DNA of 64,000 nucleotides from Pseudoxanthomonas sp. F37. GTDB lineage: Bacteria; Pseudomonadota; Gammaproteobacteria; Xanthomonadales; Xanthomonadaceae. Shown piece after piece: positions 1-64,000 of this stretch. The notes beneath the pieces are model-generated. The model was given only the letters and a program-made list of their open reading frames with translations. It made no database searches and was not told the DNA's origin. The DNA lies in the NCBI RefSeq assembly GCF_022965755.1, contig NZ_CP095187.1:1-64000 (forward strand), in the 5' to 3' direction. Position 1 is the first letter of the stretch, and every line of letters begins with the position of its first letter. The position numbers were made by a program, and so were the translations under genes.

Positions 1-40
1 TGTGGTCCTTGATCAGCTTCTCAACGTTGTCCAGGGACAT
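1..40 (-). CDS. glnA: Glutamine synthetase, N-terminal fragment
   Basis: Reading leftward from the ATG at position 40 gives MSLDNVEKLIKDH before the window ends. This is the characteristic N-terminus of proteobacterial glutamine synthetase I (GlnA), which makes glutamine from glutamate, ammonia and ATP. Only 13 codons are present, so identification rests on this short match plus the upstream sigma-54 promoter and paired NtrC-like sites, which are the classic glnA control arrangement. The rest of the gene lies to the left of the window. Confidence 0.8.
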   Translation of the reverse strand, partial: MSLDNVEKLIKDH

Positions 41-80
41 CTCGGAACCTCGGGTTGGATAAGGGTTGTGGCAAAGACAG

Positions 81-97
81 AGCAATCCTCGTGCCAA
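81..97 (-). promoter_or_regulatory. Sigma-54 promoter of glnA
   Basis: On the minus strand this reads TTGGCACGAGGATTGCT, an exact match to the sigma-54 consensus TGGCAC-N5-TTGC (-24 GG at 95/94, -12 GC at 83/82). Predicted transcription starts near position 70, giving a leader of about 30 nt before the glnA ATG at 40. Sigma-54 promoters require an activator, here presumably NtrC bound to the two sites upstream. Confidence 0.85.
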
Positions 98-158
98 GTC
101 CGATACCGCCCTAACTCATTGATTCGAAACGTCTCCACGAACGGCTTCAAGCCCGGCC

Positions 159-175
159 ATCCCCAGAATGGGGAC
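159..175 (-). promoter_or_regulatory. NtrC-like enhancer site 1 (glnA-proximal)
   Basis: The segment has the dyad CCCCA-GAA-TGGGG centred at 167, matching the core of the NtrC site (CCA-N3-TGG within TGCACCA-N3-TGGTGCA) but with weaker outer bases. It is centred about 97 bp upstream of the predicted start. Its partner is centred 31 bp further up, so the two sites lie on the same helix face. Confidence 0.5.
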
Positions 176-189
176 TGCATTTCAGGCAA

Positions 190-206
190 TGCACCAATAT
201 GGGGTT
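190..206 (-). promoter_or_regulatory. NtrC-like enhancer site 2 (glnA-distal)
   Basis: TGCACCAATATGGGGTT has a perfect left half of the NtrC consensus (TGCACCA) and a partial right half (TGGGG). It is centred at 198, about 128 bp upstream of the predicted glnA start. The arrangement resembles the two high-affinity NtrC sites of enteric glnA, which are about 32 bp apart. Confidence 0.6.
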
Positions 207-217
207 TACGGACAGCC

Positions 218-313
218 CACCGTTGGCGACCGGCACGTGGCTTCATGAAGGCCGCGGTGCTGTCGGGCCTGCGTGCGGCCAGCGAGTCCAGCACCCTGTT
301 CCGCGGCGGCTGA
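218..313 (+). pseudogene. Possible remnant of a flavin amine oxidase C-terminus
   Basis: The open frame ends with GFMKAAVLSGLRAASES, which resembles the FAD-binding C-terminal helix of flavin amine oxidase-type proteins, and stops at 311-313. Nothing upstream in this frame looks like the rest of such an enzyme, and the upstream part coincides with the glnA control region. I read it as a decayed gene tail. The match is short and could be chance. Confidence 0.25.
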
Positions 314-318
314 GGACG

Positions 319-345
319 GGCCAGCGCCGGCGGTGGGCGCTGGCC
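319..345. other. Strong GC hairpin before uppP
   Basis: GGCCAGCGCC (319-328) and GGCGCTGGCC (336-345) form a perfect 10-bp stem with a 7-nt loop. It starts 6 nt after the stop of the putative gene remnant. There is no T-tract, so it is at best a weak or factor-dependent terminator. Confidence 0.4.
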
Positions 346-403
346 GGGCAGGGACCGGAAGGGCTTTCCGTTATCCTGCCCGTCCCCCGTCCGAAGCCTG
401 CCC

Positions 404-1198
404 ATGACCGACCTGCTCGCCGCGCTGCTGCTCGGCATCCTCGAAGGCCTGACCGAGTTCCTGCCCATCTCCAGCACGGGCCACCTGCTGATCGCGCAGC
501 ACTGGCTGGGCCAGCGCTCGGACTTCTTCAACATCGTCATCCAGGCCGGCGCCATCCTGGCCACCACGCTGGTATTCCGCCGGCGCATCTGGGAACTGGC
601 CACCGGCTGGCGCGATGCCGCCACCCGCGACTACGCGCTGAAACTGGCCGTGGCCTTCCTGGTCACCGCGCTGGTCGGCCTGCCGGTGCGGCTGGCGGGC
701 TGGGAGCTGCCGGAGACCGTCACCCCGGTCGCCTGGGCACTGATCCTGGGCGGCGTGTGGATGCTGGCGGCGGAGCACTTCGCCGAGAAGCGCGGCGACA
801 TGGCCGCCATCACCTGGAAAGTGGCGGTGCTGGTGGGGCTGGCGCAGGTGGTGGCCGGCGTCTTCCCGGGCACCTCGCGCTCGGCGGCGGCCATCTTCAT
901 GGCGATGCTGGCCGGCACCAGCCGGCGCTCGTCGGCGGCGGAATTCGTGTTCCTGGTGGGCATTCCCACCATGTTCGCGGCCAGCGGCTACGCGTTCCTG
1001 GAACTGGTGAAGGACGATGCGCTGGGCAGCGAGAACTGGGGCGAGGTGGCCTTGGCCTTCGTCGCCGCCACCGCCACCGGTTTCGTGGTGGTGAAGTGGC
1101 TGCTGGGCTTCATCAAGGCCCACCGCTTCACCGGATTCGCGCTGTACCGCATCGTGCTGGGCGCGCTGCTGCTGCTGTTGATGCCGGCCGGCAGCTGA
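404..1198 (+). CDS. uppP: Undecaprenyl-diphosphatase (BacA/UppP family)
   Basis: The 264-residue protein is a polytopic inner-membrane enzyme that dephosphorylates undecaprenyl diphosphate to recycle the lipid carrier for peptidoglycan and other envelope polymers. Family motifs are visible near the N-terminus (GILEGLTEFLPISSTGH, residues about 10-26, with the conserved Glu-rich ExxxE and the SSTGH box) and in the middle (VFPGTSRSAAA, about 151-161, the PGxSRS box with the catalytic Arg). The length is typical of the family. The start at 404 gives the usual N-terminus. It appears to be transcribed alone; the next gene follows after 70 bp. Confidence 0.96.
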   Translation: MTDLLAALLLGILEGLTEFLPISSTGHLLIAQHWLGQRSDFFNIVIQAGAILATTLVFRRRIWELATGWRDAATRDYALKLAVAFLVTALVGLPVRLAGWELPETVTPVAWALILGGVWMLAAEHFAEKRGDMAAITWKVAVLVGLAQVVAGVFPGTSRSAAAIFMAMLAGTSRRSSAAEFVFLVGIPTMFAASGYAFLELVKDDALGSENWGEVALAFVAATATGFVVVKWLLGFIKAHRFTGFALYRIVLGALLLLLMPAGS

Positions 1199-1268
1199 GC
1201 CCGGGCCGGTCTTCACCCCGTTCTGACCCCTCGCGCGTTCGCATAAGCCACCTCTGACGGAGAACGCC

Positions 1269-2093
1269 ATGAAACGTCTGCTGCTGCTTGCCCTTCCCCT
1301 GGCCCTGGCCGGCTGCCCCAGGCCGGCGGAACAGGCCGCCGCACCCGCGGCGCCGGCGTCCACCCCGGCGCCTGGAACACCCGCACCCCCGTCCATCGAC
1401 GCGCCTGCGCTGCTCCCGCAGTACCACTGGCGGCTTGCGGACGCGAACGACGCGCAGGGCAAGCGCATCGACGCCCTGTTCGCGCGCGCCGACAAGCCCG
1501 TGCAGCTCGATTTCAGGGACGGTCGGCTGGGCATCTCCAACACCTGCAACCGGATGGGGGGCAGCTACACCCTGTCCGATACCCGCCTCACCGTCGGCCG
1601 CCTCACCTCCACCCTGATGGCCTGCACCGACAACGCCCTGATGGCGCTGGACCAGGAGGTCGGCAAGCGGCTGGAAGGCACGTTGGAGCTGACCGCCACG
1701 CAGGGCGATGCGGCCCGGCTGACGCTCACCACGGCGACCGGCGACACGCTCGTGTTCACCGGCGAGCCGACCCCCGAAACCCGCTACGGTGGCCCCGGCG
1801 AGCGCGTGTTCCTGGAAGTGGCGGCCGAGACCAGGCCCTGCAGCCACCCGCTGATCCCCGACAAGCAATGCCTGCAGGTGCGCCAGATCCAGTACGACGA
1901 AAAGGGCCTGAAGATCGGTACGCCGGGCGAATTCCAGCACTTCTACGACAGCATCGAGGGCTATACGCACGAGCCCGGCATCCGCAACGTGCTGCGCGTG
2001 GACCGCTACTCCGTGAAGAACCCGCCTGCCGACGCTTCGTCGAAGGCGTATGTGCTGGACATGGTGGTGGAATCGGCCCACGAGAAGAAGTGA
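1269..2093 (+). CDS. META/DUF4377 lipoprotein
   Basis: The 274-residue protein begins with a lipoprotein signal peptide whose lipobox is LALAGC (Cys at about residue 16), followed by a Pro/Ala-rich linker (about 20-45). Residues about 50-165 fit a META (HslJ-like) domain, with the typical ISNTCNRMGGSYTL segment, and about 170-272 fit DUF4377, with Cys residues and the RQIQYDEKG segment. META-type lipoproteins are envelope proteins often linked to heat or antibiotic stress; no precise activity is known. The start is supported by GGAGAA eight bases upstream. Domain naming is from pattern recognition. Confidence 0.8.
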   Translation: MKRLLLLALPLALAGCPRPAEQAAAPAAPASTPAPGTPAPPSIDAPALLPQYHWRLADANDAQGKRIDALFARADKPVQLDFRDGRLGISNTCNRMGGSYTLSDTRLTVGRLTSTLMACTDNALMALDQEVGKRLEGTLELTATQGDAARLTLTTATGDTLVFTGEPTPETRYGGPGERVFLEVAAETRPCSHPLIPDKQCLQVRQIQYDEKGLKIGTPGEFQHFYDSIEGYTHEPGIRNVLRVDRYSVKNPPADASSKAYVLDMVVESAHEKK

Positions 2094-2153
2094 TGCCGCC
2101 GGCGATGGCGCGTCGCCGTTATAGTGGCGCGCCACTCTAGCCCGCCCACCCCG

Positions 2154-3569
2154 ATGAAACCTTTCGCACGGAACGCGTCCCTCTCCTGGCTCGCCGTCTC
2201 CCTGCTGGGCGCCGCTGCGCTCGCTCTCTGGGTCCCCGCGCTGTGGACGCCCTTCTGGGGCGACGATTACGTGTTCCTGCATGGCGCGCACGCGGCCAAT
2301 GCCTCCGGCGCGCCGTGGTGGTCGGATTTCCTGCCTGCATCGCCGGTGCGCTTCTGGCGCCCGCTGTCGCAGGAGGCCTACTGGCGCTTCGTCGATGCCG
2401 TGCTGCACGGCGATGCCTTCGCCGCACACGGGGTGAATCTGGCGCTGCACGCGTTGGCGTCCCTGGGCGTGGCACTGTTGGCGCATCGCGTGGCGCAGGC
2501 CTGCGCCTGGGCCGGTCCCGGCAGGGCCGCCGCACTCGCCGGCGCCGCCTACGCCGCGTTGACGATGCACCTGCTGCCGGTGCATTGGGTCGCCGCCGCC
2601 AACACCGCTCTGCTGACCCTGTTCACCACGCTGGCGCTGGCCGCGTGGATCAGCGCGCGCGATGTCCGCGGGACCGGGCGCGCCGCCCTGCTCGCGTCGG
2701 TGCCGGTGCTGCTGGCCCTGGCCCTGCTCTGCAAGGAGTCCGCCGCCCTCACCCCGGGACTGATGCTGGTCGTGACCGCGTTCGTCGGTCTTCGCCGCCC
2801 CTTCAAGGGCGAGATCGCCACCTGGCTGGCCGCCGTCGTCGTCGTGCTGGCATGGCTGGTCCTGCGTGCGCGATTCACCGCCAACACCGATGCCGCGTAC
2901 GAACTGAGCCTCGGCGGCCATGTGCTGCGCAACACCGCTTCGTTTGCGGCATGGCTGCTGAATGTCCCGCGTGAAGCGATGCGCATGGCGGTCGCGGGCG
3001 ACCGGCTGGCGGGCCTGGCCTGGATTGCCGCGACGGCATTGCCGATGCTGGCTGCCTGGGTCCTCGCCTTCTGGCGCTGCCGCGCCGCGCTGGCGCCGCG
3101 GCAGTGGCTGGCGCTGCCGGCTTTCGCGGTGCTGGCTTACGCCCCCTACTTCCTGTTCGCGTGGAACAGCTACGAGTACTACGCCGCCATCGCCGTGGTC
3201 CTGCCCCTCATCGCGATGGCGCGCTGCATCGTCGACACGCCGCGCGCGCCCGCCATCGCGGCGCTGCTGGTCCTGTCCTCATCGATCGCCGTCGAAGGCA
3301 CGCGGCGTCTCGACCATCCCGGCCTGATCGGCCGCGCCCGCTGGGCGGAAGCGACCTTGCAGGCGCTCGAACGCCAGCCGCCGCCGGCCCTGCCCCTGCA
3401 TGTCAGCGTCGCGGACGAGCAGCGCTTCTATGCCATCGGCGCATGGGGCCTGGCATGGCGTCTCGGTGTTCCGTTGCAGCGCATCGGCATCGCCCGCCAA
3501 TGCCCTGCGACGGGGCCTTGCCTGGTCATCGATGACCAGGGCGCCGTGCGCTGGCGGGACGCGCACTGA
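2154..3569 (+). CDS. GT-C-like multi-spanning membrane protein
   Basis: The 471-residue protein has about ten hydrophobic segments. After the first one comes FWGDDYVFLHG, an acidic DD pair in the first periplasmic loop as in GT-C glycosyltransferases that use polyprenyl-phosphate sugars (PMT/ArnT type). A substrate cannot be read from the sequence. The frame extends to a GTG at 2124, but the ATG at 2154 (MKPFARNAS) gives a normal membrane N-terminus. A 12-bp palindrome, GTGGCGCGCCAC (2124-2135), lies just upstream and could be an operator. The neighbours do not form an obvious glycosylation operon. Confidence 0.65.
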   Translation: MKPFARNASLSWLAVSLLGAAALALWVPALWTPFWGDDYVFLHGAHAANASGAPWWSDFLPASPVRFWRPLSQEAYWRFVDAVLHGDAFAAHGVNLALHALASLGVALLAHRVAQACAWAGPGRAAALAGAAYAALTMHLLPVHWVAAANTALLTLFTTLALAAWISARDVRGTGRAALLASVPVLLALALLCKESAALTPGLMLVVTAFVGLRRPFKGEIATWLAAVVVVLAWLVLRARFTANTDAAYELSLGGHVLRNTASFAAWLLNVPREAMRMAVAGDRLAGLAWIAATALPMLAAWVLAFWRCRAALAPRQWLALPAFAVLAYAPYFLFAWNSYEYYAAIAVVLPLIAMARCIVDTPRAPAIAALLVLSSSIAVEGTRRLDHPGLIGRARWAEATLQALERQPPPALPLHVSVADEQRFYAIGAWGLAWRLGVPLQRIGIARQCPATGPCLVIDDQGAVRWRDAH

Positions 3570-3614
3570 CGCTGCGCCACGCGCGCGGGCACCGGCGGCC
3601 GACGCGCCAGCGCT

Positions 3615-4229
3615 TCAGCCGCGCAGCGCAGGATTCAGCGTATACGTGCCGTGGATCGCCGCTTCGGCCAGCACGTGGCCCTGCATCGCGCGCTCGACGT
3701 CGCCCGCGGTGAAGCGCTCCGGCAGGTCCAGGGCCGCCACGTCCAGTGCGAACAGCCGGAAGAAATAGCGGTGCACGCGCTGGTCGTTGAACGGCGGATA
3801 CGGGCCGTCGTAACCGGCGTAGTCGCCGCCCATCTGGGCGTCGCCCGCGAACCAGCCGGTGTAGTCGTTCAGCCCCTGGCGCGCACCGGCGGGGCCCGCC
3901 GGCTGCCGCTTGCCGCGCGCCGTGACGCCGTCGCTGCAGCTGCCGGCGGCGATCGTGCGCACGTCGTGCGCGATGTCCGCCATCGCCCAGTGGATGAAGT
4001 GCGCCCGGGGCTGTTCGACCGGAATCTGCAGGTCGTCGCGACCGACCGTTTCGGCGACGGTCGGTGCATCCGGGTCGATGCAGAGCAGCGCGAACGACTG
4101 CGTGCCGTCCGGCACATCGGTCCATGCCAGATGCGGGTTGCGGTTGGGCGCGAACCCGTCCGGCTGCCCCATCGCGAACTCCGCCGGGATCGGACGGGCA
4201 TTCTCGAAACTCTCGCTCCAAAGGCGCAT
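3615..4229 (-). CDS. YbhB/YbcL family PEBP-like protein
   Basis: The 204-residue cytoplasmic protein belongs to the phosphatidylethanolamine-binding / Raf-kinase-inhibitor-like family. Key segments are NRNPHLAWTDVPDGTQSF (about 29-46), LLCIDPDAP (about 48-56, the DPDAP anion-site motif), HFIHWAM (about 77-83) and the GPYPPFNDQRVHRYFF block (about 143-158, with GPxPP and HRY). Bacterial members are widespread but of unclear function, probably binding small anionic ligands. It is followed 26 bp upstream by the stop of the TPR protein gene on the same strand, so the two may be co-transcribed. Confidence 0.88.
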   Translation of the reverse strand: MRLWSESFENARPIPAEFAMGQPDGFAPNRNPHLAWTDVPDGTQSFALLCIDPDAPTVAETVGRDDLQIPVEQPRAHFIHWAMADIAHDVRTIAAGSCSDGVTARGKRQPAGPAGARQGLNDYTGWFAGDAQMGGDYAGYDGPYPPFNDQRVHRYFFRLFALDVAALDLPERFTAGDVERAMQGHVLAEAAIHGTYTLNPALRG

Positions 4230-4255
4230 GTGCGGCTCCTGTCGTCAGGGAAGGA

Positions 4256-6325
4256 TCAAGCCTCGGGGTACCCCAGGCGCACCGCGACCGGGGCAAGCGT
4301 GGCGAACGGTCCGGCCAGGGCCTGCGCGTACTGGCGCCAGTGGCCGGCCGGGAAGCCTGCGCTGCCCACACGCGCGGGCGCCGGCAGAGCCGCGCCGCCC
4401 AGCACCTGGCCCAGCGCCGACGCGAGACGTTGCGGATCGTTCTCCATGCCGTCGATGCGAAGGGCGACGGCCGGATACAACTGCTGTTCCAGCAGACCGG
4501 CCAGGTGCTCCAGCACGCCGGCCAGCCACGTGGCCGCCACCTCGATGGACGGGATCTCCATCATCGAGGGCGCACCCCATGCCAGCCATTCCAGCAGCAT
4601 GTCGCGGGGATCGCGCAGGATCGCCAGCAGGCGCCCCTGCGGCAGCTGCGGACGCAAGGCCTGCAGCAAGGTGTTGTCCCACCACACCAGCCAGTCGATC
4701 ACGTTGCCGCCGCGCGCACCGCGCGCAGGCAGGGCCTCGCGCCAGCGGGCGACGAGCGTGGCCGCATCCATCTGTCCGGACAACAGCTGTTCCACCGTGG
4801 CGAACGGCTGCAGCGGGTCCCTGGGCGGCGCCGTGCCGAAGCGGTCCGCAAGCAATGCCGCACGGGCCTGCGTGAGTACGGCGGCGATGCGCTCCACACC
4901 CGAGCCTGGCGGCCCCCACAGCAGCAGCGGCCACTCGTTGTTGCCCTCCGGCATGGCACCGAGCGCGGGCCAGTCCTGCGCTGGCGGACCGAGCAAGGGC
5001 AACGGCAACGACGGGGCTTGCTGCGCGCGCGCGCTCCAGCTGGCCACGGCATCGGCGGCCTGCCCTGCGCGGTCCTGCGCCATGCCCAGCCACCCGTGCA
5101 AAAGCGCCCGCGCATCGGCGCCCGGCGCCTGCGCCAGCAATGCCTGGACATGGGTCACGGCCGCGGCCGGATCGCGCGCCACCAATGCGTTCACCTTGCG
5201 CGCCTGCGCCGCACCATGACCCGGCTGCAACGCCACGATCCGGTCGGCGACGGCCTCGGCTTCGTCCAAGCGGCCGGCATGCTCCAGTGCCGCCAGCCTG
5301 GCTTCGAGCGCATTGACCGACTGCGGCTGGGCTTCCACCCAGCGCCGGGAGATCTCCAGCGCGTCGGTGCTGCCGATGTCCTCCAGTGCCAGGCGTGCCA
5401 GCCACAGATCGGTGTTGCCCGAGGCCGATGCCAGGCCTGCCTCCAGCGCCTGCCGTCCTTCTTCGCGCCGCCCCTGCCGGTGCCAGAGTTCCAGCAGGGA
5501 CGAAAGCAGTTCCCTGTCCTGCGCGCCTCCGGCAAGCGCGGCCTGCAGCAGGGGCGCCGCCTGTTCCAGCCGACCCGCCTGCAGGTGCAGCCGGCCCGCG
5601 AGGCTGCGCAGGCCGGGGGTCGCCCGCTGCGCGTCCGCGAGGACCGGATCGAGCAGCTCCAGCGCGTCGTCCGGTCGCCCCTGACGGCCCGCCAGGCTGG
5701 CGATGAGGAGGGCCAGATCGGTGGCGGCCGGCACCTTGGCGGCGATGGTGCGGAAGGTCTGCTCCGCGAACGCCAGGTGACCGCGCGCCATGTAGACCAG
5801 ACCGAGCGCCTGCATCAGCTGGAGGTCGTCCGGCGCACGCTGCAGCGCGGCCGAGAGCTGCTTCAGCGCGGCCTCCGCATCGCCTTTCCGCAGCAGCACC
5901 ATGCCCTCCACGAACGCCAGGCGCGGATGCTCGGGCGCCACGCGTGCCGCCAGCCGGTTCAGCCGCTGCGCCTCGTCCAGGTCGCCGCGGGCCAGGGCCA
6001 GCTGGGCCTGCACGACATAGGCGTTGAACTGGTTGGGATCCAGCCCGGTGGCCTGGTCCAGAGCCGCGCGCGCCTCCTCGGGCCGCCGGCTGCCCACCAG
6101 TACGCCCGCGCGCGCCAGGTGGAGTTCGGCATCTTCCGGCGCCAGGGCGATCGCGCGATCGATGCTGGCCAGCGCCGCATCGGCCTGGCCGCTCTGCAGC
6201 TGCGCGGCGGACAGCCAGCGCAGCGCCTGGGCGTCGTCGGGGCGCTCGGCGGCCAGGGCTTCCGCCGCGGCCAGGGCGTCGGCCACCGCACCACGGCGGA
6301 GGTCGTTGAGGATCGGGTCGTACAT
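4256..6325 (-). CDS. TPR protein with C-terminal sulfotransferase-like domain
   Basis: The 689-residue protein has an N-terminal two thirds (about 10-450) made of tandem tetratricopeptide repeats. The C-terminal third looks like a degenerate sulfotransferase fold: LLLWGPPGSGVERIA (P-loop / 5'-phosphosulfate loop position), LLAILRDPRDMLLEWLAWG (the RDPRD block corresponding to the 3'-phosphate binding region) and a final GHWRQYAQAL segment that in true sulfotransferases contacts PAPS. The first in-frame codon is a TTG at 6346, but the ATG at 6325 (MYDPILNDL) is the likelier start. There is no signal peptide. Substrate and activity are unknown; it may be a scaffolding or inactive homologue. Confidence 0.72.
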   Translation of the reverse strand: MYDPILNDLRRGAVADALAAAEALAAERPDDAQALRWLSAAQLQSGQADAALASIDRAIALAPEDAELHLARAGVLVGSRRPEEARAALDQATGLDPNQFNAYVVQAQLALARGDLDEAQRLNRLAARVAPEHPRLAFVEGMVLLRKGDAEAALKQLSAALQRAPDDLQLMQALGLVYMARGHLAFAEQTFRTIAAKVPAATDLALLIASLAGRQGRPDDALELLDPVLADAQRATPGLRSLAGRLHLQAGRLEQAAPLLQAALAGGAQDRELLSSLLELWHRQGRREEGRQALEAGLASASGNTDLWLARLALEDIGSTDALEISRRWVEAQPQSVNALEARLAALEHAGRLDEAEAVADRIVALQPGHGAAQARKVNALVARDPAAAVTHVQALLAQAPGADARALLHGWLGMAQDRAGQAADAVASWSARAQQAPSLPLPLLGPPAQDWPALGAMPEGNNEWPLLLWGPPGSGVERIAAVLTQARAALLADRFGTAPPRDPLQPFATVEQLLSGQMDAATLVARWREALPARGARGGNVIDWLVWWDNTLLQALRPQLPQGRLLAILRDPRDMLLEWLAWGAPSMMEIPSIEVAATWLAGVLEHLAGLLEQQLYPAVALRIDGMENDPQRLASALGQVLGGAALPAPARVGSAGFPAGHWRQYAQALAGPFATLAPVAVRLGYPEA

Positions 6326-6373
6326 GGGACTACCGGTTGCGGGCAAACCCCGATTGTAACGGCCGCCCCGGCC

Positions 6374-7366
6374 TCAGGCGCCGCCGCCGGACAGCCGCTC
6401 CGCCACCCAGCGTTCGGCGTAGCCATCGCAGGCCACGTTCTCGATGAAGCCGCAGTGCCCGCCCCACGGGGCGATTTCCAGGGTGGCGTGCGCCGGCAGC
6501 GCCCAGTCGCGGAAGGTATCGAAGGGGATGACCGGGTCGTCCTCGGCCATCAGGATGTGCGCTGGCACCGTCAGCGCCGCCAGGCGGTCGCCGGCGATGG
6601 CGTAGCCGTCGAAGTAGGCCTCCAGCGTGCCGAAGGCGGTATGGCGCTGCACCAGCCAGTCGGTCAGCGCACGGATGTCCAGCGCCAGCACGGTGTCGTC
6701 GAAATCGTGGCGCTGCGGGAACAGGCTGCGCTTGCGCTGCAGCGAGCGGCGCCACTTGCGGGCGAAGTACCAGTCGTACAGCGGCAGTCCGCTCTCGATG
6801 CGGTCCATGGTCGTGGCCGGGTCCAGCAGCGGACAGACGGCGGCCACATGCGCCAGCGCCAGCCCCGAGGCCGGCGCGCGCAGCGCCAGCCGCAGCGCGA
6901 AGTTGCCGCCCAGCGAATAGCCGGCCACCCGCATCGGCACGTCGCCGGCGAAGCGTCGCGACACGTCCAGCGCCGCGTGCACCACTTCGTCGAGCCGGTT
7001 GGAATGGAACAGGTCTTCGTTCAGGTGGTGGGTATCGCCGTGGTCGCGGAAGTTCAGCCGGAACACGTCGAACCCCCGCCTCAGCAGCTGCGTGGCGGTC
7101 AGGCGCATGTAGCTGGAATCGGCGCTGCCTTCCCACCCGTGCAGCAGCAATACCAGCCCGCGCGGTGGCCGGCCCGGCATCCGGCTGAGGAACCCCTGCA
7201 GGCGCACGCCGTCGCCGCCATCGACCAGGTGCTCCACCGTCACCGCACCGCTGTCCATCAGCGCGCGCAGCCCGCGGCGGCGGCGCAACGCACTGGACCC
7301 CAGCACCGACTGCAGATGCGGATTGCGCAACCAGCGCGGCGGTCGGTAGTCGGCGGCAGTGATCAT
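6374..7366 (-). CDS. YheT-family alpha/beta hydrolase
   Basis: The 330-residue protein starts MITAADYRPPRWLRNPH, the typical N-terminus of the YheT/Abhydrolase group (yeast Eht1/Yju3-related). The nucleophile elbow is GYSLGG, the acid lies in MAEDDPVIPFD and the histidine in WGGHCGFIE, completing a Ser-Asp-His triad; the oxyanion segment is LLLHGWEGS. Bacterial members are probably esterases on medium- or long-chain acyl esters. The open frame extends 21 codons further up, but the ATG at 7366 fits the family. It lies downstream of the acyltransferase gene on the same strand. Confidence 0.87.
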   Translation of the reverse strand: MITAADYRPPRWLRNPHLQSVLGSSALRRRRGLRALMDSGAVTVEHLVDGGDGVRLQGFLSRMPGRPPRGLVLLLHGWEGSADSSYMRLTATQLLRRGFDVFRLNFRDHGDTHHLNEDLFHSNRLDEVVHAALDVSRRFAGDVPMRVAGYSLGGNFALRLALRAPASGLALAHVAAVCPLLDPATTMDRIESGLPLYDWYFARKWRRSLQRKRSLFPQRHDFDDTVLALDIRALTDWLVQRHTAFGTLEAYFDGYAIAGDRLAALTVPAHILMAEDDPVIPFDTFRDWALPAHATLEIAPWGGHCGFIENVACDGYAERWVAERLSGGGA

Positions 7367-7456
7367 GGGATGGTCGTCGCGGCAGCGTCCGGGCGAGGGT
7401 GGCACCGGTGGGTCGAGTATTCCCTCCAATCCGCCGCCATGCCAGCAGGCCGCCCG

Positions 7457-8254
7457 TCAGGCCTGTGCCATCGCCTGCACGATACGCTCGCGCGAGAGGT
7501 CGGCAATGCGGCGGCGGCCTTCGACGTCGGTCACCTGGATGGGCTCCAGGAAGCAGATGTCGGCCGTGCGCGCGGGTTCACCCAGCAGGCGCAGGAAGTT
7601 GGCGAAGAAGCTTTCCTTCGGCCCGAACGCCACCACCGGCTGCGCGCTGCCCCGCGCACCGTAGCGCAGGGCCACCGGCTGCACCGGCACGCCGGCTTCC
7701 ACCGCCGCCAGGAAAATGCGCGCATGGAAGGGCCCCACCGCGCGCCCGTCCCGGGTGCGCCCTTCGGGAAACACGCCCACCGAGCGGCCCTCGCGCAGGC
7801 GCCGCATCATGGCCTGCAGCACGCCTCCCAGCGATTCCTGGCTGCCGCGCTGGTGGAAGATGGTCTGGCCCTGTGCCGCCAGCCAGCCGACCACCGGCCA
7901 GCCGCGGATCTCGTGCTTGGCGACGAAGCCCATCATGCGCTGGCTGTGCAGCGCCTCGATGTCGATCCAGCTGACGTGGTTGGCCACGAACAGCGTGGGG
8001 CCGGGCAAGGGCTGGCCGACGCGTCGCAGCCGAAAGCCGAAGATGCGCATCAGGCCTGCCGACCACCAGCGCACGGCCACATCGCCGGCGTTCTCCTCGC
8101 CCACGCGTATCCACACCAGCAGCGGCGACAGGCACAACAGCGTGACCGGCAGGAAGACCAACAGATGGACCAGCAGCAGCGGCACGCGGTAAAGGTAGCG
8201 GAAGACCCGCGCCACGCCGCTGCCGCCAGCAACATGAACAGGGGGCGGCGTCAT
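7457..8254 (-). CDS. Lysophospholipid acyltransferase (PlsC family)
   Basis: The 265-residue membrane-associated protein has a hydrophobic N-terminal region (about 18-50) and the two hallmark blocks of 1-acyl-sn-glycerol-3-phosphate acyltransferase-type enzymes: NHVSWID (the NHx4D catalytic motif, about 94-100) and FPEGRTRDG (about 165-173, phosphate binding). It probably transfers an acyl chain to a lysophospholipid or related acceptor. The frame stays open upstream into the GAGTGAG repeat, but MTPPPVHVAGG at 8254 is the natural start; the upstream residues would simply be translated repeat. Confidence 0.85.
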   Translation of the reverse strand: MTPPPVHVAGGSGVARVFRYLYRVPLLLVHLLVFLPVTLLCLSPLLVWIRVGEENAGDVAVRWWSAGLMRIFGFRLRRVGQPLPGPTLFVANHVSWIDIEALHSQRMMGFVAKHEIRGWPVVGWLAAQGQTIFHQRGSQESLGGVLQAMMRRLREGRSVGVFPEGRTRDGRAVGPFHARIFLAAVEAGVPVQPVALRYGARGSAQPVVAFGPKESFFANFLRLLGEPARTADICFLEPIQVTDVEGRRRIADLSRERIVQAMAQA

Positions 8255-8276
8255 GCGTGCAAGATAGCAGAGGGGC

Positions 8277-8353
8277 AGGAGTGAGGGGAGAGGAGTGAGA
8301 AGTGAGAGGAGCCAGAGCCTTCGCTCACTTCTCACTCCTCTCCCCTCACTCCT
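8277..8353. repeat. GGARYGAG hairpin element, copy 1
   Basis: This is a perfect 30-bp inverted repeat: the purine-rich arm at 8277-8306 (AGGAGTGAG, GGGAG, AGGAGTGAG, AAGTGAG in order) and its exact complement at 8324-8353, with a 17-nt loop. It separates the acyltransferase and thioesterase genes. It is the first of six related elements in the window, built from GGAGTGAG/GGAACGAG units. Confidence 0.9.
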
Positions 8354-8363
8354 CTCCCTCCCA

Positions 8364-8786
8364 CTAGCTCCGCGGCACCACGGCCAGCGTCAACCGCGAC
8401 ACGCAGACCAGCTTGCCGTCGTCGTTCTCGATGCGGATCTCCCACAGCTGCGTGCTGCGGCCCACATGCAGCGCCCGCGCCGTGCCGGTGACCATGCCGC
8501 CGCGCATCGCGCGCACATGGTTGGCGTTGATCTCCAGGCCCACCACCATTTCCCGGGTCGTGTCCACGCACAGGTTGCCGGCCACGCTGCCCAGCGTCTC
8601 GGCCAGCGCCACCGAGGCGCCGCCGTGCAGGATGCCGTACGGCTGCACCGTGCGCGCATCCACCGGCATGGTGCCCCGCAGCCAGTCCTCGCCCGCCTCG
8701 CTGAAGACGATGCCCAGGTTCGACACCAGGGTGTCGGCCGCGTGGGCGTTGACGGCAGTCAGATCGACGGGGGCGCGGAAAGCCAT
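8364..8786 (-). CDS. PaaI/MenI-type hotdog thioesterase
   Basis: The 140-residue single hotdog-fold protein resembles acyl-CoA thioesterases of the PaaI / 1,4-dihydroxy-2-naphthoyl-CoA hydrolase group. The helix motif ILHGGASVALAETLGS (about 51-66) contains the HGG and the catalytic acidic residue (Glu in AETLG), and NANHVRAMRGG (about 87-97) is the matching strand block. The exact acyl-CoA substrate is not readable. The gene lies between two near-identical hairpin elements (8277-8353 and 8800-8881), with 10 and 13 bp separating it from them. Confidence 0.88.
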   Translation of the reverse strand: MAFRAPVDLTAVNAHAADTLVSNLGIVFSEAGEDWLRGTMPVDARTVQPYGILHGGASVALAETLGSVAGNLCVDTTREMVVGLEINANHVRAMRGGMVTGTARALHVGRSTQLWEIRIENDDGKLVCVSRLTLAVVPRS

Positions 8787-8799
8787 GGCGATTCTCGGG

Positions 8800-8881
8800 A
8801 GGAGTGAGTGGAGAGGAGTGAGGAGTGAGGGGGGCAGGAGCGCGAGTTTTACTCACTCCTCACTCCTCTCCACTCACTCCT
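8800..8881. repeat. GGARYGAG hairpin element, copy 2
   Basis: The purine arm at 8800-8829 and its exact 30-nt complement at 8852-8881 enclose a 22-nt loop. Compared with copy 1 the arm differs at two positions (TGG for GGG, GAG for AAG), and both arms carry the change, so pairing is preserved. It lies between the thioesterase start and the phospholipase D stop, 3 bp from the latter. Confidence 0.9.
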
Positions 8882-8884
8882 GCG

Positions 8885-10861
8885 TTACAGAATCGGTACC
8901 AGGCCCGCGCCGAACGCGGTCAGCACGCGCGTGTACAGCCATTTCGGCCCGACGTTGACCTCGGGGAAATCGCCGACCGCCACGTAGCACCGGTGGAACG
9001 CCGGATCCTTGGGCGCCACCGGCAACGGACAGTCGGGGCCCGGCTGGAACTCGTAGCTGGTGGCGTAGCGCCACGGCCAGACATCGAAGACGGGCAACGC
9101 CTCGGACACCTTGCCCAAGCTGTAGTCCAGCCCGGAAAACACCGGCGGCTTGGCCCGCGGGGCGATCACCCACGCATTCTGCGGGGACATGTCGCGGCGG
9201 ATGCTGTCGGCCAGCGCCTGGGCGAAGGCCGCATCGTCGATCACGACCGCCGCCTCGGTATTGTAGTTCTCCGAGCGCGGATCGAAGTTGTGCGTCCCGA
9301 TCACCGCCGTGCGGCCGTCGATCACCATCGATTTGGCGTGCAGGCCCATGCGCACGCCGGCGCGCTTGAGGGGCAGCGGCTCGGACGCGGCGCCGCTGCT
9401 GAGGAACGAGGGCCGCGATTCGGTACGCTGCAGGCGGCGGGTAGTCTCGCCCTGCGAGCCGGCCGATGGCCCGATCGATCCCGACGGCCCGCGGATGCGT
9501 CCACTGCCGCTGCCGCTGCCCGCCACGGCACGCCCGTCCTCCGACGGCGCCACCGGCGGCCCTTCCGGCATCAGCGCGGCGTAGTCCACCGGCGCGTCCT
9601 CCGGGAACGGCTTGTACTCGTGGATGCGGAAGCCGAATTCGCGCAGGTAGCGGCGCTTGTACTTGAACGACATCGAATAGACGACCGGGTTGTCGGTCGC
9701 CGCCAGGCTGTTGGTGGACACCACCACCTGCGGCGGCGGCTGGCGCTTGCGCATGTCGCGGAACATCGCCTGCGCCTGCTTGGACATCACCAGGTACGGC
9801 GTCTGCAGCAGCACTTCCTGCTGCGCGCCGCGGATCAGCGCCTCCAGTTCGGGGGCGGCGGGCGCATCGTGGTCGCGGCGTTCGCGGCGGTGCTTCTGCG
9901 GCAGGTCGGCGATGTAGCGCACCGTACCGACCGCGAACGCCGGCTCGACGAAGCGCTCCCGCACCACCGCCGGATCGTCCGCCTGGGCGCTTGCGGCCTG
10001 CACGCGCTCCGGCCGCAGATAGCGCGGCGCGGGCATCGCCGGCACGCCCTCGCGCAGCAGGGTGCGGCCGACATCGTTCAGGCGCTCGGCGGGCACGCTG
10101 CGCCGCGTATCCCAGAACGCCTGGAAGTTGGCCGCCATCGCCGCCGCCTCCGGGCCGGCGACCAGCACGTCGCGGTCGCGGAAGTTGTACTCGGCGTCCC
10201 AGTCGAAGTAGTCGTCCTGGTAGTTGCGCCCGCCGCTGATGCCGATGCGATCGTCCACCAGCAGCAGCTTGGTGTGCATGCGCTGGTTGAAGCGGCGGAA
10301 GCAGCACAGCACGCTGCCCGCGTAGTCCAGGTAGTTCAGCTTGGCCTTGCCGAAGCTGGGGTTGTAGATGCGGATGGAGAAATTCTGGTGCGCCCCGGAC
10401 AGCGCCGCCAGGATCTGCAGGTCGGCGATCGCCGACAGCTGGTCGATCAGCACCCGCACCTTCACCCCGCGCCGCGCCGCGGCCAGCAACTCGTCCAGCA
10501 CCAGCCGCGCGCTGTCGTCCTTGTCGAAGATGTAGGTCTGCAGGTCGATGCGTTCGCGCGCGCTGCGGATCAGGTTCAACCGTGCCAGCAGCGCGTCCGA
10601 GCCCTGGTCCAGGATCACCGCGTAGTGGCGCGGGGCCTCCGGGGTGGACGCGGCGCGCGCCTGTCCGGCCAGGTCGTAGAGCGGCGACGACAGCGCGCAG
10701 GCATCGGCCTGTTCGCACTCGATCACCGTTGAACGGGCGCCTGCGGCGATGCCTGCCGCACGATCGCGCTGGCGGTCGGACAGGCTGGCGCAGGCGCTGC
10801 ACAGCAGCGCCAGCCACAGGACCGCGCAGCGCGCGGCGATCACGGCACTGCGGCGGGTCAC
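8885..10861 (-). CDS. Phospholipase D / cardiolipin synthase-like lipoprotein
   Basis: The 658-residue protein starts at a GTG (VTRRSAVIAAR) followed by a lipoprotein signal ending LLCSAC (Cys about residue 23), so it should be anchored in the envelope. Two HKD motifs are visible: MHTKLLLVDDRIGISGGRN (about 194-212) and LHAKSMVIDGRTAVIGTHN (about 490-508). Both have the HxKx4D core and the downstream GG/GT-N, so the active site should be intact. A low-complexity Gly/Ser insert lies before the second motif. The GTG overlaps the yceI-like stop (GTGA), indicating translational coupling as the last gene of the ParA-SixA-YceI operon. Confidence 0.87.
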   Translation of the reverse strand: MTRRSAVIAARCAVLWLALLCSACASLSDRQRDRAAGIAAGARSTVIECEQADACALSSPLYDLAGQARAASTPEAPRHYAVILDQGSDALLARLNLIRSARERIDLQTYIFDKDDSARLVLDELLAAARRGVKVRVLIDQLSAIADLQILAALSGAHQNFSIRIYNPSFGKAKLNYLDYAGSVLCCFRRFNQRMHTKLLLVDDRIGISGGRNYQDDYFDWDAEYNFRDRDVLVAGPEAAAMAANFQAFWDTRRSVPAERLNDVGRTLLREGVPAMPAPRYLRPERVQAASAQADDPAVVRERFVEPAFAVGTVRYIADLPQKHRRERRDHDAPAAPELEALIRGAQQEVLLQTPYLVMSKQAQAMFRDMRKRQPPPQVVVSTNSLAATDNPVVYSMSFKYKRRYLREFGFRIHEYKPFPEDAPVDYAALMPEGPPVAPSEDGRAVAGSGSGSGRIRGPSGSIGPSAGSQGETTRRLQRTESRPSFLSSGAASEPLPLKRAGVRMGLHAKSMVIDGRTAVIGTHNFDPRSENYNTEAAVVIDDAAFAQALADSIRRDMSPQNAWVIAPRAKPPVFSGLDYSLGKVSEALPVFDVWPWRYATSYEFQPGPDCPLPVAPKDPAFHRCYVAVGDFPEVNVGPKWLYTRVLTAFGAGLVPIL

Positions 10862-11442
10862 GGTGTCCTTGCGCTCCTGATGCGCGCGCGCAGCACGAAC
10901 ACCACGCGGTCGCTGACGGCCAGCATCCAGTCGTCCATGTCGTAATCGCTGCGGCGCACCGCGCCGGTGGCCACCACGTCGCACCCGACCGCCGGGCGCG
11001 GGCAGGTCGCCGGCGCCACCTCCAGGCTGCGCGGGCGGCTGATGCCCTTGATGCTCAACTCGCCCTCCAGCTTGCCGCCGTCGTACAGCAGCAGCGGATC
11101 GTAGGGCCTGGACGTGAACGTGACCACCGGATAGCGGTCGGCATCGAAGAACTGCTCACTGCGCGCCCAGTCGCTGTAGCGGGGGTGGCCGATGATCTCG
11201 ACATCGCGGGTGTACATGCGCAGGCGCACCTGCTGGCGCCCGTCCGGCAGGTGCTCCACCGAGCCTTCGTAGTGGCGGAACACGCCGTCCAGCACCTGGC
11301 CCCAGCGCGTGCGCAGCTCGAACCCCAACCGCGTATTGTCCGGGTCGAAGTCGTTGCGCCCCTGCGCCAGCACGGGTGCGGCCAACAGCGCGCCCACGGC
11401 CAGCGCGGCCAGGCGCAGGCCGGCGGCAGTCGCCTGCGTCAT
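10858..11442 (-). CDS. YceI family periplasmic protein
   Basis: The 194-residue protein has a cleavable signal peptide (cut after APVLA, about residue 26) and a YceI-like lipocalin-type domain with the family features FDPDNTRLGFELRTRW, DRYPVVTFTSRPYDP and LEGELSIKGISRP. YceI proteins bind isoprenoid-like lipids in the periplasm. The ATG overlaps the SixA stop (ATGA), and its own stop overlaps the start of the phospholipase D gene, so all three should be translated as a coupled unit. Confidence 0.88.
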   Translation of the reverse strand: MTQATAAGLRLAALAVGALLAAPVLAQGRNDFDPDNTRLGFELRTRWGQVLDGVFRHYEGSVEHLPDGRQQVRLRMYTRDVEIIGHPRYSDWARSEQFFDADRYPVVTFTSRPYDPLLLYDGGKLEGELSIKGISRPRSLEVAPATCPRPAVGCDVVATGAVRRSDYDMDDWMLAVSDRVVFVLRARIRSARTP

Positions 11443-11915
11443 GGCCACCAGAAGGCGGAAAGCTGCGCCACGCCGGGTTCGAAGGAGGCGTCCGCCGGCA
11501 GCGTCAGCACCACCACGCCGGCAGGGGGCATGCCGCGGTACTCGCTGGTCACGCCGGAGTACATCAGCGCCGCCAGCTGCTCCAGCCCGGGGTTGTGTCC
11601 CACCATCAGCAGGCGCTCGGCCTCGCGATGCTGGTCGGCCAGGTCGGCCAGCGTGCCCGGCGTGGCCTCGTAGATGCGCTCTTCCAGCCGCTGCTCCACA
11701 TAGCCGATCGCGTCCATCACCGCTTCCAGCGTCTCGCGGGTGCGGCGGGCCGGCGAACACAGCACGCGGTCCGGCACCAGACCCTGCTCCTTCAGCCAGC
11801 GCGCGACGGCCTCGGCCTCGGCCAGGCCCTGCGGCGAGAGGGGACGGTCCAGGTCGGACTGCCCGGTGGTGGCCGGTTCGGCATGGGCATGGCGCAGCAG
11901 GATCAGTTCACGCAT
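11439..11915 (-). CDS. sixA: Phosphohistidine phosphatase SixA-like
   Basis: The 158-residue histidine phosphatase-superfamily protein has the catalytic LLRHAHAE (residues about 6-13, the RHG-type motif with nucleophilic His), the second Arg in SPARRTRETLE, and the second His in LLMVGHNPGLEQLA. Size and VGHNPGL block match the SixA branch, which removes phosphate from phosphohistidine on HPt-type proteins. It starts 14 bp after the ParA-like gene. Confidence 0.9.
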   Translation of the reverse strand: MRELILLRHAHAEPATTGQSDLDRPLSPQGLAEAEAVARWLKEQGLVPDRVLCSPARRTRETLEAVMDAIGYVEQRLEERIYEATPGTLADLADQHREAERLLMVGHNPGLEQLAALMYSGVTSEYRGMPPAGVVVLTLPADASFEPGVAQLSAFWWP

Positions 11916-11929
11916 GGGACGCTTGCTCC

Positions 11930-12562
11930 TTAGGCTTTCTTGATCCACTTCAACAACGGTTCCCAGTCGGCCTGATGCTCGCGCACCTGCGCCGAACGGT
12001 AGTCGAACAGGCTGCGGCCCAGGCCCGCCATCACCACGTAGGCCTGGGTATCGCGCAGCTGGGTGATGACCGGGTAAGGCCAGGTCTTGAGCATCTCCAC
12101 CGCCTGCTGCGAGGCATTGGTCCACGGCTTGCTGCGGTTGACCACCAGGCCCACGGGCAGCTTGCGCTTGTGCACCCGCGGCACCTTGGCCAGGGTGTTC
12201 AGGAACCCGACCGTGGCCTCGATGTCCAGGGCGGACGGCAGCACAGGCACCACCACGGCATCGGCGTGCTCCAGGAAACTCCCCAGGTCGTCGGCCATGG
12301 CGCCGGCCGCGGCATCCACCACCACCCGTTCGGCGTCCTCCGGCAGCCACGCCCGCCAGGCGCGCCTGCCGCTGGCATCGATCGGCAGTACGGCCGACTC
12401 CAGTTCCGCCCGGCGCTCGGCCCAGCGGGTGGAGGAATGCTGCGGATCGGCGTCCACCAGCACCGTGCGTTTGCCATCGAGTGCGAAATACGCGGCCAGG
12501 TTGGTCGCCAGGGTGGTCTTTCCCGCGCCGCCCTTGGAGCTGGCGACCAGAATCGTCTTCAT
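11930..12562 (-). CDS. Orphan ParA/MinD-type ATPase
   Basis: The 210-residue P-loop ATPase has the deviant Walker A SSKGGAGKTTLATN (about 8-21, with the signature Lys in KGGAGKT), DADPQHSST (about 38-46, Walker A') and a Walker B-like VVVDAAAGA (about 81-89). No ParB-like gene is adjacent, so it is a stand-alone ATPase, perhaps positioning a protein complex. It is the promoter-proximal gene of the ParA-SixA-YceI-PLD set. A GGAACGAG hairpin element separates it from the divergent AAA ATPase gene. Confidence 0.87.
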   Translation of the reverse strand: MKTILVASSKGGAGKTTLATNLAAYFALDGKRTVLVDADPQHSSTRWAERRAELESAVLPIDASGRRAWRAWLPEDAERVVVDAAAGAMADDLGSFLEHADAVVVPVLPSALDIEATVGFLNTLAKVPRVHKRKLPVGLVVNRSKPWTNASQQAVEMLKTWPYPVITQLRDTQAYVVMAGLGRSLFDYRSAQVREHQADWEPLLKWIKKA

Positions 12563-12623
12563 GCGCGCACCTCGTTGCCCGGGGAGCCCGCAGGGTACAC
12601 CGGGGGCGGTGAAGCAGAAAGCC

Positions 12624-12703
12624 AGGAACGAGAGGGGAGGAACGAGGAGTGAGTGGGGCGAGGCGCCTCCACACTCGTTCCTCGTTCCTCCCCCCTCGTT
12701 CCT
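12624..12703. repeat. GGARYGAG hairpin element, copy 3
   Basis: The purine arm at 12624-12655 and pyrimidine arm at 12672-12703 pair over 32 nt with three mismatches, two of which could be G-U pairs in RNA; the loop is 16 nt. Here the units are mostly GGAACGAG rather than GGAGTGAG. It lies between the divergent ParA-like and AAA ATPase genes, so it does not look like a simple terminator. Confidence 0.87.
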
Positions 12704-12739
12704 GCTGCTATCGTTCCGTCCCCACGGACCGGATGCCCC

Positions 12740-14239
12740 ATGAACGAGCTGCAGGACCTCACCGCGCTGATCCGCGCCAACACCCCGCTGATCGTCGTCG
12801 AGACCCAGGACGAGGCCCGGGTGGTCGATCTGTTCCGGCAGGCGCTGGGCCAGGTATGGCGGGCGCTGTTCCGCTGGAGCATCACCGAGGGCCTGCGCCG
12901 GCTGGACATGGACCGCGAGGACGACGCCGTCGGCCCGCCCGACGCCAGCGCCGCCCTGCAGGCCATCAAGCAGGCCGACCAGCGCGGCATCTACCTGCTG
13001 CTGGATTTCCACCCCTACCTGGGCTACGCCAGCAGCCAGCGCCAGCTGCGCGACATCCTGCAGCGCCGCCACAGCCTGCCGCATGTGGTGGTGCTGGTGG
13101 GCGCGAAGATCGAGCTGCCGGCCGAACTGGACGCGCTGGCCGTGCGTTTCAGCCCGCGCCTGCCCGACGGCAACGCCCTGCTGAAGATGGTCCGCGAGGA
13201 AGCCGAACACTACGCCCGCGAGCACGGTGGCCGGCGCGTCGAGGTCGACGGCGAGGCGGTGAAGCAGATCGTGCGCAACCTGCAGGGCCTGAGCCTGGTG
13301 GACGCGCGCCGCATCGCGCGGCAGCTGATCTTCGCCGACGGCGCCCTGACCGCCAGCGACCTTCCGGCACTGAACAGACTGAAGTTCGAGCTGCTCAACC
13401 GCAGCGGCCACCTGCATTACGAGTACGACACGGCCAGATTCGCCGACGTGGCCGGTGCGTCGCGGCTGAAGCGCTGGATCGAACAGCGGCGCGCCGTGTT
13501 CGTGTCCGGCAACCCGCCGCCGGGGCTGGACCTGCCCAAGGGCGTGCTGCTGCTGGGCGTGCAGGGCTGCGGCAAGTCGATGCTGGCCAAGGCCACGGCC
13601 GCCGGCTTCGGCGTGCCGCTGCTGCGGCTGGATTTCGGCACGCTGTACGACAAGTACCACGGCGAGACCGAGAAGAACCTGCGCGCCGCGCTGGTCTCGG
13701 CCGAGCAGCTGGCGCCCTGCGTGCTGTGGATCGACGAGATCGAAAAGGGCCTGGCCAGCGGTGGCGACGAGGATGGCGGCGTGTCGCGCCGCGTGCTCGG
13801 CTACCTGCTGACGTGGATGGCCGAGCGCAAGGCCGGCGCGGGCAGCGGGCAAGTCTTCCTGGTGGCCACCGCCAACCAGGTGCAGGACCTGCCACCGGAA
13901 CTGCTGCGCAAGGGCCGCTTCGACGAGATCTTCTTCGTCGACCTGCCGTCGCCCGACGCGCGGGTGGAGGTGTTGCGCGTGCACCTGGTCCGCCGCCAGC
14001 TGGACCCGGAGGGCTTCAACCTGCCCGCACTCGCCGCCGCGGCCAACGGTTTTTCCGGGGCCGAGCTGGAACAGGCCATCGTCTCGGCGCTGTACGCCGC
14101 CCACGCGGAACAGAAGCCGCTGGACACCGAGCTGGTCATGCACGAGATCCGCAGCACCCGGCCGCTGTCGGTGCTGATGGGCGAGCAGGTGCAGGCGCTG
14201 CGCGACTGGGCGCGGGAGCGGACGGTACCGGCGGATTGA
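12740..14239 (+). CDS. Ycf46-like AAA ATPase
   Basis: The 499-residue protein has an N-terminal domain (about 1-210) and a C-terminal AAA ATPase domain: Walker A GVQGCGKSMLAKA (about 272-284), Walker B VLWIDEIEKGL (about 328-338), sensor 1 VATANQ (about 375-380) and the Arg finger / second region of homology ELLRKGRFDEIFF (about 388-400). This layout matches the Ycf46/uncharacterised AAA family found in cyanobacteria, plastids and many proteobacteria, whose role is not firmly known. The start at 12740 gives MNELQDLTALIRANTP, the family's usual N-terminus. Confidence 0.87.
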   Translation: MNELQDLTALIRANTPLIVVETQDEARVVDLFRQALGQVWRALFRWSITEGLRRLDMDREDDAVGPPDASAALQAIKQADQRGIYLLLDFHPYLGYASSQRQLRDILQRRHSLPHVVVLVGAKIELPAELDALAVRFSPRLPDGNALLKMVREEAEHYAREHGGRRVEVDGEAVKQIVRNLQGLSLVDARRIARQLIFADGALTASDLPALNRLKFELLNRSGHLHYEYDTARFADVAGASRLKRWIEQRRAVFVSGNPPPGLDLPKGVLLLGVQGCGKSMLAKATAAGFGVPLLRLDFGTLYDKYHGETEKNLRAALVSAEQLAPCVLWIDEIEKGLASGGDEDGGVSRRVLGYLLTWMAERKAGAGSGQVFLVATANQVQDLPPELLRKGRFDEIFFVDLPSPDARVEVLRVHLVRRQLDPEGFNLPALAAAANGFSGAELEQAIVSALYAAHAEQKPLDTELVMHEIRSTRPLSVLMGEQVQALRDWARERTVPAD

Positions 14240-14665
14240 CGCAACTCCCTCGCCATGACGCATCCATCGTGGGCGTGACGTAAGCCGCGAGCTTCTGGCG
14301 GCAGCGTGCACACCGGCAGTGGACACGTCCGTGTCCTGAGACTGTACTGTGGGTTGAGCCGCAGCGATACCCAACGCGCGCCCATTGGAAGCGCAGTGCG
14401 ATTGACGTTCCGGCACCGCATTCTTTGCACAACGCCCCGACGACAGCAGCTCGACGGATCATCCCCCCCGTGCCCCGAAGGCGTCCAGGCACGCACGGCA
14501 GTGGTACGCGAAAGGTAGAGCCGTGGCGCGGTTGCGCCCCGCCGCATCCATCTGGGATGCTCCAGCCTTGGAAAGTTCAACCATGGCCAGCGACGTCTCC
14601 CACAAGCGTGGGAACCTTCGCGCGCGACGATGGTCGACTGGAGACGAGGGAGCGAAGGGGACGCA
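14240..14665. other. Gene-poor leader region before ABC operon
   Basis: This 426-bp stretch holds no convincing long gene. It starts with a fragment resembling half of the REP-like repeats seen near 48911 (the string AAGCCGCGAGCTT at 14282-14294). Near the end is a 6-bp hairpin, TCCCAC-AAGC-GTGGGA (14598-14613), which could be an operator or leader structure. A promoter for the ABC/HlyD operon presumably lies here, but I cannot pick one with confidence. A 28-codon open frame at 14583 is listed separately. Confidence 0.4.
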
Positions 14666-14669
14666 ATGA
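14583..14669 (+). CDS. Possible 28-residue leader peptide
   Basis: An ATG preceded by GGAAAG (7-8 bases upstream) opens a 28-codon frame rich in Arg and Lys with one Trp, ending in a TGA that overlaps the ABC ATPase start (CAATGA). The overlap and the ribosome-binding-site-like sequence suggest it could couple translation into the operon. There is no known homologue that I recognise and the frame could be chance. It spans the small hairpin at 14598-14613. Confidence 0.25.
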   Translation: MASDVSHKRGNLRARRWSTGDEGAKGTQ

Positions 14670-15340
14670 TCGAATTGCAAGGTGTGCAGCGCCACTACGC
14701 CATGAGCGGACAGACGGTGCGGGCCTTGGCCGGGGTGGACCTGCACATCGGGCAGGGCGAGTTCGTCGCTATCACCGGCGCGTCGGGCTCTGGCAAGTCC
14801 AGCCTGCTGAACATCCTCGGCTGCCTGGACCGTCCCAGCACTGGCACCTACCTGTTCGAAGGTCGTGACGTGGCCACGTTCGACGACGAGGCCGGCAGCG
14901 ACCTGCGCAACCGGCGCATCGGCTTCGTGTTCCAGAGCTTCCACCTGCTGCCGCGCCTGACCGTGCTGGAAAACGTCATGCTGCCGCTGCGCTTCCATCG
15001 CGAGCCGCCGCCGGGTACCCATGAACGCGCGCTGGCCCTGCTGGATCGCGTGGGCCTGGCCGAGCGCCGCGACCACCGCCCCAGCGAACTGTCCGGCGGG
15101 CAGATGCAGCGCGCGGCCATCGCCCGCGCCCTGTTGCTGCAGCCGGCCCTGCTGCTGGCCGACGAGCCCACCGGCAACCTGGACTCGAAGAGCGCCGCCG
15201 ACGTGCTGGCGCTGATCGACGAAGTGCATGCCGACGGCCAGACCGTGGTGCTGGTGACCCACGACAACGACATCGCCGGTCGCGCGCCGCGCCAGGTGAA
15301 GCTGCGCGACGGCAAGGTGGAATCCGATGCGCTCCAGTAA
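14666..15340 (+). CDS. MacB/LolD-type ABC transporter ATPase
   Basis: The 224-residue ATPase has Walker A GASGSGKSS (about 39-47), Q-loop FVFQSFHLLPRLT (about 91-103), signature LSGGQMQRAAIARAL (about 142-156), Walker B LLLADEPTGNLDS (about 162-174) and an H-loop VLVTHDN. The EPTGNLDS string is typical of the MacB/LolD/FtsE group that works with a four-TM FtsX-like permease. Such a permease is encoded at the end of this operon (18561-19811). It overlaps the first HlyD gene by 14 bp. AGCGAAGGGGAC upstream provides a usable ribosome site. Confidence 0.92.
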   Translation: MIELQGVQRHYAMSGQTVRALAGVDLHIGQGEFVAITGASGSGKSSLLNILGCLDRPSTGTYLFEGRDVATFDDEAGSDLRNRRIGFVFQSFHLLPRLTVLENVMLPLRFHREPPPGTHERALALLDRVGLAERRDHRPSELSGGQMQRAAIARALLLQPALLLADEPTGNLDSKSAADVLALIDEVHADGQTVVLVTHDNDIAGRAPRQVKLRDGKVESDALQ

Positions 15341-16304
15341 GGCCCTGTGGGCCGCGCTGGCGCTGACCGCCGCCACGCCCACGCATGCCGTGGTGCTGAC
15401 CGGCGAAGTGCGCGCGATCGACGCGCAGCAGATCCTCACCCCGCAGTCGAACAGCGCGCCGGTGGTGATCCGCTACTACGTGCCCGAGGGCGAGCGGGTG
15501 AAGAAGGGCGAGGTGGTGCTGCGCATCGACCCCGGCCAGTCGGCCAGTCGCATTCCCGACCTGGAAGCGCAGATCGAACAGGGCCGCGCCAAGGACGCCA
15601 AGGACGTGGCCGAGCTGCAGGTCAAGGCGGTGCAGGCCGAAATGGCACTGGTGGAGGCCGAGGCCGAACTGGCCGCCGCCAGGCTGGACGCCACCATTCC
15701 GCGCGACCTGATCTCGGGCCTGGACTACGACCGCCACCAGGGCGAACTGGACCGCACCACCCGCGAGGTCGCGCTGAAGCGCAAGGACCTGGCCGCCGCC
15801 AACGCCGCCGTGCAGCGGCGCATCCAGGACGGGCGCCTGCAGATCGAAAAACTGGTGCTGCAGCGCGATTACCACGCCGCGCTGGTGCGCACCTCGGAAG
15901 TGGTGGCCGACCGCGATGGTGTGGTGGTGCATGGCTTCAACAACAACTGGATCGGCGGGCGCATCGACGAGGGCTCCTCGACCATGCCCGGCAGCAGGGC
16001 CGGCGAAGTGGTCAGCAGCGGCCGCATGAACGTGCGTGCCTGGGCGCTGGAGCCCGACCGCCGCGGCCTGGCGGTCGGCCAGCCGGTGACGCTGGCGTTC
16101 GATGCCGTGCCGGGACGCAAGGTGACCGGCCGCATCGCCTTCATTTCCGGCGCGCCCGACCGCCGCCCGGAATGGGGCGAGGGCCGCTACTTCACCCTCG
16201 ACATCACCCTCGACGCGCACACGCTGGCACTGATGCCCGGCATGAGCGTGCGCGTGACCGCGACGCCGGCGCAAGCGCCGGCCGGCCAGGGGAAGGCGCC
16301 ATGA
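15327..16304 (+). CDS. HlyD-type periplasmic adaptor (first of three)
   Basis: The 325-residue protein has an N-terminal signal (cut near THA, about residue 21), then an HlyD/MFP adaptor architecture: a lipoyl half-motif (VPEGERVKKGEVVLRID, about 52-68), a long alpha-helical hairpin (about 75-185), the second lipoyl half (VVADRDGVVVHG) and a beta-barrel region ending in PGMSVRVTATPAQ. It would link the inner-membrane ABC permease to the outer membrane or a substrate. The start overlaps the ATPase gene and the stop overlaps the next start (ATGA). Confidence 0.85.
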   Translation: MRSSKALWAALALTAATPTHAVVLTGEVRAIDAQQILTPQSNSAPVVIRYYVPEGERVKKGEVVLRIDPGQSASRIPDLEAQIEQGRAKDAKDVAELQVKAVQAEMALVEAEAELAAARLDATIPRDLISGLDYDRHQGELDRTTREVALKRKDLAAANAAVQRRIQDGRLQIEKLVLQRDYHAALVRTSEVVADRDGVVVHGFNNNWIGGRIDEGSSTMPGSRAGEVVSSGRMNVRAWALEPDRRGLAVGQPVTLAFDAVPGRKVTGRIAFISGAPDRRPEWGEGRYFTLDITLDAHTLALMPGMSVRVTATPAQAPAGQGKAP

Positions 16305-17272
16305 GTCTCCGCATTTCGGTTCTGGCGCTCGCGTTGCTGGCGGGCATGCCGGTGGCGCACGCCGCCACCCTGCGCGTGGACGGCGAGGTGTACGCGCAGC
16401 GCAGCGTGCAGCTGGTGCCACCGGCGGTGGACCGCCTGTGGCAGTTCAACCTGACCCAGCTGGCGCCCGACGGCAGCACGGTGAAGAAGGGCGACATCGT
16501 GGTCGCCTTCGACACCAACGAACTGGTGCGCCAGCTGGCCGAGAAGCAGAGCCTGCTGCAGGAAAAGAAGCGCGAACTGGAGAACCTGACCCTGGACGTG
16601 GCCGAGCGCGAACGCAGCCAGCGCCTGGCCACCGCCGAGGCCGAGGCCGAGCGCGACAAGGCCGCCCGCAAGACCCAGCAGCCGCGCGAACTGATCGCCG
16701 CGCTGGAATACGACAAGCTGGTGGAGGACCGTCGCCGCACCGAGCGCCTGGCCGCGCTGGCGCAGCAGGCCGAGCGCGCCGCCGCCGAACAGCGCCGGCA
16801 GGAACTGCGCCTGGTCACCGCCGAACTGCGGCAGGCGCAGGCCGACGTCACCCGCCTGCAGACCTCCATCGCCGCGCTCACCCTGCCCGCGCCGCGCGAC
16901 GGCGTGATCATGCACAAGAGCAACTGGAACGGTGAGAAGTTCGACGTCGGCTCGCAGGTCTGGCGCGGCCAGACCGTGGCCGAGATCCCCGACCCCGCCA
17001 CCCTGGCCGTCCGCGCGCAGTTGCCCGAGCGCGACCTGCAGCGGGTGAAGGAAGGCGTGCGCGCGCGCATCGTGGTGGAAGGCGGCGGCGGCAGCGCCTA
17101 CCACGGCAAGGTGGCCGGCATCGGCCGCGCGGTGCGCAGCAAGTCGCAGGTGCAGCCGGTGCCGGTGCTCGACCTGGAGATCCGGCTGGACGACGCCCGG
17201 GCCAAGCTGCGCCCCGGCCAGGCGGTGCGCGTGGAACTGAGCGTGCCCGACATCGCCGGAGGCGCGAAATGA
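16301..17272 (+). CDS. HlyD-type periplasmic adaptor (second of three)
   Basis: The 323-residue adaptor has a cleavable signal (cut after AHA, about residue 21), a lipoyl half (DGSTVKKGDIVVAFD, about 57-71), an extended Glu/Arg-rich coiled-coil hairpin (about 75-190), the second half (PAPRDGVIMH) and a C-terminal barrel with LRPGQAVRVELSVPD. It is clearly a different sequence from the adaptors before and after it, not a recent duplicate. ATGA overlaps join it to both neighbours. Confidence 0.85.
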   Translation: MSLRISVLALALLAGMPVAHAATLRVDGEVYAQRSVQLVPPAVDRLWQFNLTQLAPDGSTVKKGDIVVAFDTNELVRQLAEKQSLLQEKKRELENLTLDVAERERSQRLATAEAEAERDKAARKTQQPRELIAALEYDKLVEDRRRTERLAALAQQAERAAAEQRRQELRLVTAELRQAQADVTRLQTSIAALTLPAPRDGVIMHKSNWNGEKFDVGSQVWRGQTVAEIPDPATLAVRAQLPERDLQRVKEGVRARIVVEGGGGSAYHGKVAGIGRAVRSKSQVQPVPVLDLEIRLDDARAKLRPGQAVRVELSVPDIAGGAK

Positions 17273-18564
17273 TCCGCAGGCTGCGAGGCGCCGCGCTGCT
17301 GGGCGTCGGCATGCTGGTGGCCGCCTGCGGCAGCGACGAGATGCCTGTGGCCAGCGAGACCGTGGCGCAGGGCCCGCTGACGATCAGCGTGCGCGGTGAA
17401 GGCGAACTGCGTTCGGCCAAGCCCACCCCGTTGAACGTGCCCGGCAAGAACTGGGCGCAGCGGCAGGTCGAATGGATGCTGCCGGAAGGCAGCCTGGTGA
17501 AGAAAGGCGACGTGCTGGCCCGCTTCGTCTCGCCGGAAGGCGAACAGCAGCTGGCGCAGGCGATGATCGACCTGCAGCGCAACGCGCTGGCGCGCGCGGC
17601 GAAGGAAAGCGGGCTGGAATCCGCCCAGGGCCGCGTGGAGGTGGACCTGTCGCGCGTGGCCGTGCAACTGGGCATCGCCCAGCGCTATGCCGGTGCCGAC
17701 CTCAGCACGGTCGCACGCAACCAGGTGCTGGATGCCATCGAGGACAGGGAATACCTGCAGGTACGGCAGGGCGTCCTGCAATGGCAGCGCGACCAGTCGG
17801 GCGTGCGCGGCGGCGCCGAACTGGCGGTACTGGACGCGCAGCGCGCCACCTTCGACATGAACGCCAAGACGCGCAAGGACGACCTGGAAGCGCTGGAACT
17901 GCGCGCCCCCAACGACGGCGTGCTGCTGCTGGCGGCCAACTGGTCCGGCGACAAGCCCACGGTCGGCGCCAACCTGCGCGCGGGCTTCGAGTTCGGCAGC
18001 CTGCCGGACACCTCCACGATGGAAGTGGAGATCGATCTGCCGCAGATCGAGGCGCAGGGCGTGCAGGCCGGCGATGCGGTGGTGCTGCATCCCCTCGGCC
18101 GTCCGGACCAGCGCATCGACAGCAAGCTTTCGTGGGTGGCCAGCGCCGCCAAGGTGCGCAACCGCGAAAGCCCGGTGAAGTTCCTGTCGATGCGCGCGCC
18201 CATCCCGGCCGACGCCATCGAGCGCTACCGGCTGATCCCCGGCCAGCGCTTCGCCGCGTCGGTGGTGCTGCTCGACGCCAAGCATGCGATGGCGGTGCCG
18301 AACGTGGCCATCGAACAGCGCGACGACCGCCACTGGGTGCAGGTCAAGCAGGGCAACGGCTACGTGTCGCGCGAAGTGAAGCTCGGCGTGCGCGGCACCG
18401 CACGTTCGCAGGTGCTGTCGGGCCTGGAGCCCGGCGAGCAGGTGCGGCTGTCGCAGGTCCAGGTGCCCGCGCCCGGCGACGACGGCAGCGGGAAGGACAA
18501 GGACGCGAGCGACGCCGGGGGCGACGGCGAAGACGCCGATGACGCAGAAGGAAAGACCGCATGA
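17269..18564 (+). CDS. HlyD-type adaptor lipoprotein (third of three)
   Basis: The 431-residue protein has a lipoprotein signal ending LVAAC (Cys about residue 20), so unlike the other two it should be lipid-anchored. The adaptor features are VPGKNWAQRQVEWMLPEG, SLVKKGDVLARF, a helical hairpin (about 90-200), ELRAPNDGVLLLA and a barrel plus membrane-proximal domain; the tail (about 405-431) is acidic and low in complexity. It is the longest adaptor of the operon. ATGA overlaps couple it to the second adaptor and to the permease gene. Confidence 0.85.
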   Translation: MIRRLRGAALLGVGMLVAACGSDEMPVASETVAQGPLTISVRGEGELRSAKPTPLNVPGKNWAQRQVEWMLPEGSLVKKGDVLARFVSPEGEQQLAQAMIDLQRNALARAAKESGLESAQGRVEVDLSRVAVQLGIAQRYAGADLSTVARNQVLDAIEDREYLQVRQGVLQWQRDQSGVRGGAELAVLDAQRATFDMNAKTRKDDLEALELRAPNDGVLLLAANWSGDKPTVGANLRAGFEFGSLPDTSTMEVEIDLPQIEAQGVQAGDAVVLHPLGRPDQRIDSKLSWVASAAKVRNRESPVKFLSMRAPIPADAIERYRLIPGQRFAASVVLLDAKHAMAVPNVAIEQRDDRHWVQVKQGNGYVSREVKLGVRGTARSQVLSGLEPGEQVRLSQVQVPAPGDDGSGKDKDASDAGGDGEDADDAEGKTA

Positions 18565-19811
18565 CCGGCCTGTTCAACCGCCTGCCCACGGTCTGGCGCG
18601 AAGCGGTGGAGGAGCTGTGGCGGCGCCGCCTGCGCACGCTGTTGACGCTGCTCGGCATGATCTTCGGCGTGGGCGCCATCGTGGCCATGCAGGCCGTGGG
18701 CGAAGGCAGCCGGCGCGAAGCCTTGCGCCTGGTCGAAGGCCTGGGCTTGCACAACCTGATCGCCGAGGCCAAGGCGCAGGACGAGGACACGCTGAAGGAA
18801 ACGCGCGAGCGCAGCCTGGGCCTGACCGTCGCCGATGCGGACGCCGCGCTCAGCGTGGTGCCCGGCGCCGAGCGCCATGCCGCCGAGAAGCAAGTGCGCA
18901 CGCACACGGTCTTCAGCGACACCGGGCGCAGCGATGCGCAGGCCAGCGGCGTCAGCGCCCACTGGTTCGAGCTGTCCTCGCTGAAGGTCGCCCAGGGCCG
19001 CGCGTTCGGGGCCGACGACGAGGCCGCGCTGGCGGCGGTGGCGGTGCTGGGCCACCAGGCGGCGGCCGACCTGTTCCCGAAGGGCGATGCGGTGGGTGGG
19101 CTGGTCAAGGTCAACCACGTATGGCTGCAGGTGATCGGCGTGCTGGCCGACCGCGACCTGGGCCAGGACGATTTCGAGGGCGTGCAACTGGGCTCGGAGA
19201 GCAACCGCATCTACGTGCCGTTGGCCAGCGCGCGGGCACGCTTCCGCTTCCAGCCGCAGGAGGATGAAGTGGACCGCTTCCTGCTGCGCCTGGATGACCC
19301 GCAGCGCCTGGCGGCCGGTGCCGGCGTGCTGGCCGCGGTCCTGGACCAGCGCCATGCCGGCATGGCGGACTACCAGCTGATCGTGCCGCAGCAGCTGTTC
19401 CAGCAGCACCAGCAGACCCAGCGCATCTTCCAGGTCGTGATGGGTGCCATCGCGGGCGTGAGTCTGCTGGTCGGCGGCATCGGCATCATGAACATCATGC
19501 TGGCCAACGTGCTGGAGCGGCGCCGCGAGATCGGCCTGCTGCGCGCGTTGGGCGCGCGTCGGCGCGATGTGATCGCACAATTTCTGCGCGAGGCCACGGT
19601 CATCTGCATCGCCGGCGCGCTGCTGGGCCTGGTGTTCGGCGGCGTGCTGGCCTACCTGATCGCCACCTTCGCGGGCTGGCAGGTGGCGTGGGCGCCGCTG
19701 CCGATCCTGCTGTCGGCGGGCTTCTGCGCGGTGGTCGGCCTGGGCTTCGGCGTATATCCCGCACGGCAGGCCGCGCAGCTGGACCCGATCGCGGCGTTGC
19801 GGCACGACTGA
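18561..19811 (+). CDS. MacB/FtsX-type ABC transporter permease
   Basis: The 416-residue protein has the MacB layout: one N-terminal TM helix (LRTLLTLLGMIFGVGAIVAM, about 24-43), a periplasmic domain (about 60-275) with the MacB_PCD-type core, then three C-terminal TM helices, with the family block GGIGIMNIMLANVLERRREI (about 306-325) and RALGARRRDVIAQFL. It pairs with the ATPase at 14666. MacB-type pumps act as mechanotransmission exporters of peptides, lipoproteins or siderophores from the periplasm. No outer-membrane factor is encoded beside it. Confidence 0.9.
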   Translation: MTGLFNRLPTVWREAVEELWRRRLRTLLTLLGMIFGVGAIVAMQAVGEGSRREALRLVEGLGLHNLIAEAKAQDEDTLKETRERSLGLTVADADAALSVVPGAERHAAEKQVRTHTVFSDTGRSDAQASGVSAHWFELSSLKVAQGRAFGADDEAALAAVAVLGHQAAADLFPKGDAVGGLVKVNHVWLQVIGVLADRDLGQDDFEGVQLGSESNRIYVPLASARARFRFQPQEDEVDRFLLRLDDPQRLAAGAGVLAAVLDQRHAGMADYQLIVPQQLFQQHQQTQRIFQVVMGAIAGVSLLVGGIGIMNIMLANVLERRREIGLLRALGARRRDVIAQFLREATVICIAGALLGLVFGGVLAYLIATFAGWQVAWAPLPILLSAGFCAVVGLGFGVYPARQAAQLDPIAALRHD

Positions 19812-19827
19812 GGCAACGCGATGCCTC
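19810..19827. terminator. Candidate bidirectional hairpin between convergent genes
   Basis: GAGGCA (19810-19815) and TGCCTC (19822-19827) form a 6-bp stem over a 6-nt loop, lying exactly between the stop of the ABC permease (plus strand) and the stop of a minus-strand hypothetical gene (19831). It lacks a T-run, so termination strength is uncertain. Confidence 0.35.
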
Positions 19828-19830
19828 GAC

Positions 19831-20325
19831 TCAACTGGCTTGTCGCCAGTGGGAACACTTGTCGGCAGGATTGATGATGCGACCGCGCGGGCCACCGATC
19901 AGCGGCACCCACATCCGTTGCCCCATGAGAATGCGACCGTCCAGGAGTGAGTAGGTGACGGAAGAGTATTGGTTTTTGTCACCCTTGGGATCGTAAGGGC
20001 CTGAGTAGAAGCTCAGCGACACGTAGGGAGGGAGACGGCCTGGCTCGTGGTACCACGAGCCGCTTGCCTCAACGTGCGTGATATCGCCCAGGAGATCGAT
20101 CACGCACTTGTTGAGGGATACCCGGAACTTCGGTGAAGAAAGAACGATGCGCTGAACTGCGCTCGCATCGTCTTTGGATCGGACGATGTTGATCCTGACA
20201 GGACCGTATTCATCAGGAAGATCCGTCAGCGTGCCGTCAGGCCTGATAGACAAGATGCGGTCTTGATGAGCGAACGCCATGCCTGGCAGGAATCCAAGCA
20301 GCACGATGGCAAAGCGTCTCCTCAC
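19831..20325 (-). CDS. Secreted hypothetical protein
   Basis: The 164-residue protein starts at a GTG preceded by GAAGAGGGG on the minus strand. A signal peptide is evident (RRRFAIVLLGFLPGMAFA, cut near residue 19), followed by HQDRILSIRPDGTLTDLP, a pattern I associate with small exported hypothetical proteins of Xanthomonadaceae. There are two Cys in the mature part. I cannot assign a function. It is the last of four same-strand genes in a stretch of lower GC content. Confidence 0.7.
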   Translation of the reverse strand: MRRRFAIVLLGFLPGMAFAHQDRILSIRPDGTLTDLPDEYGPVRINIVRSKDDASAVQRIVLSSPKFRVSLNKCVIDLLGDITHVEASGSWYHEPGRLPPYVSLSFYSGPYDPKGDKNQYSSVTYSLLDGRILMGQRMWVPLIGGPRGRIINPADKCSHWRQAS

Positions 20326-20466
20326 GATGCCCCTCTTCAGGTCGGATCCGTGGGAAGGATGGAGCCGCAGGCGACATGTATCACGTGCAATCTGGAAAGC
20401 CCGGCGCGAACGAGCTATCGAGCGTGCGGCCGCTCCAGTATGCCTTCCTGCAGACGGAAACGGATG

Positions 20467-20494
20467 ATGGGTATCGCCTTGCGGCGCAACCCAT
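20467..20494. other. Hairpin downstream of a hypothetical gene
   Basis: ATGGGT and ACCCAT at the ends, with inner CGCC/GGCG pairs, give a stem of about 10 bp closing a 4-nt loop. It sits 17 bp after the stop of the gene ending at 20511. It could be a transcription terminator for that gene (no T-run visible). The surrounding 185 bp (20326-20510) show no gene. Confidence 0.35.
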
Positions 20495-20510
20495 CCTGCT
20501 CGCTACTCGC

Positions 20511-20993
20511 TCACCACCAGAACCAGAGTGGAAGACTGCCCTTGCCAATGGAGTAGTCCCCGCGGCCCTCTGGAATACCGTCGATGCCCTTCCGGAGCGC
20601 CTGAAGCCAGGTCGAGCCCACCACGAGTGCAGCCGGATCCAGGTCAGGAGGAAAAGACCACTGATCCGCGACGGGAGAAAGCGTAAGCCGCAGCTTTGCT
20701 GGGGCGACCCACGCCGCTTGGCCGTGCCTGTTGTTTGGCACGCCAAGTTGGGCCTTCGTCGGTGGCGTGACGGCAATGGAGCGGGAGCCAGCCCCGTCAG
20801 CGACCAATGCGTCAAGCAGGGCCAGGAGTGACTGGCATCCGACGCGATCCGCGTTGAGATGCCACCCTGGGTAATTCTGCTCATTCTCGGTGTATCGCCA
20901 GATCGAGATGCGACCGGATTGTTGCCAAGAGTTAGCGGATTGCATCTTGAGCTGCCTGACGATCGAGTGAGAAGCACCGCGAAGTGGCGTCAA
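20511..20993 (-). CDS. Hypothetical protein, ...PLWFWW C-terminus
   Basis: The protein is about 160 residues. The preferred start is a TTG at 20993, 8 bp after the previous gene's stop, because the segment SIVRQLKMQSANSW reads like real protein upstream of the first ATG (20945). No ribosome site is evident, so translation may be coupled to the preceding gene. Recognisable stretches are ISIWRYTENEQNYPGWHLN and GRGDYSIGKGSLPLWFWW. It has no signal peptide or known catalytic motif. I recall similar hypothetical proteins in Xanthomonas but know no function. Confidence 0.65.
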   Translation of the reverse strand: MTPLRGASHSIVRQLKMQSANSWQQSGRISIWRYTENEQNYPGWHLNADRVGCQSLLALLDALVADGAGSRSIAVTPPTKAQLGVPNNRHGQAAWVAPAKLRLTLSPVADQWSFPPDLDPAALVVGSTWLQALRKGIDGIPEGRGDYSIGKGSLPLWFWW

Positions 20994-21001
20994 TTTGAAG
21001 G

Positions 21002-21562
21002 TTACCAGCAGTCATCCTGGATCTTTCGGTAGCGGACATGCTCGGCCCTTGGAGGGTTGGGCGATACCTGGCAAATCTTCCGCCACATTACTTGCATTGG
21101 ATCACTGGTGAACGCTTCACACGCGTAATGTATGTGAGGGCCGCCAATCTTCCAGTGATTTCCGAACTCCGAGCGGTCTCTCTGATCGAAGTAGAACAGT
21201 GACCAGTAGTCTTGCTCCGGAAGATAGAAGAGATGGGCGGCAAACATGCGCCGGTCCTTGAATGTCTGAAACAGCTTGTTCACAGCGGTCTTCGCTTCGC
21301 CGGTGAACTCACCGGGACCGTGCTGCGACAACGCAGAGATTTGCCCCGATGTTGGTATGACATGCTCGGGGGCGTAATCCGAGAAATGGCAGGCATACCT
21401 GTACGGCGGAAGTAACCCGTGGCGACCAGCGACGATAAGCTCAAACAGATCTTTGCTCTCTACTACCAAGTCCCGACAAATCCTCTGAGCATCTCGCTTG
21501 TTGGGAGCATTGATGAGATCCAAGAGCCCCTTGAATCCCGGAGTCATATCGTCGTCTGACAT
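21002..21562 (-). CDS. Hypothetical protein in low-GC islet
   Basis: The 186-residue protein starts MSDDDMTPGFKGLLDL; an alternative GTG lies 5 codons upstream, inside the attC-like site. It contains an aromatic-rich core (HLFYLPEQDYWSLFYFDQRD) and GGPHIHYACEAF, with two His and a Cys that could bind metal, but no family is recognised. GC content is about 50-58% on the lines I counted, against about 70% in neighbouring operons. Its start lies 3 bp past the attC-like site, as expected for a gene at the beginning of an integron cassette. Confidence 0.65.
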   Translation of the reverse strand: MSDDDMTPGFKGLLDLINAPNKRDAQRICRDLVVESKDLFELIVAGRHGLLPPYRYACHFSDYAPEHVIPTSGQISALSQHGPGEFTGEAKTAVNKLFQTFKDRRMFAAHLFYLPEQDYWSLFYFDQRDRSEFGNHWKIGGPHIHYACEAFTSDPMQVMWRKICQVSPNPPRAEHVRYRKIQDDCW

Positions 21563-21565
21563 GAG

Positions 21566-21625
21566 GGCTAACACCAAAAGTAGGCCGACAAGTGAAGCGG
21601 GTGCTGCTCGAAAGAACTGTTAGGC
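21566..21625 (-). other. Integron attC-like recombination site
   Basis: Read on the minus strand, this 60-bp segment begins GCCTAACA and ends GTGTTAGCC, the R'' (RYYYAAC) and R' (GTTRRRY-like, one base off) core sites of an attC. Inside are TTCTTTCGAGC on the left, CCGCTTC in the middle and GTCGGCCTACTT on the right, in the positions of the L''/L' boxes. Aligned from memory to the well-known 60-bp aadA1 attC it matches about 39 of 60 positions without gaps. It directly follows the stop of the gene at 21630, as in a gene cassette. No integrase is in the window. Confidence 0.65.
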
Positions 21626-21629
21626 CCAA

Positions 21630-22052
21630 TCAGGGGGAGCATGCGAGCTCGATGGTTTGTACCATTCCAGACTCTACCGAGAACTCCAGCCAGCAGCCGT
21701 CGCCATGGACATATCCCACGGGCGAACCTTCCACCATCTCTGTGACCCATGCAGGGCCGTAGATTTGCTTGGCCATGGCGAGCGATATGCCCGGGCAGAC
21801 ACCGGCAGGAGTGCAGAAACGCTTGTCGGTACTGATTAGACCGCCAACCCCTTGCTCGTCGAGAAGGACCGTGATGCCGGAGTAGGTGAGCCTAACAGGC
21901 AAATAGTCAGAGTCCCCGTACGTTCGTGACTTGGGCTCACCGAGCGCGCGAACTACCGACGTCTCGGACTGGCCGAGCACGATGCCCGCCAAAGAAAGTT
22001 CAGCGTCTGGCGCAGGGATTGAGGTCGCTAGAGCTAGCACTAGAGCTTTCAT
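21630..22052 (-). CDS. Secreted hypothetical protein in attC-associated cassette
   Basis: The 140-residue protein starts MKALVLALATSIPAP, a probable short signal peptide, after the ribosome site TAAGG. The mature part has ETSVVRALGEPKSRTYGDSD, which resembles small periplasmic proteins that pack an early LGxP turn, and three Cys. There is no assigned function. Its stop lies 4 bp before the attC-like site, and a weak core-site-like GCGTTAAGGC lies just before its start, so gene plus site look like one mobile cassette. Confidence 0.68.
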   Translation of the reverse strand: MKALVLALATSIPAPDAELSLAGIVLGQSETSVVRALGEPKSRTYGDSDYLPVRLTYSGITVLLDEQGVGGLISTDKRFCTPAGVCPGISLAMAKQIYGPAWVTEMVEGSPVGYVHGDGCWLEFSVESGMVQTIELACSP

Positions 22053-22233
22053 TAGCCTTAACGCCTGGTGGAATCCCCTCCCGGGGGAATAGCGCGGATG
22101 TTCACGTTCTCGCCACTATGCGTCAAGGCAGACGATGCGCTACTGCACGGCGGTGTTCGCTGCATTGTCGGGAGATAGGACGCCCAAGCGTCACGGGCGT
22201 GGGTCATCACCCCATCCCAAGGCAACGATCGAC

Positions 22234-23076
22234 TCAATCCCCCACCAAAATCTCCACCGCCGTCCCACTCACCCGCACTCCCTCGCTCACATCCACAGGC
22301 ACATCCACCCGCAACACACTGGGTCGCCCCAGATCGTGCCCCTGGTGGATGGTGAACCCGCGCTCGTCGGGCAACCGGTCGTGCGCCGCCAGATACGCAC
22401 CCAGTGCGGCGGCAGCGGCGCCCGTGGCCGGATCTTCCACCACACCGCCGGGCGGGAAGGGATTGCGCGCGTGCAGCGTGCGCGCGTCTTCGCGCCAGAC
22501 CAGGTTGATCGTGGTCCAGCCACGCGCGGCCATCAGCGCGGCCAGCGCATCGAAGTCGTAGCGCAGGTCGGCCAGGCGCGTGCGCGAGGCGGCGGCGATG
22601 ACGGGATGCCACGCGCCGGCGTAGGCAAGCGCGGGCGGCAGCGCGGGGTCGAGATCGTCGCGCCGCCAGCGCAGCGCTGCCAGCACGCCATCCAGATCGG
22701 CGGCATCCAGCGCTTCGACCCGCGGCGGCACGCTGGTCAGGGTGGCGACGAAGTCGGCATCCACCGCCACCCGCACGCGCCCGGCCTGCGTGTGCAGCAC
22801 GAAGTCGCCCGGGCCCTGCCGGCGCGCATGCGCCACCATCGCGGCGATCGTCGCGTGGCCGCAGAAGCTCACTTCGGCCAGCGGGCTGAAGTAGCGCACG
22901 TCGAGCTCATCATCCGCGCGCGGCAGCAGGAACGCGGTTTCCGAGTAGCCCACGTCCGCGGCGATGCGCTGCATGGTGTCGTCGGACAGGCCGCGCGCGT
23001 CCAATACGACGCCGGCGGGATTGCCGCCGCTCGGGTCGGTGGTGAAGGCGCTGTAGCGCAGGACTGCGGGCGTCAT
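22234..23076 (-). CDS. PhzF family isomerase/epimerase
   Basis: The 280-residue protein is of the PhzF / diaminopimelate epimerase fold. It shows the YSETAFL segment with the conserved catalytic Glu (about 45-51), CGHATIAAMVAH (about 68-79) and DPATGAAAAALGAYL (about 211-225, second half of the active site). PhzF itself isomerises a phenazine precursor; most genomic homologues have unknown substrates, and no phenazine genes are nearby. Its ATG overlaps the stop of the YczE-like gene (ATGA), so the two are co-translated and probably controlled by the divergent MocR regulator. Confidence 0.9.
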   Translation of the reverse strand: MTPAVLRYSAFTTDPSGGNPAGVVLDARGLSDDTMQRIAADVGYSETAFLLPRADDELDVRYFSPLAEVSFCGHATIAAMVAHARRQGPGDFVLHTQAGRVRVAVDADFVATLTSVPPRVEALDAADLDGVLAALRWRRDDLDPALPPALAYAGAWHPVIAAASRTRLADLRYDFDALAALMAARGWTTINLVWREDARTLHARNPFPPGGVVEDPATGAAAAALGAYLAAHDRLPDERGFTIHQGHDLGRPSVLRVDVPVDVSEGVRVSGTAVEILVGD

Positions 23077-23753
23077 CGTGTTTCTCCTTCGACCGCCATG
23101 CCCGCGGGCACGTCCAGGCGCACCACCAGATGGCGCAGGAAGAACTGCGTGAGCGGCCCCACGCCGAAGGCGAACACCAGCGTGCCCACGCCCACGACGC
23201 CGCCGAGCAGCACGCCGACGGCCAGCACGGTGACTTCGATCAGCGTGCGGATGCGGCGGATCGACCAGCCGGTGCGGCGCGCCAGGCCCGTCATCAGGCC
23301 ATCGCGCGGGCCGGGCCCCAGCTGCGCGCCGATGTACAGCGCGGTGGCGACGGCGCACAGCACCACACCCGCCAGCAGATAGGCACAGCGCAAGGGCAGG
23401 CCTTCGGGCGTGGCCAGCAGGGCGAGGTTGACGTCGGCGAAGGGGCCCAGCAGCAGCGTATTGGCCAGCGTGCCCAGGCCCGGCATCTGCCGCAGCGGGA
23501 CCCACGCCAGCAGCACGCCCACCGCCGCAAGAATCATCACCGTGCCGAACGACAGCGGCAGGTGGCGCGACACGCCCAGGTGGAACACATCCCACGGCGA
23601 GGCGCCGACGGCGCCTTCGATCATCAGGGCGATGGCCAGGCCGTACAGCCACAGGCCGGCGAGCAGGCGCAGCACGCGTTCGGGCAGGCGCCCGGCCTTG
23701 AGTTGGGCGAGGGGGCCGAGGTTGGCCAAGCCGACAGGGGAGGCAGGTTTCAT
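23073..23753 (-). CDS. YczE/YitT-like membrane protein
   Basis: The 226-residue integral membrane protein has about five to six TM helices. Family features are the early GLAIALMIEGAVGASPWDVF block, IGAQLGPGPRDGLMTGLARR and IRRIRTLIEVTVLAVG, matching the YczE/YyaS/YitT group often found beside GntR/MocR regulators. Its function is unknown, possibly export of a small metabolite. It is the first gene of the leftward YczE-PhzF pair and starts 60 bp from the divergent MocR gene. Confidence 0.85.
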   Translation of the reverse strand: MKPASPVGLANLGPLAQLKAGRLPERVLRLLAGLWLYGLAIALMIEGAVGASPWDVFHLGVSRHLPLSFGTVMILAAVGVLLAWVPLRQMPGLGTLANTLLLGPFADVNLALLATPEGLPLRCAYLLAGVVLCAVATALYIGAQLGPGPRDGLMTGLARRTGWSIRRIRTLIEVTVLAVGVLLGGVVGVGTLVFAFGVGPLTQFFLRHLVVRLDVPAGMAVEGETR

Positions 23754-23816
23754 GGGGCCACCTTCGGTCCAATTGGCCCTTTTTTATAGAGCCAATCATG
23801 CGATAGTGGCCCCATG
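23751..23816. promoter_or_regulatory. Divergent operator/promoter region, MocR and YczE-PhzF
   Basis: The outermost symmetric arms are CATGGGGCCAC (23751-23761) and GTGGCCCCATG (23806-23816), a perfect 11-bp inverted repeat that includes both start codons. Inside are CCAATTGG (23769-23776) and the inverted pair ATTGGC (23772-23777) / GCCAAT (23791-23796). An AT-rich core (TTTTTTATAGA) sits in between. This is the expected place for MocR autoregulation and control of the divergent transport/PhzF genes. Confidence 0.6.
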
Positions 23817-25265
23817 AACCGCGCCTTGGCCCCTGATCGGCTTGCCACGCTGGTCGGCGAGTTTCCCCGCTCGCCCGCCTACCGGGGCCTGCGCCAGGCG
23901 CTGCAGGAGCTGATCGGCGACGGCCGCATCCCGCTGGGCACCCGCCTGCCCAGCGAACGCGCCGTCAGCGAAGCGCTCGGCGTGTCCAGGAACACCGTCA
24001 CCCGCGCCTATGCGGACCTGGTGGCCGCGGGCTTCGCCACCGCCCGGCAGGGCGCGGGCACCTTCGCCACCGTGCCGCTGGACCGCCGGCGCGCGCACGA
24101 CCACGCGCTGCACGCCATCGTCACGGCGCCCTCATCGGCTGGCGCCATCGACCTCAACTGCGCGGCCGGCGCCGCCACGCCCGGCGTCGCGGCTGCCTAC
24201 GCGCGTGCGCTGGAGGCGCTGCCCGCCTACCTGGCCAGCGACGGCTACCTGCCGTCGGGGCTGCCCGTGCTGCGCACCCGCGTCGCAGCGGCGTACGCGC
24301 AGCGCGGCCTGCCCACCACGCCCGAGCAGATCGTGATCACCTCCGGCGCGCTGTCGGCCATCGCGATCATCGCCCGCGCGCTGACCCGCCCGGGCGACCG
24401 CCTCATGATCGAGTCGCCGGTGTATTCGAATGCGATCGAAGCGCTGCGCCTGGGCGGCGCGCGCCTGGTCAGTGCGCCGATGGGCGACCCGCTGGGCGAG
24501 GAGGGCTGGGACCTTGCCGCCATCGAAGCGACATTGCGGCAGACCTCGCCGCGGCTGGCGTATCTCATCCCGGATTTCCAGAACCCCACCGGCTTCCTGA
24601 TGGGTGAAGCGCAACGCGCGCGCTATGCCGCAACGTTGCGCGCGACGCGCACCCTCGCCATCGTCGACGAAACCCTGCAGTCCACCTGCCTGTCCGACGC
24701 GCCGATGCCGGCACCGTTCGCCGCGTTCGCTGCCGATGCGTACACCATCGGCAGCGCGTCCAAGCTCTGCTGGGGCGGCCTGCGCGTGGGCTGGATCCGC
24801 GCACCCCGGGACGCCGTCGACCGCCTCATCGCCGCACGCGTGCAGATGGACCTGGGCAGCTCGCTGTTCGACCAGCTGGTGGTGGCGGAGATGCTGGCCG
24901 CCAACGACGCCCTCGCCGCGCGACGCGAGCAGCTGCGGCAGCGACGCGACGCACTGGCGCAGGCCTTGCGCCTGGATCTGCCCGACTGGCGCTTCCGCCT
25001 GCCCGAAGGCGGCCTGTCGCTGTGGGTACGCATGCCGCACGGCAGCGCCACCGCGCTGGCGGCGGACGTGGAACGCAGGGGCGTTTACCTTGCGCCGGGC
25101 CCGGTCTTCAGCGTGGAAGGCGGCAGCGACCAGTGGCTGCGCATTCCCTATGCCAAGCCCGAGGACATGCTGGTGCAGGCGGTGCGGGTGATGGCCGAAA
25201 CGTGGAATGCGCATCCCCGCGATGCACGCCACCACCGCGACGCGGTGAAACGCCTGATCGCGTGA
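23814..25265 (+). CDS. MocR/PdxR-type regulator (GntR HTH + aminotransferase domain)
   Basis: The 483-residue protein has an N-terminal winged helix of the GntR family (about 20-85: LPSERAVSEALGVSRNTVTRAYADL as split segments LPSERAVSEALGVSRN and TVTRAYADL) fused to a fold-type I aminotransferase domain (about 110-470). The PLP Lys lies in GSASKLCWGGLRVG (about 313-326) and PDFQNPTGFLMG (about 248-259) is the substrate/cofactor loop. MocR regulators sense PLP or amino-acid-derived ligands. It is divergent from YczE-PhzF and is the likely regulator of that pair. Confidence 0.92.
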   Translation: MNRALAPDRLATLVGEFPRSPAYRGLRQALQELIGDGRIPLGTRLPSERAVSEALGVSRNTVTRAYADLVAAGFATARQGAGTFATVPLDRRRAHDHALHAIVTAPSSAGAIDLNCAAGAATPGVAAAYARALEALPAYLASDGYLPSGLPVLRTRVAAAYAQRGLPTTPEQIVITSGALSAIAIIARALTRPGDRLMIESPVYSNAIEALRLGGARLVSAPMGDPLGEEGWDLAAIEATLRQTSPRLAYLIPDFQNPTGFLMGEAQRARYAATLRATRTLAIVDETLQSTCLSDAPMPAPFAAFAADAYTIGSASKLCWGGLRVGWIRAPRDAVDRLIAARVQMDLGSSLFDQLVVAEMLAANDALAARREQLRQRRDALAQALRLDLPDWRFRLPEGGLSLWVRMPHGSATALAADVERRGVYLAPGPVFSVEGGSDQWLRIPYAKPEDMLVQAVRVMAETWNAHPRDARHHRDAVKRLIA

Positions 25266-25269
25266 GGCG

Positions 25270-25740
25270 CTAGCCGTCGTCGGTGCGCTTGGCGACACGC
25301 CGCTCCAGCCATGCCAGCACCGACAGCACGGCGAACGTCAGCAGCGTCGCCAGCAACGCCAGCCAGCCATGGCCGAAGCCGACGGCCACGCCGATCACCG
25401 CCACCATCAGCAGCGACGCCGCCGTGGTGATGCCGGCGACCACGCGGCCGCGGTGGGCGATCATCGTGCCGGCGCCGATGAAGGCGACACCGGCGATCAC
25501 CGCTTCGACCAGCCTGAACGGATCGATCTGCACACGCTCGTCGCCCTCGTGCTGTGCCAGCGCCAGCATCATGTCGCCCATGCCGGTGAGCATGGCCGCC
25601 GCGCCGGCCACCAGCATGTGCGTGCGGAAGCCGGCGGGGCGGTCCTTCATCTCGCGCTCCAGCCCGATGGCGCCGCCCAGCAGCATCGCGAACGCGATGC
25701 GCCCGATCACCGGCGCCTGCGCTTCCCATCCGTCGAACAT
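25270..25740 (-). CDS. MgtC/SapB family membrane protein
   Basis: The 156-residue membrane protein has four to five TM helices. Hallmarks are the N-terminal RIAFAMLLGGAIGLEREMKDRPAGFRTHML region (given here as RIAFAMLLGGAIGLERE followed by RPAGFRTHMLV) and GVAFIGAGTMIAH. MgtC members help survival at low Mg2+ and inside hosts by acting on ATP synthase or membrane potential. This is the short form without the C-terminal ACT-like domain. The gene is convergent with the MocR gene, their stops being 4 bp apart. Confidence 0.88.
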   Translation of the reverse strand: MFDGWEAQAPVIGRIAFAMLLGGAIGLEREMKDRPAGFRTHMLVAGAAAMLTGMGDMMLALAQHEGDERVQIDPFRLVEAVIAGVAFIGAGTMIAHRGRVVAGITTAASLLMVAVIGVAVGFGHGWLALLATLLTFAVLSVLAWLERRVAKRTDDG

Positions 25741-25797
25741 GGCATGACCTCCTGCGCCGATACTTCCACCGGCGCGGTCAACGCGATGCGAAGGCGG

Positions 25798-26928
25798 TCA
25801 GGGTTCGCTTGGCGGAGTGCCGGTCAGCAGGGCGCGGTGGTCCGGGCTGCCCGGCAACCAACCGGCGGGCGGCTCGCCCGCAATGCCGTTGGCCTGCAGT
25901 TGATGGCGCATGGCGGCGAGTTCACCGTCGCGCAGGAAGACATCGACGTAATCGGCCGGCAGATGTCGCGCGGTCGCGGGTCGCTGGTACAGCTGCATGA
26001 CGTTCTCAAGCACCCAGGCAAACTGGCGCAGGCGTTCGCGCGCCGCCTCGCGCTCCACATCGCCGTCGGCCCACTGCACCAGCTGCGGCAGCGCGATGGC
26101 CGGCCCGATCATGATCGAGTCGTCGGCGGCCAGCAGCGTGTAGATCCGCTTGCAGGCGGTGCGTGCGTCGGCGGACAGCGCACCGACCTGGGCCCGGCAC
26201 CGCTGCGTGATCGGATGCAGGGTCGGGATGGCGATGGCCGCATTGATGGCCAACACCGTGGTGTCCGCCATGTCCTGCGGCGTGGCGGCCCGGCCGAGCC
26301 CGAGATCCTCGCCGATGGCGGCCGCCAGCGCGGGGTCCAGCGGCGGTGCCGGCACCTGCCGCAGGCTCGTGGCCATCAGCAGGCCGATGTCGTTGAAGCG
26401 AGCGCGGTAGTGGGTCGCCGCGGCGGCGGCCTGCCAGTACCGCTCGGCGGCAGCCATGTCCCTGCGTTCGACGGCGTCGTCGTACGCGGTGAGCAGGAGT
26501 TCGGCATTGCCCGGATCGGCCGCCATCAGGCGTTGCAGCAGCAGGCCGCGGTCGCAGCTGGCGCCGTTCGTCGCGCAGGCGTCCAGCAGCGCCCAGTCCA
26601 CCAGCGGATCGTCGCCCCTGGAGGCGGCGTGGGCGGCCTGGAGCCATGCGCGCGCCTGGGTGTCCGCGTCGTCGTCACTGCGTGGCCACAGCCAGCCGGC
26701 GACCAGCAGGTCACGCGGCGTGCCGCGCGCGGCGACGGTGCGCAGATGCGCTTCCACGTTGGCACGCCATGCGTCGTGCCAGGCCCGGCTGGCGGCCGCC
26801 AGCTGCGGATCGGATTCTACCCGGCCCGGCACCTCCGGTGGCGGACCCTCCTGCGCCGGAGCGGGCGATGGCGCCAGCACCGACGCCATCAACACCAGCC
26901 AGACGCCCACCTGCATTGTCATGCGCAT
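25798..26928 (-). CDS. Secreted hypothetical protein, helical repeats
   Basis: The 376-residue protein has a signal peptide (MTMQVGVWLVLMASVLAPSP region, cut near APA) and a mature part of Ala-rich helical pairs resembling TPR/Sel1-like solenoid repeats (for example NAELLLTAYDDAVERRDMAA). Cys pairs at CATNGASC and CRAQVG...C could form disulfides. The start at 26928 is supported by CAGGAGTGGGC just upstream. No function is known to me; the organisation suggests a periplasmic scaffold. It lies downstream of the AEC transporter gene on the same strand. Confidence 0.68.
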   Translation of the reverse strand: MRMTMQVGVWLVLMASVLAPSPAPAQEGPPPEVPGRVESDPQLAAASRAWHDAWRANVEAHLRTVAARGTPRDLLVAGWLWPRSDDDADTQARAWLQAAHAASRGDDPLVDWALLDACATNGASCDRGLLLQRLMAADPGNAELLLTAYDDAVERRDMAAAERYWQAAAAATHYRARFNDIGLLMATSLRQVPAPPLDPALAAAIGEDLGLGRAATPQDMADTTVLAINAAIAIPTLHPITQRCRAQVGALSADARTACKRIYTLLAADDSIMIGPAIALPQLVQWADGDVEREAARERLRQFAWVLENVMQLYQRPATARHLPADYVDVFLRDGELAAMRHQLQANGIAGEPPAGWLPGSPDHRALLTGTPPSEP

Positions 26929-26993
26929 TGCCCACTCCTGTCGGGAACTGCGACCACGTTCGCACGACCCGCGCACCGCGCGCCAGCGCACGG

Positions 26994-27911
26994 CTATGCG
27001 GCCAGGCGCCCCACCACCCACGCCCACATCGGCAGCGTCGCCAGCGACAGCAGGATGCCGTAGCCCACCAGCGCGGCGGCCAGGCGCGGGGCGAGCTGGT
27101 GCGAAATGGCCAGCGCGGCGGCCGTGATCATGGTCGGCATGGCCGACTCCAGCACATTGGCCTGCAGCATCTCGCCGGACATGCCGAAGGCCAGCGACAG
27201 CGGCAATGCCAGCGCCGGCATCACCAGCAGGCGCAACAGCAGGCCGACCGCCAGCGGCTTCACCTCCTCGCGCGGCAGTTTCAGCTGGATGGTCAGGCCC
27301 ACCGCCAGCATCACCAGCGGCAGCAGCGCATCGGCCAGCTTCTGCAGCGCGCCGCCGATCCACGCCGGGGGCTGCTCCGGCATCAGCGTCAGTCCGACCA
27401 GCAGGGCCCACACCGGCGGGAACTTCAGGATGCGCAGGCCGATCTCGCGCGCGGTGGGAGGCGCGTCACCGCCATAGCGCGCCAGCACGTACAGGCCGAA
27501 CGTGGACAGCAGGACGAAGGTGCCGAACTGGTCGTACACCACCGCGTACGGCAGCGCGTGTTCGCCCAGCAGCGCACGCACCATCGGGTAACCGATGAAG
27601 CTGCTGTTGCACAGGGCCACGCACAGCAGCAGCACCGCGTGCTCGTCGCGACGGAAGCCGAACAGGCGCGTGGCCAGGGCGACCAGGGCGATGGTGGCGG
27701 CGGTCAGCACCCAGGGCGTGACCACCACGCCCAGCAGCGAGGCGTCCACGTGCAGGCGCGGCACATAGGTCAGCACCGCGGCCGGCAGGCAGACATACAG
27801 CACCACCCGGTTGAGCACATCCGCCGCGTTGTCGGGAAACACCCGCAGGCGCGCGAACCCCATGCCCAGGGCCAGCATGGTCAGGATCAGGGCGAAGGCA
27901 TCGAATGCCAT
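26994..27911 (-). CDS. AEC-family transporter (auxin efflux carrier-like)
   Basis: The 305-residue protein has about ten TM helices in two inverted halves. AEC/BART features are the first helix ILTMLALGMGFARLRVFP, the central NSSFIGYPMVRALLG (about 109-123) and the second crossover region ESAMPTMITAAALA (about 267-280). Bacterial members export or import small organic acids such as malate or malonate. The open frame extends 30 codons upstream into repeat-like DNA; MAFDAFALIL at 27911 is the natural start. Confidence 0.88.
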   Translation of the reverse strand: MAFDAFALILTMLALGMGFARLRVFPDNAADVLNRVVLYVCLPAAVLTYVPRLHVDASLLGVVVTPWVLTAATIALVALATRLFGFRRDEHAVLLLCVALCNSSFIGYPMVRALLGEHALPYAVVYDQFGTFVLLSTFGLYVLARYGGDAPPTAREIGLRILKFPPVWALLVGLTLMPEQPPAWIGGALQKLADALLPLVMLAVGLTIQLKLPREEVKPLAVGLLLRLLVMPALALPLSLAFGMSGEMLQANVLESAMPTMITAAALAISHQLAPRLAAALVGYGILLSLATLPMWAWVVGRLAA

Positions 27912-27993
27912 GGTGCGGGGGGAACGGCGTGGGGCTGCGCAGGATCGCACACAGGGATACACCACGCTGCCGGACCATCGTCGTACGCGTCGT

Positions 27994-28080
27994 CCCGTCA
28001 TTCCGGCGCGAGCCGGAACCCGGCGACTTCATGCATCCGGAGGAGAGGCACGGGGTTCCGGCATGCGCCGGGATGACGGG
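27994..28080. repeat. REP-like paired inverted repeat
   Basis: Two 27-nt arms (27994-28020 and 28054-28080) are inverted copies with about 24/27 matches, beginning CCCGTCAT and ending GGAACC. Each arm is itself a palindrome around CCGG. The type is typical of intergenic REP/BIME-like repeats in Xanthomonadaceae. It lies between the divergent AEC transporter and alpha/beta hydrolase genes. Confidence 0.75.
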
Positions 28081-28102
28081 TCCGGGTCCCCCAGGGCTTA
28101 TC

Positions 28103-28771
28103 ATGGGCGGCATGACGAATCCCGCCTTTCCCGCCACGTCCGGCCCGATCACCCTGGCCGGCCCCGAGGGGCCGCTGGAAGCCCATATCGACTGGCCCGA
28201 GGAAGGCGAGCCCGTTGCGCCGGTCACCGCGGTGGTCTGCCACCCCCTGCCCACCGAGGGCGGCACCATGCACAACAAGGTGGTGGTGATGGCCGCGCGC
28301 AGCCTGCGCGAACTCGGCGCGGTGACGGTGCGCTTCAACTTCCGCGGCACCGGCGCCTCGGCCGGGATGTTCGACCATGGCGACGGCGAAGTGGACGACC
28401 TGCGCGCGGTCGTGGCCTGGGTGCGCGACCAGCGTCCCGGCACCCGGCTGTGGCTGGCGGGCTTCAGCTTCGGCGCCTACGTATCGCTGCGCGCCAGCGA
28501 TGGCCTGCAGCCGGATGCGCTGGTGTCGATCGCGCCCCCGGCCGGCCGCTGGGATTTCGCTTCCATCACGCCACCCACCTGCCCGTGGCTGGTGATCCAG
28601 GGCGAGGAAGACGAGATCGTCGAACCACAGGCCGTGTACGACTGGATCGACACGCTGAAACAGCCGCCCGAACTGATCCGCATGCCCGAGACCAGCCATT
28701 TCTTCCACCGCAAGCTGATGGACCTGCGCGGCGCCATCAAGCATGCGATGAAAGCCTACGTACCGGCGTGA
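28103..28771 (+). CDS. Alpha/beta hydrolase (dienelactone hydrolase-like)
   Basis: The 222-residue protein (219 if the ATG at 28112 is used) has VVCHPLPTEGGTMHNKVV (about 41-58, the CHPHP-like oxyanion region), RFNFRGTGASAG (about 75-86), the nucleophile elbow LAGFSFGAYV (about 117-126), the acid QGEEDEIVEP and the final His in PETSHFFHRK. This pattern is common among uncharacterised serine hydrolases in proteobacteria. AGGG spaced 6 nt before 28103 favours that start. It is the first gene of a hydrolase-zapE-sirtuin unit, its stop overlapping the zapE start (TGATG). Confidence 0.85.
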   Translation: MGGMTNPAFPATSGPITLAGPEGPLEAHIDWPEEGEPVAPVTAVVCHPLPTEGGTMHNKVVVMAARSLRELGAVTVRFNFRGTGASAGMFDHGDGEVDDLRAVVAWVRDQRPGTRLWLAGFSFGAYVSLRASDGLQPDALVSIAPPAGRWDFASITPPTCPWLVIQGEEDEIVEPQAVYDWIDTLKQPPELIRMPETSHFFHRKLMDLRGAIKHAMKAYVPA

Positions 28772-29922
28772 TGGTCGGCGAAGCAGGCACCACGGCGTCC
28801 ACGCCGTCGCAGGTCTACGCACGCGGCGCCTCGGAAGGCCAATGGCAGAACGACCCGGCGCAACATCCGGCGCTGGCCGAACTCGACCGCATCCATGCGG
28901 CGTTGCTGGCGGAGCCGCCCTCGCCCGGCCTGTTCGGCAGGCTGTTCGGCAAGCCACCGGAAACCGTCAAGGGCCTGTACTACTGGGGCGAGGTGGGACG
29001 CGGCAAGACCTTCCTGGTGGACCTGTTCTACGACACCCTGCCGTTGCCGACGTACTCGGTTTCGCAGAACAAGGCGCATGGCGAAGGCGGCGGCAAGTAC
29101 CGCACCCACTTCCACCGCTTCATGCGCGGCGTGCACGAGCGCCTGCGCCTGCACGCCGGCGAGAGCGATCCGCTGGCGAAGATCGTACGCGAAGTCCGCG
29201 GCAAGCTGCGCGTGCTGGTGCTGGACGAGTTCTTCGTCACCGACATCGGCGATGCGATGCTGCTGGCGCGCCTGCTGCAGCGCATGTTCGCCGAAGGCAT
29301 CACCCTGGTGACGACCTCCAACACCGCGCCGCAGAACCTGTACAAGGACGGCCTGCAGCGCGCGGGCTTCCTGCCGGCCATCGACCTGCTGCAGACGTAC
29401 TGCGTGGTGCTGCGCTCAGACGGGCAGGAAGACTACCGCCTGCGCGCGCTGACCCGCTCGCCGGTGTACCGGACGCCGCTGGACGGCGCGGCCGACGACT
29501 GGCTGGCGATGCGCTGGCGCGAACTCAGCGGCGGCGAAGGCGCGCACGGCGGCAACATCGAGATCGACAGCCGCAAGATCCCGGTGCGCGGCCGCGGCAA
29601 GAGCATCGCCTGGTTCGATTTCGCGGCGCTGTGCGAGGGCCCGCGCGGCACCACGGACTACATCGAGATCGCGCACGAGTTCAACACGGTGCTGCTGGGC
29701 GGCATCCCGCGCTTCGATGCCTTGAACGAAGACGCCGCGCGCCGCTTCGTCAACCTGATCGACGAACTGTATGACCGCCACGTCAACCTGGTCTGCACCG
29801 CGGCGGACGCCCCGACCGCGCTGTACGCCGGCACGCGCCTGCAGGGGGCGTTCGAGCGCACCGCCTCGCGCCTGATCGAGATGCAGAGCGCCGAGTACCT
29901 GGCCACGCCGCACAAGGCCTGA
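28771..29922 (+). CDS. zapE: Cell division protein ZapE (AFG1-like ATPase)
   Basis: The 383-residue AFG1/ZapE-family P-loop ATPase has Walker A GEVGRGKTFL (about 71-80), Walker B VLVLDEFFVTDI (about 149-160), sensor TTSNTAPQNLYKDGLQR (about 180-196) and the C-terminal family block LDELYDRHVNLVCTA. ZapE acts at the division septum as an ATPase that interacts with FtsZ. Length is typical. The ATG shares one base with the previous gene's stop, and the sirtuin gene follows after 4 bp. Confidence 0.93.
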   Translation: MVGEAGTTASTPSQVYARGASEGQWQNDPAQHPALAELDRIHAALLAEPPSPGLFGRLFGKPPETVKGLYYWGEVGRGKTFLVDLFYDTLPLPTYSVSQNKAHGEGGGKYRTHFHRFMRGVHERLRLHAGESDPLAKIVREVRGKLRVLVLDEFFVTDIGDAMLLARLLQRMFAEGITLVTTSNTAPQNLYKDGLQRAGFLPAIDLLQTYCVVLRSDGQEDYRLRALTRSPVYRTPLDGAADDWLAMRWRELSGGEGAHGGNIEIDSRKIPVRGRGKSIAWFDFAALCEGPRGTTDYIEIAHEFNTVLLGGIPRFDALNEDAARRFVNLIDELYDRHVNLVCTAADAPTALYAGTRLQGAFERTASRLIEMQSAEYLATPHKA

Positions 29923-29926
29923 GCGC

Positions 29927-30679
29927 GTGGACGCCCTGCCCGCCTCGGTCGACGATGCGCTGCGCAGGGCGATCGACAACGGCGGCCATGTCTGCGTGCT
30001 GACCGGCGCCGGCATGTCGGCCGAGAGCGGCATCCCCACCTTCCGGGGCACGCACGACAGCCTGTGGTCGCGCTTCGACCCCATGCGATTGGCGACCGCC
30101 GAGGCGTGGCGCGAGGATCCGGCGCTGGTCTGGGGCTGGTACCGCTGGCGCATGCAGCGGGTCCGCGATGCGCAACCGAACGCCGGCCACCGCGCACTGG
30201 CCGGGTTGGCGCGACGCGTGCCCCTGTCATTGCTCACCCAGAACGTCGACGACCTGCACGAGCGTGCCGGCAGTGTCGTCGACGCGCATGTGCACGGCAG
30301 CCTGTTCGCACTGCGCTGCTTCGCCTGCGGGCGCGCGCATGACGGTCCGCTCGAGGACTACGTGGACGGCGTGCAGCGGGTCGAACCGATGCGTTGCGCA
30401 GCCTGCGGCGACCGGGTGCGTCCGGGCGTGGTGTGGTTCGGCGAAGCCTTGCCGGAGGCTGCATGGGCATCCGCGGTGAGTGCCGCCGGGCGTTGCGCGT
30501 TGATGCTGGTGGTGGGCACATCGGGCCTGGTGTACCCGGCCGCCGGCCTGCCCGCGCTGGCCCGTCGCCACGGCGCCACGGTGGTGGAAATCAATCCGGA
30601 GCCGACCGCGCTGTCCGCGGAGGCGGACCATGTGTGGCGGGCGACCGCAGCGCAGGCGCTGCCGTTGCTGGTCGACTGA
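29927..30679 (+). CDS. Sirtuin NAD-dependent protein deacylase
   Basis: The 250-residue Sir2 protein begins at a GTG. NAD-binding GAGMSAESGIPTFRG (about 27-41), the catalytic TQNVDDLHERAG (about 103-114), HGS (about 124-126), and a Zn site from CFAC (about 134-137) and CAAC (about 160-163) are all present, followed by GTSGLVYPAAGLP. WYRWRM (about 69-74) provides the Tyr-x-x-Arg pair that in class III sirtuins (CobB/SIRT5) selects succinyl/malonyl-lysine. So it may remove acidic acyl groups as well as acetyl. It is co-transcribed with zapE. Confidence 0.92.
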   Translation: MDALPASVDDALRRAIDNGGHVCVLTGAGMSAESGIPTFRGTHDSLWSRFDPMRLATAEAWREDPALVWGWYRWRMQRVRDAQPNAGHRALAGLARRVPLSLLTQNVDDLHERAGSVVDAHVHGSLFALRCFACGRAHDGPLEDYVDGVQRVEPMRCAACGDRVRPGVVWFGEALPEAAWASAVSAAGRCALMLVVGTSGLVYPAAGLPALARRHGATVVEINPEPTALSAEADHVWRATAAQALPLLVD

Positions 30680-30744
30680 GGCGCAGGCAAGGGCTTCACG
30701 CGCGGCTTGTCAGACTGGGTGCGACCGTTGTGGAGGACAGCACC

Positions 30745-31416
30745 ATGAAGTCCATCATGCAGTTGCCACTGTGGCTTGCCCTTGCCGCCACGCTCCTCGC
30801 CGGCTGCGAACGCGCGCCTAAGCAAGAAGAGGTGGAGGCCGCCGCGCAGACCGCGACCCGCATCGCCGATCCGGTGCCGCCGGCGACGGGACGCGAAGCG
30901 CCTCAGTTCCACTTTTCCGACGACGAGACCGGCATCGCACTGGCACCGACGCCGGGCTTCGCGCTGCGCCGCGACTTCACGCGCGACTATCTGTCCGACG
31001 GCGCCTGGAAGACCTTCGCCGCCCCCGACGTGCGCGGCGAACCGCTGGTCGCGCTGGTGCTGGACGGTTCGGACAAGATCACCGCGGCCGAGCTGCGCAT
31101 CGGCACCAGCACCGACAGCCATGCCGTGGTGACCTGCCTGGATCCGCCTGAGGACGCGACCACCGGTGCACCGGACGAGATCCGCATCGACGGCCAGCCG
31201 TTCCGCCACTTCCGCGTCGCTGATGCGGCGATGAGTCACTACCGGTCGGTCGATGCCTACCGGTCGGTGGGCAACGGGCGGTGCATCGCCATCGACCTGC
31301 TGGTCGCCGGTACGCGCCCCGAGGTCTACGACCCGCCCGCGACGCCACCGTTCGATGAAGCGACGGCACGCGCGCGGCTGCAGGACGCATTGGGCGCGGT
31401 GCGGATCATCCGCTGA
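30745..31416 (+). CDS. Hypothetical lipoprotein
   Basis: The 223-residue protein starts after a strong ribosome site (GGAGGACA) and has a lipoprotein signal with lipobox LLAGC (Cys about residue 21). The mature part (about 45-220) has no recognised domain; it contains ETGIALAPTPGFALRRDFTR and two Cys near 129 and 178. It appears monocistronic and is probably an envelope protein. No function can be assigned. Confidence 0.75.
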   Translation: MKSIMQLPLWLALAATLLAGCERAPKQEEVEAAAQTATRIADPVPPATGREAPQFHFSDDETGIALAPTPGFALRRDFTRDYLSDGAWKTFAAPDVRGEPLVALVLDGSDKITAAELRIGTSTDSHAVVTCLDPPEDATTGAPDEIRIDGQPFRHFRVADAAMSHYRSVDAYRSVGNGRCIAIDLLVAGTRPEVYDPPATPPFDEATARARLQDALGAVRIIR

Positions 31417-31473
31417 CGCAACGCTCAATGCCCTTCACCCCATTTCACGGGGAGAGGAGAACTCTGGTCAGGA

Positions 31474-32385
31474 CTATTGCAACCGGCGCTGCACGAACGC
31501 GTCCACCGACGTGGTGTAGGCGGACGGCGCACCCAGCAGGTGATTCACCTCGCCATGCGAGAGGTCTTCCGGCAGCACCTCCATCGCCACCCCCAGCGTC
31601 TTGGCCTTCTCCACCATCGCGCGACCCTGTGGGCAGGCGTCCTGGCGGCGCGAGGAGCAGACGAACAGCATCGGCACCGCATCGCGGGTGAGCTGGTGGT
31701 AAGGCGAGGCGGCGATCCAGTCGGCCGGATTCCTGCCGAACGCCGCGTCGTAGATGCGCCGCAGCGGGGGATTCTTCATGGTCAGCGGGACATCCAGCGC
31801 GCCGCTGTCCAGCGAGACCACGCCGCGCGGACGGGTGGCGCCCGCCTCGCGCCACAGGGTGGACGAGGCGCCGACCAGGGCGGCCAGGTGCGCGCCCGCG
31901 GAGTGGCCCATCAGCAGCACGTTCGCGGGATCGGCGTTCCACGATGGCGCGCGCTTCTGCACGTCGGCCAGCGCGCGCGCCACGTCGCGGGCCTGGTCGA
32001 TGGGCGCGGTGTCCGGCCGCATGCGGTAGTTGACCGATACCAGCACGTAGCCCTTCGGCAGCCAGTACGCGGCCTTGTTCTCCACCACGCCCGGATTGTC
32101 CTTGTTGCCGTTGGCCCAGCCGCCGCCGTGCACGAACAGGATCACCGGCGCGCGCTGCGGCTGCGCCGGCAGGTAGACGTCGTAGCGCTGGCGCGGGTCG
32201 TCTCCGTAGGCGACATCGCGCAGCGCACGGGCGCCGGCCGGCAACGCCGGCGGGTGCGCGGCCGGCTGGCGCGAGGCGTCGCGCGCCTGCTGCAGGCGTT
32301 CGCGGAAGGTCTGCGCGGCCAGCGGCGGCAGCGCAGCGGTCAGGACGCAGGCCAGCAGGCCCGCACGGAACAGCATCGTCTTCAT
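31474..32385 (-). CDS. Secreted alpha/beta hydrolase (HSL/carboxylesterase-like)
   Basis: The 303-residue protein has a signal peptide (cut after PLAAQ region, about residue 25). The oxyanion-hole motif is FVHGGGWANGNKD (about 84-96), the nucleophile elbow GHSAGAHLAALVG (about 157-169), and the His is in LSHGEVNHLLG. The Asp is probably in the FVCSSRRQD-region strand. HGGGW plus GHSAG places it near the hormone-sensitive lipase / kynurenine formamidase-like esterases. It lies 22 bp downstream of the sensor kinase gene on the same strand, so it may share regulation with the two-component system. Confidence 0.85.
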   Translation of the reverse strand: MKTMLFRAGLLACVLTAALPPLAAQTFRERLQQARDASRQPAAHPPALPAGARALRDVAYGDDPRQRYDVYLPAQPQRAPVILFVHGGGWANGNKDNPGVVENKAAYWLPKGYVLVSVNYRMRPDTAPIDQARDVARALADVQKRAPSWNADPANVLLMGHSAGAHLAALVGASSTLWREAGATRPRGVVSLDSGALDVPLTMKNPPLRRIYDAAFGRNPADWIAASPYHQLTRDAVPMLFVCSSRRQDACPQGRAMVEKAKTLGVAMEVLPEDLSHGEVNHLLGAPSAYTTSVDAFVQRRLQ

Positions 32386-32407
32386 CGCATCACCTCGGGA
32401 GGGGAGA

Positions 32408-33673
32408 TCAACCAGCGCGCAGCCACAGCTGCGCGCGCAGGCCGTGGGGCGTGTTCGGCAGCAGGCGCAGTTCGCCGCCGTGCTGGCGGGCCACGCGGTC
32501 GACGATGGGCAGGCCCAGCCCGCTGCCAACCTGCGCCTGGTCATGGACGAAAGGCTGGCGCGCACGCTCGGCGGCTGCGGCCGACAGGCCCGGACCGCCG
32601 TCGGCCACCTCGACCACCCACGCCGGACCTTCGGCCCACAGCCGCAACGACAGCGGCAACGCAGCATGCCGCTCGGCGTTGACCAGCAGGTTCTCGACCG
32701 CGCGCAGCAGCGCCATCGGCTTGCCCGGCAGCAGCGCGTGCTCCGGCAGCTCCACGCGCCAGCCTTTCGAGGCCGCCGCGACCGCATGGCGGCATATCGC
32801 GGCCAGGTCGACCGTTTCGCTGCCTTCGTCGCGGCCATCGCGGGCGAAGGCGATGAACTGGCCCAGGATCGCGTCCATCTCCATGATGTCGCGCTGCATG
32901 CTGCGGGTGAGTTCGGGATCGGTGTCGGGCACCATCTCCAGCGCGAACTGCAGGCGGGTGAGCGGCGTGCGCAGGTCGTGCGAGATGCCGGCAAGCAGCA
33001 GCGCGCGCTCTTCCGCCGCGGCGCGCACGTCGCGGCTGGCATCGCCCAACGCCTGCGCCAGGCCGGCGACTTCGCGCGGCGCGCGCGCAGGGACGACCGG
33101 CGGGGCGTCGCCGCGCACGATGGCCGGCGCCGCGGCTGCAAGCTGGCGCAACGGCTGCACCAGCCGGCGCGCGAAGTACGCGGCGGCCAGCCACACCAGC
33201 GCCACGCAACCGATCAGCATGAACACCGAGAAGCGGCGCATGCCCGTCCCCGGGCGGTCGTAGGCGAACGACACCCACAGCGGTTCGCGCGTGGCCGGTT
33301 TCAGCCAGATCACCCGCAGCCCGCGCCCGGCCTCCATCCGCAGTTCGCGCCCGGTGCCCAGCGTGCCTGCCGCCTTTTCGCGCAGTTCGCGCAGCAACGG
33401 GGCCATGCGCGGGCGGGCGTCGGCGGGCGGCGTGCTGCGCACCTCCAGCCCGGCTTCGCGCAGCTGCGCGACCGTGCGTGCATGCGGCTGGTGCTGGTCC
33501 AGCGCTTCCACCACTTCGGCGAAGCCCTGCATCGCGCGCAGCAGCTGTTCGGCCGCCGGCCGCGTGGCCAGTTCGCGCCCCAGCAGGAGCGCCAGCACGG
33601 CCGCGCCGACCAGCACCAGGGCGATGACCAGCGCCAGCTGGCCGAACACGCTGCGCGGCAGCGGTGCCCTCAT
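32408..33673 (-). CDS. EnvZ-type sensor histidine kinase
   Basis: The 421-residue protein has TM1 (about 9-29), a periplasmic domain (about 30-150), TM2 (about 155-175) and HAMP (about 175-228). The HisKA H-box is SHDLRTPLTRLQFALE (phosphoacceptor His about 237), followed by an HATPase domain with N-box ENLLVNAERHA, G1 VADGGPGL and G2 GSGLGLPIV. Order and length match EnvZ-like kinases. Its ATG overlaps the response regulator's stop (ATGA), so kinase and regulator are translationally coupled. The signal sensed is unknown. Confidence 0.9.
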   Translation of the reverse strand: MRAPLPRSVFGQLALVIALVLVGAAVLALLLGRELATRPAAEQLLRAMQGFAEVVEALDQHQPHARTVAQLREAGLEVRSTPPADARPRMAPLLRELREKAAGTLGTGRELRMEAGRGLRVIWLKPATREPLWVSFAYDRPGTGMRRFSVFMLIGCVALVWLAAAYFARRLVQPLRQLAAAAPAIVRGDAPPVVPARAPREVAGLAQALGDASRDVRAAAEERALLLAGISHDLRTPLTRLQFALEMVPDTDPELTRSMQRDIMEMDAILGQFIAFARDGRDEGSETVDLAAICRHAVAAASKGWRVELPEHALLPGKPMALLRAVENLLVNAERHAALPLSLRLWAEGPAWVVEVADGGPGLSAAAAERARQPFVHDQAQVGSGLGLPIVDRVARQHGGELRLLPNTPHGLRAQLWLRAG

Positions 33674-34389
33674 GGCGTCGCCTCCGGTGGCACGAACACA
33701 TAGCCCACGCCCCAGACCGTCTGGATCAGGCGCGGCTGGCGCGGATCGTCTTCCAGCAGGCGGCGCAGGCGCGCGATGGTGACGTCCATGCTGCGCTCGA
33801 AGGCCTCGTGCTCGCGGCCGCGCGCCAGGCTCATCAGGCGGTCGCGGCTGAGCGGCTGGCGCGGATGGCGCAGCAGCACCGACAGTACCGCGAATTCGCC
33901 GCTGGTCAGCCGCAGCAGCACCCCGTCGCGGGTGAGCTCGCGCCGGCCCAGATCCAGGGTGAACGGGCCGAAGGCCACCTCGCCGCCGTCGGGCTGCGGC
34001 GCGCCGGGCGCGGGGCGCGTGCGCCGCAGCACCGAACGGATGCGCGCCAGCAACTCGCGCGGATTGACCGGCTTGGGCACGTAGTCGTCGGCGCCGATCT
34101 CCAGTCCGACGATGCGGTCGATCTCGTCGCCCTTGGCCGTCAGCATGACGATGGGCGTGGCGTCGCCCTGGCCGCGCAGGCGGCGGCATATCTCCAGGCC
34201 GTTCTCGCCGGGCAGCATCAGGTCCAGCACGATCAGGTCGAAGTGGCCGCGGTCCAGCGCCTGCCGCATCTGCGCGGCATCGCCCGCGCCGCGCACCTCG
34301 AAGCCCTGCGATTGCAGGTATCGCTGCAGCAGCTCGCGCAAGCGCACGTCGTCGTCCACCAGCAGCACGCGGGGCAGGGTCTGGTCCAT
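33670..34389 (-). CDS. OmpR-family response regulator
   Basis: The 239-residue protein has a receiver domain (about 8-120) with acidic pair DDD, phospho-Asp in LIVLDLMLPGENG, Thr/Lys in MLTAKGD and KPVNPRELLARI, followed by a winged-helix Trans_reg_C domain (about 140-235) with LTSGEFAVLSVLLRH and VWGVGYVF. The receiver residues KPVNPREL are typical of OmpR rather than PhoB types. It is divergent from the secreted protein gene at 34584, whose promoter region holds an inverted repeat. Confidence 0.92.
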   Translation of the reverse strand: MDQTLPRVLLVDDDVRLRELLQRYLQSQGFEVRGAGDAAQMRQALDRGHFDLIVLDLMLPGENGLEICRRLRGQGDATPIVMLTAKGDEIDRIVGLEIGADDYVPKPVNPRELLARIRSVLRRTRPAPGAPQPDGGEVAFGPFTLDLGRRELTRDGVLLRLTSGEFAVLSVLLRHPRQPLSRDRLMSLARGREHEAFERSMDVTIARLRRLLEDDPRQPRLIQTVWGVGYVFVPPEATP

Positions 34390-34448
34390 GCGGCCACTAT
34401 CGCCCGCCGCCGCGACGCCCGGCAAACCCCGTTTCCGGCCGGTTTGTA

Positions 34449-34486
34449 AGCGGATGTTTCCGGCGCGGGCGGCAGACACATCCGCT
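34449..34486. promoter_or_regulatory. Inverted repeat in OmpR-like/secreted-protein intergenic region
   Basis: AGCGGATGT (34449-34457) and ACATCCGCT (34478-34486) are perfect 9-bp inverted copies 20 bp apart, about two helical turns, located in the 194-bp gap between the divergent regulator and secreted-protein genes. TTTGTAAGC at the left and TTGACA on the minus strand at the right end flank it. It is a reasonable operator for the neighbouring response regulator. Confidence 0.45.
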
Positions 34487-34583
34487 GTCAACCGCGACAC
34501 ACCTGCCGCCGTTGCCCGCCCTACCGTGGTCCTGCCGCCGCGTCCCCCGTGCGGCCACCCCACACCCCGATGAGGATTCCGCC

Positions 34584-35108
34584 ATGAGCAAGACCCCGTT
34601 GCTGATCGCCGCCGCTTTCGCCCTGTGCGCCACCACCCTGATCGCCGACCACGCCCAGGCCCGCGAGCGCAGCCGCGCCGTCCAGCGCACCGCCCAGGGC
34701 GGCAGCGTCGCCGTCGAGCGCAGCAATGCCCGCTTCGACAGCCAGCGCCAGCGGGGCTGGCAGGCCGATGGCCAAGGCAATGCCAGCGCCGCGCGCAGCG
34801 GCAGCATCAGCGGCGCCAACGGCGGCAGCGCCGGTTACGACCGCAGCGCCTACCGCAATGCCGACGGCAGTGCCGGCCGCCAGGGCAGTGCGTACGCCAA
34901 CGGACCCAACGGCGGCACCGCCAGCACCAGCGGCGGCTTCAGCCGCGACGCGGACGGCCACGTGACCGGCGCGCGCAGCACCACCGCCACCGGCGCCAAC
35001 GGCAACAGCTACAACGGCAGCACCACCGTCTCGGACGGCACGCTGGTGCACACGCGCAGCTGCACCAATGCCGCCGGCGACGCCATCGCCTGTCCGCGCG
35101 GCCACTGA
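34584..35108 (+). CDS. Secreted Gly/Ser/Asn-rich low-complexity protein
   Basis: The 174-residue protein has a signal peptide (cut after DHAQA, about residue 27). The mature part is dominated by Gly, Ser, Asn, Ala and Arg with degenerate repeats around GxNGGSAG, YxNxDGSAGRQGSAY and ATGANGNSYNGS. The C-terminus has two Cys (RSCTNAAGDAIACPRGH), suggesting one disulfide. It is probably extracellular or periplasmic and could be structural. GGAT before ATG is the probable ribosome site. Its position divergent from the EnvZ/OmpR pair makes it a candidate target of that system. Confidence 0.75.
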   Translation: MSKTPLLIAAAFALCATTLIADHAQARERSRAVQRTAQGGSVAVERSNARFDSQRQRGWQADGQGNASAARSGSISGANGGSAGYDRSAYRNADGSAGRQGSAYANGPNGGTASTSGGFSRDADGHVTGARSTTATGANGNSYNGSTTVSDGTLVHTRSCTNAAGDAIACPRGH

Positions 35109-35226
35109 CCGGCCGGCCGCACCGGCTTTCCCGCAGGCGCGGCGGCATGGCACCTCCCCTGCCGCAAGGACGCATTCCCGACCCGCCGCGCCTGCACCTT
35201 TCCCTTCCTTCACCCGGAGATCCGCA

Positions 35227-35520
35227 ATGTCCCGATCCATCCTGCTACCCCTGGCCACCGTCCTGTCCGTATGCGCACTGGTGGCGCCTGCCCATGCGCA
35301 GCAGCGCACCCTCACGGACGAACAGAAAGCCACCCTGCAAGAGCGCCTGAAGGCTGCCGACGCCAATGGCGATGGCCTGATCGACAAGGCCGAAGCCGAA
35401 GCGAAACTGCCGCGCATCGCCAAGCGTTTCGACACCCTGGATGCCGACGGCGACGGCAAGCTCTCGCCCGACGAAATGCGCGCGGCCGGCCAGAAGATGG
35501 CCAGCCGCCGCACGCGCTGA
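35227..35520 (+). CDS. EF-hand calcium-binding secreted protein
   Basis: The 97-residue protein has a signal peptide (cut after AHAQ region, about residue 25) and two EF-hand loops: DANGDGLIDKAE (about 45-56) and DADGDGKLSPDE (about 72-83). Each has the canonical D-x-D/N-x-D-G spacing and a terminal Glu, so both should bind Ca2+. A ribosome site GGAGA precedes the ATG. It is a small periplasmic calcium binder of unknown partner. The desaturase-like gene starts 9 bp after its stop and may be co-transcribed. Confidence 0.88.
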   Translation: MSRSILLPLATVLSVCALVAPAHAQQRTLTDEQKATLQERLKAADANGDGLIDKAEAEAKLPRIAKRFDTLDADGDGKLSPDEMRAAGQKMASRRTR

Positions 35521-35529
35521 GGCGGCAGG

Positions 35530-36393
35530 ATGGACGGCTTTCGCCTGTTCGCCGGGCTGCCCCTGCTGGTGCTGGTCGCCGTGGCCGCCGCCGAAGCCGC
35601 ATGGCTGATGCGGCGCGGCGTGCGCTACGACTGGAAGGGCTACTGGGCATCCTTCGGCGATGCCGCCGGGCGTGCGCTGCTGAGCGTGCTGATCCAGGGC
35701 GGCGTGGTGGCCGTGCTGTTGTTCGCGATCTGGGAGTTCCGCCTGACCACGATCGCGATGGACCGGCCCTGGCACTGGCTGGCGCTCTTCGTCGGCCAGG
35801 AGTTCTGCTACTACTGGATGCACCGCGCCGATCACCGCGTGCGCTGGTTCTGGCTGAACCATTCGGTCCACCACTCGGCCACGCAGTACAACCTGTCCAC
35901 CGCGTACCGGCTGGGCTGGACCGGCAAGCTCACCGGTGCGGCGGTGTTCTTCGGTCCGCTGGTGTGGCTGGGCTTCCCGGTGCCCTATGTGGTCGGCGCG
36001 CTGGCGCTGAACCTGCTGTACCAGTACTGGCTGCATACGGAACTGGTGCCGCGCCTGCCGCGCCCCATCGAGTGGGTGTTCAACACGCCCGCGCACCATC
36101 GCGTGCACCACGCCAGCAACCCCGAGTACCTGGACTGCAACTACGGCGGTGTGCTGATCGTGTTCGACCGGCTGTTCGGCACCTGCCGCGAGGCACGCCC
36201 GGACGTGCCGATCCGCTACGGCCTGGTGGACCCGGTGCGCAGCTACAACCCGGTGACCATCGCCTTCCATGCCTGGGTGAAGCTGGCCCGCGACCTGCGC
36301 CGCGCGCGCGGCCCGCGGCAGATCGCCATGACGCTGTTCGGGCCGCCCGGGTATGTCCCCGGCGGCGTGGACGAGGGCCGCCCGGGCCGCTGA
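35530..36393 (+). CDS. Sterol desaturase / fatty acid hydroxylase family protein
   Basis: The 287-residue integral membrane di-iron enzyme shows the histidine boxes HRADH (about 98-102), HSVHH (about 112-116) and HHRVHH (about 193-198), separated by TM helices; the first is preceded by QEFCYYWM. This is the HX3H...HX2HH...HX2HH pattern of the superfamily. Bacterial homologues hydroxylate or desaturate lipids such as carotenoids or fatty acyl groups; the substrate here is unknown. It runs in the same direction as the EF-hand gene upstream. Confidence 0.88.
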   Translation: MDGFRLFAGLPLLVLVAVAAAEAAWLMRRGVRYDWKGYWASFGDAAGRALLSVLIQGGVVAVLLFAIWEFRLTTIAMDRPWHWLALFVGQEFCYYWMHRADHRVRWFWLNHSVHHSATQYNLSTAYRLGWTGKLTGAAVFFGPLVWLGFPVPYVVGALALNLLYQYWLHTELVPRLPRPIEWVFNTPAHHRVHHASNPEYLDCNYGGVLIVFDRLFGTCREARPDVPIRYGLVDPVRSYNPVTIAFHAWVKLARDLRRARGPRQIAMTLFGPPGYVPGGVDEGRPGR

Positions 36394-36468
36394 GAGTGGC
36401 CCGGGCCGGCGCGGCCGGCGACAATACGCACCCCCCGCGGCCCCCACGCCGCCCGCCCGCCGAGCCCC

Positions 36469-37833
36469 ATGACCGCCTTCGTTTCGCCCGACCGCATCCG
36501 CGGCCTGTTCGCCCAGGCCATGTCCGACATGTACCGCGCCGAGGTGCCGCTGTACGGCGACCTCATCGACCTGGTCGGCGCGGTCAACGCCGCCACCCTG
36601 CGGCGCGATCCGGAACTGGCCTCGCGCCTGCAGCGCACCGGCGAGACCGAGCGCCTGGACCTGGAGCGCCATGGCGCGATCCGCGTGGGCACGCCGGCCG
36701 AACTGGCCACGCTGGGCCGCGTGTTCGCGGTGATGGGCATGCACCCGGTGGGCTACTACGACCTGACGGTGGCCGGCGTGCCGGTGCATGCCACCGCCTT
36801 CCGCCCGCTGACCGAGGAAGCACTGGCCGCCAACCCGTTCCGCATCTTCACCTCGCTGCTGCGGCTGGAGCTGATCGCCGATGCCGGCCTGCGCGCGCAA
36901 GCCGAAGCGATACTGGCCGAGCGCGACATCTTCACCGCCGATGCGCGCGCGCTGCTGGCGCAGGCCGAACGCGACGGCGGGCTGGGCCAGGCCGATGCAC
37001 AGCGCTTCGTCACCGAAGTGCTGGAAACCTTCCGCTGGCACGGCGATGCGACCGTCCCGCTGGCGACCTACCGCGCGCTGCACGGCCTGCACCGGCTGGT
37101 GGCCGACGTGGTCAGCTTCCGCGGCCCGCACATCAACCACCTGACGCCGCGCACGCTGGACATCGACGCCGCACAGGCCGCGATGCTGGAACGCGGCATC
37201 CAGGCCAAGGCGCTGATCGAGGGCCCGCCACGCCGCGCGGTGCCCATCCTGCTGCGCCAGACCAGCTTCAAGGCACTGGAGGAGGAAGTCGCCTTCCCCG
37301 ACGCGAGCGGCGCGCTGGTACCCGGCAGCCACAGCGCGCGCTTCGGCGAGATCGAGCAGCGCGGCCTGGCGCTGACGCCGGCCGGACGCGAACTCTACGA
37401 CCGCCTGTTGGCGCAGGTACGCCAGGCCGGCGGCGCGGGCAACACGTCGGCGGACTACCCGCAGCGGCTGGCGGCGGCGTTCGCGGAATTCCCGGACGAC
37501 GAGACCACGCTGCGCCGCCAAGGCCTGGGCTACTTCCGCTACCGCCTGACCGACAGCGGCGCCGCACTGCCGGCCGCAGAACGTGCGGGTATGTCACCGG
37601 ATGCACTGGTCGACGCCGGTCATGCCATCGTCGACCCCATCGTCTACGAGGACTTCCTGCCGGTCAGCGCAGCGGGCATCTTCCAGTCCAACCTGGGCGG
37701 CGGCGAGCAGCGCGCCTACGACGCGCACGCCAACCAGGACGCATTCGCGGCCGCCCTCGGCGCGAAGATCCACGACCCGTTCGCGCTGTACCAGCAGGCG
37801 CAGGACGCGTCGATCGCGGCGCTGCGCGGCTGA
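36469..37833 (+). CDS. hglS: 2-oxoadipate dioxygenase/decarboxylase (HglS, DUF1338)
   Basis: The 454-residue protein matches the DUF1338/HglS family, Fe(II) enzymes that convert 2-oxoadipate to D-2-hydroxyglutarate in D-lysine catabolism. Putative metal ligands lie in GMHPVGYYDL (His about 85), HINHLTPR (His about 224) and HSARFGEIEQRG (Glu about 290). A conserved tail segment, PIVYEDFLPVSAAGIFQSNL, is also present. No other lysine-catabolic genes are adjacent. A GGARYGAG hairpin element lies directly downstream. Confidence 0.9.
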   Translation: MTAFVSPDRIRGLFAQAMSDMYRAEVPLYGDLIDLVGAVNAATLRRDPELASRLQRTGETERLDLERHGAIRVGTPAELATLGRVFAVMGMHPVGYYDLTVAGVPVHATAFRPLTEEALAANPFRIFTSLLRLELIADAGLRAQAEAILAERDIFTADARALLAQAERDGGLGQADAQRFVTEVLETFRWHGDATVPLATYRALHGLHRLVADVVSFRGPHINHLTPRTLDIDAAQAAMLERGIQAKALIEGPPRRAVPILLRQTSFKALEEEVAFPDASGALVPGSHSARFGEIEQRGLALTPAGRELYDRLLAQVRQAGGAGNTSADYPQRLAAAFAEFPDDETTLRRQGLGYFRYRLTDSGAALPAAERAGMSPDALVDAGHAIVDPIVYEDFLPVSAAGIFQSNLGGGEQRAYDAHANQDAFAAALGAKIHDPFALYQQAQDASIAALRG

Positions 37834-37846
37834 GCGGGGGGTGGAC

Positions 37847-37913
37847 AGGAGTGAGGAGTGAGGAGTGAGGAAAAGCGCTTTCGCTCACTCCTCACTTCTC
37901 TTCGCTCGCTTCT
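37847..37913. repeat. GGARYGAG hairpin element, copy 4 (degenerate)
   Basis: The left arm (37847-37869) is three tandem units AGGAGTGAG/GAGTGAG; the right arm (37884-37913) is complementary only over its inner 12-18 nt and then diverges (CTTCGCTCGCTTCT). The loop contains the small palindrome AAAGCGCTTT. It sits between hglS and the nrdA control region. Confidence 0.75.
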
Positions 37914-37952
37914 CGGCCGTGAAACCCGCCCCGCGTCGACATCTCCTGTTCC

Positions 37953-37968
37953 ACACAACATTTGGTGT
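37953..37968. promoter_or_regulatory. NrdR box 1
   Basis: ACACAACATTTGGTGT is a near-palindromic 16-mer matching 13 of 16 positions of the NrdR box ACACWAWATMTWGTGT. It overlaps the -35 element TTGACG (37968-37973) by its last base and is centred 32 bp from box 2. NrdR is the ATP/dATP-sensing repressor of ribonucleotide reductase genes. Confidence 0.7.
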
Positions 37969-37996
37969 TGACGCTTCCCTACACCCCCACTATCTT
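37968..37996 (+). promoter_or_regulatory. nrdA sigma-70-like promoter
   Basis: TTGACG (37968-37973), a 17-bp spacer and TATCTT (37991-37996) form a good -35/-10 pair. Initiation would fall about 38003, exactly where the cobalamin aptamer's P1 stem begins. Both NrdR-like boxes overlap or abut the promoter elements, as expected for repression. Confidence 0.65.
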
Positions 37997-38000
37997 GTGC
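37985..38000. promoter_or_regulatory. NrdR box 2
   Basis: CCCCACTATCTTGTGC keeps the right half and core of the NrdR box (TATCTTGTG) with a weaker left half. Centre-to-centre distance from box 1 is 32 bp, i.e. three helical turns, the standard spacing of NrdR box pairs. It covers the -10 element. Confidence 0.65.
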
Positions 38001-38002
38001 CC

Positions 38003-38267
38003 GTCGGTTCCGGTGGCCGCAAGCCACGGGATTAAAACGGGAAGCCGGTGACGCGCTTGCGCCACTCCGGCACTGCCCCGCAGCGGTAATTGGGAACGAA
38101 CCCGCCACCAGCACTGGGGCCTTGCCCTGGGAAGCGGCGGACTAGGAGAGGCAGGAACGAGGGAATAGAAACGAGGAACGAGAGAAGCCGCAGTGCGCTT
38201 TGACTCGTTCCTCGTTTCTCTCCACTCGTTCCTCGCCCCAGGCCCATGAGTCCGAAGACCTGCCGAC
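38003..38267 (+). ncRNA. Cobalamin riboswitch upstream of nrdA
   Basis: The P1 stem pairs GTCGG (38003-38007) with CCGAC (38263-38267). Conserved internal segments are present in order: GGTGGCCGCAAGCCACGGG, AACGGGAAGCCGGTGACG, CACTGCCCCGCAGCGGTAA, TGGGAACGAACCCGCCACCA, CTGGGAAGCGGCGG, and the 3' B12 box AGTCCGAAGACCTGCCG. This is the AdoCbl-type aptamer. It would repress nrdAB when cobalamin is available, as known for class Ia reductase genes in Streptomyces. A repeat element (38153-38233) interrupts a variable peripheral region between the last two blocks. Confidence 0.92.
38153..38233. repeat. GGARYGAG hairpin element, copy 5, inside the riboswitch
   Basis: The purine arm at 38153-38182 (units AGGAACGAG, GAAACGAG, GAACGAG) and pyrimidine arm at 38204-38233 pair over 30 nt with about 4 mismatches; the loop is 21 nt. 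It lies between the conserved GGGAAGCGGCGG block and the B12 box, in a part of the aptamer that varies in length between species, so the hairpin could extend a peripheral helix without destroying the core. Confidence 0.88.
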
Positions 38268-38394
38268 AGCCGCGCGAAGCACAACGCGCGGTGCCGGCCG
38301 CGGAATCTCCGGGGGGAGAGGGCTGGCGAAGCAGGGCAGGCCGGCCTTCCGTCCGCGCGTCTTAGCCCCTGCGACGCCGCTTCCCCACTGTTGA

Positions 38395-38456
38395 CCTCCA
38401 TCCGGCCTTGCGCAGCCCCGCGAGGGACGGGCCGCCGCGTGCAACCCGCATGGAGG
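38395..38456 (+). promoter_or_regulatory. Possible Shine-Dalgarno sequestering hairpin of nrdA
   Basis: CCTCCAT (38395-38401) is the exact complement of ATGGAGG (38450-38456), which contains the nrdA ribosome site GGAGG seven bases before the GTG. Such a hairpin could be the expression platform of the riboswitch by hiding the ribosome site when cobalamin is bound. The 128 bp between aptamer and this hairpin hold no gene. Confidence 0.45.
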
Positions 38457-38462
38457 ACTCTC

Positions 38463-40892
38463 GTGACCCAGACCGACACCGCCCTCGCCGACGCCGGCAC
38501 GCTCCCGTCCCAGAAGGACGCGTTCTCGCTCACCCCGCCGCCCACCGCCACCGCCATGAGCGTGACCAAGCGCAACGGCAGCCGCGAACCGGTGGACCTC
38601 AACAAGATCGTGCGCGCGGTGCAGCGCAACTGCGAAGGCCTGCACGCCATCGACCCGATGCGCGTGGCCACCCGCACCATCTCCGGCCTGTACGACGGCG
38701 CCAGCACGCGCGAACTGGACGAACTGTCCATCCGCACCGCTGCCCTGCTGACCGGCGAAGAACCCGAATACAGCCGACTGGCCGCGCGCCTGCTGGCCGC
38801 CTACATCGCCAAGGAGGTCACCGGCCAGGAAATCCATGCGTTCTCGCAGTCGGTCACCCGCGGCCACGAGGTCGGCCTGATCAACGACCGCCTGCTGAAC
38901 TTCGTGCAGACCAATGCGCGCAAGCTCAACGATGCGCTGGACGCCTCGCTCGACCTGCACTTCGACTACTTCGGCCTGCGCACGCTGTACGACCGCTACC
39001 TGCTGCGCCATCCGCACACGCGCAAGGTGATCGAGACGCCGCAGCAGTTCTTCCTGCGCATCGCCTGCGCGCTGAGCGAGGACGTGCCCGAAGCGCTGGC
39101 GCTGTACCGCCGCATGGGCCACCTGGACTACCTGCCCAGCTCGCCGACGCTGTTCAACAGCGGCACCACGCACGAACAGCTGTCCTCGTGCTTCCTGCTG
39201 GACTCGCCGCAGGACACGCTGGAATCCATCTATGCCCGGTACGGCGACATCGCCCAGCTGAGCAAGTTCAGCGGCGGCATCGGCGTGAGCTACACCCGGG
39301 TGCGCTCGCGCGGCTCGCTGATCAAGTCCACCAACGGCCACAGCAACGGCATCGTGCCGTGGCTGAAGACGCTGGATTCGTCCGTCGCGGCGGTCAACCA
39401 GGGCGGCAAGCGCAAGGGCGCGGCCTGCGTGTACCTGGAAACCTGGCACGCCGACATCGAGGACTTCCTGGAGCTGCGCGACAACACCGGCGACGAAGCG
39501 CGCCGCACGCACAACCTCAACCTGGCCAACTGGGTGCCGGACCTGTTCATGAAGCGCGTGGAGGCCGACCAGGACTGGTCGCTGTTCGACCCGCGCGTGG
39601 TGCCGGAACTGACCGACCTGTACGGCGCCGCGTTCGAACTGGCGTACACGCAGGCGGAACTGCAGGGCAAGGCGGTCAGGACGATCTCCGCACGCAAGCT
39701 GTACGGAAGGATGATGCGCACGCTGGCCGAGACCGGCAACGGCTGGATGACGTTCAAGGACAAGTGCAACGCGGCCAGCAACCAGACCCTGCGTGCCGGC
39801 AACGTCATCCACCTGTCCAACCTGTGCACCGAGATCCTGGAGGTCACCTCGGCCGAGGAAACGGCGGTGTGCAACCTGGGCTCGATCAACCTGGCCCGCC
39901 ATTTCGACGAGGACGGTCATTTCGATTTCGACAAGCTGGCCGAAACCGTGCGCCTGGCCGTGCGCCAGCTGGATCGCGTGATCGACCTGAATTTCTATCC
40001 CATCGAGACCGCGCGCCGCGGCAACCTGCGCTGGCGCCCGGTGGGCCTGGGCTGCATGGGCCTGCAGGACGTGTTCTTCAAGCTGCGCCTGCCGTTCGAC
40101 AGCGCCGAAGCGCGCGTCCTGTCGACCAAGATCGCCGAAACCATCTACTTCCATGCGCTGGAAACCTCGGTGGAACTAGCGCAGGAACGTGGCCGCCATC
40201 CGTCTTTCGCCGACACGCGGGCGGCGAACGGCGATCTGCAATTCGATGCCTGGAACATCACGCCGGAAAACACCGAGCGCTGGGACGCCCTGCGCGCGCG
40301 CATCAGGGAGCACGGGCTGCGCAACTCGCTGCTGATCGCCATCGCGCCCACCGCGACCATCGCCTCCATCGCCGGTTGCTACGAGTGCGTGGAACCGCAG
40401 GTATCCAACCTGTTCAAGCGGGAGACGCTGTCCGGCGACTTCCTGCAGGTCAACCGCTACCTGGTGGACGAGCTGAAGAAGCTGGGCCTGTGGACGCCCG
40501 AGATCCGCGACGCCATCAAGCTGGCGGAGGGCTCCATCCAGGGCATCGCGCAGATCCCCGAGACCCTGCAGCAGGTCTACCGGACCGCGTGGGAGCTGCC
40601 GATGCGTTCGCTGATCGACATGGCCGCCGCCCGCGGCGCCTTCATCGACCAGTCGGCCTCGCTCAACCTGTTCATGGAAAGCCCCAACATCGGCGCCCTG
40701 TCGTCCATGTACATGTACGCATGGAAACAGGGCATCAAGACCACGTACTACCTGCGCTCGCGCCCGGCCACCCGCATCGCCAAGACCACGGTCAGCACGG
40801 CCACGGCCACCGCGCCCAAGCGCGAGTACACCCCGACCGAGGCCATCTCCTGCTCGCTGGAGAACCCGGAAGCGTGCGAGGCCTGCCAGTAG
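38463..40892 (+). CDS. nrdA: Ribonucleoside-diphosphate reductase class Ia, alpha subunit
   Basis: The 809-residue catalytic subunit starts at a GTG with GGAGG upstream (VTQTDTALADAG). An ATP-cone lies near the N-terminus (VTKRNGSREPVDLNKIV, about 32-48). Active-site Cys residues lie in LSSCFLLDSP (first redox Cys), SNLCTEILE (radical Cys) and CNLGSINLAR (second redox Cys), and the C-terminal swinging pair is CEACQ. It reduces NDPs to dNDPs with the NrdB tyrosyl-radical subunit, needs oxygen and does not need B12. That fits the cobalamin riboswitch upstream: a B12-dependent reductase probably exists elsewhere. Confidence 0.96.
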   Translation: MTQTDTALADAGTLPSQKDAFSLTPPPTATAMSVTKRNGSREPVDLNKIVRAVQRNCEGLHAIDPMRVATRTISGLYDGASTRELDELSIRTAALLTGEEPEYSRLAARLLAAYIAKEVTGQEIHAFSQSVTRGHEVGLINDRLLNFVQTNARKLNDALDASLDLHFDYFGLRTLYDRYLLRHPHTRKVIETPQQFFLRIACALSEDVPEALALYRRMGHLDYLPSSPTLFNSGTTHEQLSSCFLLDSPQDTLESIYARYGDIAQLSKFSGGIGVSYTRVRSRGSLIKSTNGHSNGIVPWLKTLDSSVAAVNQGGKRKGAACVYLETWHADIEDFLELRDNTGDEARRTHNLNLANWVPDLFMKRVEADQDWSLFDPRVVPELTDLYGAAFELAYTQAELQGKAVRTISARKLYGRMMRTLAETGNGWMTFKDKCNAASNQTLRAGNVIHLSNLCTEILEVTSAEETAVCNLGSINLARHFDEDGHFDFDKLAETVRLAVRQLDRVIDLNFYPIETARRGNLRWRPVGLGCMGLQDVFFKLRLPFDSAEARVLSTKIAETIYFHALETSVELAQERGRHPSFADTRAANGDLQFDAWNITPENTERWDALRARIREHGLRNSLLIAIAPTATIASIAGCYECVEPQVSNLFKRETLSGDFLQVNRYLVDELKKLGLWTPEIRDAIKLAEGSIQGIAQIPETLQQVYRTAWELPMRSLIDMAAARGAFIDQSASLNLFMESPNIGALSSMYMYAWKQGIKTTYYLRSRPATRIAKTTVSTATATAPKREYTPTEAISCSLENPEACEACQ

Positions 40893-40895
40893 GGC

Positions 40896-41440
40896 AGGAA
40901 CGAGCGGTGAGGAACGAGGAACGAGTGGCGGCGGCCGCACCTTACCTGCGGCCCGTTTCCCCGCTGGGGGCTCGCAGTTTCCGGCGCAGGACGGTCAGCA
41001 TGCGACTCACCTCGTCGATCAGACGGTATGCAGGCTGCAACGACTCGGCGGCCATCCAGCCCAGGCGTTCGCACAGGAGCAGTTGGGTGTGCAGTTCGGA
41101 CAGGGATCCCTGGGCGATGGCAAAGAATTGCGCCTTTTCCCTGCGGGACTCGCGCGACCATCCTTCCGCGACATTGCTGGGAACCGATATGGCGGCGCGG
41201 GTGATCTGCCCGCGGATGCCGAAACGCTCTTCCGGCGGAAGACCCGTTGCGCACCGGCATGCGGACTCCGCCAGCTCCATCGCTTTCATCCAGATCACAG
41301 CATCCCGGTAGTGCATCCCTGCCCCCCTTCGATCAACCCATCGTGGTCCCCACCGGATCACGACACCTATCAGGAAACACCTCATGTCACTGCCGGAAAA
41401 AGCCTCACCACTCGTTTCTCGTTCCTCCTCACTCGTTCCT
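40896..41440. mobile_element. Putative mobile element: GGAACGAG arms flanking a four-helix-bundle gene
   Basis: The left arm (40896-40928) begins 3 bp after the nrdA stop; the right arm (41408-41440) is its inverted copy with about 28 of 33 matching positions. Between them lie an antisense four-helix-bundle gene (40942-41316) and 91 bp holding that gene's upstream region and the nrdB ribosome site and first 8 codons. The arms belong to the same family as the hairpin-only copies at 8277, 8800, 12624, 37847 and 38153. No transposase is present. Reading both arms as ends of one element is an inference; they could be two separate half-copies. Confidence 0.55.
40942..41316 (-). CDS. Four-helix-bundle protein (23S rRNA IVP / S23 family)
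   Basis: The 124-residue all-helical protein starts MHYRDAVIWMKAMELAE. It has the family hallmarks RAAISVPSNVAEGWSRESR (about 43-61, the P-x-N-x-AEG turn) and AIAQGSLSELHTQLLL (about 69-84, the GSL-x-E-L/H-TxL helix). Relatives are encoded in intervening sequences of 23S rRNA genes and scattered elsewhere in genomes; biochemical function is not established, although related bundles (Avd) bind RNA/protein partners in retroelements. It lies antisense between nrdA and nrdB and is flanked by matching inverted arms. GGGGGGCAGGG upstream could serve as ribosome site. Confidence 0.88.
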   Translation of the reverse strand: MHYRDAVIWMKAMELAESACRCATGLPPEERFGIRGQITRAAISVPSNVAEGWSRESRREKAQFFAIAQGSLSELHTQLLLCERLGWMAAESLQPAYRLIDEVSRMLTVLRRKLRAPSGETGRR

Positions 41441-42439
41441 CGCCTCCTCGATCCAGGCTTCGAACTGACCCTGCGCCCGATGCGCTACCCGCAGTTCTAT
41501 GACATGTATCGCGACGCCATCAAGAACACGTGGACGGTGGAAGAGATCAACTTCCAGATCGACATCACCGACCTGCATGCGAAGATGACGCCGGCCGACC
41601 GCCACCTGATCCACCGGCTGGTCGCCTTCTTCGCCACCGGCGACTCCATCGTGTCGAACAACCTGGTGCTGAACCTGTACCAGCACCTCAACGCGCCCGA
41701 GGCGCGCATGTACCTGTCGCGCCAGTTGTATGAGGAAGCGCTGCACGTGCAGTTCTACCTGACCCTGCTGGACAACTACCTGCCCGACCCGGCCGAACGC
41801 TTCAAGGCCTTCGCCGCGGTGGAGAACATCCCGGCCATCAAGAAGAAGGCCGATTTCTGCTTCAAGTGGATCGACAGCATCCAGGACATGAAGCGGATCC
41901 AGACCCGCGACCAGCGCCGGCAGTTCCTGCTCAACCAGATCTGTTTCGCCGCCTGCATCGAGGGCCTGTTCTTCTTTGCCGCCTTCGCCTACGTGTACTA
42001 CTTCCGCTCGCGCGGCCTGCTGCCGGGCCTGGCGTCCGGTACCAACTGGGTGTTCCGCGACGAGAGCTGTCACATGGAGTTCGCCTTCGAATGCGTGCGC
42101 ACCGTGCGCGAGGAGGAGCCGGACCTGTTCGACGACGTCATGCAGCAGCAGGTCTACGACATGCTGGAGGAGGCCATCGAGTGCGAGGTGCAGTTCGCCG
42201 AGGACGTGCTGTCCGGCGGCGTGGCCGGCATCTCCACCCGCGACATGCGCCAGTACCTGCAGCACTGCGCCGACCAGCACTTCGCCAAGCTCGGCATGCC
42301 CAAGCGCTACGACGTGCGCAATCCGCTGCCCTTCATGGAACTGCAGGACGTGCAGGAGCTGACCAACTTCTTCGAACGCCGCGTGTCCGCCTACCAGCTG
42401 GGCGTGCAGGGCGAAGTCGGTTTCGACCACGCGTTCTAA
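41384..42439 (+). CDS. nrdB: Ribonucleoside-diphosphate reductase class Ia, beta subunit
   Basis: The 351-residue di-iron/tyrosyl-radical subunit has EEALHVQFY (about 120-128), giving the ExxH metal ligands and the radical Tyr (HxxxY), and RDESCHMEF (about 224-232), giving the second Glu/His pair. The start ATG at 41384 follows AGGAAACACCTC. Residues 9-19 (PLVSRSSSLVP) are exactly the translation of the 33-nt repeat arm; family-like sequence resumes at LLDPGFELTLRPMRYPQFY. The insertion is in frame and in a variable N-terminus, so function should be kept. It is separated from nrdA by an antisense gene, which is unusual for this pair. Confidence 0.95.
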   Translation: MSLPEKASPLVSRSSSLVPRLLDPGFELTLRPMRYPQFYDMYRDAIKNTWTVEEINFQIDITDLHAKMTPADRHLIHRLVAFFATGDSIVSNNLVLNLYQHLNAPEARMYLSRQLYEEALHVQFYLTLLDNYLPDPAERFKAFAAVENIPAIKKKADFCFKWIDSIQDMKRIQTRDQRRQFLLNQICFAACIEGLFFFAAFAYVYYFRSRGLLPGLASGTNWVFRDESCHMEFAFECVRTVREEEPDLFDDVMQQQVYDMLEEAIECEVQFAEDVLSGGVAGISTRDMRQYLQHCADQHFAKLGMPKRYDVRNPLPFMELQDVQELTNFFERRVSAYQLGVQGEVGFDHAF

Positions 42440-42451
42440 CGCCGGCCCCTG

Positions 42452-42597
42452 CAGGAGCGACGTGAGTCGCGACCGCGGCAATGGGACCTCATGTCGCTGC
42501 GCCACCCCTGGAATGTCGGCAGCAGGCACAGCGTCACAGGTGACCCATCGGGTATCCCGGATCATTCGTTCATGCGGTCGCGACTCACGTAGCTCCT
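42452..42597. repeat. REP-like element with 24-25 bp terminal inverted arms
   Basis: The arm AGGAGCGACGTGAGTCGCGA (starting 42453) is mirrored at 42574-42597 (GCGGTCGCGACTCACG then AGCTCCT), enclosing about 97 bp of unique-looking sequence. Each arm contains the palindromic core TCGCGA. It lies 13 bp after the nrdB stop and could affect its mRNA 3' end. A second element with the same arms is at 52800. Confidence 0.75.
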
Positions 42598-42658
42598 ACA
42601 CCAGCACGACATCCGGCGCGCTATGCTGCCGCCGGAAGCCCGCGACCGGAGCACCCGC

Positions 42659-43075
42659 ATGACCGAACTGGCCAACGCCGAAGCGCGCCCGACCGAGGCG
42701 CGCCTGCTGCACATGGTCTTCCCCGACCACACCAACCACCTGGGCACGCTGTTCGGCGGCCAGGCGCTGGCGTGGATGGACATGTCCGCCTTCATCGTCG
42801 CCTCCCGCTACGCGCGCACCACCGTGGTCACCGCACGCTCGGAGCAGGTGGATTTCAACCAGCCCATCCACAAGGGCGACCTGGTGGAAGTGGTCGCGCG
42901 CGTGGTGAAGGTGGGCCGCAGTTCGATGAACGTCGACGTGGAAGTCATCACCGAGAACCTGCTGACCGGCGAGCGCAAGCTGTGCACGCGCGGGCATTTC
43001 GTGATGATCGCGCTCGACCCGCTGGGCCGGCCGACGCCGGCGCCGCCGTTGCCGCCCGCCATCGCGCAGGACTGA
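42659..43075 (+). CDS. Acyl-CoA thioesterase (YciA/BACH-type hotdog)
   Basis: The 138-residue hotdog-fold protein has MVFPDHTNHLGTLFGGQALAW (given as MVFPDHTNHLG and TLFGGQALAWMD, about 18-40). It carries the N-H-x-G...GG motif and catalytic Asp of the YciA/acyl-CoA hydrolase family, followed by VDFNQPIHKGDLVEV. The family hydrolyses a broad range of acyl-CoAs. The ATG at 42659 is preferred over an in-frame upstream start because the upstream part overlaps the repeat-flanked region. Confidence 0.9.
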   Translation: MTELANAEARPTEARLLHMVFPDHTNHLGTLFGGQALAWMDMSAFIVASRYARTTVVTARSEQVDFNQPIHKGDLVEVVARVVKVGRSSMNVDVEVITENLLTGERKLCTRGHFVMIALDPLGRPTPAPPLPPAIAQD

Positions 43076-43081
43076 CGCCGA

Positions 43082-43615
43082 TTACAGGGTGGAGGTCGTC
43101 TCGCTGCCGGCCTCGGCCAGGATGCGCTGGGCCTGGCGTTTCTGCTCGGCCGACAGCGCGTGGACCACGACCGCCGAATCGCCCTCGCGCAAGGCGCCGA
43201 GCACCTTCATCACGTAGGCGTCGTGGTCCGGGCGAAGGGTGATCAGCCCGCCCAGCATCAAGCCGGCGATCGCGCCGAAGAAGAGCAGCACCGCCAGCGA
43301 CAGCCACGGCGACTGGACGATCATCGGCACGGCCTGCATGCGCAGCACCGCATAGGCCAGCAGGCCGGCAAGCGCGCCGAACGCCCCGAGCTTGGCATGC
43401 GACCACAGCATGGTGCGGTAGATGCCATGGCTTTCCGGTTCCAGCTTGCGCCCCGGCCGCGCTTCCCCCGGCACCAGCACCTGCACCTGCCGCTCGGACA
43501 GATGCAGCGCCTCGCGCACCCGGTTCGCCTGCAGGCGGGCTACGGCGACACTGGGACAGATCGCCGCGACCTTGCTGTTGGAGACTTCCTCGGTGAAGAA
43601 CACGGTCCCGGTCAT
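43082..43615 (-). CDS. Hypothetical membrane protein
   Basis: The 177-residue protein has a soluble N-terminal part (about 1-80) beginning MTGTVFFTEEVSNSKVAAIC, then two TM helices (about 82-100 and 105-130), with a Gly-rich IAGLMLGGLIT, and a short C-terminal cytoplasmic region. It is not a family I can name with confidence; the layout recalls small stress-related membrane proteins in which residues from an alpha/beta domain precede a Gly-zipper TM pair. It is convergent with the thioesterase gene, 6 bp apart. Confidence 0.65.
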   Translation of the reverse strand: MTGTVFFTEEVSNSKVAAICPSVAVARLQANRVREALHLSERQVQVLVPGEARPGRKLEPESHGIYRTMLWSHAKLGAFGALAGLLAYAVLRMQAVPMIVQSPWLSLAVLLFFGAIAGLMLGGLITLRPDHDAYVMKVLGALREGDSAVVVHALSAEQKRQAQRILAEAGSETTSTL

Positions 43616-43782
43616 GATCGGCTCCCGGTGTGGACGTGCCGCTACCGTGTCGCCGGCCGCGTTGCCGCGGAGTGAACAACGCGTCGAGCCCATGTTGGGC
43701 GTCTGGCCACGTTCATGCCCGGGCGATCCGATGGAAGGCGGGGTTGGCCGCGCTCGTCCGTCTCCTTTCCGCATGCCCCTCC

Positions 43783-45060
43783 ATGCGCACGCCTCATGAC
43801 GCCAGACGCCGCCCCCCTTCCCCGCAACGCCGCCGCTGGCTGTCCAGCGTGGCGGCGGCGCCGCTGGCCGCCCTGGGCTGGCCCCGTGTGGCCTCCGCCG
43901 CCGCCTGCGACGATGCCGCGGGCTGGATCCCGCCCGACGACTTCCTGGCCGACCTGCCCCGCCTGATGCAGGCCCTGCGGGTGCCGGCCATCGGCATGGC
44001 CGTCGTGGAGCGGGGCGAGGTGGTGTGGTCGCGCAACCTGGGCGAGACGAACGCGCAGACCCACGCGCCGGTGGCGGACGACACGCTGTTCGAAGATGCC
44101 TCGCTGAGCAAGCCGGTGTTCGCCTACCTAGTACTGCAACTGGCGGACCAGGGCGTGATAGACCTGGACGCGCCGCTGGTGCGCTATCGGCGGATGGACT
44201 ATCTGGCCGACCATCCCTGGGTGGAGCGGGTCACCGCGCGCGACGTGCTGCGCCATTCCACCGGCCTGCCGAACTGGCGCAAGGATCCGGCCCACGAAAA
44301 GCTGGTGCCCGCCGTGAAACCCGGCACCCGCATCGACTACTCGGGCGAGGCGATCTTCTGGCTGCAGCTGGCGGTGGAGACCCTCACGGGCGAGAGCCTG
44401 GACGAATCGATGCAGCGCCTGCTGTTCGGACCGGCCGGCATGCGCGACAGCAGCTATACGTGGAGCGCCGATCTCGCCGCACGTTCGGTGTACGGCCATC
44501 GTGCCGTCGAGGACGAAGAAGCCGGCATGCCACCGCAGATGCTGCGCGACACATGGAATGCCGCGCAGGTGGTGGCCGATGGCTGGGACAGGCCGCTGTC
44601 CGCATGGCGTTACGAGGATGCCCGGCGTGCACTGCCCCAGGTGCAGGCCATCACGCCGAAGGGCCTGGTGAACTGGCCCGGCGACATCCTGGCCAACGCG
44701 GCCGCCAGCCTGCGCACTACGCCGGTGGATTACGCGCGCTTCATGGCGCTGATGGTGCGCACGCCGCGCGAACCGTGGCAGATCAGCGAGGCCACGCGCG
44801 CGGCGATGCTGATGAAGCAGATCGACGTGCCCGGCCGCTGGACCGACAAGGGCCTGGGCTGGAACCTGGAAGCCACCCCGCGCGGCCCGGTGTTCTACCA
44901 CTCGGGCAGCAACGGCGGCATCTTCAAGAACTTCGCCCTGGGCGACGCCCGCGGCCAGCGTGCGCTGGTCGCGCTGACCAACGGTGGCAGCGGCAACGTG
45001 CTGTACCGGCGCGTGGTGCGCGCCGCCACCGGGCACGACCTGCTGGCCTTCGACCTATAG
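43783..45060 (+). CDS. Serine hydrolase (class C beta-lactamase-like), exported
   Basis: The 425-residue protein has an N-terminal Tat-like signal (PQRRRWLSSVAAAPLAAL) ending near ASA (about residue 40). The penicillin-binding transpeptidase fold is shown by SxxK (ASLSKPVFAYL, about 117-127), YxG (DYSGEAIFW, about 187-195) and HSGSNGG (about 375-381) in place of KTG. These proteins act as esterases or peptidases rather than true resistance enzymes. The stop overlaps by 6 bp the stop of the convergent amidohydrolase gene (shared CTATAG). Confidence 0.87.
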   Translation: MRTPHDARRRPPSPQRRRWLSSVAAAPLAALGWPRVASAAACDDAAGWIPPDDFLADLPRLMQALRVPAIGMAVVERGEVVWSRNLGETNAQTHAPVADDTLFEDASLSKPVFAYLVLQLADQGVIDLDAPLVRYRRMDYLADHPWVERVTARDVLRHSTGLPNWRKDPAHEKLVPAVKPGTRIDYSGEAIFWLQLAVETLTGESLDESMQRLLFGPAGMRDSSYTWSADLAARSVYGHRAVEDEEAGMPPQMLRDTWNAAQVVADGWDRPLSAWRYEDARRALPQVQAITPKGLVNWPGDILANAAASLRTTPVDYARFMALMVRTPREPWQISEATRAAMLMKQIDVPGRWTDKGLGWNLEATPRGPVFYHSGSNGGIFKNFALGDARGQRALVALTNGGSGNVLYRRVVRAATGHDLLAFDL

Positions 45061-46116
45061 GCCCTGGAACACGAACGGTTCCGCCGGTCGGAAGTCCTTC
45101 ACCGTGTTGCCGGCGAATACGTTGCGCTGGTCGGGGCCCAGGTCCAGCCGCAGCACCTTGCCGGTCTCCTTCGAGAAATCGATGTCCTTCAGGTCCACCC
45201 AGAAGGTGTTGGGCGTCAGTGCAGACTCGAAGAAATAGAGCCTGCGCTTGTGGTCGGCGACCGTGCGCCAGCGGGTGGAGGAGATGTTGGGTTCCTCCGG
45301 TGTATTGATGCCGAACGGCACCGACGCGTTGCGGATCACGCTGAAGACGCTGGCCAGCGCCTTCACCGGGTCCTCGCTCCTGGGGATCGCGTTGACGTAG
45401 AACGAGGCCCGCGCGAAGCGGTCCGCTGCGCGGTTGGTACCCGGCAACATCACCGTGCCGCCGATCTGCTTCCAGTACGCGTTGAGCGCCAGTTGCTGGT
45501 CGAACACCGGTGAGTTGGTCATCACCTGGTACTGGCGGCCGTGGTGGATCACCTGCTTGCCGCCGATGTACTCGACGATGGCGCTGTCGCCGCTGGCATC
45601 GGACATCGACAGGTGCAGGGTGGCCAGGCGGTCCTCGCCCGGCACCTTGTCGGTCACCACGGTGAAGGGCTGCGTGCGCAGGGCCTGGACGGCCTCCTTC
45701 ACCGTGCCGTAGTTGTCCAGCACGTACTGCGCCCACGCCGCGATGCTCAGGCCCGGGCCGCGCCCGTCGTAGGCGGGGTATTCGGATTCCACCAGCCACA
45801 GCACGTTGGCGACCAGGCCCGCTTCGTTCATGCCGTCGGTGGTGGAAACCTCGTAGCCGGTGGCGATCACGCTGCCGTACTTCGACGTCCACGTCACCGA
45901 ATTCAGGCCGGCCTGCCCCTGGCGGGCCATGCCGCGCGGGAATATCCACAGGTTCGTCGCCACGTCGGTCTTCCAGTCCATGGACCGGGCGGTGATCACG
46001 TCGTCGTGGGCGCCCAGGTAGACCAGGCGGGTACAGGCGTCGGCGGGGGGCGTGGCGGCCAGCGAGGACAGCAGGGTGGCGGCAAGCGCGAGCGGCAATA
46101 CGAAGCGACGATCCAT
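45055..46116 (-). CDS. Linear amide C-N hydrolase (choloylglycine hydrolase family)
   Basis: The 353-residue protein has a signal peptide cut at ADA|C, placing the catalytic nucleophile Cys (ACTRLVYLG, about residue 28) at the mature N-terminus, as in Ntn hydrolases (penicillin V acylase / bile salt hydrolase). Further family markers are ARSMDWKTD (about 43-51), GMNEAGLVANVLWL (about 95-108) and TNSPVFDQQLALNAYW (about 200-215). The substrate is likely an N-acyl amide such as an acyl-homoserine lactone or penicillin V. It is tail-to-tail with the serine hydrolase gene, overlapping it by 6 bp. Confidence 0.9.
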   Translation of the reverse strand: MDRRFVLPLALAATLLSSLAATPPADACTRLVYLGAHDDVITARSMDWKTDVATNLWIFPRGMARQGQAGLNSVTWTSKYGSVIATGYEVSTTDGMNEAGLVANVLWLVESEYPAYDGRGPGLSIAAWAQYVLDNYGTVKEAVQALRTQPFTVVTDKVPGEDRLATLHLSMSDASGDSAIVEYIGGKQVIHHGRQYQVMTNSPVFDQQLALNAYWKQIGGTVMLPGTNRAADRFARASFYVNAIPRSEDPVKALASVFSVIRNASVPFGINTPEEPNISSTRWRTVADHKRRLYFFESALTPNTFWVDLKDIDFSKETGKVLRLDLGPDQRNVFAGNTVKDFRPAEPFVFQGL

Positions 46117-46218
46117 GACGACCTCCGTGGCAAGGTGATGTCGGGTGCGCGGCGGGTGCGCCCGCCCTTTATGCCGGCGGGTATGTTAAACAGCGGTCCC
46201 GTCCCCCGAGATGCTGCC

Positions 46219-46536
46219 ATGGCCCTCCCCCTGCTGTCGCACCGTTCGTCCCTCCGCGCGCCATTCCTGGTGATGGGCATGCTGGCGCTCTCCGCCTGCG
46301 TCAGCACGCCCGGCCCGCAGGTGGCCGGCAGCGGCCGCTGCAGCGATGCCTCGCTGGGCTGGGCCGTGGGCCAGCCGGCGGACGAGGCCACCCTGCGCCG
46401 GCTGTCCAGCGAGAGCGGCGCCGGCCTGGTCAATCCCATCGGACCCGGCACCGTGGTCAAGCACGATGCGCGCAGCGACCGCCTGCGCGTGTACATCGAC
46501 GCCGGCAACCGCATCACCGCGGCCCGCTGCGAATAA
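46219..46536 (+). CDS. Peptidase inhibitor I78 family lipoprotein
   Basis: The 105-residue protein has a lipoprotein signal with lipobox LSAC (Cys about residue 25). The mature domain has RCSDASLGWAVGQPADEA and the C-terminal PGTVVKHDARSDRLRVYID...ITAARCE, the I78 elafin-like inhibitor pattern (W/GQ near the start, DxRxxRVxID at the end). Members inhibit subtilisin-like serine proteases and may protect the producer. An in-frame ATG at 46171 is possible, but 46219 gives a normal signal. Confidence 0.87.
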   Translation: MALPLLSHRSSLRAPFLVMGMLALSACVSTPGPQVAGSGRCSDASLGWAVGQPADEATLRRLSSESGAGLVNPIGPGTVVKHDARSDRLRVYIDAGNRITAARCE

Positions 46537-46545
46537 GCCCGCCCC

Positions 46546-47397
46546 ATGCGCCGCGACCATATCCTCACGCTTTCGTGCCCGGACACCACCGGCATCGTCT
46601 ACCGCGTCACCGGGCTGCTGTTCGATGCCGGCTGCAACATCCTGGATGCCCAGCAGTTCGGCGACGAGGAATCCGGCCGCTTCTTCCTGCGCGTGCACTT
46701 CGACCTGCCCGATGGCGTCCTGGCCGAAACGCTGCACGCGCGCTTCCAGCCGCTGGCCGATGCGTTGGCGATGGACTGGCAGCTGCACGACGCCCGCCGC
46801 AAGGCGCGGCTGATGGTGCTGGTGAGCAAGCAGGGACACTGCCTCAACGACCTGCTGTTCCGCGTGCACAGCCGGCAGCTGCCGGTGGAGATCGCCTGCG
46901 TGGTTTCCAACCACGCCGACTTCGCCCCGCTGGCGCAGTCCTACGGCGTGGCCTTCCATCACCTGCCGGTCACTGCTGACCACCGCGACGAACAGGAGCG
47001 GCGCATCATCGACCTGGTCGAGCGCGAACGGATCGACCTGGTGGTGCTGGCGCGCTACATGCAGATCCTCTCGCCGGCGCTGTGCGATGCGCTGGCCGGC
47101 CGCGCCATCAACATCCACCACAGCTTCCTGCCCAGCTTCAAGGGCGCCAAACCGTACCACCAGGCGCATGCGCGCGGGGTCAAGATCATCGGCGCCACCG
47201 CGCACTACGTGACGCGCGAGCTCGACGAAGGCCCCATCATCGAACAGGACGTGGCCCGCGTGGATCACGCGATGACGCCGAAAGAGCTGGTGCGCATGGG
47301 CAGCGACATCGAATCGCTGGTGCTCGCGCGCGCCGTGCGCCGCCATGTGGAGCACCGCATCCTGCTCAACGGCCATCGCACGGTGGTGTTCCGCTGA
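46546..47397 (+). CDS. purU: Formyltetrahydrofolate deformylase
   Basis: The 283-residue protein has an N-terminal ACT domain (DHILTLSCPDTTGIVYRV, about 4-21) and a C-terminal formyl transferase-like domain. Catalytic residues lie in NIHHSFLPSFKGAKPYHQA (about 189-207: the Asn/His pair) and GATAHYVTRELDEGPIIEQD (about 216-235, with the catalytic Asp). It hydrolyses 10-formyl-THF to formate and THF, balancing one-carbon pools and feeding PurT. The start is 9 bp after the I78 inhibitor stop, so the two may share a transcript. Confidence 0.95.
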   Translation: MRRDHILTLSCPDTTGIVYRVTGLLFDAGCNILDAQQFGDEESGRFFLRVHFDLPDGVLAETLHARFQPLADALAMDWQLHDARRKARLMVLVSKQGHCLNDLLFRVHSRQLPVEIACVVSNHADFAPLAQSYGVAFHHLPVTADHRDEQERRIIDLVERERIDLVVLARYMQILSPALCDALAGRAINIHHSFLPSFKGAKPYHQAHARGVKIIGATAHYVTRELDEGPIIEQDVARVDHAMTPKELVRMGSDIESLVLARAVRRHVEHRILLNGHRTVVFR

Positions 47398-47427
47398 GGC
47401 GCGAACCGGCGTGGTGCGGGGCGTGCG

Positions 47428-47503
47428 GTGTGGGAGCAAGGTCGGTCGCGGAGCGTTTCATGCCGGTCGCGGAGGAGCATCGCGACGGGCGTCGCTCCCA
47501 CAG
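47428..47503. repeat. REP-like inverted repeat
   Basis: GTGTGGGAGCAAGGTCGGTCG (from 47428) is mirrored, imperfectly, by CGCGACGGGCGTCGCTCCCACA (to 47502). Shorter and more degenerate than the elements at 42452 and 52800, it shares the GGGAGC / GCTCCC ends. It lies between purU and the first M20 gene. Confidence 0.65.
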
Positions 47504-47590
47504 TACCGCAGCCGCTCTCATGCCTTAGCATCATTGGACGCATCGCGGGGGCGCGCTAGCATCGTGCTCCCCATTCCATCGGATGCCGCC

Positions 47591-48898
47591 ATGCTCCGCG
47601 CCCACCGCCTGTTCGCCGCCCTGCTCGTCGCCACCGCCGCACTGGCCGGTGCCGACGCCCGCGCACAGGACGCCACCGCGCTGGCTGCGCTCGAACGCGC
47701 GCAACCGCAGCTGGTGCAATGGCGCCGCGACTTCCACCAGCATCCCGAGCTGGGCGAGCAGGAAGTCCGCACCGCCAGGCGCGTCGCCGACCACCTGCGC
47801 TCGCTGGGGCTGACGGTCCGTACCGGCGTCGGCAAGACCGGCGTGGTCGCGGTGCTGAAGGGCGCGAAGCCGGGACCGCGCATCGCTTTGCGCGCCGACA
47901 TGGACGCGCTGCCCGTCACCGAACAGACGGGCCTGCCGTTCGCCTCGAAGGTGAAGGCCGAGTACCGCGGCCAACCGGTCGGCGTGATGCACGCCTGCGG
48001 CCACGATGCGCATGTCGCCATCCTGATGGGCGTGGCGCAGGCGCTGGTCGCGGCGAAGGACGAACTGGCCGGCGAAGTGATGTTCGTCTTCCAGCCGGCG
48101 GAAGAAGGTCCGCCGGTCGCGGGCGAGGTGTTCGGCGCGGCGTTGATGCTGCAGGAGGGCGTGTTCGAGGACTTCACCCCGGACGCCGTGTTCGGCCTGC
48201 ATGTCTGGGCCGGCCTGCCGGTGGGCAGCGTGGGCTACCGCAGCGGGCCACTGCTGGCCGCGGCGGACGAATGGTCGCTGGTGGTGAAAGGCAGGCAGAC
48301 GCACGGTTCGCGTCCGTGGGACGGCGTGGACCCGATCACCCTGGGCGCGCAGATCCTGCTGGGCACGCAGAGCATGATCGCGCGCCAGGTGAACATCGCC
48401 ACCAGTCCGGTGGTGCTGACCGCCGGCCAGTTCCAGGCCGGCGTACGCTTCAACATCATCCCCGACGAAGCCACCCTGGTCGGCACGCTGCGCACCTTCG
48501 ACCCTGCCGTGCGCGAGGACGTGATCGCACGCTTCCGCCGCATCGCCGACGACTACAGCCATGCCAGCGGCGGCAGCGCCGAGCTGAAGGTCGCCAACAA
48601 CGCGCCGGCCACCATCAACCAGCCCGCGCTCACCCAGCGCGTGCGGCCTTCGCTGGAGAAGGCGGTCGGCGCGGCGAACGTGGTGGAGATGCCGCTGGTG
48701 ACGGTGGCCGAGGACTTCTCGCAGTTCGCCAACACGGTACCGGGCTTCTACTTCTTCGTCGGTGCGACGTCGAAGGGCATCGATCCGGCCACCGCGCCGA
48801 TCAACCACTCGCCGCAGTTCCTGCTGGACGAACAGGCGCTGCAGACCGGCAGCCGGGCGATGCTGCAGGTGGCGCTGGACTATCTCGGCACGCGCTGA
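47591..48898 (+). CDS. Secreted M20 amidohydrolase (hippurate hydrolase-like)
   Basis: The 435-residue protein has a signal peptide (cut near ARA, about residue 24). M20 family metal-site blocks are FHQHPELGEQE (about 53-63), RADMDALPV (about 101-109), MHACGHDAHVAILMG (about 133-147) and FQPAEEGPPVAGEVFG (about 169-184), with dimerisation-domain GVRFNIIPDEA. These enzymes hydrolyse N-acyl amino acids, hippurate or indole-acyl conjugates using two metal ions; the signal peptide puts it outside the cytoplasm. A close paralogue is at 50844. Confidence 0.92.
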   Translation: MLRAHRLFAALLVATAALAGADARAQDATALAALERAQPQLVQWRRDFHQHPELGEQEVRTARRVADHLRSLGLTVRTGVGKTGVVAVLKGAKPGPRIALRADMDALPVTEQTGLPFASKVKAEYRGQPVGVMHACGHDAHVAILMGVAQALVAAKDELAGEVMFVFQPAEEGPPVAGEVFGAALMLQEGVFEDFTPDAVFGLHVWAGLPVGSVGYRSGPLLAAADEWSLVVKGRQTHGSRPWDGVDPITLGAQILLGTQSMIARQVNIATSPVVLTAGQFQAGVRFNIIPDEATLVGTLRTFDPAVREDVIARFRRIADDYSHASGGSAELKVANNAPATINQPALTQRVRPSLEKAVGAANVVEMPLVTVAEDFSQFANTVPGFYFFVGATSKGIDPATAPINHSPQFLLDEQALQTGSRAMLQVALDYLGTR

Positions 48899-48910
48899 TC
48901 GAGAGTGGAG

Positions 48911-48981
48911 GTGGGAGCGACGCAAGCCGCGAGCTTTTCGTGGGGTCCAGGCAGGAGCATCGCGACGCAGGTCGCCCCCCC
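48911..48981. repeat. REP-like inverted repeat (degenerate)
   Basis: GTGGGAGCGACGCAAGCCGC (from 48911) and ATCGCGACGCAGGTCGC (from 48958) followed by a C-tract form an imperfect pair related to the 47428 element. A fragment with the same AAGCCGCGAGCTT string is seen near 14282. Confidence 0.6.
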
Positions 48982-49036
48982 ATGCTTTTGCCGGCGCCGT
49001 GCCGATGTCTTCCTCCCCGCCTGGCAGGGCGAGGGA

Positions 49037-49822
49037 TCAGAGCCCCATCCACACCCGCAACGGATGCTGCGGGTCGGCCAGCAGGCGGATCGCCAGCGCG
49101 ATCGACACGGTGACCAGCAGCGGCTTGATGATGCGGGCGCCCTGCCTCATCGCGAAACGCGAACCCAGCTGCGCACCCAGGAACTGGCCCGCCCCCATCA
49201 GCAGGCCGATCTTCCACAGCACCGCGCCATGGACGAGGAACACGGCGAACGCACCGACGTTCGAACCGAAGTTGAGGAACTTGGTGTGCGCGGTCGCCTT
49301 GAGGATGCCGAAGCCGGCCAGGGCCACGAAACCCAGCATCAGGAACGAGCCGGTGCCCGGGCCGAACACGCCGTCGTAGAAGCCGATCGCCGGCACGAAG
49401 GTCAGCGCGAACACCTGCGGGCGCATGCGCTGGTGGCGATCCACGTGGCCGATGTCGGGTTTCAGGCCGAAGTACACGGCAATGCCGACCAGCAGGAACG
49501 GCAATGCCCACTTCAGCCAGTCCACCGGAATGACCGTGGCCAGCAACGCACCGCCTACCGCGCCCAACGCCGCGGTCAGCACCATCGGCAGCTGGCCCTT
49601 GAGGTCGACGTGCCCATGGCGCGCATAGGCCCAACTGGCCGACCCCGATCCGAACAGCGACTGCAGCTTGTTGGTGCCCAGCACCTGCAGCGGCGGAATG
49701 CCGGCCAGCAGCATGGCGGGAATGGTGATCATGCCCCCACCGCCGGCGATGGCATCGATGAAGCCCGCCAGCATCGCGGCGAGGAACAGCAGCAGGAACA
49801 CCTGCAGGGCGAGGTCGGGCAT
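49037..49822 (-). CDS. TauE/SafE family sulfite exporter-like protein
   Basis: The 261-residue membrane protein has about eight TM helices. Family features are AGFIDAIAGGGGMITIPAML (about 18-37; the Gly-rich loop after TM1) and FYDGVFGPGTGSFLMLGFV (about 147-165, the second repeat of the motif). Members export sulfite, sulfonates or organosulfur acids. ORF extension to 49951 exists, but the ATG at 49822 is the normal start. It is divergent from the DUF6624-like gene. Confidence 0.9.
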   Translation of the reverse strand: MPDLALQVFLLLFLAAMLAGFIDAIAGGGGMITIPAMLLAGIPPLQVLGTNKLQSLFGSGSASWAYARHGHVDLKGQLPMVLTAALGAVGGALLATVIPVDWLKWALPFLLVGIAVYFGLKPDIGHVDRHQRMRPQVFALTFVPAIGFYDGVFGPGTGSFLMLGFVALAGFGILKATAHTKFLNFGSNVGAFAVFLVHGAVLWKIGLLMGAGQFLGAQLGSRFAMRQGARIIKPLLVTVSIALAIRLLADPQHPLRVWMGL

Positions 49823-49910
49823 GGAATGGCGGAGGTGGTGGATGGCATCGCCCGTGACGACGCGGCGGTGCGGATGCGTGTGTATTCTAGGGCTTCCTCC
49901 ATCGCCAAGG

Positions 49911-50801
49911 ATGATGACGGTGCACACGCCGGGAATCCTGATCGCATGCATGGGTCTTTGCCTCGCGGCCGTAGCGCAGGCCAGCGACTATCGCAGCGCG
50001 CTCGCCGCCTACAGGGCGAAGGACTACCCCACCTGCGCGCGCCTGTATGGTCAGCAGGCGGACCGCACGCCGCCGGTCCGCGGCGCCGCCTACGACGCGG
50101 CATGCTGCCTGGCCCTGGCCGGCGACAAGGAAGCGGCCCTGGCCCGATTGGCCGCCACGCCCTCGGATCTGCTGCGCAGCCATATCGCCGACGATGCCGA
50201 TCTGGCGTCCTTGCACGATGATCCGCGCTGGACGGCCTTGCTCGCGCGCCATCGCCGCGACATGGCGGCCGAGATGTCCGGCCGCGACGATGCCCTGCTG
50301 GAGGAATTGCAGCAGCGGGTCGACAGGGATCAGGACGCGCGCAACCAGGCCATGCAGGCTCCCACCGACCCGGTGCTCGCCGCCAAGCTGGGCGAGGTCG
50401 ATCGCGACAACACCACCTGGCTGAAGGCCTACCTGGACGCGAACGGATGGCCCGGCTACGACAAGGTGGGCCGCAGCGGCAGCATGGGATTCTTCCTGCT
50501 CGCCCAGCATGCCGATCACGACCCTGCCTTCCAGGAACAGGTCCTGGCGATGCTGCAGGAAGCCGTTGAACGGGGACAGGCCTCGGGCATCCACCTGGCC
50601 TACCTGACCGACCGCGTGCGGATCGCCCAAGGCAGGCCGCAGCTCTACGGTACCCAGTTCCACACCGTGGAAGGCGTGCTGCAGCCCCGCCCCATCGAGG
50701 ATCCGGAGCATGTGGAGGCGCGCCGGGCCGCCCTGGGCATGCCCTCGTTGGCCGAATACACCGCGGACATGCAGGACATGTACGCGACACCGAAGAAGTA
50801 A
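49911..50801 (+). CDS. Secreted protein with DUF6624-like domain
   Basis: The protein is about 296 residues. The start is uncertain: tandem ATGs at 49911/49914 or a GTG at 49920 that has AAGGA at good spacing. The N-terminus is a signal peptide ending near AQA (ILIACMGLCLAAVAQA). Then come about 90 residues of TPR-like helices (YRAKDYPTCARLYGQQADRT), and the C-terminal half has DRDNTTWLKAYLDANGWPGY and GSMGFFLLAQHADHDPAFQ, typical of the DUF6624 family, with a conserved W-P and QHADHD. The function of that family is unknown. Confidence 0.75.
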   Translation: MMTVHTPGILIACMGLCLAAVAQASDYRSALAAYRAKDYPTCARLYGQQADRTPPVRGAAYDAACCLALAGDKEAALARLAATPSDLLRSHIADDADLASLHDDPRWTALLARHRRDMAAEMSGRDDALLEELQQRVDRDQDARNQAMQAPTDPVLAAKLGEVDRDNTTWLKAYLDANGWPGYDKVGRSGSMGFFLLAQHADHDPAFQEQVLAMLQEAVERGQASGIHLAYLTDRVRIAQGRPQLYGTQFHTVEGVLQPRPIEDPEHVEARRAALGMPSLAEYTADMQDMYATPKK

Positions 50802-50843
50802 CGCACTACTGTCTGATCCCTCGACCCTTTGCCGGACATCGCC

Positions 50844-52172
50844 ATGCCCAACCCTCTGCTGCTTTCCGTCATCGCGCTGGCCATCGCCTCGCTTGCCCCC
50901 ACGGCCGCCGCGCAGGATGCCCCGCCCACGCAGCGGCCCGAGGTCATCGCCGCCGGCAAGGCGATGCAGCAGCAGGTGATCGGCTGGCGGCGGCATTTCC
51001 ACCAGTACCCGGAACTGTCCAACCGCGAGGAGCAGACCGCCAGGCGCGTGGCCGAGGAGCTGCGCAAGCTGGGCCTGCAACCGCGCACCGGCATCGCGCA
51101 CCACGGCGTCACCGCGCTGATCAAGGGCGGCAGGCCCGGCCCGCGCATCGCGCTGCGCGCCGACATGGACGCGCTGCCGGTCACCGAGCGCAACAGCCTG
51201 CCGTTCGCCTCCAAGGCCACAGCGACGTACCGCGGCGAAACCGTCGGCGTGATGCACGCCTGCGGCCATGACGCGCATACCGGCATCCTGCTGGGCGTGG
51301 CGAAGGCGCTGGTCGGCATGCAGGACAGCCTGCCAGGCGAAGTGCTGCTGGTATTCCAGCCCGCCGAGGAAGGCGCGCCGGCCGGCGAGGAGGGCGGCGC
51401 GGCGCTGATGCTGAAGGACGGCGTGTTCCGCGACTTCAAGCCGGAGGCGGTGTTCGGCCTGCACGTGTTCTCGTCGATCCCGGTCGGCCAGATAGGCGTG
51501 CGCCAGGGACCGCTGATGGCGGCGTCGGACAGCTTCACGTTGAAGGTGGTGGGCCGGCAGACGCACGGCTCGCGGCCCTGGGGCGGCGTGGACCCGATCG
51601 TGGCGATGGCCGACGTGATCGGCACCACCCAGACCATCGTCAGCCGGCGCACCGACATCTCCAGGCTGCCGGCCGTGGTCAGCTTCGGTGCGATCAAGGG
51701 CGGCATCCGCTACAACATCATCCCCGACGACGTGGAAGTGGTGGGCACCATCCGCACCTTCGACGAAGGCATGCGGCAGAAGATCTTCGCCGACCTGAAG
51801 AACGTGGCCACCCACGTCAGCGCCGCGCACGGCGCGAAGGTGGAGGCCAGCGTGCCCGACAACGACGGCAATCCGGTCACCGTCAACGACCCGGAACTGA
51901 CCGCGCGCATGCTGCCCAGCCTGCAGGCGGCGGTGGGCGCGGACAACGTGATCACCCCGCCCCTGCAGATGGGCGCGGAGGATTTCTCGTTCTACGCGCG
52001 CGAAGTGCCCTCGATGTTCTTCTTCGTCGGCAGCACGGCCCAGAGCATCGACCCGGTCACCGCGCCCAGCAACCACTCGCCCGAGTTCATGCTGGACGAG
52101 GCCTCGCTGGACGTGGGACTGCGCGCATTGCTGCAGGTGACGCTGGACTACCTGGAGAAGCCGAAGGGCTGA
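50844..52172 (+). CDS. Secreted M20 amidohydrolase, second copy
   Basis: The 442-residue protein has a signal peptide (cut after TAAAQ, about residue 24), metal-site motifs HQYPELSNREEQ, RADMDALPVTERN, MHACGHDAHTGILLGV and QPAEEGAPAGEEGG, and the lid region GIRYNIIPDDVEVVG. It is clearly paralogous to the protein at 47591 (same motif order, similar length), but the two genes are separated by the TauE and DUF6624 genes, so this is an old duplication rather than a fresh tandem one. It probably acts on N-acylated amino acids in the periplasm. Confidence 0.92.
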   Translation: MPNPLLLSVIALAIASLAPTAAAQDAPPTQRPEVIAAGKAMQQQVIGWRRHFHQYPELSNREEQTARRVAEELRKLGLQPRTGIAHHGVTALIKGGRPGPRIALRADMDALPVTERNSLPFASKATATYRGETVGVMHACGHDAHTGILLGVAKALVGMQDSLPGEVLLVFQPAEEGAPAGEEGGAALMLKDGVFRDFKPEAVFGLHVFSSIPVGQIGVRQGPLMAASDSFTLKVVGRQTHGSRPWGGVDPIVAMADVIGTTQTIVSRRTDISRLPAVVSFGAIKGGIRYNIIPDDVEVVGTIRTFDEGMRQKIFADLKNVATHVSAAHGAKVEASVPDNDGNPVTVNDPELTARMLPSLQAAVGADNVITPPLQMGAEDFSFYAREVPSMFFFVGSTAQSIDPVTAPSNHSPEFMLDEASLDVGLRALLQVTLDYLEKPKG

Positions 52173-52183
52173 ACGCTCTTTCC

Positions 52184-52393
52184 CTCTCCCTGCGAAGCGG
52201 GGAGAGATAAGGGGCCGCAGGCGGGAGAGGGGGAGAGCGGAGACTCGATGTCGCGAGCATCCGCGCTCCGGCAGCATCCGATTCCGCACAGCGAACACCA
52301 CGCGCTTCACGTCCGCGCGCGCCCCTCATCCGGCCCCGTATCGAGTACGGGGCAGGCTCTTCGGCCACCTTCTCCCCGCCACACGGGGAGAAG
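52184..52393. other. Series of three GC hairpins between M20 and ychJ genes
   Basis: CTCTCCC/GGGGAGAG (52184-52206), CCCCGTA-TCGAG-TACGGGG (52334-52352, 7-bp perfect) and CTTCTCCCCG/CGGGGAGAAG (52369-52393, 10-bp perfect, 5-nt loop) lie in this 230-bp gap between convergent genes. They resemble repetitive CTCTCCC-type intergenic sequences of xanthomonads and may act as terminators for one or both genes, although no T-run follows. No gene is visible here. Confidence 0.5.
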
Positions 52394-52402
52394 GGATCAA
52401 GC

Positions 52403-52786
52403 TCACCGGTGCTCGCCGTCCAGGTACAGCCATCGTCCGTCGAGGCGGACGAAGCGGCTGCGCTCGTGCAGGCGCACGGCGCTGCCGCCGCCGATGCGGT
52501 AGCGGGCGACGAACTCGACCTCGGCCGTATCCGGACCGGTGACACGGTGCTGCTTCACCGACAGGCCCAGCCACGCAGTGCGGGGCGCGCCGGGCGCATC
52601 CAGGCCGAGTTCGGCCGGACGGGTATCGGGATGCCAGGTCGCGCGCAGGTAGTCCGCGTTGGCGGTGACGAAGGCGCTGTAGCGCGAGCGCATCAGCGCT
52701 TCGGCGTCGGGGGCGGGCTCGCCGGCGTGGTAGCGGCCGCAGCAGGCGGCGTAGGTACGGCCGGTGCCGCAGGGGCAGGGGTTCAT
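52403..52786 (-). CDS. ychJ: YchJ family protein (SEC-C zinc motif)
   Basis: The 127-residue protein has an N-terminal SEC-C-type metal motif [17 protein letters not shown] (about 4-20: CxC...CC), then the YchJ core [20 protein letters not shown] (about 30-49) and a C-terminal GRWLYLDGE. The short single-domain form has one SEC-C motif. Its function is unknown; an NTF2-like fold is predicted for the family. An REP-like element lies immediately upstream. Confidence 0.92.
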
Positions 52787-52799
52787 GGCATCGCTTCAC

Positions 52800-52917
52800 T
52801 GTAGGAGCGACGTGAGTCGCGACCGGGCACCCTCAGGCAACGGGACGGCGGAATCCTTGAGATGAGCAAGCCGATGGACAGTGACGTCATGCGGTCGCGA
52901 CCTATGTCGCTCCTACA
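52800..52917. repeat. REP-like element with 26 bp terminal inverted arms
   Basis: TGTAGGAGCGACGTGAGTCG (from 52800) is mirrored by GCGGTCGCGACCTATGTCGC then TCCTACA (52891-52917). The arms are the same type as those at 42452. The internal 60-70 bp are not obviously related to that element's interior. It lies between ychJ and folE, both on the minus strand. Confidence 0.75.
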
Positions 52918-52931
52918 ACATCGGCACGCAC

Positions 52932-53537
52932 TCAACGCTTGCCGTGGCCCGTCTCGATGAAGCGCAGGAACTCGGCGCGCGTGCGCGCATCGTCGCGGAA
53001 GGCGCCCAGCATCTTGCTGGTCACCATGCTGACGCCGCGCTTGTGCACGCCACGGGTGGTCATGCATTCGTGCGCGCCATCGACCACGACGGCCACCCCG
53101 CGGGGCTGCAGCACGTCCTGGATGCACTGCGCGATCTGCGCGGTCATCTTCTCCTGCACCTGGAAGCGGCGCGCATACACGTCCACCACGCGCGCCAGCT
53201 TGCTGATGCCCACCACCTTGCCGTCCGGCAGGTAGCCCACGTGCGCGCGGCCGATGATCGGCGCCATGTGGTGCTCGCAATGGCTTTCGAATTCGATGTC
53301 GCGCAGCACGATCATCTCGTCGTAGCCGGCGACCTCTTCGAACGTGCGCGCCAGGTACTCGCGCGGGTCCATCTGGTAGCCGCTGAACCAGTCGCGGTAG
53401 GCCTTGGCCACGCGCTTGGGCGTGTCCAGCAGGCCTTCGCGCGTGGGATCCTCGCCCGCCCATTCCAGCAGCACGCGCACGGCGTCCTCGGCCTGCGCCT
53501 GGGTCACCTTGCCGGTGTTCTCGTCGGAATGGCTCAT
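52932..53537 (-). CDS. folE: GTP cyclohydrolase I
   Basis: The 201-residue protein has [18 protein letters not shown] (about 29-46), [20 protein letters not shown] (about 83-102, with the Zn ligands Cys and His) and the C-terminal block [15 protein letters not shown] (about 154-168, the second Zn Cys). It converts GTP to dihydroneopterin triphosphate, the first step of folate synthesis. Length and motifs are typical. It is transcribed leftward; an REP-like element follows its stop. Confidence 0.95.
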
Positions 53538-53668
53538 CGCATGGACTCCTGCGGGGGGCGTGGAGGATAACCCATCGGACCTCCCGCGACCCGGACCGGT
53601 CGGGTGATCGATGCCTGGGCTGATACGGACGAGGCGACGCGCCGGATGCAGCGTCGCAGGCGGCATGG

Positions 53669-54217
53669 CTACTCCGCCGCGGCGGGGGCGCCCATCGCGC
53701 CACGGCTGTACATGCCGGAGCGGTCGAAGCAGCACGCGCGGCGCTTGCCGGAGGCCAGCATGTCGCAGGCGGTGGCGATGCGCTTGACCCGCGTCTCGGC
53801 CTTCTTGCCCGAGGTGATCCAGTGGATCCAGTCGCGGCGCGCCACCGCGGTCAGGCTGTTCCATACCGCCTTCGCCTCGGGTGCGGCCGCCAGGGCCTTG
53901 CGGACATCGGCCGGCACCACCGGCTCGGGCTCTTCCTTCACCGGCGCGATCGCCAGATCGACCCGGTCGCCGGCGACGACACCCGCGGACACCCGCAGCG
54001 CCTGCTCCACCTTCAGCCAATGACTGCCTTCTCCGTCCGGCTGCAGCGTGGCCTGGAACGGCTGGCCCGCCAGCGTGCCCTCCACCGTCACCAGGCTGCG
54101 CGTGGGCAGCTTCGCGCTGGCCGCGGCGGGCACCCGCAGGAAGGTCCACGCCGCTGCTTCCGGTTCGGCCGGACGTTGCAGCGTGGCGGAGAAACGGATC
54201 ACGGTGGAGGCGCTCAT
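53669..54217 (-). CDS. YdeI/OmpD-associated family protein (DUF1905)
   Basis: The 182-residue protein has an N-terminal DUF1905 domain (about 1-95), a small beta-barrel ([34 protein letters not shown]), and a C-terminal Bacteriocin-protection (YdeI/OmpD-associated) helical block with [29 protein letters not shown] and [15 protein letters not shown]. The molecular function of this family is not established. It has no signal peptide and is probably cytoplasmic. The next gene on the same strand, an isochorismatase homologue, ends 46 bp upstream of it. Confidence 0.85.
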
Positions 54218-54263
54218 GGCCGCATGGTACCGGCCGGCAGGGCGCGTGTGGGCTCGCGGACCG

Positions 54264-54824
54264 TCATGCATCATCGGGGAACAGGCCCGCCACCGCGCCT
54301 ACCGCGCCCACCTGCGCGCCCAGTCCGACGGCCATCACCTGCAGGGCATGGCGACGCCGTGCGGGGGTGATCGCGGCCACGGCGTCCTGCGGCACCCAGA
54401 CCGCGTACTCGCGCATGTTGGCGCCCTGCGCGGTGGCCAGTACGCAGGAATCGGCGGACACGCCGGTCAGCACCAGCCGGCGCACGCCCAGCTTGGCCAG
54501 CAGGATGGCCAGCGGCGTGGCGAGGAAGCCGGAATGCTTGGGCTTGAGCACGTGATAGTCGTGCGGGCGCGGCGCCAGCTGCCGCACGATCGCCGCAGAT
54601 GCGCCGCCGGCTTCGCGGCAGGCGGCCACCAGGTCGCCGAACTGCCCCTGCCAGTGCGAGAAGTTGTCGTTCACGTAGATCGTGGGCGCGCCGGCCGCGT
54701 CGAAACGCGCACGCAGCTGCCCGATGCGCGGCACGATGGCCCGCGCCGCCTTCGCCAGACGGTCGCCGCCCTCGAAGTCGAACAGGTTCACCATGTCCAG
54801 CACCAGCAAGGCGGTGTCGCTCAT
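54264..54824 (-). CDS. Isochorismatase-like cysteine hydrolase
   Basis: The 186-residue protein has Asp in LLVLDMVNLFDF (about 6-17), the Lys in VLKPKHSGFLAT (about 93-104) and the nucleophile Cys in TGVSADSCVLATA (about 120-132), i.e. the D-K-C triad of the isochorismatase/nicotinamidase superfamily. The substrate is likely a small amide or carbamoyl compound. Nicotinamidase-specific metal motifs are not obvious. Confidence 0.88.
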   Translation of the reverse strand: MSDTALLVLDMVNLFDFEGGDRLAKAARAIVPRIGQLRARFDAAGAPTIYVNDNFSHWQGQFGDLVAACREAGGASAAIVRQLAPRPHDYHVLKPKHSGFLATPLAILLAKLGVRRLVLTGVSADSCVLATAQGANMREYAVWVPQDAVAAITPARRRHALQVMAVGLGAQVGAVGAVAGLFPDDA

Positions 54825-54948
54825 CGCTCTTTCCCGTGCCCCGGCGCGCGTTTGGACTTGTGAACGTCGTGCATGCGTGGCCCTCACCTCGCGTTTGCGT
54901 ACATGCGCCTAAAACAGGGACTCCTTCCAACCCCCACGGAGTCTAGCC

Positions 54949-55569
54949 ATGGCGCGTTCCGCCAGTGTCAACACCGACCAGGTCCATGAACTGCTGCTGC
55001 AGGCGCTGGAAACCGAGCGCGGCGGCATCCAGATCTATACCACCGCGCTCAAGGCCGCCGTCAACGACGACCTGAAGAAGGAATGGGGCGAGTATCTGGA
55101 AGAAACACGCACGCACGAGCAGGTGCTCACGCGCGTGTTCGAGCAGTTGGATCTGGATACCGAAGCCGTGTCGCCGGGTCGCCAGGTGGTGGCGCACCTG
55201 GGCGCCTCGCTGGTCGAGGCCATCGAGATGGCGATCAAGCACGACACCCCGGAAGCCGCCCAGCTGGTGGCCGCCGAGTGCGTGGTGCTGGCCGAAACCA
55301 AGGATCACCAGAACTGGGAACTGATCGGCAAGGTCGTGGAACAGGGCGGCGCCCTGGCCAAAGTGCTGGAGCCGGCCTACAAGGCGGTGGAAAGCGACGA
55401 GGACCACCACCTGTACCACACCATGGGATGGGGCCGGGAACTGTGGATCCAGTCGCTGGGCATGCCGGCCGTGCTGCCGCCGCCGGAAGAGGTCAAGAAC
55501 GTCGAGACCGCCATCGGCGCCTCGCGCGCCGAGCAGAGCCGCGAGCAGATGCTCGGGCGCAAGCATTGA
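54949..55569 (+). CDS. Ferritin-like protein
   Basis: The 206-residue protein is mainly four long helices. Carboxylate/His pairs consistent with a di-metal ferritin-like site lie in LETERGGIQIYTTA (about 22-35), EEYLEETRTHEQVL region (about 48-60), VEAIEMAIKHD (about 90-100) and VVLAETKDHQNWELIG (about 109-124). It may store or detoxify iron or peroxide; exact class is unclear (DUF892/bacterioferritin-like). A good ribosome site (CGGAG) precedes the ATG. The next gene starts shortly after its stop and may be co-transcribed. Confidence 0.75.
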   Translation: MARSASVNTDQVHELLLQALETERGGIQIYTTALKAAVNDDLKKEWGEYLEETRTHEQVLTRVFEQLDLDTEAVSPGRQVVAHLGASLVEAIEMAIKHDTPEAAQLVAAECVVLAETKDHQNWELIGKVVEQGGALAKVLEPAYKAVESDEDHHLYHTMGWGRELWIQSLGMPAVLPPPEEVKNVETAIGASRAEQSREQMLGRKH

Positions 55570-55583
55570 GCCGCGGACGCCCC

Positions 55584-56012
55584 GTGCCGCGCGATGACCC
55601 TTCAGGTCCCCGGGGCCGCCTCGCCGAGGCGGTCCCGGTCGATCCGGCGCTGCTGACCTTCGGCATCGATGTGTTCCAGGCGGTGATGACCGGTGCTATG
55701 CCCGTGGACGAGTACGACGGAGACGACCTGCCCTGCCTGGGCATGAGCGCCATCACCCGGCAGGTCAGCGGGCACGGCCTGACCCCGCAGGAGGAGACCT
55801 CGCTGGTCATGCGCGTGGTCGCCTTTGGCGAGCTGCTGGGCCAGGCCGAGCACGATAGCCGCATCGCCGGCCACATCGCGCCGGCCCATGCCGGCGGCTA
55901 CCAGATCACCACCGCGTTCCTGCAGGCGGCGGCGGGCGCCGACATCGTGCAGCGCGCCGACGGTGGCTTCGCCTACGATCTGGAGAGCGTCGCCGCGCGA
56001 CTGGTTCACTGA
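55584..56012 (+). CDS. Hypothetical protein downstream of ferritin-like gene
   Basis: The protein is about 142 residues starting at a GTG (55584); a TTG at 55566 overlapping the previous stop is an alternative. It contains DVFQAVMTGAMPVDEYDGDD, LPCLGMSAITRQVSGHGLT and EETSLVMRVVAFGELLGQAEHD, with no family I recognise and no signal peptide. Its closeness to the ferritin-like gene suggests co-expression. The last 7 bp overlap the stop of the convergent DUF421 gene. Confidence 0.55.
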   Translation: MPRDDPSGPRGRLAEAVPVDPALLTFGIDVFQAVMTGAMPVDEYDGDDLPCLGMSAITRQVSGHGLTPQEETSLVMRVVAFGELLGQAEHDSRIAGHIAPAHAGGYQITTAFLQAAAGADIVQRADGGFAYDLESVAARLVH

Positions 56013-56515
56013 TCGGCGGAGGCATCGCGTTCCTTGCGGCGGACGAAGGTGATCTCGCCGGACGACTCCAGCACCGCCAGCGCGATGTCCCCCAGCGTGG
56101 CGTAGCCCGCCGAGCGCCGCGCGATGGCGAAGTCCTCCTCGCTCATCGACTGCCGCGCCAGCTCGTCGCGGAACAGATGGCCGTGATGCACCAGGATCAC
56201 CGGCCTGCCCTCCACCATCCTGTGGAAGCGCTGCGAGCGCGCGGACAGCTTGCCGACGGTCCAGTTGAGGGACAGCAGGGTCGCCGCCAGGATCAGCCCG
56301 CCGAGCAGCGAGGTGTCCTCGCCGATCAGGGAGTTCTGCACGGCGGTACCCAGCAGCACCACCACCAGCAGGTCGAACGGGGTGAACTGGCCCACCGTGC
56401 GCTTGCCGCTCAGCCGCACCATCACCAGCACCACGACATAGACGGCGGTCGCCCGCAGCACGAACTCCCACCACGGCATGCCCAGTTCGAACAGGCTGCG
56501 CACCACACTGTCCAT
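56006..56515 (-). CDS. DUF421 (YetF-like) membrane protein
   Basis: The 169-residue protein has three TM helices in the first 90 residues (RATAVYVVVLVMVRLSGKRT, TPFDLLVVVLLGTAVQNSLI, then a third), followed by the cytoplasmic DUF421 domain with VEGRPVILVHHGHLFRDELA (about 101-120) and SEEDFAIARRSAGYATLGDI. The RLSGKRTVGQFTPFDL block is the family's signature. Function is unknown, possibly spore-germination-like or stress-linked in other bacteria. It overlaps the convergent gene by 7 bp. Confidence 0.88.
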   Translation of the reverse strand: MDSVVRSLFELGMPWWEFVLRATAVYVVVLVMVRLSGKRTVGQFTPFDLLVVVLLGTAVQNSLIGEDTSLLGGLILAATLLSLNWTVGKLSARSQRFHRMVEGRPVILVHHGHLFRDELARQSMSEEDFAIARRSAGYATLGDIALAVLESSGEITFVRRKERDASADQ

Positions 56516-56533
56516 GTCATCCCCTCCTCTGCA

Positions 56534-56875
56534 TCAGGACTCGCCCGCCGGACGTTCCTCGCCCTCGGCGGTATAGGCGGGCGGGGAATAGAAGTTCACC
56601 GTCTTCAAGGGCGCGCGGCCCGTAGCGCGGATCTCGTGCCGCTCGCCGCGTTCGATCAGCAACAGGCTGCCGGGCCGCAGCGCGCGCCGCGCGCCTTCCA
56701 CAATGGCCATGCCGCGGCCGGATGCCACGAACAGCCACTGGTCCGCGCCCCGATGACGGTTGTCGGGCCCCCCTTCGCGTCCGCCGGGCGGAATGACCAT
56801 CTGCGCAGCCTGCACGCCATGGGCCTGGAAGAGCGGAAGGAAGCCGATGCCCATGCGCAGGTGCCTGGATTTCAT
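56534..56875 (-). CDS. Cupin-domain protein
   Basis: The 113-residue single cupin has QMVIPPGGREGGPDNRHRGA (about 25-44; G-x5-HxH-type motif 1, degenerate, with one His), then QWLFVASGRGMAIVEG, and PGSLLLIERGERHEIRATG (about 68-86, cupin motif 2 with G-x5-P-x-G/H). The first motif lacks the usual HxH pair, so metal binding is doubtful. It may be a small-molecule-binding or isomerase-type cupin. It lies 18 bp after the DUF421 gene start on the same strand. Confidence 0.8.
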   Translation of the reverse strand: MKSRHLRMGIGFLPLFQAHGVQAAQMVIPPGGREGGPDNRHRGADQWLFVASGRGMAIVEGARRALRPGSLLLIERGERHEIRATGRAPLKTVNFYSPPAYTAEGEERPAGES

Positions 56876-56934
56876 GTGCCTGCCTCGCGTTGCCGGGGGA
56901 CGTGCAGCATCCGCGCCCGCACGTGCAGGCCCCG

Positions 56935-57441
56935 TCAACGCGCGGCGGTACCCACGCTGTCCAGATGCGTCAGGTACAGCCGCAGGTCCAACTCCAGCCG
57001 GTGGTAGTCCGGCTCCATGTGCGCGCACAGGGCGTAGAACGCCTTGTTGTGTTCGGCTTCCTTCAGGTGCGCCAGTTCGTGCACCACGATCATCTTCAGG
57101 AACTCGGCCGGGGCGTCGCGGAACACGCTGGCGATGCGGATCTCGCGGCTGGCCTTCAGGCGGCCGCCGTGCACGCGCGAAATGGCGGTTTGCGTCCCCA
57201 GTGCGTGCTTCATCACCTGCAACGTGCTGTCGTAGGCCACCTTGCCCAGCGGCACCGCGCGGCGCAGGTACCGTTCCTTCAGCGCCTGCACGTAGTCGTA
57301 CAGCTGGCCGTCGTTGCGCACCGTGTGCGCTTGCGGGTATCTGTCGGCCAGCATCGTGCCAAGCCGGCCCTGTTCGATCAGCGCACGCACGCGGTCCTGC
57401 AGGTCCTGCGGGTAGCCGGCGAGGTAGGTGAGCGGTTCCAT
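56935..57441 (-). CDS. YgjP-like metallopeptidase (DUF45)
   Basis: The 168-residue protein has the zincin motif VVHELAHLKEAEHNKAFYAL (about 121-140): HExxH plus a downstream His, matching the YgjP/WLM/DUF45 family. The preceding DNA/ligand-interacting part is VHGGRLKASREIRIASVFRD. Members are putative metal-dependent proteases related to SprT; function is uncertain. The gene is divergent from the DUF2058 gene, their starts being 63 bp apart. Confidence 0.85.
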   Translation of the reverse strand: MEPLTYLAGYPQDLQDRVRALIEQGRLGTMLADRYPQAHTVRNDGQLYDYVQALKERYLRRAVPLGKVAYDSTLQVMKHALGTQTAISRVHGGRLKASREIRIASVFRDAPAEFLKMIVVHELAHLKEAEHNKAFYALCAHMEPDYHRLELDLRLYLTHLDSVGTAAR

Positions 57442-57504
57442 CGGGACGGGGAGGCAGCGGTGCGGGACGGGTATCATGCCGCCAAATCCCCAAGGAACCC
57501 CGCG

Positions 57505-58053
57505 ATGGCGAAGGGAAACCCGCTGCAGGAACAGCTGCTCAAGGCCGGGCTGGTGAAGAAGTCCAAGCTGGCCGAGGTGGCGCGCGAGCAGCACAAGGCC
57601 CGCCACGGCAAGGCGGCACCGGCGCCCAGCGAGATCCAGCGCGAAGCCGAGCGGGCGCGCGCGGAGAAGGTCGAGCGCGACCGTGCCCTGGAGGCCGGAC
57701 GCAGGGCGCAGGCCCGCGCGGCGGAACTGCATGCGCAGGCGCGCCAGATCATCCAGGACCGCAAGCTGCCGCGCGGCGGCGTGGTGGAGTACCGCTTCAC
57801 GGTCGATGGCGCCATCCGCACCCTGCTGGTGGACGACGATGCGAGGAAGAAGCTGTCCACCGGGGCGCTGGTCATCGCGCGCCTCGACGACCGCTACGAA
57901 CTGCTGCCGCGCGTGGCGGCCGAGAAGGTGCGCGAACGCGATGCCGCACTGATCGTGCTGGACCACGGCCAGCCGGATGGACACGAAGCGGCCACCTCCG
58001 AAGACGATGCGTACTACGCGCAGTTCAAGGTCCCCGACGACCTGATGTGGTGA
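57505..58053 (+). CDS. DUF2058 family protein
   Basis: The 182-residue protein begins MAKGNPLQEQLLKAGLVKK, the typical DUF2058 start. Its N-terminal half (about 20-90) is a highly charged coiled coil (REAERARAEKVERDRALEAG), followed by a beta-rich C-terminal domain with YRFTVDGAIRTLLVDDDARK. The family is widespread in gammaproteobacteria and suspected of nucleic-acid or ribosome association; no activity is established. AAGGAAC lies upstream of the ATG. Confidence 0.9.
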   Translation: MAKGNPLQEQLLKAGLVKKSKLAEVAREQHKARHGKAAPAPSEIQREAERARAEKVERDRALEAGRRAQARAAELHAQARQIIQDRKLPRGGVVEYRFTVDGAIRTLLVDDDARKKLSTGALVIARLDDRYELLPRVAAEKVRERDAALIVLDHGQPDGHEAATSEDDAYYAQFKVPDDLMW

Positions 58054-58147
58054 GGGCGGGCGCATCGCGGGGGCGCGGTGGCGACACCCCGCCGCGGGGG
58101 ACTTGACGACCCGTGTAGGGTGGAATGAGGCCACCGCGGAAACCGCC

Positions 58148-58867
58148 ATGCAGCAGCACGAACTCGACGCCCTCTTCGACCAGCAGGCCGCCGGCTACGA
58201 CGCACGCTGGGTGCGCATGGCGCCCATCCGGGACAGCCTGCTGTTCCTGATCGACACCGTGTTCGCCACCCTGCCGGACGATGCCCATGTGCTGTGCGTC
58301 GGCGCCGGCACCGGGGCCGAGATCGGCCACCTGGCCCGGCGCTTTCCGCGCTGGACCTTCCTCGCCCTGGATCCGTCCACGCAGATGATCGCCGCCTGCC
58401 GCGAGCGCGCCGTGCGCGAAGGCTTCGCCGACCGTTGCCGGTTCCATGCCGGCGTGGTGGAAACGCTGCCGGAGGAGGCCGCGTTCGACGGGGCCACCTG
58501 CCTGCTGGTCTCCCAGTTCCTGCTGGATCCGGACGTGCGCACCGCCTTCTTCGCCTCCATCGCGCACCGGCTCCGGGCTGGCGGCACGCTGGTGTGGGCC
58601 GACCTGGCCTGGGATACGGAGGCGTCCGACTATCCGGCGATGCTGCGGCTGTGGATGGAAACCATGTCCGGCGCCGGCCTGGACGCGGCCGCCCTCGAAC
58701 AGATCCGCGCCAACTACGCCCGCGATGTCGCCATCCTCCCGCCGGATCGCGTGGCCGCGCTGGCGGAAGCCGGCGGCTTCGCGCCCCCCTTGCGCTTCCA
58801 CCAGGCGGGGATGATCCACGGATGGTGCGCGAAGAAGAAGGGCTCGTCCGTATCGTCGCCAGCGTGA
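58148..58867 (+). CDS. SAM-dependent methyltransferase
   Basis: The 239-residue class I methyltransferase has motif I VLCVGAGTGAEIGHLAR (about 47-63), motif II FLALDPSTQMI (about 71-81) and a motif-IV-like ATCLLVSQFLLD (about 117-128). The ORF extends 15 codons upstream, but MQQHELDALFDQQAAGYD at 58148 fits the family's N-terminal 'DxxAxxYD' pattern. The substrate is unknown; the overall form resembles small-molecule methyltransferases. Confidence 0.87.
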   Translation: MQQHELDALFDQQAAGYDARWVRMAPIRDSLLFLIDTVFATLPDDAHVLCVGAGTGAEIGHLARRFPRWTFLALDPSTQMIAACRERAVREGFADRCRFHAGVVETLPEEAAFDGATCLLVSQFLLDPDVRTAFFASIAHRLRAGGTLVWADLAWDTEASDYPAMLRLWMETMSGAGLDAAALEQIRANYARDVAILPPDRVAALAEAGGFAPPLRFHQAGMIHGWCAKKKGSSVSSPA

Positions 58868-58912
58868 AGATCCACGCGATCCGGCACGCGGGCCTGCCCG
58901 GTGCCGCTCGCC

Positions 58913-60403
58913 CTAGCGCAATCGCCTGCCGGTGTCGCCGTACAGCTGGATTGTCGTCGCTTCGCCTTCGCCATCGAAACTGGCGCGCACGCCGGTATCG
59001 GCATGGATGAAGGCGCGGGGCGGGCCCTTGATGGGGCTGAGCCGATAGCGGTCGCCGTTGGGGAATACCAGCGTCAGTACACCGGCCTCGGTCACCACCT
59101 CCACCACCGGGCCATCCTCGAAGCCGTAACGGCCGGTGAGCGACTGCAGGACGGCGGCCGGCGGCGTCGCCGCCCTTTCCACCCGGGTGGGCCCGAAGCT
59201 CGGCCACCCGTAGGTATCCGACACGGCGGCGAAGAATTCCATCCCCAGGTCCATGCCGCTGTCGGCGTTGGTCATGAACACCGCCCCGTCGCCACTGCGC
59301 AGATTGAGCGTCATTCCGGCGCGGTAGCCGACCGTGCCGCCGTAGTGGGTCAGGAACACCTGCTCGCCATCGCCGATCAGACGGAAGCCATAGGCATGCT
59401 CTTCGAAAGGCCGGGCCAGCAGCTCGCGGATGCCCGCTTGGGCGAACACCGTGCTGGTGCCAAGCCAGCCCTTGCGCAACTCGATCAGCAAGGTGGCCAG
59501 ATCGGCGGGCGTGGCCCACAGGCCCGCCGCCGCCTGTTCGGGATGGGCGTGCCAGCCCCCGGGCACCGGCTGGCCATCGGCCCGGTGGCCGCGCGCGACA
59601 TGCTCGGTCCCTTCACCCGGCACCGGCTGGCTGAAATCGGCATGGCGCATGCCCACCGGCCCGGTCAGCCAGGTGCGCATCAACGACTCGAAGGGTCGCT
59701 CGAGGTGCTGCTGCAGGGCGATCTCGGCCACGGTGTAACCGGGACCGGAGTAGCGCAAGGTGGTGCCCGGCACCTCCAGCACTTCCGCCTTGCGTGCATT
59801 GGACGGCGGCAGGCCCTGCACGGTCTGCAGGTCGGTCGGCAGGACGGCGTGGCGTGGGTAGCCCTCGTACCCTCCGGGGGTGACGCCCGCGGTGTGGGCG
59901 AACAGGTGGCGCAGGGTCACCCGATGTCCGGCGTCCTGCCGACCGGCCGGCAGTTTCCACGGCGCCAGATACGTATCCACGTCGGCATCCAGATCGATCG
60001 CGCCCGCCTGCTGCATGCGCCATGCGGCCAGGACGGTGGCAGGCTTGGCCAGCGAGCCGGCCTGGAACAGACTGCGGCAGGTGGCGGACGCGCCCCCGGC
60101 CTGCTGCCGGCCCCACGCGGCGCTCCAGTCCAGCACGCCTGCACGGATCACCGCCACCGAGAACGCCGGCACGCGATGTGCGGCCATGCGCGACTGCACG
60201 GGTGCAGGCGCCGTCTCACCGCTGAACATCACGCGCGGCAGCAGGCCCTGGGCAACCCGGTCCCGCCGCGCCTGCGCGTCCGGCGCGGTAAAGCACGCCT
60301 CGGGTGAACCCGCTGCGGACTCGGCCGACGCCAGGGTGGGCATCGTCAGTACGCCGGGCACCAGGCCGGCCAGCACCCACGGGATGGTGCGGAAACGGGT
60401 CAT
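58913..60403 (-). CDS. Serine hydrolase (beta-lactamase family) with C-terminal extension
   Basis: The 496-residue exported protein has a signal peptide ending near LASA (about residue 29). SxxK is in AGSLAKPATVLAA (about 121-133), YxG in LRYSGPGYTVAEIA (about 217-230) and HxG in THYGGTVGYRAG (about 348-359). The final 100 residues (from about 395) form a separate beta-rich domain like that of ClbP/Pab87-type peptidases. A D-amino-acid esterase/peptidase role is plausible. ORF extension upstream to 60463 is less likely than the ATG at 60403. Confidence 0.87.
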   Translation of the reverse strand: MTRFRTIPWVLAGLVPGVLTMPTLASAESAAGSPEACFTAPDAQARRDRVAQGLLPRVMFSGETAPAPVQSRMAAHRVPAFSVAVIRAGVLDWSAAWGRQQAGGASATCRSLFQAGSLAKPATVLAAWRMQQAGAIDLDADVDTYLAPWKLPAGRQDAGHRVTLRHLFAHTAGVTPGGYEGYPRHAVLPTDLQTVQGLPPSNARKAEVLEVPGTTLRYSGPGYTVAEIALQQHLERPFESLMRTWLTGPVGMRHADFSQPVPGEGTEHVARGHRADGQPVPGGWHAHPEQAAAGLWATPADLATLLIELRKGWLGTSTVFAQAGIRELLARPFEEHAYGFRLIGDGEQVFLTHYGGTVGYRAGMTLNLRSGDGAVFMTNADSGMDLGMEFFAAVSDTYGWPSFGPTRVERAATPPAAVLQSLTGRYGFEDGPVVEVVTEAGVLTLVFPNGDRYRLSPIKGPPRAFIHADTGVRASFDGEGEATTIQLYGDTGRRLR

Positions 60404-60563
60404 GCGGACTCCGGCAAGGGACAGGACCGGGCCGAGGGTGCATGGATGCAGCGGCGCGGGCAATCGCAGCCGACGGAACAGGACCTGCGGGGGACGAAAC
60501 GCGGGCCAGGCCGACGAAGTCGCCCATCCGCAGCCGCCGGACGCGTCTTGCGCACCGCCGTCT

Positions 60564-60935
60564 TCAGCGCGTCATGAAGAATTCGATGGGGATCAGCTCC
60601 ACCGCCCAGCCCGCATCTTCGCCCAGGGTGGCGGCAGGATGCAGGGACGCAAGGCGCAGCGCCTGGTCATGGTCGTCCGCCTCGATGATGAACAGCCCGC
60701 CCACCACTTCCTTGGATTCGGTGTAGGGCCCGTCGCTGACCTGCGTCCTTCCGTTGCGGGGGCGCAGCGTGGCCCAGCCGGCCACGTCGCCCAGCGATGC
60801 GGACAACAGCACCTTGCCGGTGGCACGCATCTGCGCGTCCAGCGCGGGGCACTGGCTCACCAGGCGCTCGACATCGTCGCGCGCCATTGCCGCGAACTTG
60901 TCCGGGGCGAAGTAGGCAAGGCCGAGATATTTCAT
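60564..60935 (-). CDS. YciI/DGPF-family protein
   Basis: The 123-residue alpha/beta barrel protein has MKYLGLAYFAPDKF at the N-terminus and VSDGPYTESKEVVGGLFIIE (about 66-85, with the DGP[YF] signature) plus HDQALRLASLHPA. These small proteins are common near ECF sigma factors and are thought to be enzymes or ligand binders; no sigma factor is present here. The gene stands alone between the serine hydrolase and the Mrr-like gene. Confidence 0.9.
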   Translation of the reverse strand: MKYLGLAYFAPDKFAAMARDDVERLVSQCPALDAQMRATGKVLLSASLGDVAGWATLRPRNGRTQVSDGPYTESKEVVGGLFIIEADDHDQALRLASLHPAATLGEDAGWAVELIPIEFFMTR

Positions 60936-61044
60936 GCGCATTCCTCGAGGCTGGGGTCGTATGGACGACGAAGCCGGCAACTGCGGATCGACAGCCTTTT
61001 GTTCCGGTACCGTTCCCCACCGGCGCCTCCGGCCCCGGGCAGGC

Positions 61045-61848
61045 TCAGCGGGAGCCCCTGCACACCGGGAAGGCCGGACAACCCCAGAATCCCTCTCCCG
61101 TTCGCCTGTTGGTCCTTCGCACCATCACGGCACTGCACTCGGGACACTGCGGCGCGCGCGGCCCTGCAGTACCCCGATCGAAGCTGCGGGCCGTCTCCGG
61201 GGGCGCGGCGCCCGCCCGCTGCACCTCCCGGATCAGCCCCAGCAGCATCGCACCATCGATCAGCTCGATCGGTTTGCCGTCCGCGAATCGTGCCGCATCC
61301 GCGGTGAACCCGCCCAGCGCGGCGATACGCACGGCGTCCGCACCATGGTGAGCCAACAGGCCGTACATCTCGCGCACCACGTTGACCGGCACCTTCTCGC
61401 GCCGCCACTGCTTGCACTGCACCAGCGTGCGCTTGCCGTCGCGGTGCAGGACCAGGTCGATGCCGCCATCGGCGCCCCCCAGGCCGGTCTCCTCCACCGT
61501 GTAGCCACGACGGCGATAGGCCTCGCCCACCAGGCGCTCGAACTCGCGCCAGCCCAGCGCGGCCAGGCTGTCCAGCCCGCGGCGCGTGTCGAGCAGACGG
61601 CGCGCGCGCCGCGCGCCGAAGAAAGACACGCCGGCGGCGATCAGGCACAGGCCCAGGAACATCCATGCCAAGGGCATGAACGGATGCGTGGCCGCGCCGA
61701 AGGTCGTCGCGAACGCCCCACCGCTGCGCGCGAACAGCCAGGGAATGCCATGGGCGATGGCCAGGTAGCCCAGCACGCCCACCGCCAGCCCCACGGGCCA
61801 GGGCAGCGCGGCAAGATCGTCGAAGAAGTGCTTCCTACCACGTCCCAT
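61045..61848 (-). CDS. Membrane-anchored Mrr-like nuclease with zinc ribbon
   Basis: The 267-residue protein has two N-terminal TM helices (about 14-36 and 56-76), then an Mrr_cat restriction endonuclease-like domain (about 92-200) with EFERLVGEAYRRRGY, GGADGGIDLVLHRDGKRTLV and QCKQWRRE, giving the D...QxK core of the PD-(D/E)xK superfamily. The C-terminus has a topoisomerase-type zinc finger, CPECSAVMVRR...GCPAFPVC. Similar proteins are widespread; function may be restriction of foreign DNA or housekeeping DNA cleavage at the membrane. Confidence 0.88.
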   Translation of the reverse strand: MGRGRKHFFDDLAALPWPVGLAVGVLGYLAIAHGIPWLFARSGGAFATTFGAATHPFMPLAWMFLGLCLIAAGVSFFGARRARRLLDTRRGLDSLAALGWREFERLVGEAYRRRGYTVEETGLGGADGGIDLVLHRDGKRTLVQCKQWRREKVPVNVVREMYGLLAHHGADAVRIAALGGFTADAARFADGKPIELIDGAMLLGLIREVQRAGAAPPETARSFDRGTAGPRAPQCPECSAVMVRRTNRRTGEGFWGCPAFPVCRGSR

Positions 61849-61949
61849 GTGGCGTCCCCGGTTACCCCCGGGCGGACCTTAGCGCGATGCGCGGCTGCCC
61901 GCACGGTCGCTGCCGCGCCGTTCGTCGGGAGGGGGCGTCGAGACGAACG

Positions 61950-62804
61950 TCAGTGACCGTCAGACCCGGGAGGCACAGGCGTGGGCGATACGCCCAGGCG
62001 AACCAGGGCGGGCCCGGCTTTGGGCTCGCCCAGTGCCCGCGCCTTCTGCAACCATGCGATGGCGGTCGCGCGGTCGCCGGCATCGGCGTACATCAGGCCG
62101 GCGTTGTAGGCCCCGATGGCACTGCCCATGCCTGCGGCGCGTTCGAAGGAGGCGCGTGCGCGCTGCGGGCAGAGCATGAACACGTCATGGCCCACGCCTG
62201 CCCGGACGACGGCCGCGGCATTGCCTTCGCTGGCGAACCGGTCCTCGAAAGCCCCGGTCCACCCGGCCACCAGCGGCATCAGCACCTCCGCGCCACGCTC
62301 CACGGCATACGGACCGGTCTTCCAGACGGAAAACGCCTGATGCGTGGTGCGCGGCTCGCCGGCCGCGCTCAGCCAGAGGAACCCGTCGCTGCCATCCACG
62401 GGAACACCATCCAGTGCGTTCGACAGCCGCCGCGCCAGCGTATCCGCACCGCCATCGGGTCTGGCCGCGGTCCACGAACCGGCGAGATGGACCCGGCGAT
62501 CCGTCTCCGAGCGCTTCGCCCGGATCACGGCCGCCATCTCTTCGACGGTCACGATGCGATCTTCGGCGTCGTACATCCGCCAGGGACTGGTCTGCAGCGC
62601 GATGGTGAACGCGTCCGGAATATCGAACGCGGTGGTGGCCTGGTACAGGGCTTCCCCGCCCGAAATGCAGGTCCGGGACGTCGTCGGATCGCATTGCGGG
62701 ATGGACACCATCCCTTCAAGCCCGGTTGCCGTGTCGCAGGCCAGTCCCGCGCCCGGCGCCAGCAGTGCGACCAACGCCAGCACGCATCGCACGGTATGGC
62801 ACAT
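61950..62804 (-). CDS. Secreted hypothetical protein with Sel1-like end
   Basis: The 284-residue protein has a signal peptide (cut near GLA|C, about residue 22). Most of the mature part (about 23-215) is of unknown type, with four Cys in the first 25 mature residues (CDTATGL, QCDPTTSRTC) and HLAGSWTAARPDGG. The final 60 residues (ASFERAAGMGSAIGAYNAGL, ATAIAWLQKARALG) look like two Sel1/TPR-like repeats. It is the last of three consecutive minus-strand genes of unknown function. Confidence 0.65.
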   Translation of the reverse strand: MCHTVRCVLALVALLAPGAGLACDTATGLEGMVSIPQCDPTTSRTCISGGEALYQATTAFDIPDAFTIALQTSPWRMYDAEDRIVTVEEMAAVIRAKRSETDRRVHLAGSWTAARPDGGADTLARRLSNALDGVPVDGSDGFLWLSAAGEPRTTHQAFSVWKTGPYAVERGAEVLMPLVAGWTGAFEDRFASEGNAAAVVRAGVGHDVFMLCPQRARASFERAAGMGSAIGAYNAGLMYADAGDRATAIAWLQKARALGEPKAGPALVRLGVSPTPVPPGSDGH

Positions 62805-62896
62805 GCCCTGTCTCTCCCTTGTTCCCGGCGCCGACCATGGCCCGAGCCGGAGCGCTGCACGAGATGCCAGCGCGCGCCAGGCACTGTCGGACCGGA

Positions 62897-63241
62897 TCAG
62901 CGCCAGCTGGCCTTGCGCGAGGGCGGGGGCGGGGCGGGCGCGGGGTCGATGACGGGCACCAGCATGGACAGGCGCGCCCGGGCGAAATCGCCGCTGCCGT
63001 CGACATCCAGCTTGCCGGCGCTGTTGGCGTTGATGAGGCCGGTGTCGAGGAACACTTCCTCGCCGACCGCCACGCGGTGGCGCGTACTGCACAGCTTCGC
63101 CGGTACCTGCAGGACGCTGATGCCATCGCGCTGCCATTTGGTTTCCGGTGCCAGGCGCCGGACGATGGAACCGTCCACCCACACGTCCACCGAATCCGAT
63201 TGCACCGACCGGCACTTGCCGATCCCGACATCAAAGGTCAT
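62897..63241 (-). CDS. Hypothetical protein
   Basis: The 114-residue protein starts MTFDVGIGKCRSVQSDSV and ends in a Pro-rich tail (DPAPAPPPPSRKASWR). No signal peptide or known domain is visible; there are predicted beta strands (VDVWVDGSIVRRL, RVAVGEEVFLDTG). It starts 8 bp after the stop of the gene at 63250, so the two are likely co-transcribed. Codon usage matches the surrounding chromosome. Function unknown. Confidence 0.6.
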   Translation of the reverse strand: MTFDVGIGKCRSVQSDSVDVWVDGSIVRRLAPETKWQRDGISVLQVPAKLCSTRHRVAVGEEVFLDTGLINANSAGKLDVDGSGDFARARLSMLVPVIDPAPAPPPPSRKASWR

Positions 63242-63249
63242 GCACCCTC

Positions 63250-63528
63250 CTACAGGGCGGTATGCGTAAGCGTGAAAAGGAACCCGCGCGCTTCGAGCAG
63301 CGCGCGCATGCGCTGTTCGGCCGGTGCGCGATGGAACTCGCGGCCCGCCCACAGCCCGAAGCAGGGCCTGCCCGTGCTGTTGCCGTGGCCCGGCGGTCGT
63401 CGCGACACGGCGATGTCGAGCGACTCGCAGGCGGTGGCCCACATCACCCGCAGATCGCCCGGTCCGATGGATTGCCGGGACCCCAGATGGAGGATGAAGA
63501 CCTGGGTCTGATGGTTCGCCACACACAC
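63250..63528 (-). CDS. Hypothetical protein
   Basis: The 92-residue protein probably starts at a GTG (63528; another GTG is at 63522); the open frame reaches 63660 but lacks good upstream coding character. Third-codon positions are strongly GC-rich in this frame, which supports a real gene. Segments such as HQTQVFILHLGSRQSIGPGD and RPCFGLWAGREFH do not match a family I know. It is the first gene of the three-gene unknown cluster. Confidence 0.5.
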   Translation of the reverse strand: MCVANHQTQVFILHLGSRQSIGPGDLRVMWATACESLDIAVSRRPPGHGNSTGRPCFGLWAGREFHRAPAEQRMRALLEARGFLFTLTHTAL

Positions 63529-63693
63529 CTCGTCGGCACGCGCGAGCGCGCGGGATGGGCCGAGAGGAGATAGCCAGCAGCAGATGCGGCGAAAGGGACT
63601 GCCCGTCAGCAGTGACAGGTATACGCCGTTGGGGGGCTTATCGCAAACAACCTGGGGCACCGGGGCGTCGCTGCGTGCAGCGTGGGCGCGTGT

Positions 63694-64000
63694 TCAGCGT
63701 GCGCCCAGCCGCCACCCGAGCCCCGACCACCGGCCCGCGTGGCGCGCCAGCGCTTCGCGGATCACGGCCTCGCTGGCGGCCACGTGCAATGCACGACGTG
63801 CGCGGGTGATGCCGGTGTAGACCAGCTCGCGCGACAGCACGCGGTTGCCGCGTGCGGGCAGCAGCAGCCACACCGTGTCGAACTCCGAGCCCTGCGCCTT
63901 GTGCACGGTCATCGCGAAGGCGGATTCGTGCGCGGGCAGGGCCGCCGGATGGAACGCGCGCGGGTGGGCCGCATCGTCGCCGGGAAACCATGCCACCAGC
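63694..64000 (-). CDS. recD: Exodeoxyribonuclease V alpha subunit RecD, C-terminal fragment
   Basis: Only the last 102 codons are in the window. FAMTVHKAQGSEFDTVWLLL (residues about 28-47 of the fragment) is helicase motif V and VLSRELVYTGITRARRALHV (about 53-72) is motif VI with the Arg finger, the classic RecD/UvrD-like superfamily 1 end. RecD is the fast 5'-3' helicase of RecBCD. The rest of the gene continues beyond position 64000. Confidence 0.9.
   Translation of the reverse strand, partial: LVAWFPGDDAAHPRAFHPAALPAHESAFAMTVHKAQGSEFDTVWLLLPARGNRVLSRELVYTGITRARRALHVAASEAVIREALARHAGRWSGLGWRLGAR

Follow-up and report, generated by a model that had tools for sequence, protein, structure and literature searches.

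Genes of the PF05635 family are known from the intervening sequences (IVSs) of 23S rRNA, where a terminal inverted repeat forms a long stem with the open reading frame (ORF) in its loop. The Coxiella IVS, as described in excerpts of PMC4990558, has a 28-bp stem, is excised by RNase III, and carries an S23 ORF preceded by tandem heptamers (GACAGAT); the same excerpts cite an old idea that the IVS ORF serves mobility. The protein XCC0516 is cited there and in excerpts of PMC3936711 as a ring of five four-helix bundles, and the latter report 18 IVP genes in cas loci.

Heptameric repeats and scattered inverted pairs have been described in other settings. Rehm et al. (2015; PMC4692102, in part) described heptameric G-rich repeats in Xanthomonas and Nostoc, with units such as GGGAATC; the Xanthomonas GGGNATC repeats are intergenic, preferentially have four units, form 70–75 inverted pairs and quadruplexes, and have unknown function. 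Those sections treat them as simple repeats that form quadruplexes and name no partner gene, and the terms "23S" and "helix bundle" are absent from the text of the paper. TAACTGA heptamers are reported from Beggiatoaceae and cyanobacteria in excerpts of PMC4679880. In REPIN/RAYT systems, one resident gene is flanked by repeats that are also scattered as inverted pairs, with a wording of their own for each gene lineage (PMC3116915, in part). Among the matches listed in the open-access literature, we found none that linked heptamer repeats to a four-helix-bundle (FHB) gene.

We analyzed 64,000 nucleotides of Pseudoxanthomonas sp. F37 (NZ_CP095187.1, positions 1 to 64,000), here called the window, together with related genomes. 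The results point to a widespread, little recognised bacterial genetic element: an FHB gene in a heptamer-armed hairpin, accompanied by scattered gene-less hairpins.

FHB Gene and Inverted Arms between nrdA and nrdB

The original prediction had placed an antisense FHB gene between nrdA and nrdB, enclosed by two 33-nt inverted arms complementary at about 28 of 33 positions. Both the gene and the arms were confirmed (Table 1). The 33-nt core is complementary at 29/33 positions, with a score of 21 by our inverted-repeat scoring, and a repeat search extended the arms to 40888–40928 and 41408–41448 (41 nt, 83% complementary). In a profile search, the enclosed ORF matched PF05635 (23S_rRNA_IVP) with E 1.7e-31 and scored above the cut-off of TIGR02436, "four helix bundle protein"; it matched NCBIfam DivGenRetAVD weakly, at 27.4 bits against a cut-off of 80. 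The gene itself likely starts at the ATG at 41316 (MHYRD..., 124 aa), a start chosen from the family alignment. Among solved structures, XCC0516 (2gsc, five chains) is closest to the FHB protein, with E 1e-22. In the predicted RNA fold of the element, the arms are paired (z = -5.4). Here and below, the names of flanking genes (nrdA, nrdB, accB, accC, and others) are ones that we take from reading the proteins, except where a record annotation is cited.

Table 1. Features of the gene-bearing element and of the gene-less hairpins in the window.
Feature	Position	Strand	Basis or description
Gene-less hairpin, GGAGTGA type	8270..8360		inverted-repeat search
Gene-less hairpin, GGAGTGA type	8800..8881		inverted-repeat search; arms complementary 30/30
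Gene-less hairpin, GGAACGA type	12623..12704		pattern and repeat search
Gene-less hairpin, GGAGTGA type	about 37853..37900		arms as 37827-37862/37884-37919 and 37853-37876/37877-37900
Gene-less hairpin, GGAACGA type	38153..38233		pattern and repeat search; upstream of nrdA
nrdA ORF	38391..40892	+	ORF list; ends just 5' of the left arm
Left arm	40896..40928	+	AGGAACG-AGCGGTG-AGGAACG-AGGAACG-AGTGG; tandem 7-mers, unit 2 degenerate; begins 3 nt past the nrdA stop
FHB gene (PF05635), 147-aa ORF	40942..41385	-	profile matches
Right arm, inverted	41408..41440	-	read in frame within the nrdB N-terminus (PLVSRSSSLVPR)
nrdB ORF	41384..42439	+	ORF list; start codon between the arms

Three features had been overlooked: the tandem heptamers in the arms, the position of the right arm inside the nrdB frame, and a second PF05635 gene with a different heptamer in the same genome (G000; 3.97 Mb, one contig). 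By our own reading, the second gene lies between accB and accC, and its arms are GGGAATC, not GGAACGA.

The right arm lies downstream of the nrdB start codon, and the apparent native ribosome-binding site and start of nrdB are situated between the two arms, which is not expected from simple insertion into a gap. The element would thus have arrived with a start of its own, taken the place of the junction, or arisen stepwise. At nrdA–nrdB junctions, an FHB element was present in 6 of 30 loci, and genome G063 has one too; the nrdB frame is open across the right arm in all six FHB-bearing loci, with N-termini such as MSATAPLTPHSSPLTPRQMLLDPGF, versus MSAQPRQMLLDPGF in empty relatives. Co-conversion around the element was considered and rejected, as nucleotide identity between the G000 nrdB and its sisters stays roughly constant over the length of the gene, with no clear tract.

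The parallel with 23S rRNA IVSs drawn in the original prediction is strengthened by the heptamers that precede the Coxiella S23 ORF, and the stem is of similar length (PMC4990558, excerpts). However, the window element lies between two protein genes and not in a 23S rRNA gene, and was therefore not filed as an IVS. FHB elements also differ from IVSs in having scattered gene-less relatives and an arm wording that changes between lineages. From REPIN/RAYT systems they differ in enclosing a four-helix-bundle gene (PF05635 only) instead of a Y1/HUH transposase, and in having arms of tandem heptamers rather than REP palindromes.

Gene-less Hairpins in the Window

The arms were also said to occur five more times in the window without a gene, and five hairpins of the same build were indeed located (Table 1). 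Three of them (at 8270, 8800, and 37853) consist wholly or mostly of GGAGTGA instead of GGAACGA. The arm pattern has eight matches in the window versus 0.05 expected, a number seen in 0 of 100 shuffles, and in the whole genome it has 29 matches with at most one mismatch, compared with 0 for the reversed pattern. The loop sequences differ among the gene-less hairpins, unlike those of recent copies of a simple transposon. We rejected the idea that the hairpins at 8270 and 8800 are the ends of one larger element, since both are complete and an ORF on the reverse strand (8364–8786), thioesterase-like by our own reading, separates them. The window also contains REP-like palindromes with GTAGGAGC ends at 42450–42600 and 52800–52917 that are distinct from the heptamer hairpins; we take these to be of the kind found in RAYT systems.

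Heptamer Arms at FHB Loci in the Lysobacteraceae

The survey centered on the family Lysobacteraceae, where 126 of the 297 genomes searched had a PF05635 match. A genome scan that relied on one protein confirmed only two loci. With the corrected search, the FHB gene was located in 154 of 157 extracted loci, the other three being nrd junctions taken for comparison. We studied 152 FHB loci, nearly all from Lysobacteraceae, of which 151 are unique (one is a duplicate record). Arms were called when an inverted repeat across the gene scored at least 15. By this measure, 122 of the 151 unique loci have inverted arms, 115 of them 7-periodic, so that FHB genes of relatives are repeatedly bounded by arms, as had been anticipated; the 29 loci below the threshold count against the element reading. 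At 2000 random positions in two genomes, eight reached a score of 15 and one was also 7-periodic, and no shuffled-flank trial out of 3040 reached this score. When flanks of different FHB loci were paired, 12.5% of the pairs reached 15, reflecting shared heptamer wording, which also weighs against the element reading.

The arms match themselves at lag 7 (0.79) and lag 14 (0.80), compared with 0.17–0.36 at the other lags from 3 to 13, and have a median length of 4.1 heptads. Their heptamers include GGAACGA, GGAGTGA, GGAACTA, GGGAATC, GGGATTC, GTGATTC, GGGACTC, GGGACCG, AGAGGCC, AAACCTG, and TGAAATC, among others. The heptamer varies between elements, but the two arms of one element agree: the match between own arms exceeded the mean match to arms that other genomes have at that site for 65/72 accB–accC, 28/28 carA–carB, and 25/27 nrdA–nrdB loci (the last group counts the duplicate record twice). 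One 2.3-Mb genome (G034) has five FHB genes (L159, L175, L195, L197, and L207), four of them in clear inverted arms with differently worded repeats.

FHB Loci outside the Family

Among 30 Pseudomonadota loci outside Lysobacteraceae, 16 have heptamer arms and 14 fall below a score of 15. Arms were looked for at the Dehalococcoidia locus L033, and none were found there. Matches were also present in 22 plasmid records, of which 16 were examined (15 cyanobacterial and one from Gemmatimonadota). Inverted arms occur at 14 of these 16 loci, 13 of them with a lag-7 match of at least 0.69; on Gemmatirosa kalamazoonensis plasmid 1 (L488), the arms have a period of 8 (GGAGGGCA) and not 7. On Nostoc edaphicum CCNP1411 plasmid pNe_5 (L490, 258391–260732), TAGGGAG arms enclose an FHB gene in antisense orientation, with the annotated beta and alpha genes of ribonucleotide reductase on either side, an arrangement and junction like those of the window in another phylum.

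Site Groups and Empty Junctions

Grouped by both flanks, the loci fall into accB–accC (72), carA–carB (28), and nrdA–nrdB (26, or 27 with L210, which was put there by its known place) groups, with further groups of 7, 3, 3, and 2 loci and 11 singletons. Orientation is uniform inside every group. The FHB protein tree, built from few columns and with 63 of 146 inner branches open, has 1, 2, and 4 site changes for accBC, carAB, and nrdAB, respectively, compared with 51, 26, and 25 for shuffled labels; judged from this tree, FHB lineages follow the site. By sequence comparison, the FHB domain is under purifying selection, with median omega of 0.25, 0.13, and 0.31 on 731, 12, and 22 pairs, respectively. 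In genome G192, one place has a stop inside the domain; in-domain stops are unusable as a test because the domains came from stop-free segments.

The original prediction proposed to look for clean empty sites at orthologous nrdAB loci. Sites of this kind, as expected of a MITE or other transposon, were found at accB–accC; at nrdA–nrdB the comparison was not clean and the outcome ambiguous, with the nrdB start between the arms. In the window's genus, the accB–accC junction was read in 30 of 38 genomes. It is empty in 18, with 8–10 bp between the genes, and in 10 there is an insert of about 400–457 bp matching the FHB profile. The other two (G139 and G297) hold a gene-less GGGACCG hairpin, and their two genes are 140 and 144 bp apart. 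GGGACCG is the carAB-type heptamer, and G139 indeed has a carAB FHB gene with GGGACCG arms (L056). G297 has the hairpin, yet its carA and carB are 1 bp apart, with no insert and no carAB FHB gene, which speaks against strict dependence on the gene. Where G275 has a 99-bp hairpin (L481), G000 has 17 bp and G294 has 19 bp at the corresponding place, with flanks 77–82% alike. No target-site duplication was noticed at the borders read by eye. By eye, the accC start in L294–L323 is mostly ATGCTCGATAAA in FHB-bearing loci and mostly ATGCTGGACAAR in empty ones, a difference that may be explained by the FHB stop overlapping the accC start in several loci.

Scattered Repeats and the Resident FHB Gene

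The idea of a gene-bearing form with short gene-less derivatives is supported by the gene-less repeats, which share the wording of the resident FHB arms. AACG- or AGTG-type patterns were counted in 297 genomes. At least three hits were found in 15 of 23 genomes with a recorded nrdAB-FHB gene (13 of 23 when hits at the FHB locus are left out), compared with 18 of 274 genomes without one (Fisher 4.7e-11, a value that overstates independence since the genomes are related); these 18 count against the element reading. Five of the eight nrdAB-FHB misses have TAG-type arms (G099, G103, G278, G190, and G173), and all five have TAG-type repeats outside the FHB locus (6–73 hits), versus 0–2 hits in 15 genomes of the AACG/AGTG type. 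The remaining misses are G009 and G154 (weak arms) and G024 (a draft, 83% complete). In 19 genomes without a recorded nrdAB-FHB gene, TAG-type hits numbered 14 in G128, 3 in G117, 2 in G263, and 0 in the others.

For the carAB lineage, 19 of the 28 known genomes were picked because they have clean GGGACYS arms. All 19 contain GGGACYSx3 repeats, with 7–610 hits, 5–606 of them outside the FHB locus (overlapping hits within one array are counted separately), while the pattern is present in one of 11 genomes with FHB genes at other sites only (G153, three hits); the Fisher value of 3.7e-7 again overstates independence among related genomes. Within single genera, hits with and without a carAB-FHB gene were 86–610 versus 0, 3, and 0 (g7), 55–114 versus 0, 0, and 0 (g17), and 153 versus 0 and 0 (g1). 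AACG/AGTG hits were zero in 17 of 18 tested genomes that have a carAB-FHB gene and no recorded nrdAB-FHB gene, the other one (G205) having 12. Both kinds of repeats are present in G139, which carries both genes. The scattered repeats track the resident FHB lineage.

Reversed-pattern controls were zero for three counts (G000, AACG/AGTG, and TAG), and for the carAB count they were zero except in G224 (7). In one AACG/AGTG count, the control was nonzero in several repeat-rich genomes (for example, G063, 52; G139, 28; G255, 27), as the reversed pattern also arises within perfect tandem arrays. A wording-blind census of inverted repeats in samples of 400–464 kb replaced counts of non-inverted tandem heptamers, which are not comparable between periods. 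Arms in this census were 7-periodic in 6/29 repeats in G000, 1/12 in G386, 1/4 in G034, and 0/24 in G294, which has no FHB gene; one repeat (in G386) had another dominant period, of 8. The census heptamers in G386 and G034 are those of their own FHB arms, and those in G000 are GGAACGA and the variant GGAGTGA.

Interpretation and Alternatives

We consider it probable that these loci form an element family, in which the FHB gene lies in the loop of a hairpin with arms of about four heptamers, gene-less hairpins of the same heptamer occupy intergenic gaps, and the FHB protein acts in trans. Such a family would work like REPIN/RAYT systems, though built around a protein that has none of the known nuclease folds, and would be kin to 23S rRNA IVSs. 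The architecture and its breadth, the agreement between arms, the tracking of gene and repeats, and the empty and filled orthologous sites are observed directly, and from them we infer that the elements move. The Xanthomonas repeats of Rehm et al. are very likely the same DNA objects as the FHB-linked heptamer hairpins.

The strongest rival is a regulator with its regulon: the FHB protein would bind RNA or DNA, the scattered hairpins would be its sites near gene ends, its own arms would be autoregulatory, and sites would arise by slippage and selection without any unit moving. This would explain both the tracking of gene and repeats and the vertical inheritance at conserved operon junctions, and excerpts of PMC4692102 describe repeats that keep their places in two Xanthomonas genomes. 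It explains less easily a wholesale change of heptamer between relatives at tens to hundreds of sites, or gene-less hairpins at an accB–accC junction of 8–10 bp in relatives; furthermore, in the same excerpts, the authors report finding neither a regulatory role nor any functional bias among neighbor genes. We regard a regulon as rather unlikely. Formation of G-quadruplexes by four G-runs might instead be what maintains the heptamers, with an incidental FHB gene next to them, as might be thought from the Xanthomonas GGGNATC repeats, which preferentially have four units and fold into quadruplexes in vitro (PMC4692102, in part). However, many arms lack GGG (GGAACGA, as in the window, GGAGTGA, GTGATTC, TGAAATC, AAACCTG, and AGCTTTT) and still have about four units and inversion, and the repeats follow the FHB lineage. 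The quadruplex was rejected as the common property because so many heptamers lack GGG, and this explanation seems highly improbable.

Two further explanations invoke known enzymes. A reverse transcriptase could copy the hairpin RNA, with the FHB protein in the role that Avd, a distant relative, plays in diversity-generating retroelements. The weak DivGenRetAVD match hints at this, but the window protein falls below the Avd cut-off, and a profile search of G000 for RVT_1 (PF00078) was negative, as it was for 11 of the 14 genomes that bear repeats (RVT_1 is present in G255 and G157, and G274 is under the cut-off). While reverse transcriptases beyond the RVT_1 model, or past activity, are conceivable, we think retro-mobility very unlikely, and of the RNA intermediate proposed originally, the route through an RVT_1 reverse transcriptase is disfavored. 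Alternatively, a Y1/HUH (RAYT-like) or other host transposase might move the hairpins with the FHB gene as a passenger, and the REP-like palindromes in the window would suit such an enzyme. It is, however, the FHB gene that is found between matching arms in three phyla, and the arms have no fixed end motif in common; we give this possibility very little credence.

For the element family that we favor, the FHB protein would recognize its own heptamer arms, as RNA or as single-stranded hairpin DNA, and gene-less copies would depend on it in trans for their origin or persistence, by analogy with RAYT for REPINs. Cutting and joining of the hairpins would be done by host enzymes. By the route that we tentatively prefer, a hairpin DNA strand could be captured at replication or repair gaps rather than through reverse transcription. 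Insertions between co-transcribed genes might be tolerated if the hairpin or an RNase III cut spares the coding sequence, by analogy with IVS cleavage in 23S rRNA. Slippage and arm-to-arm correction could keep the arms alike while the heptamer drifts.

The original claim of a new type was partly right, since S23/IVP genes in IVS stems were already known, as were the inverted heptamer repeats of Xanthomonas. It is conceivable, with the balance slightly against it, that a separate class of mobile element exists, in which an FHB gene in the loop of a heptamer hairpin spreads gene-less hairpins in trans via a fast-changing heptamer, without itself encoding a transposase, integrase, or reverse transcriptase. 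The outposts of this class would be the IVSs of 23S rRNA, the Xanthomonas "quadruplex" repeats, cyanobacterial heptamers, and the FHB genes of cas loci. The element reading would tie together four points left unexplained in the papers considered: the role of the S23/IVP protein, the origin of 23S rRNA IVSs, the abundance of heptamers in Xanthomonas, and the occurrence of IVP genes at cas loci. Because repeat wording matches gene lineage, there is a direct handle on what the FHB protein recognizes, and because some genus-mates have the gene and others lack it, spread without an own transposase is testable.

FHB Genes in cas Loci and Junctions without FHB Genes

On two cyanobacterial plasmids (L491 and L496), the FHB gene lies between cas6 and cas4 in heptamer arms, and on a third (L498) between cas10/cmr2 and cmr3, with arms just below the threshold. 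Instead of Cas proteins, the IVP genes described from cas loci may represent inserted elements. The nrdA–nrdB and carA–carB junctions look like insertion hot spots. In genus-mates without an FHB gene, other insertions occur at nrdA–nrdB (L071, L083, and others) and carA–carB (L332–L353), consisting of small ORFs and long hairpins of the CCCTCTCCC...GGGAGAGGGG kind.
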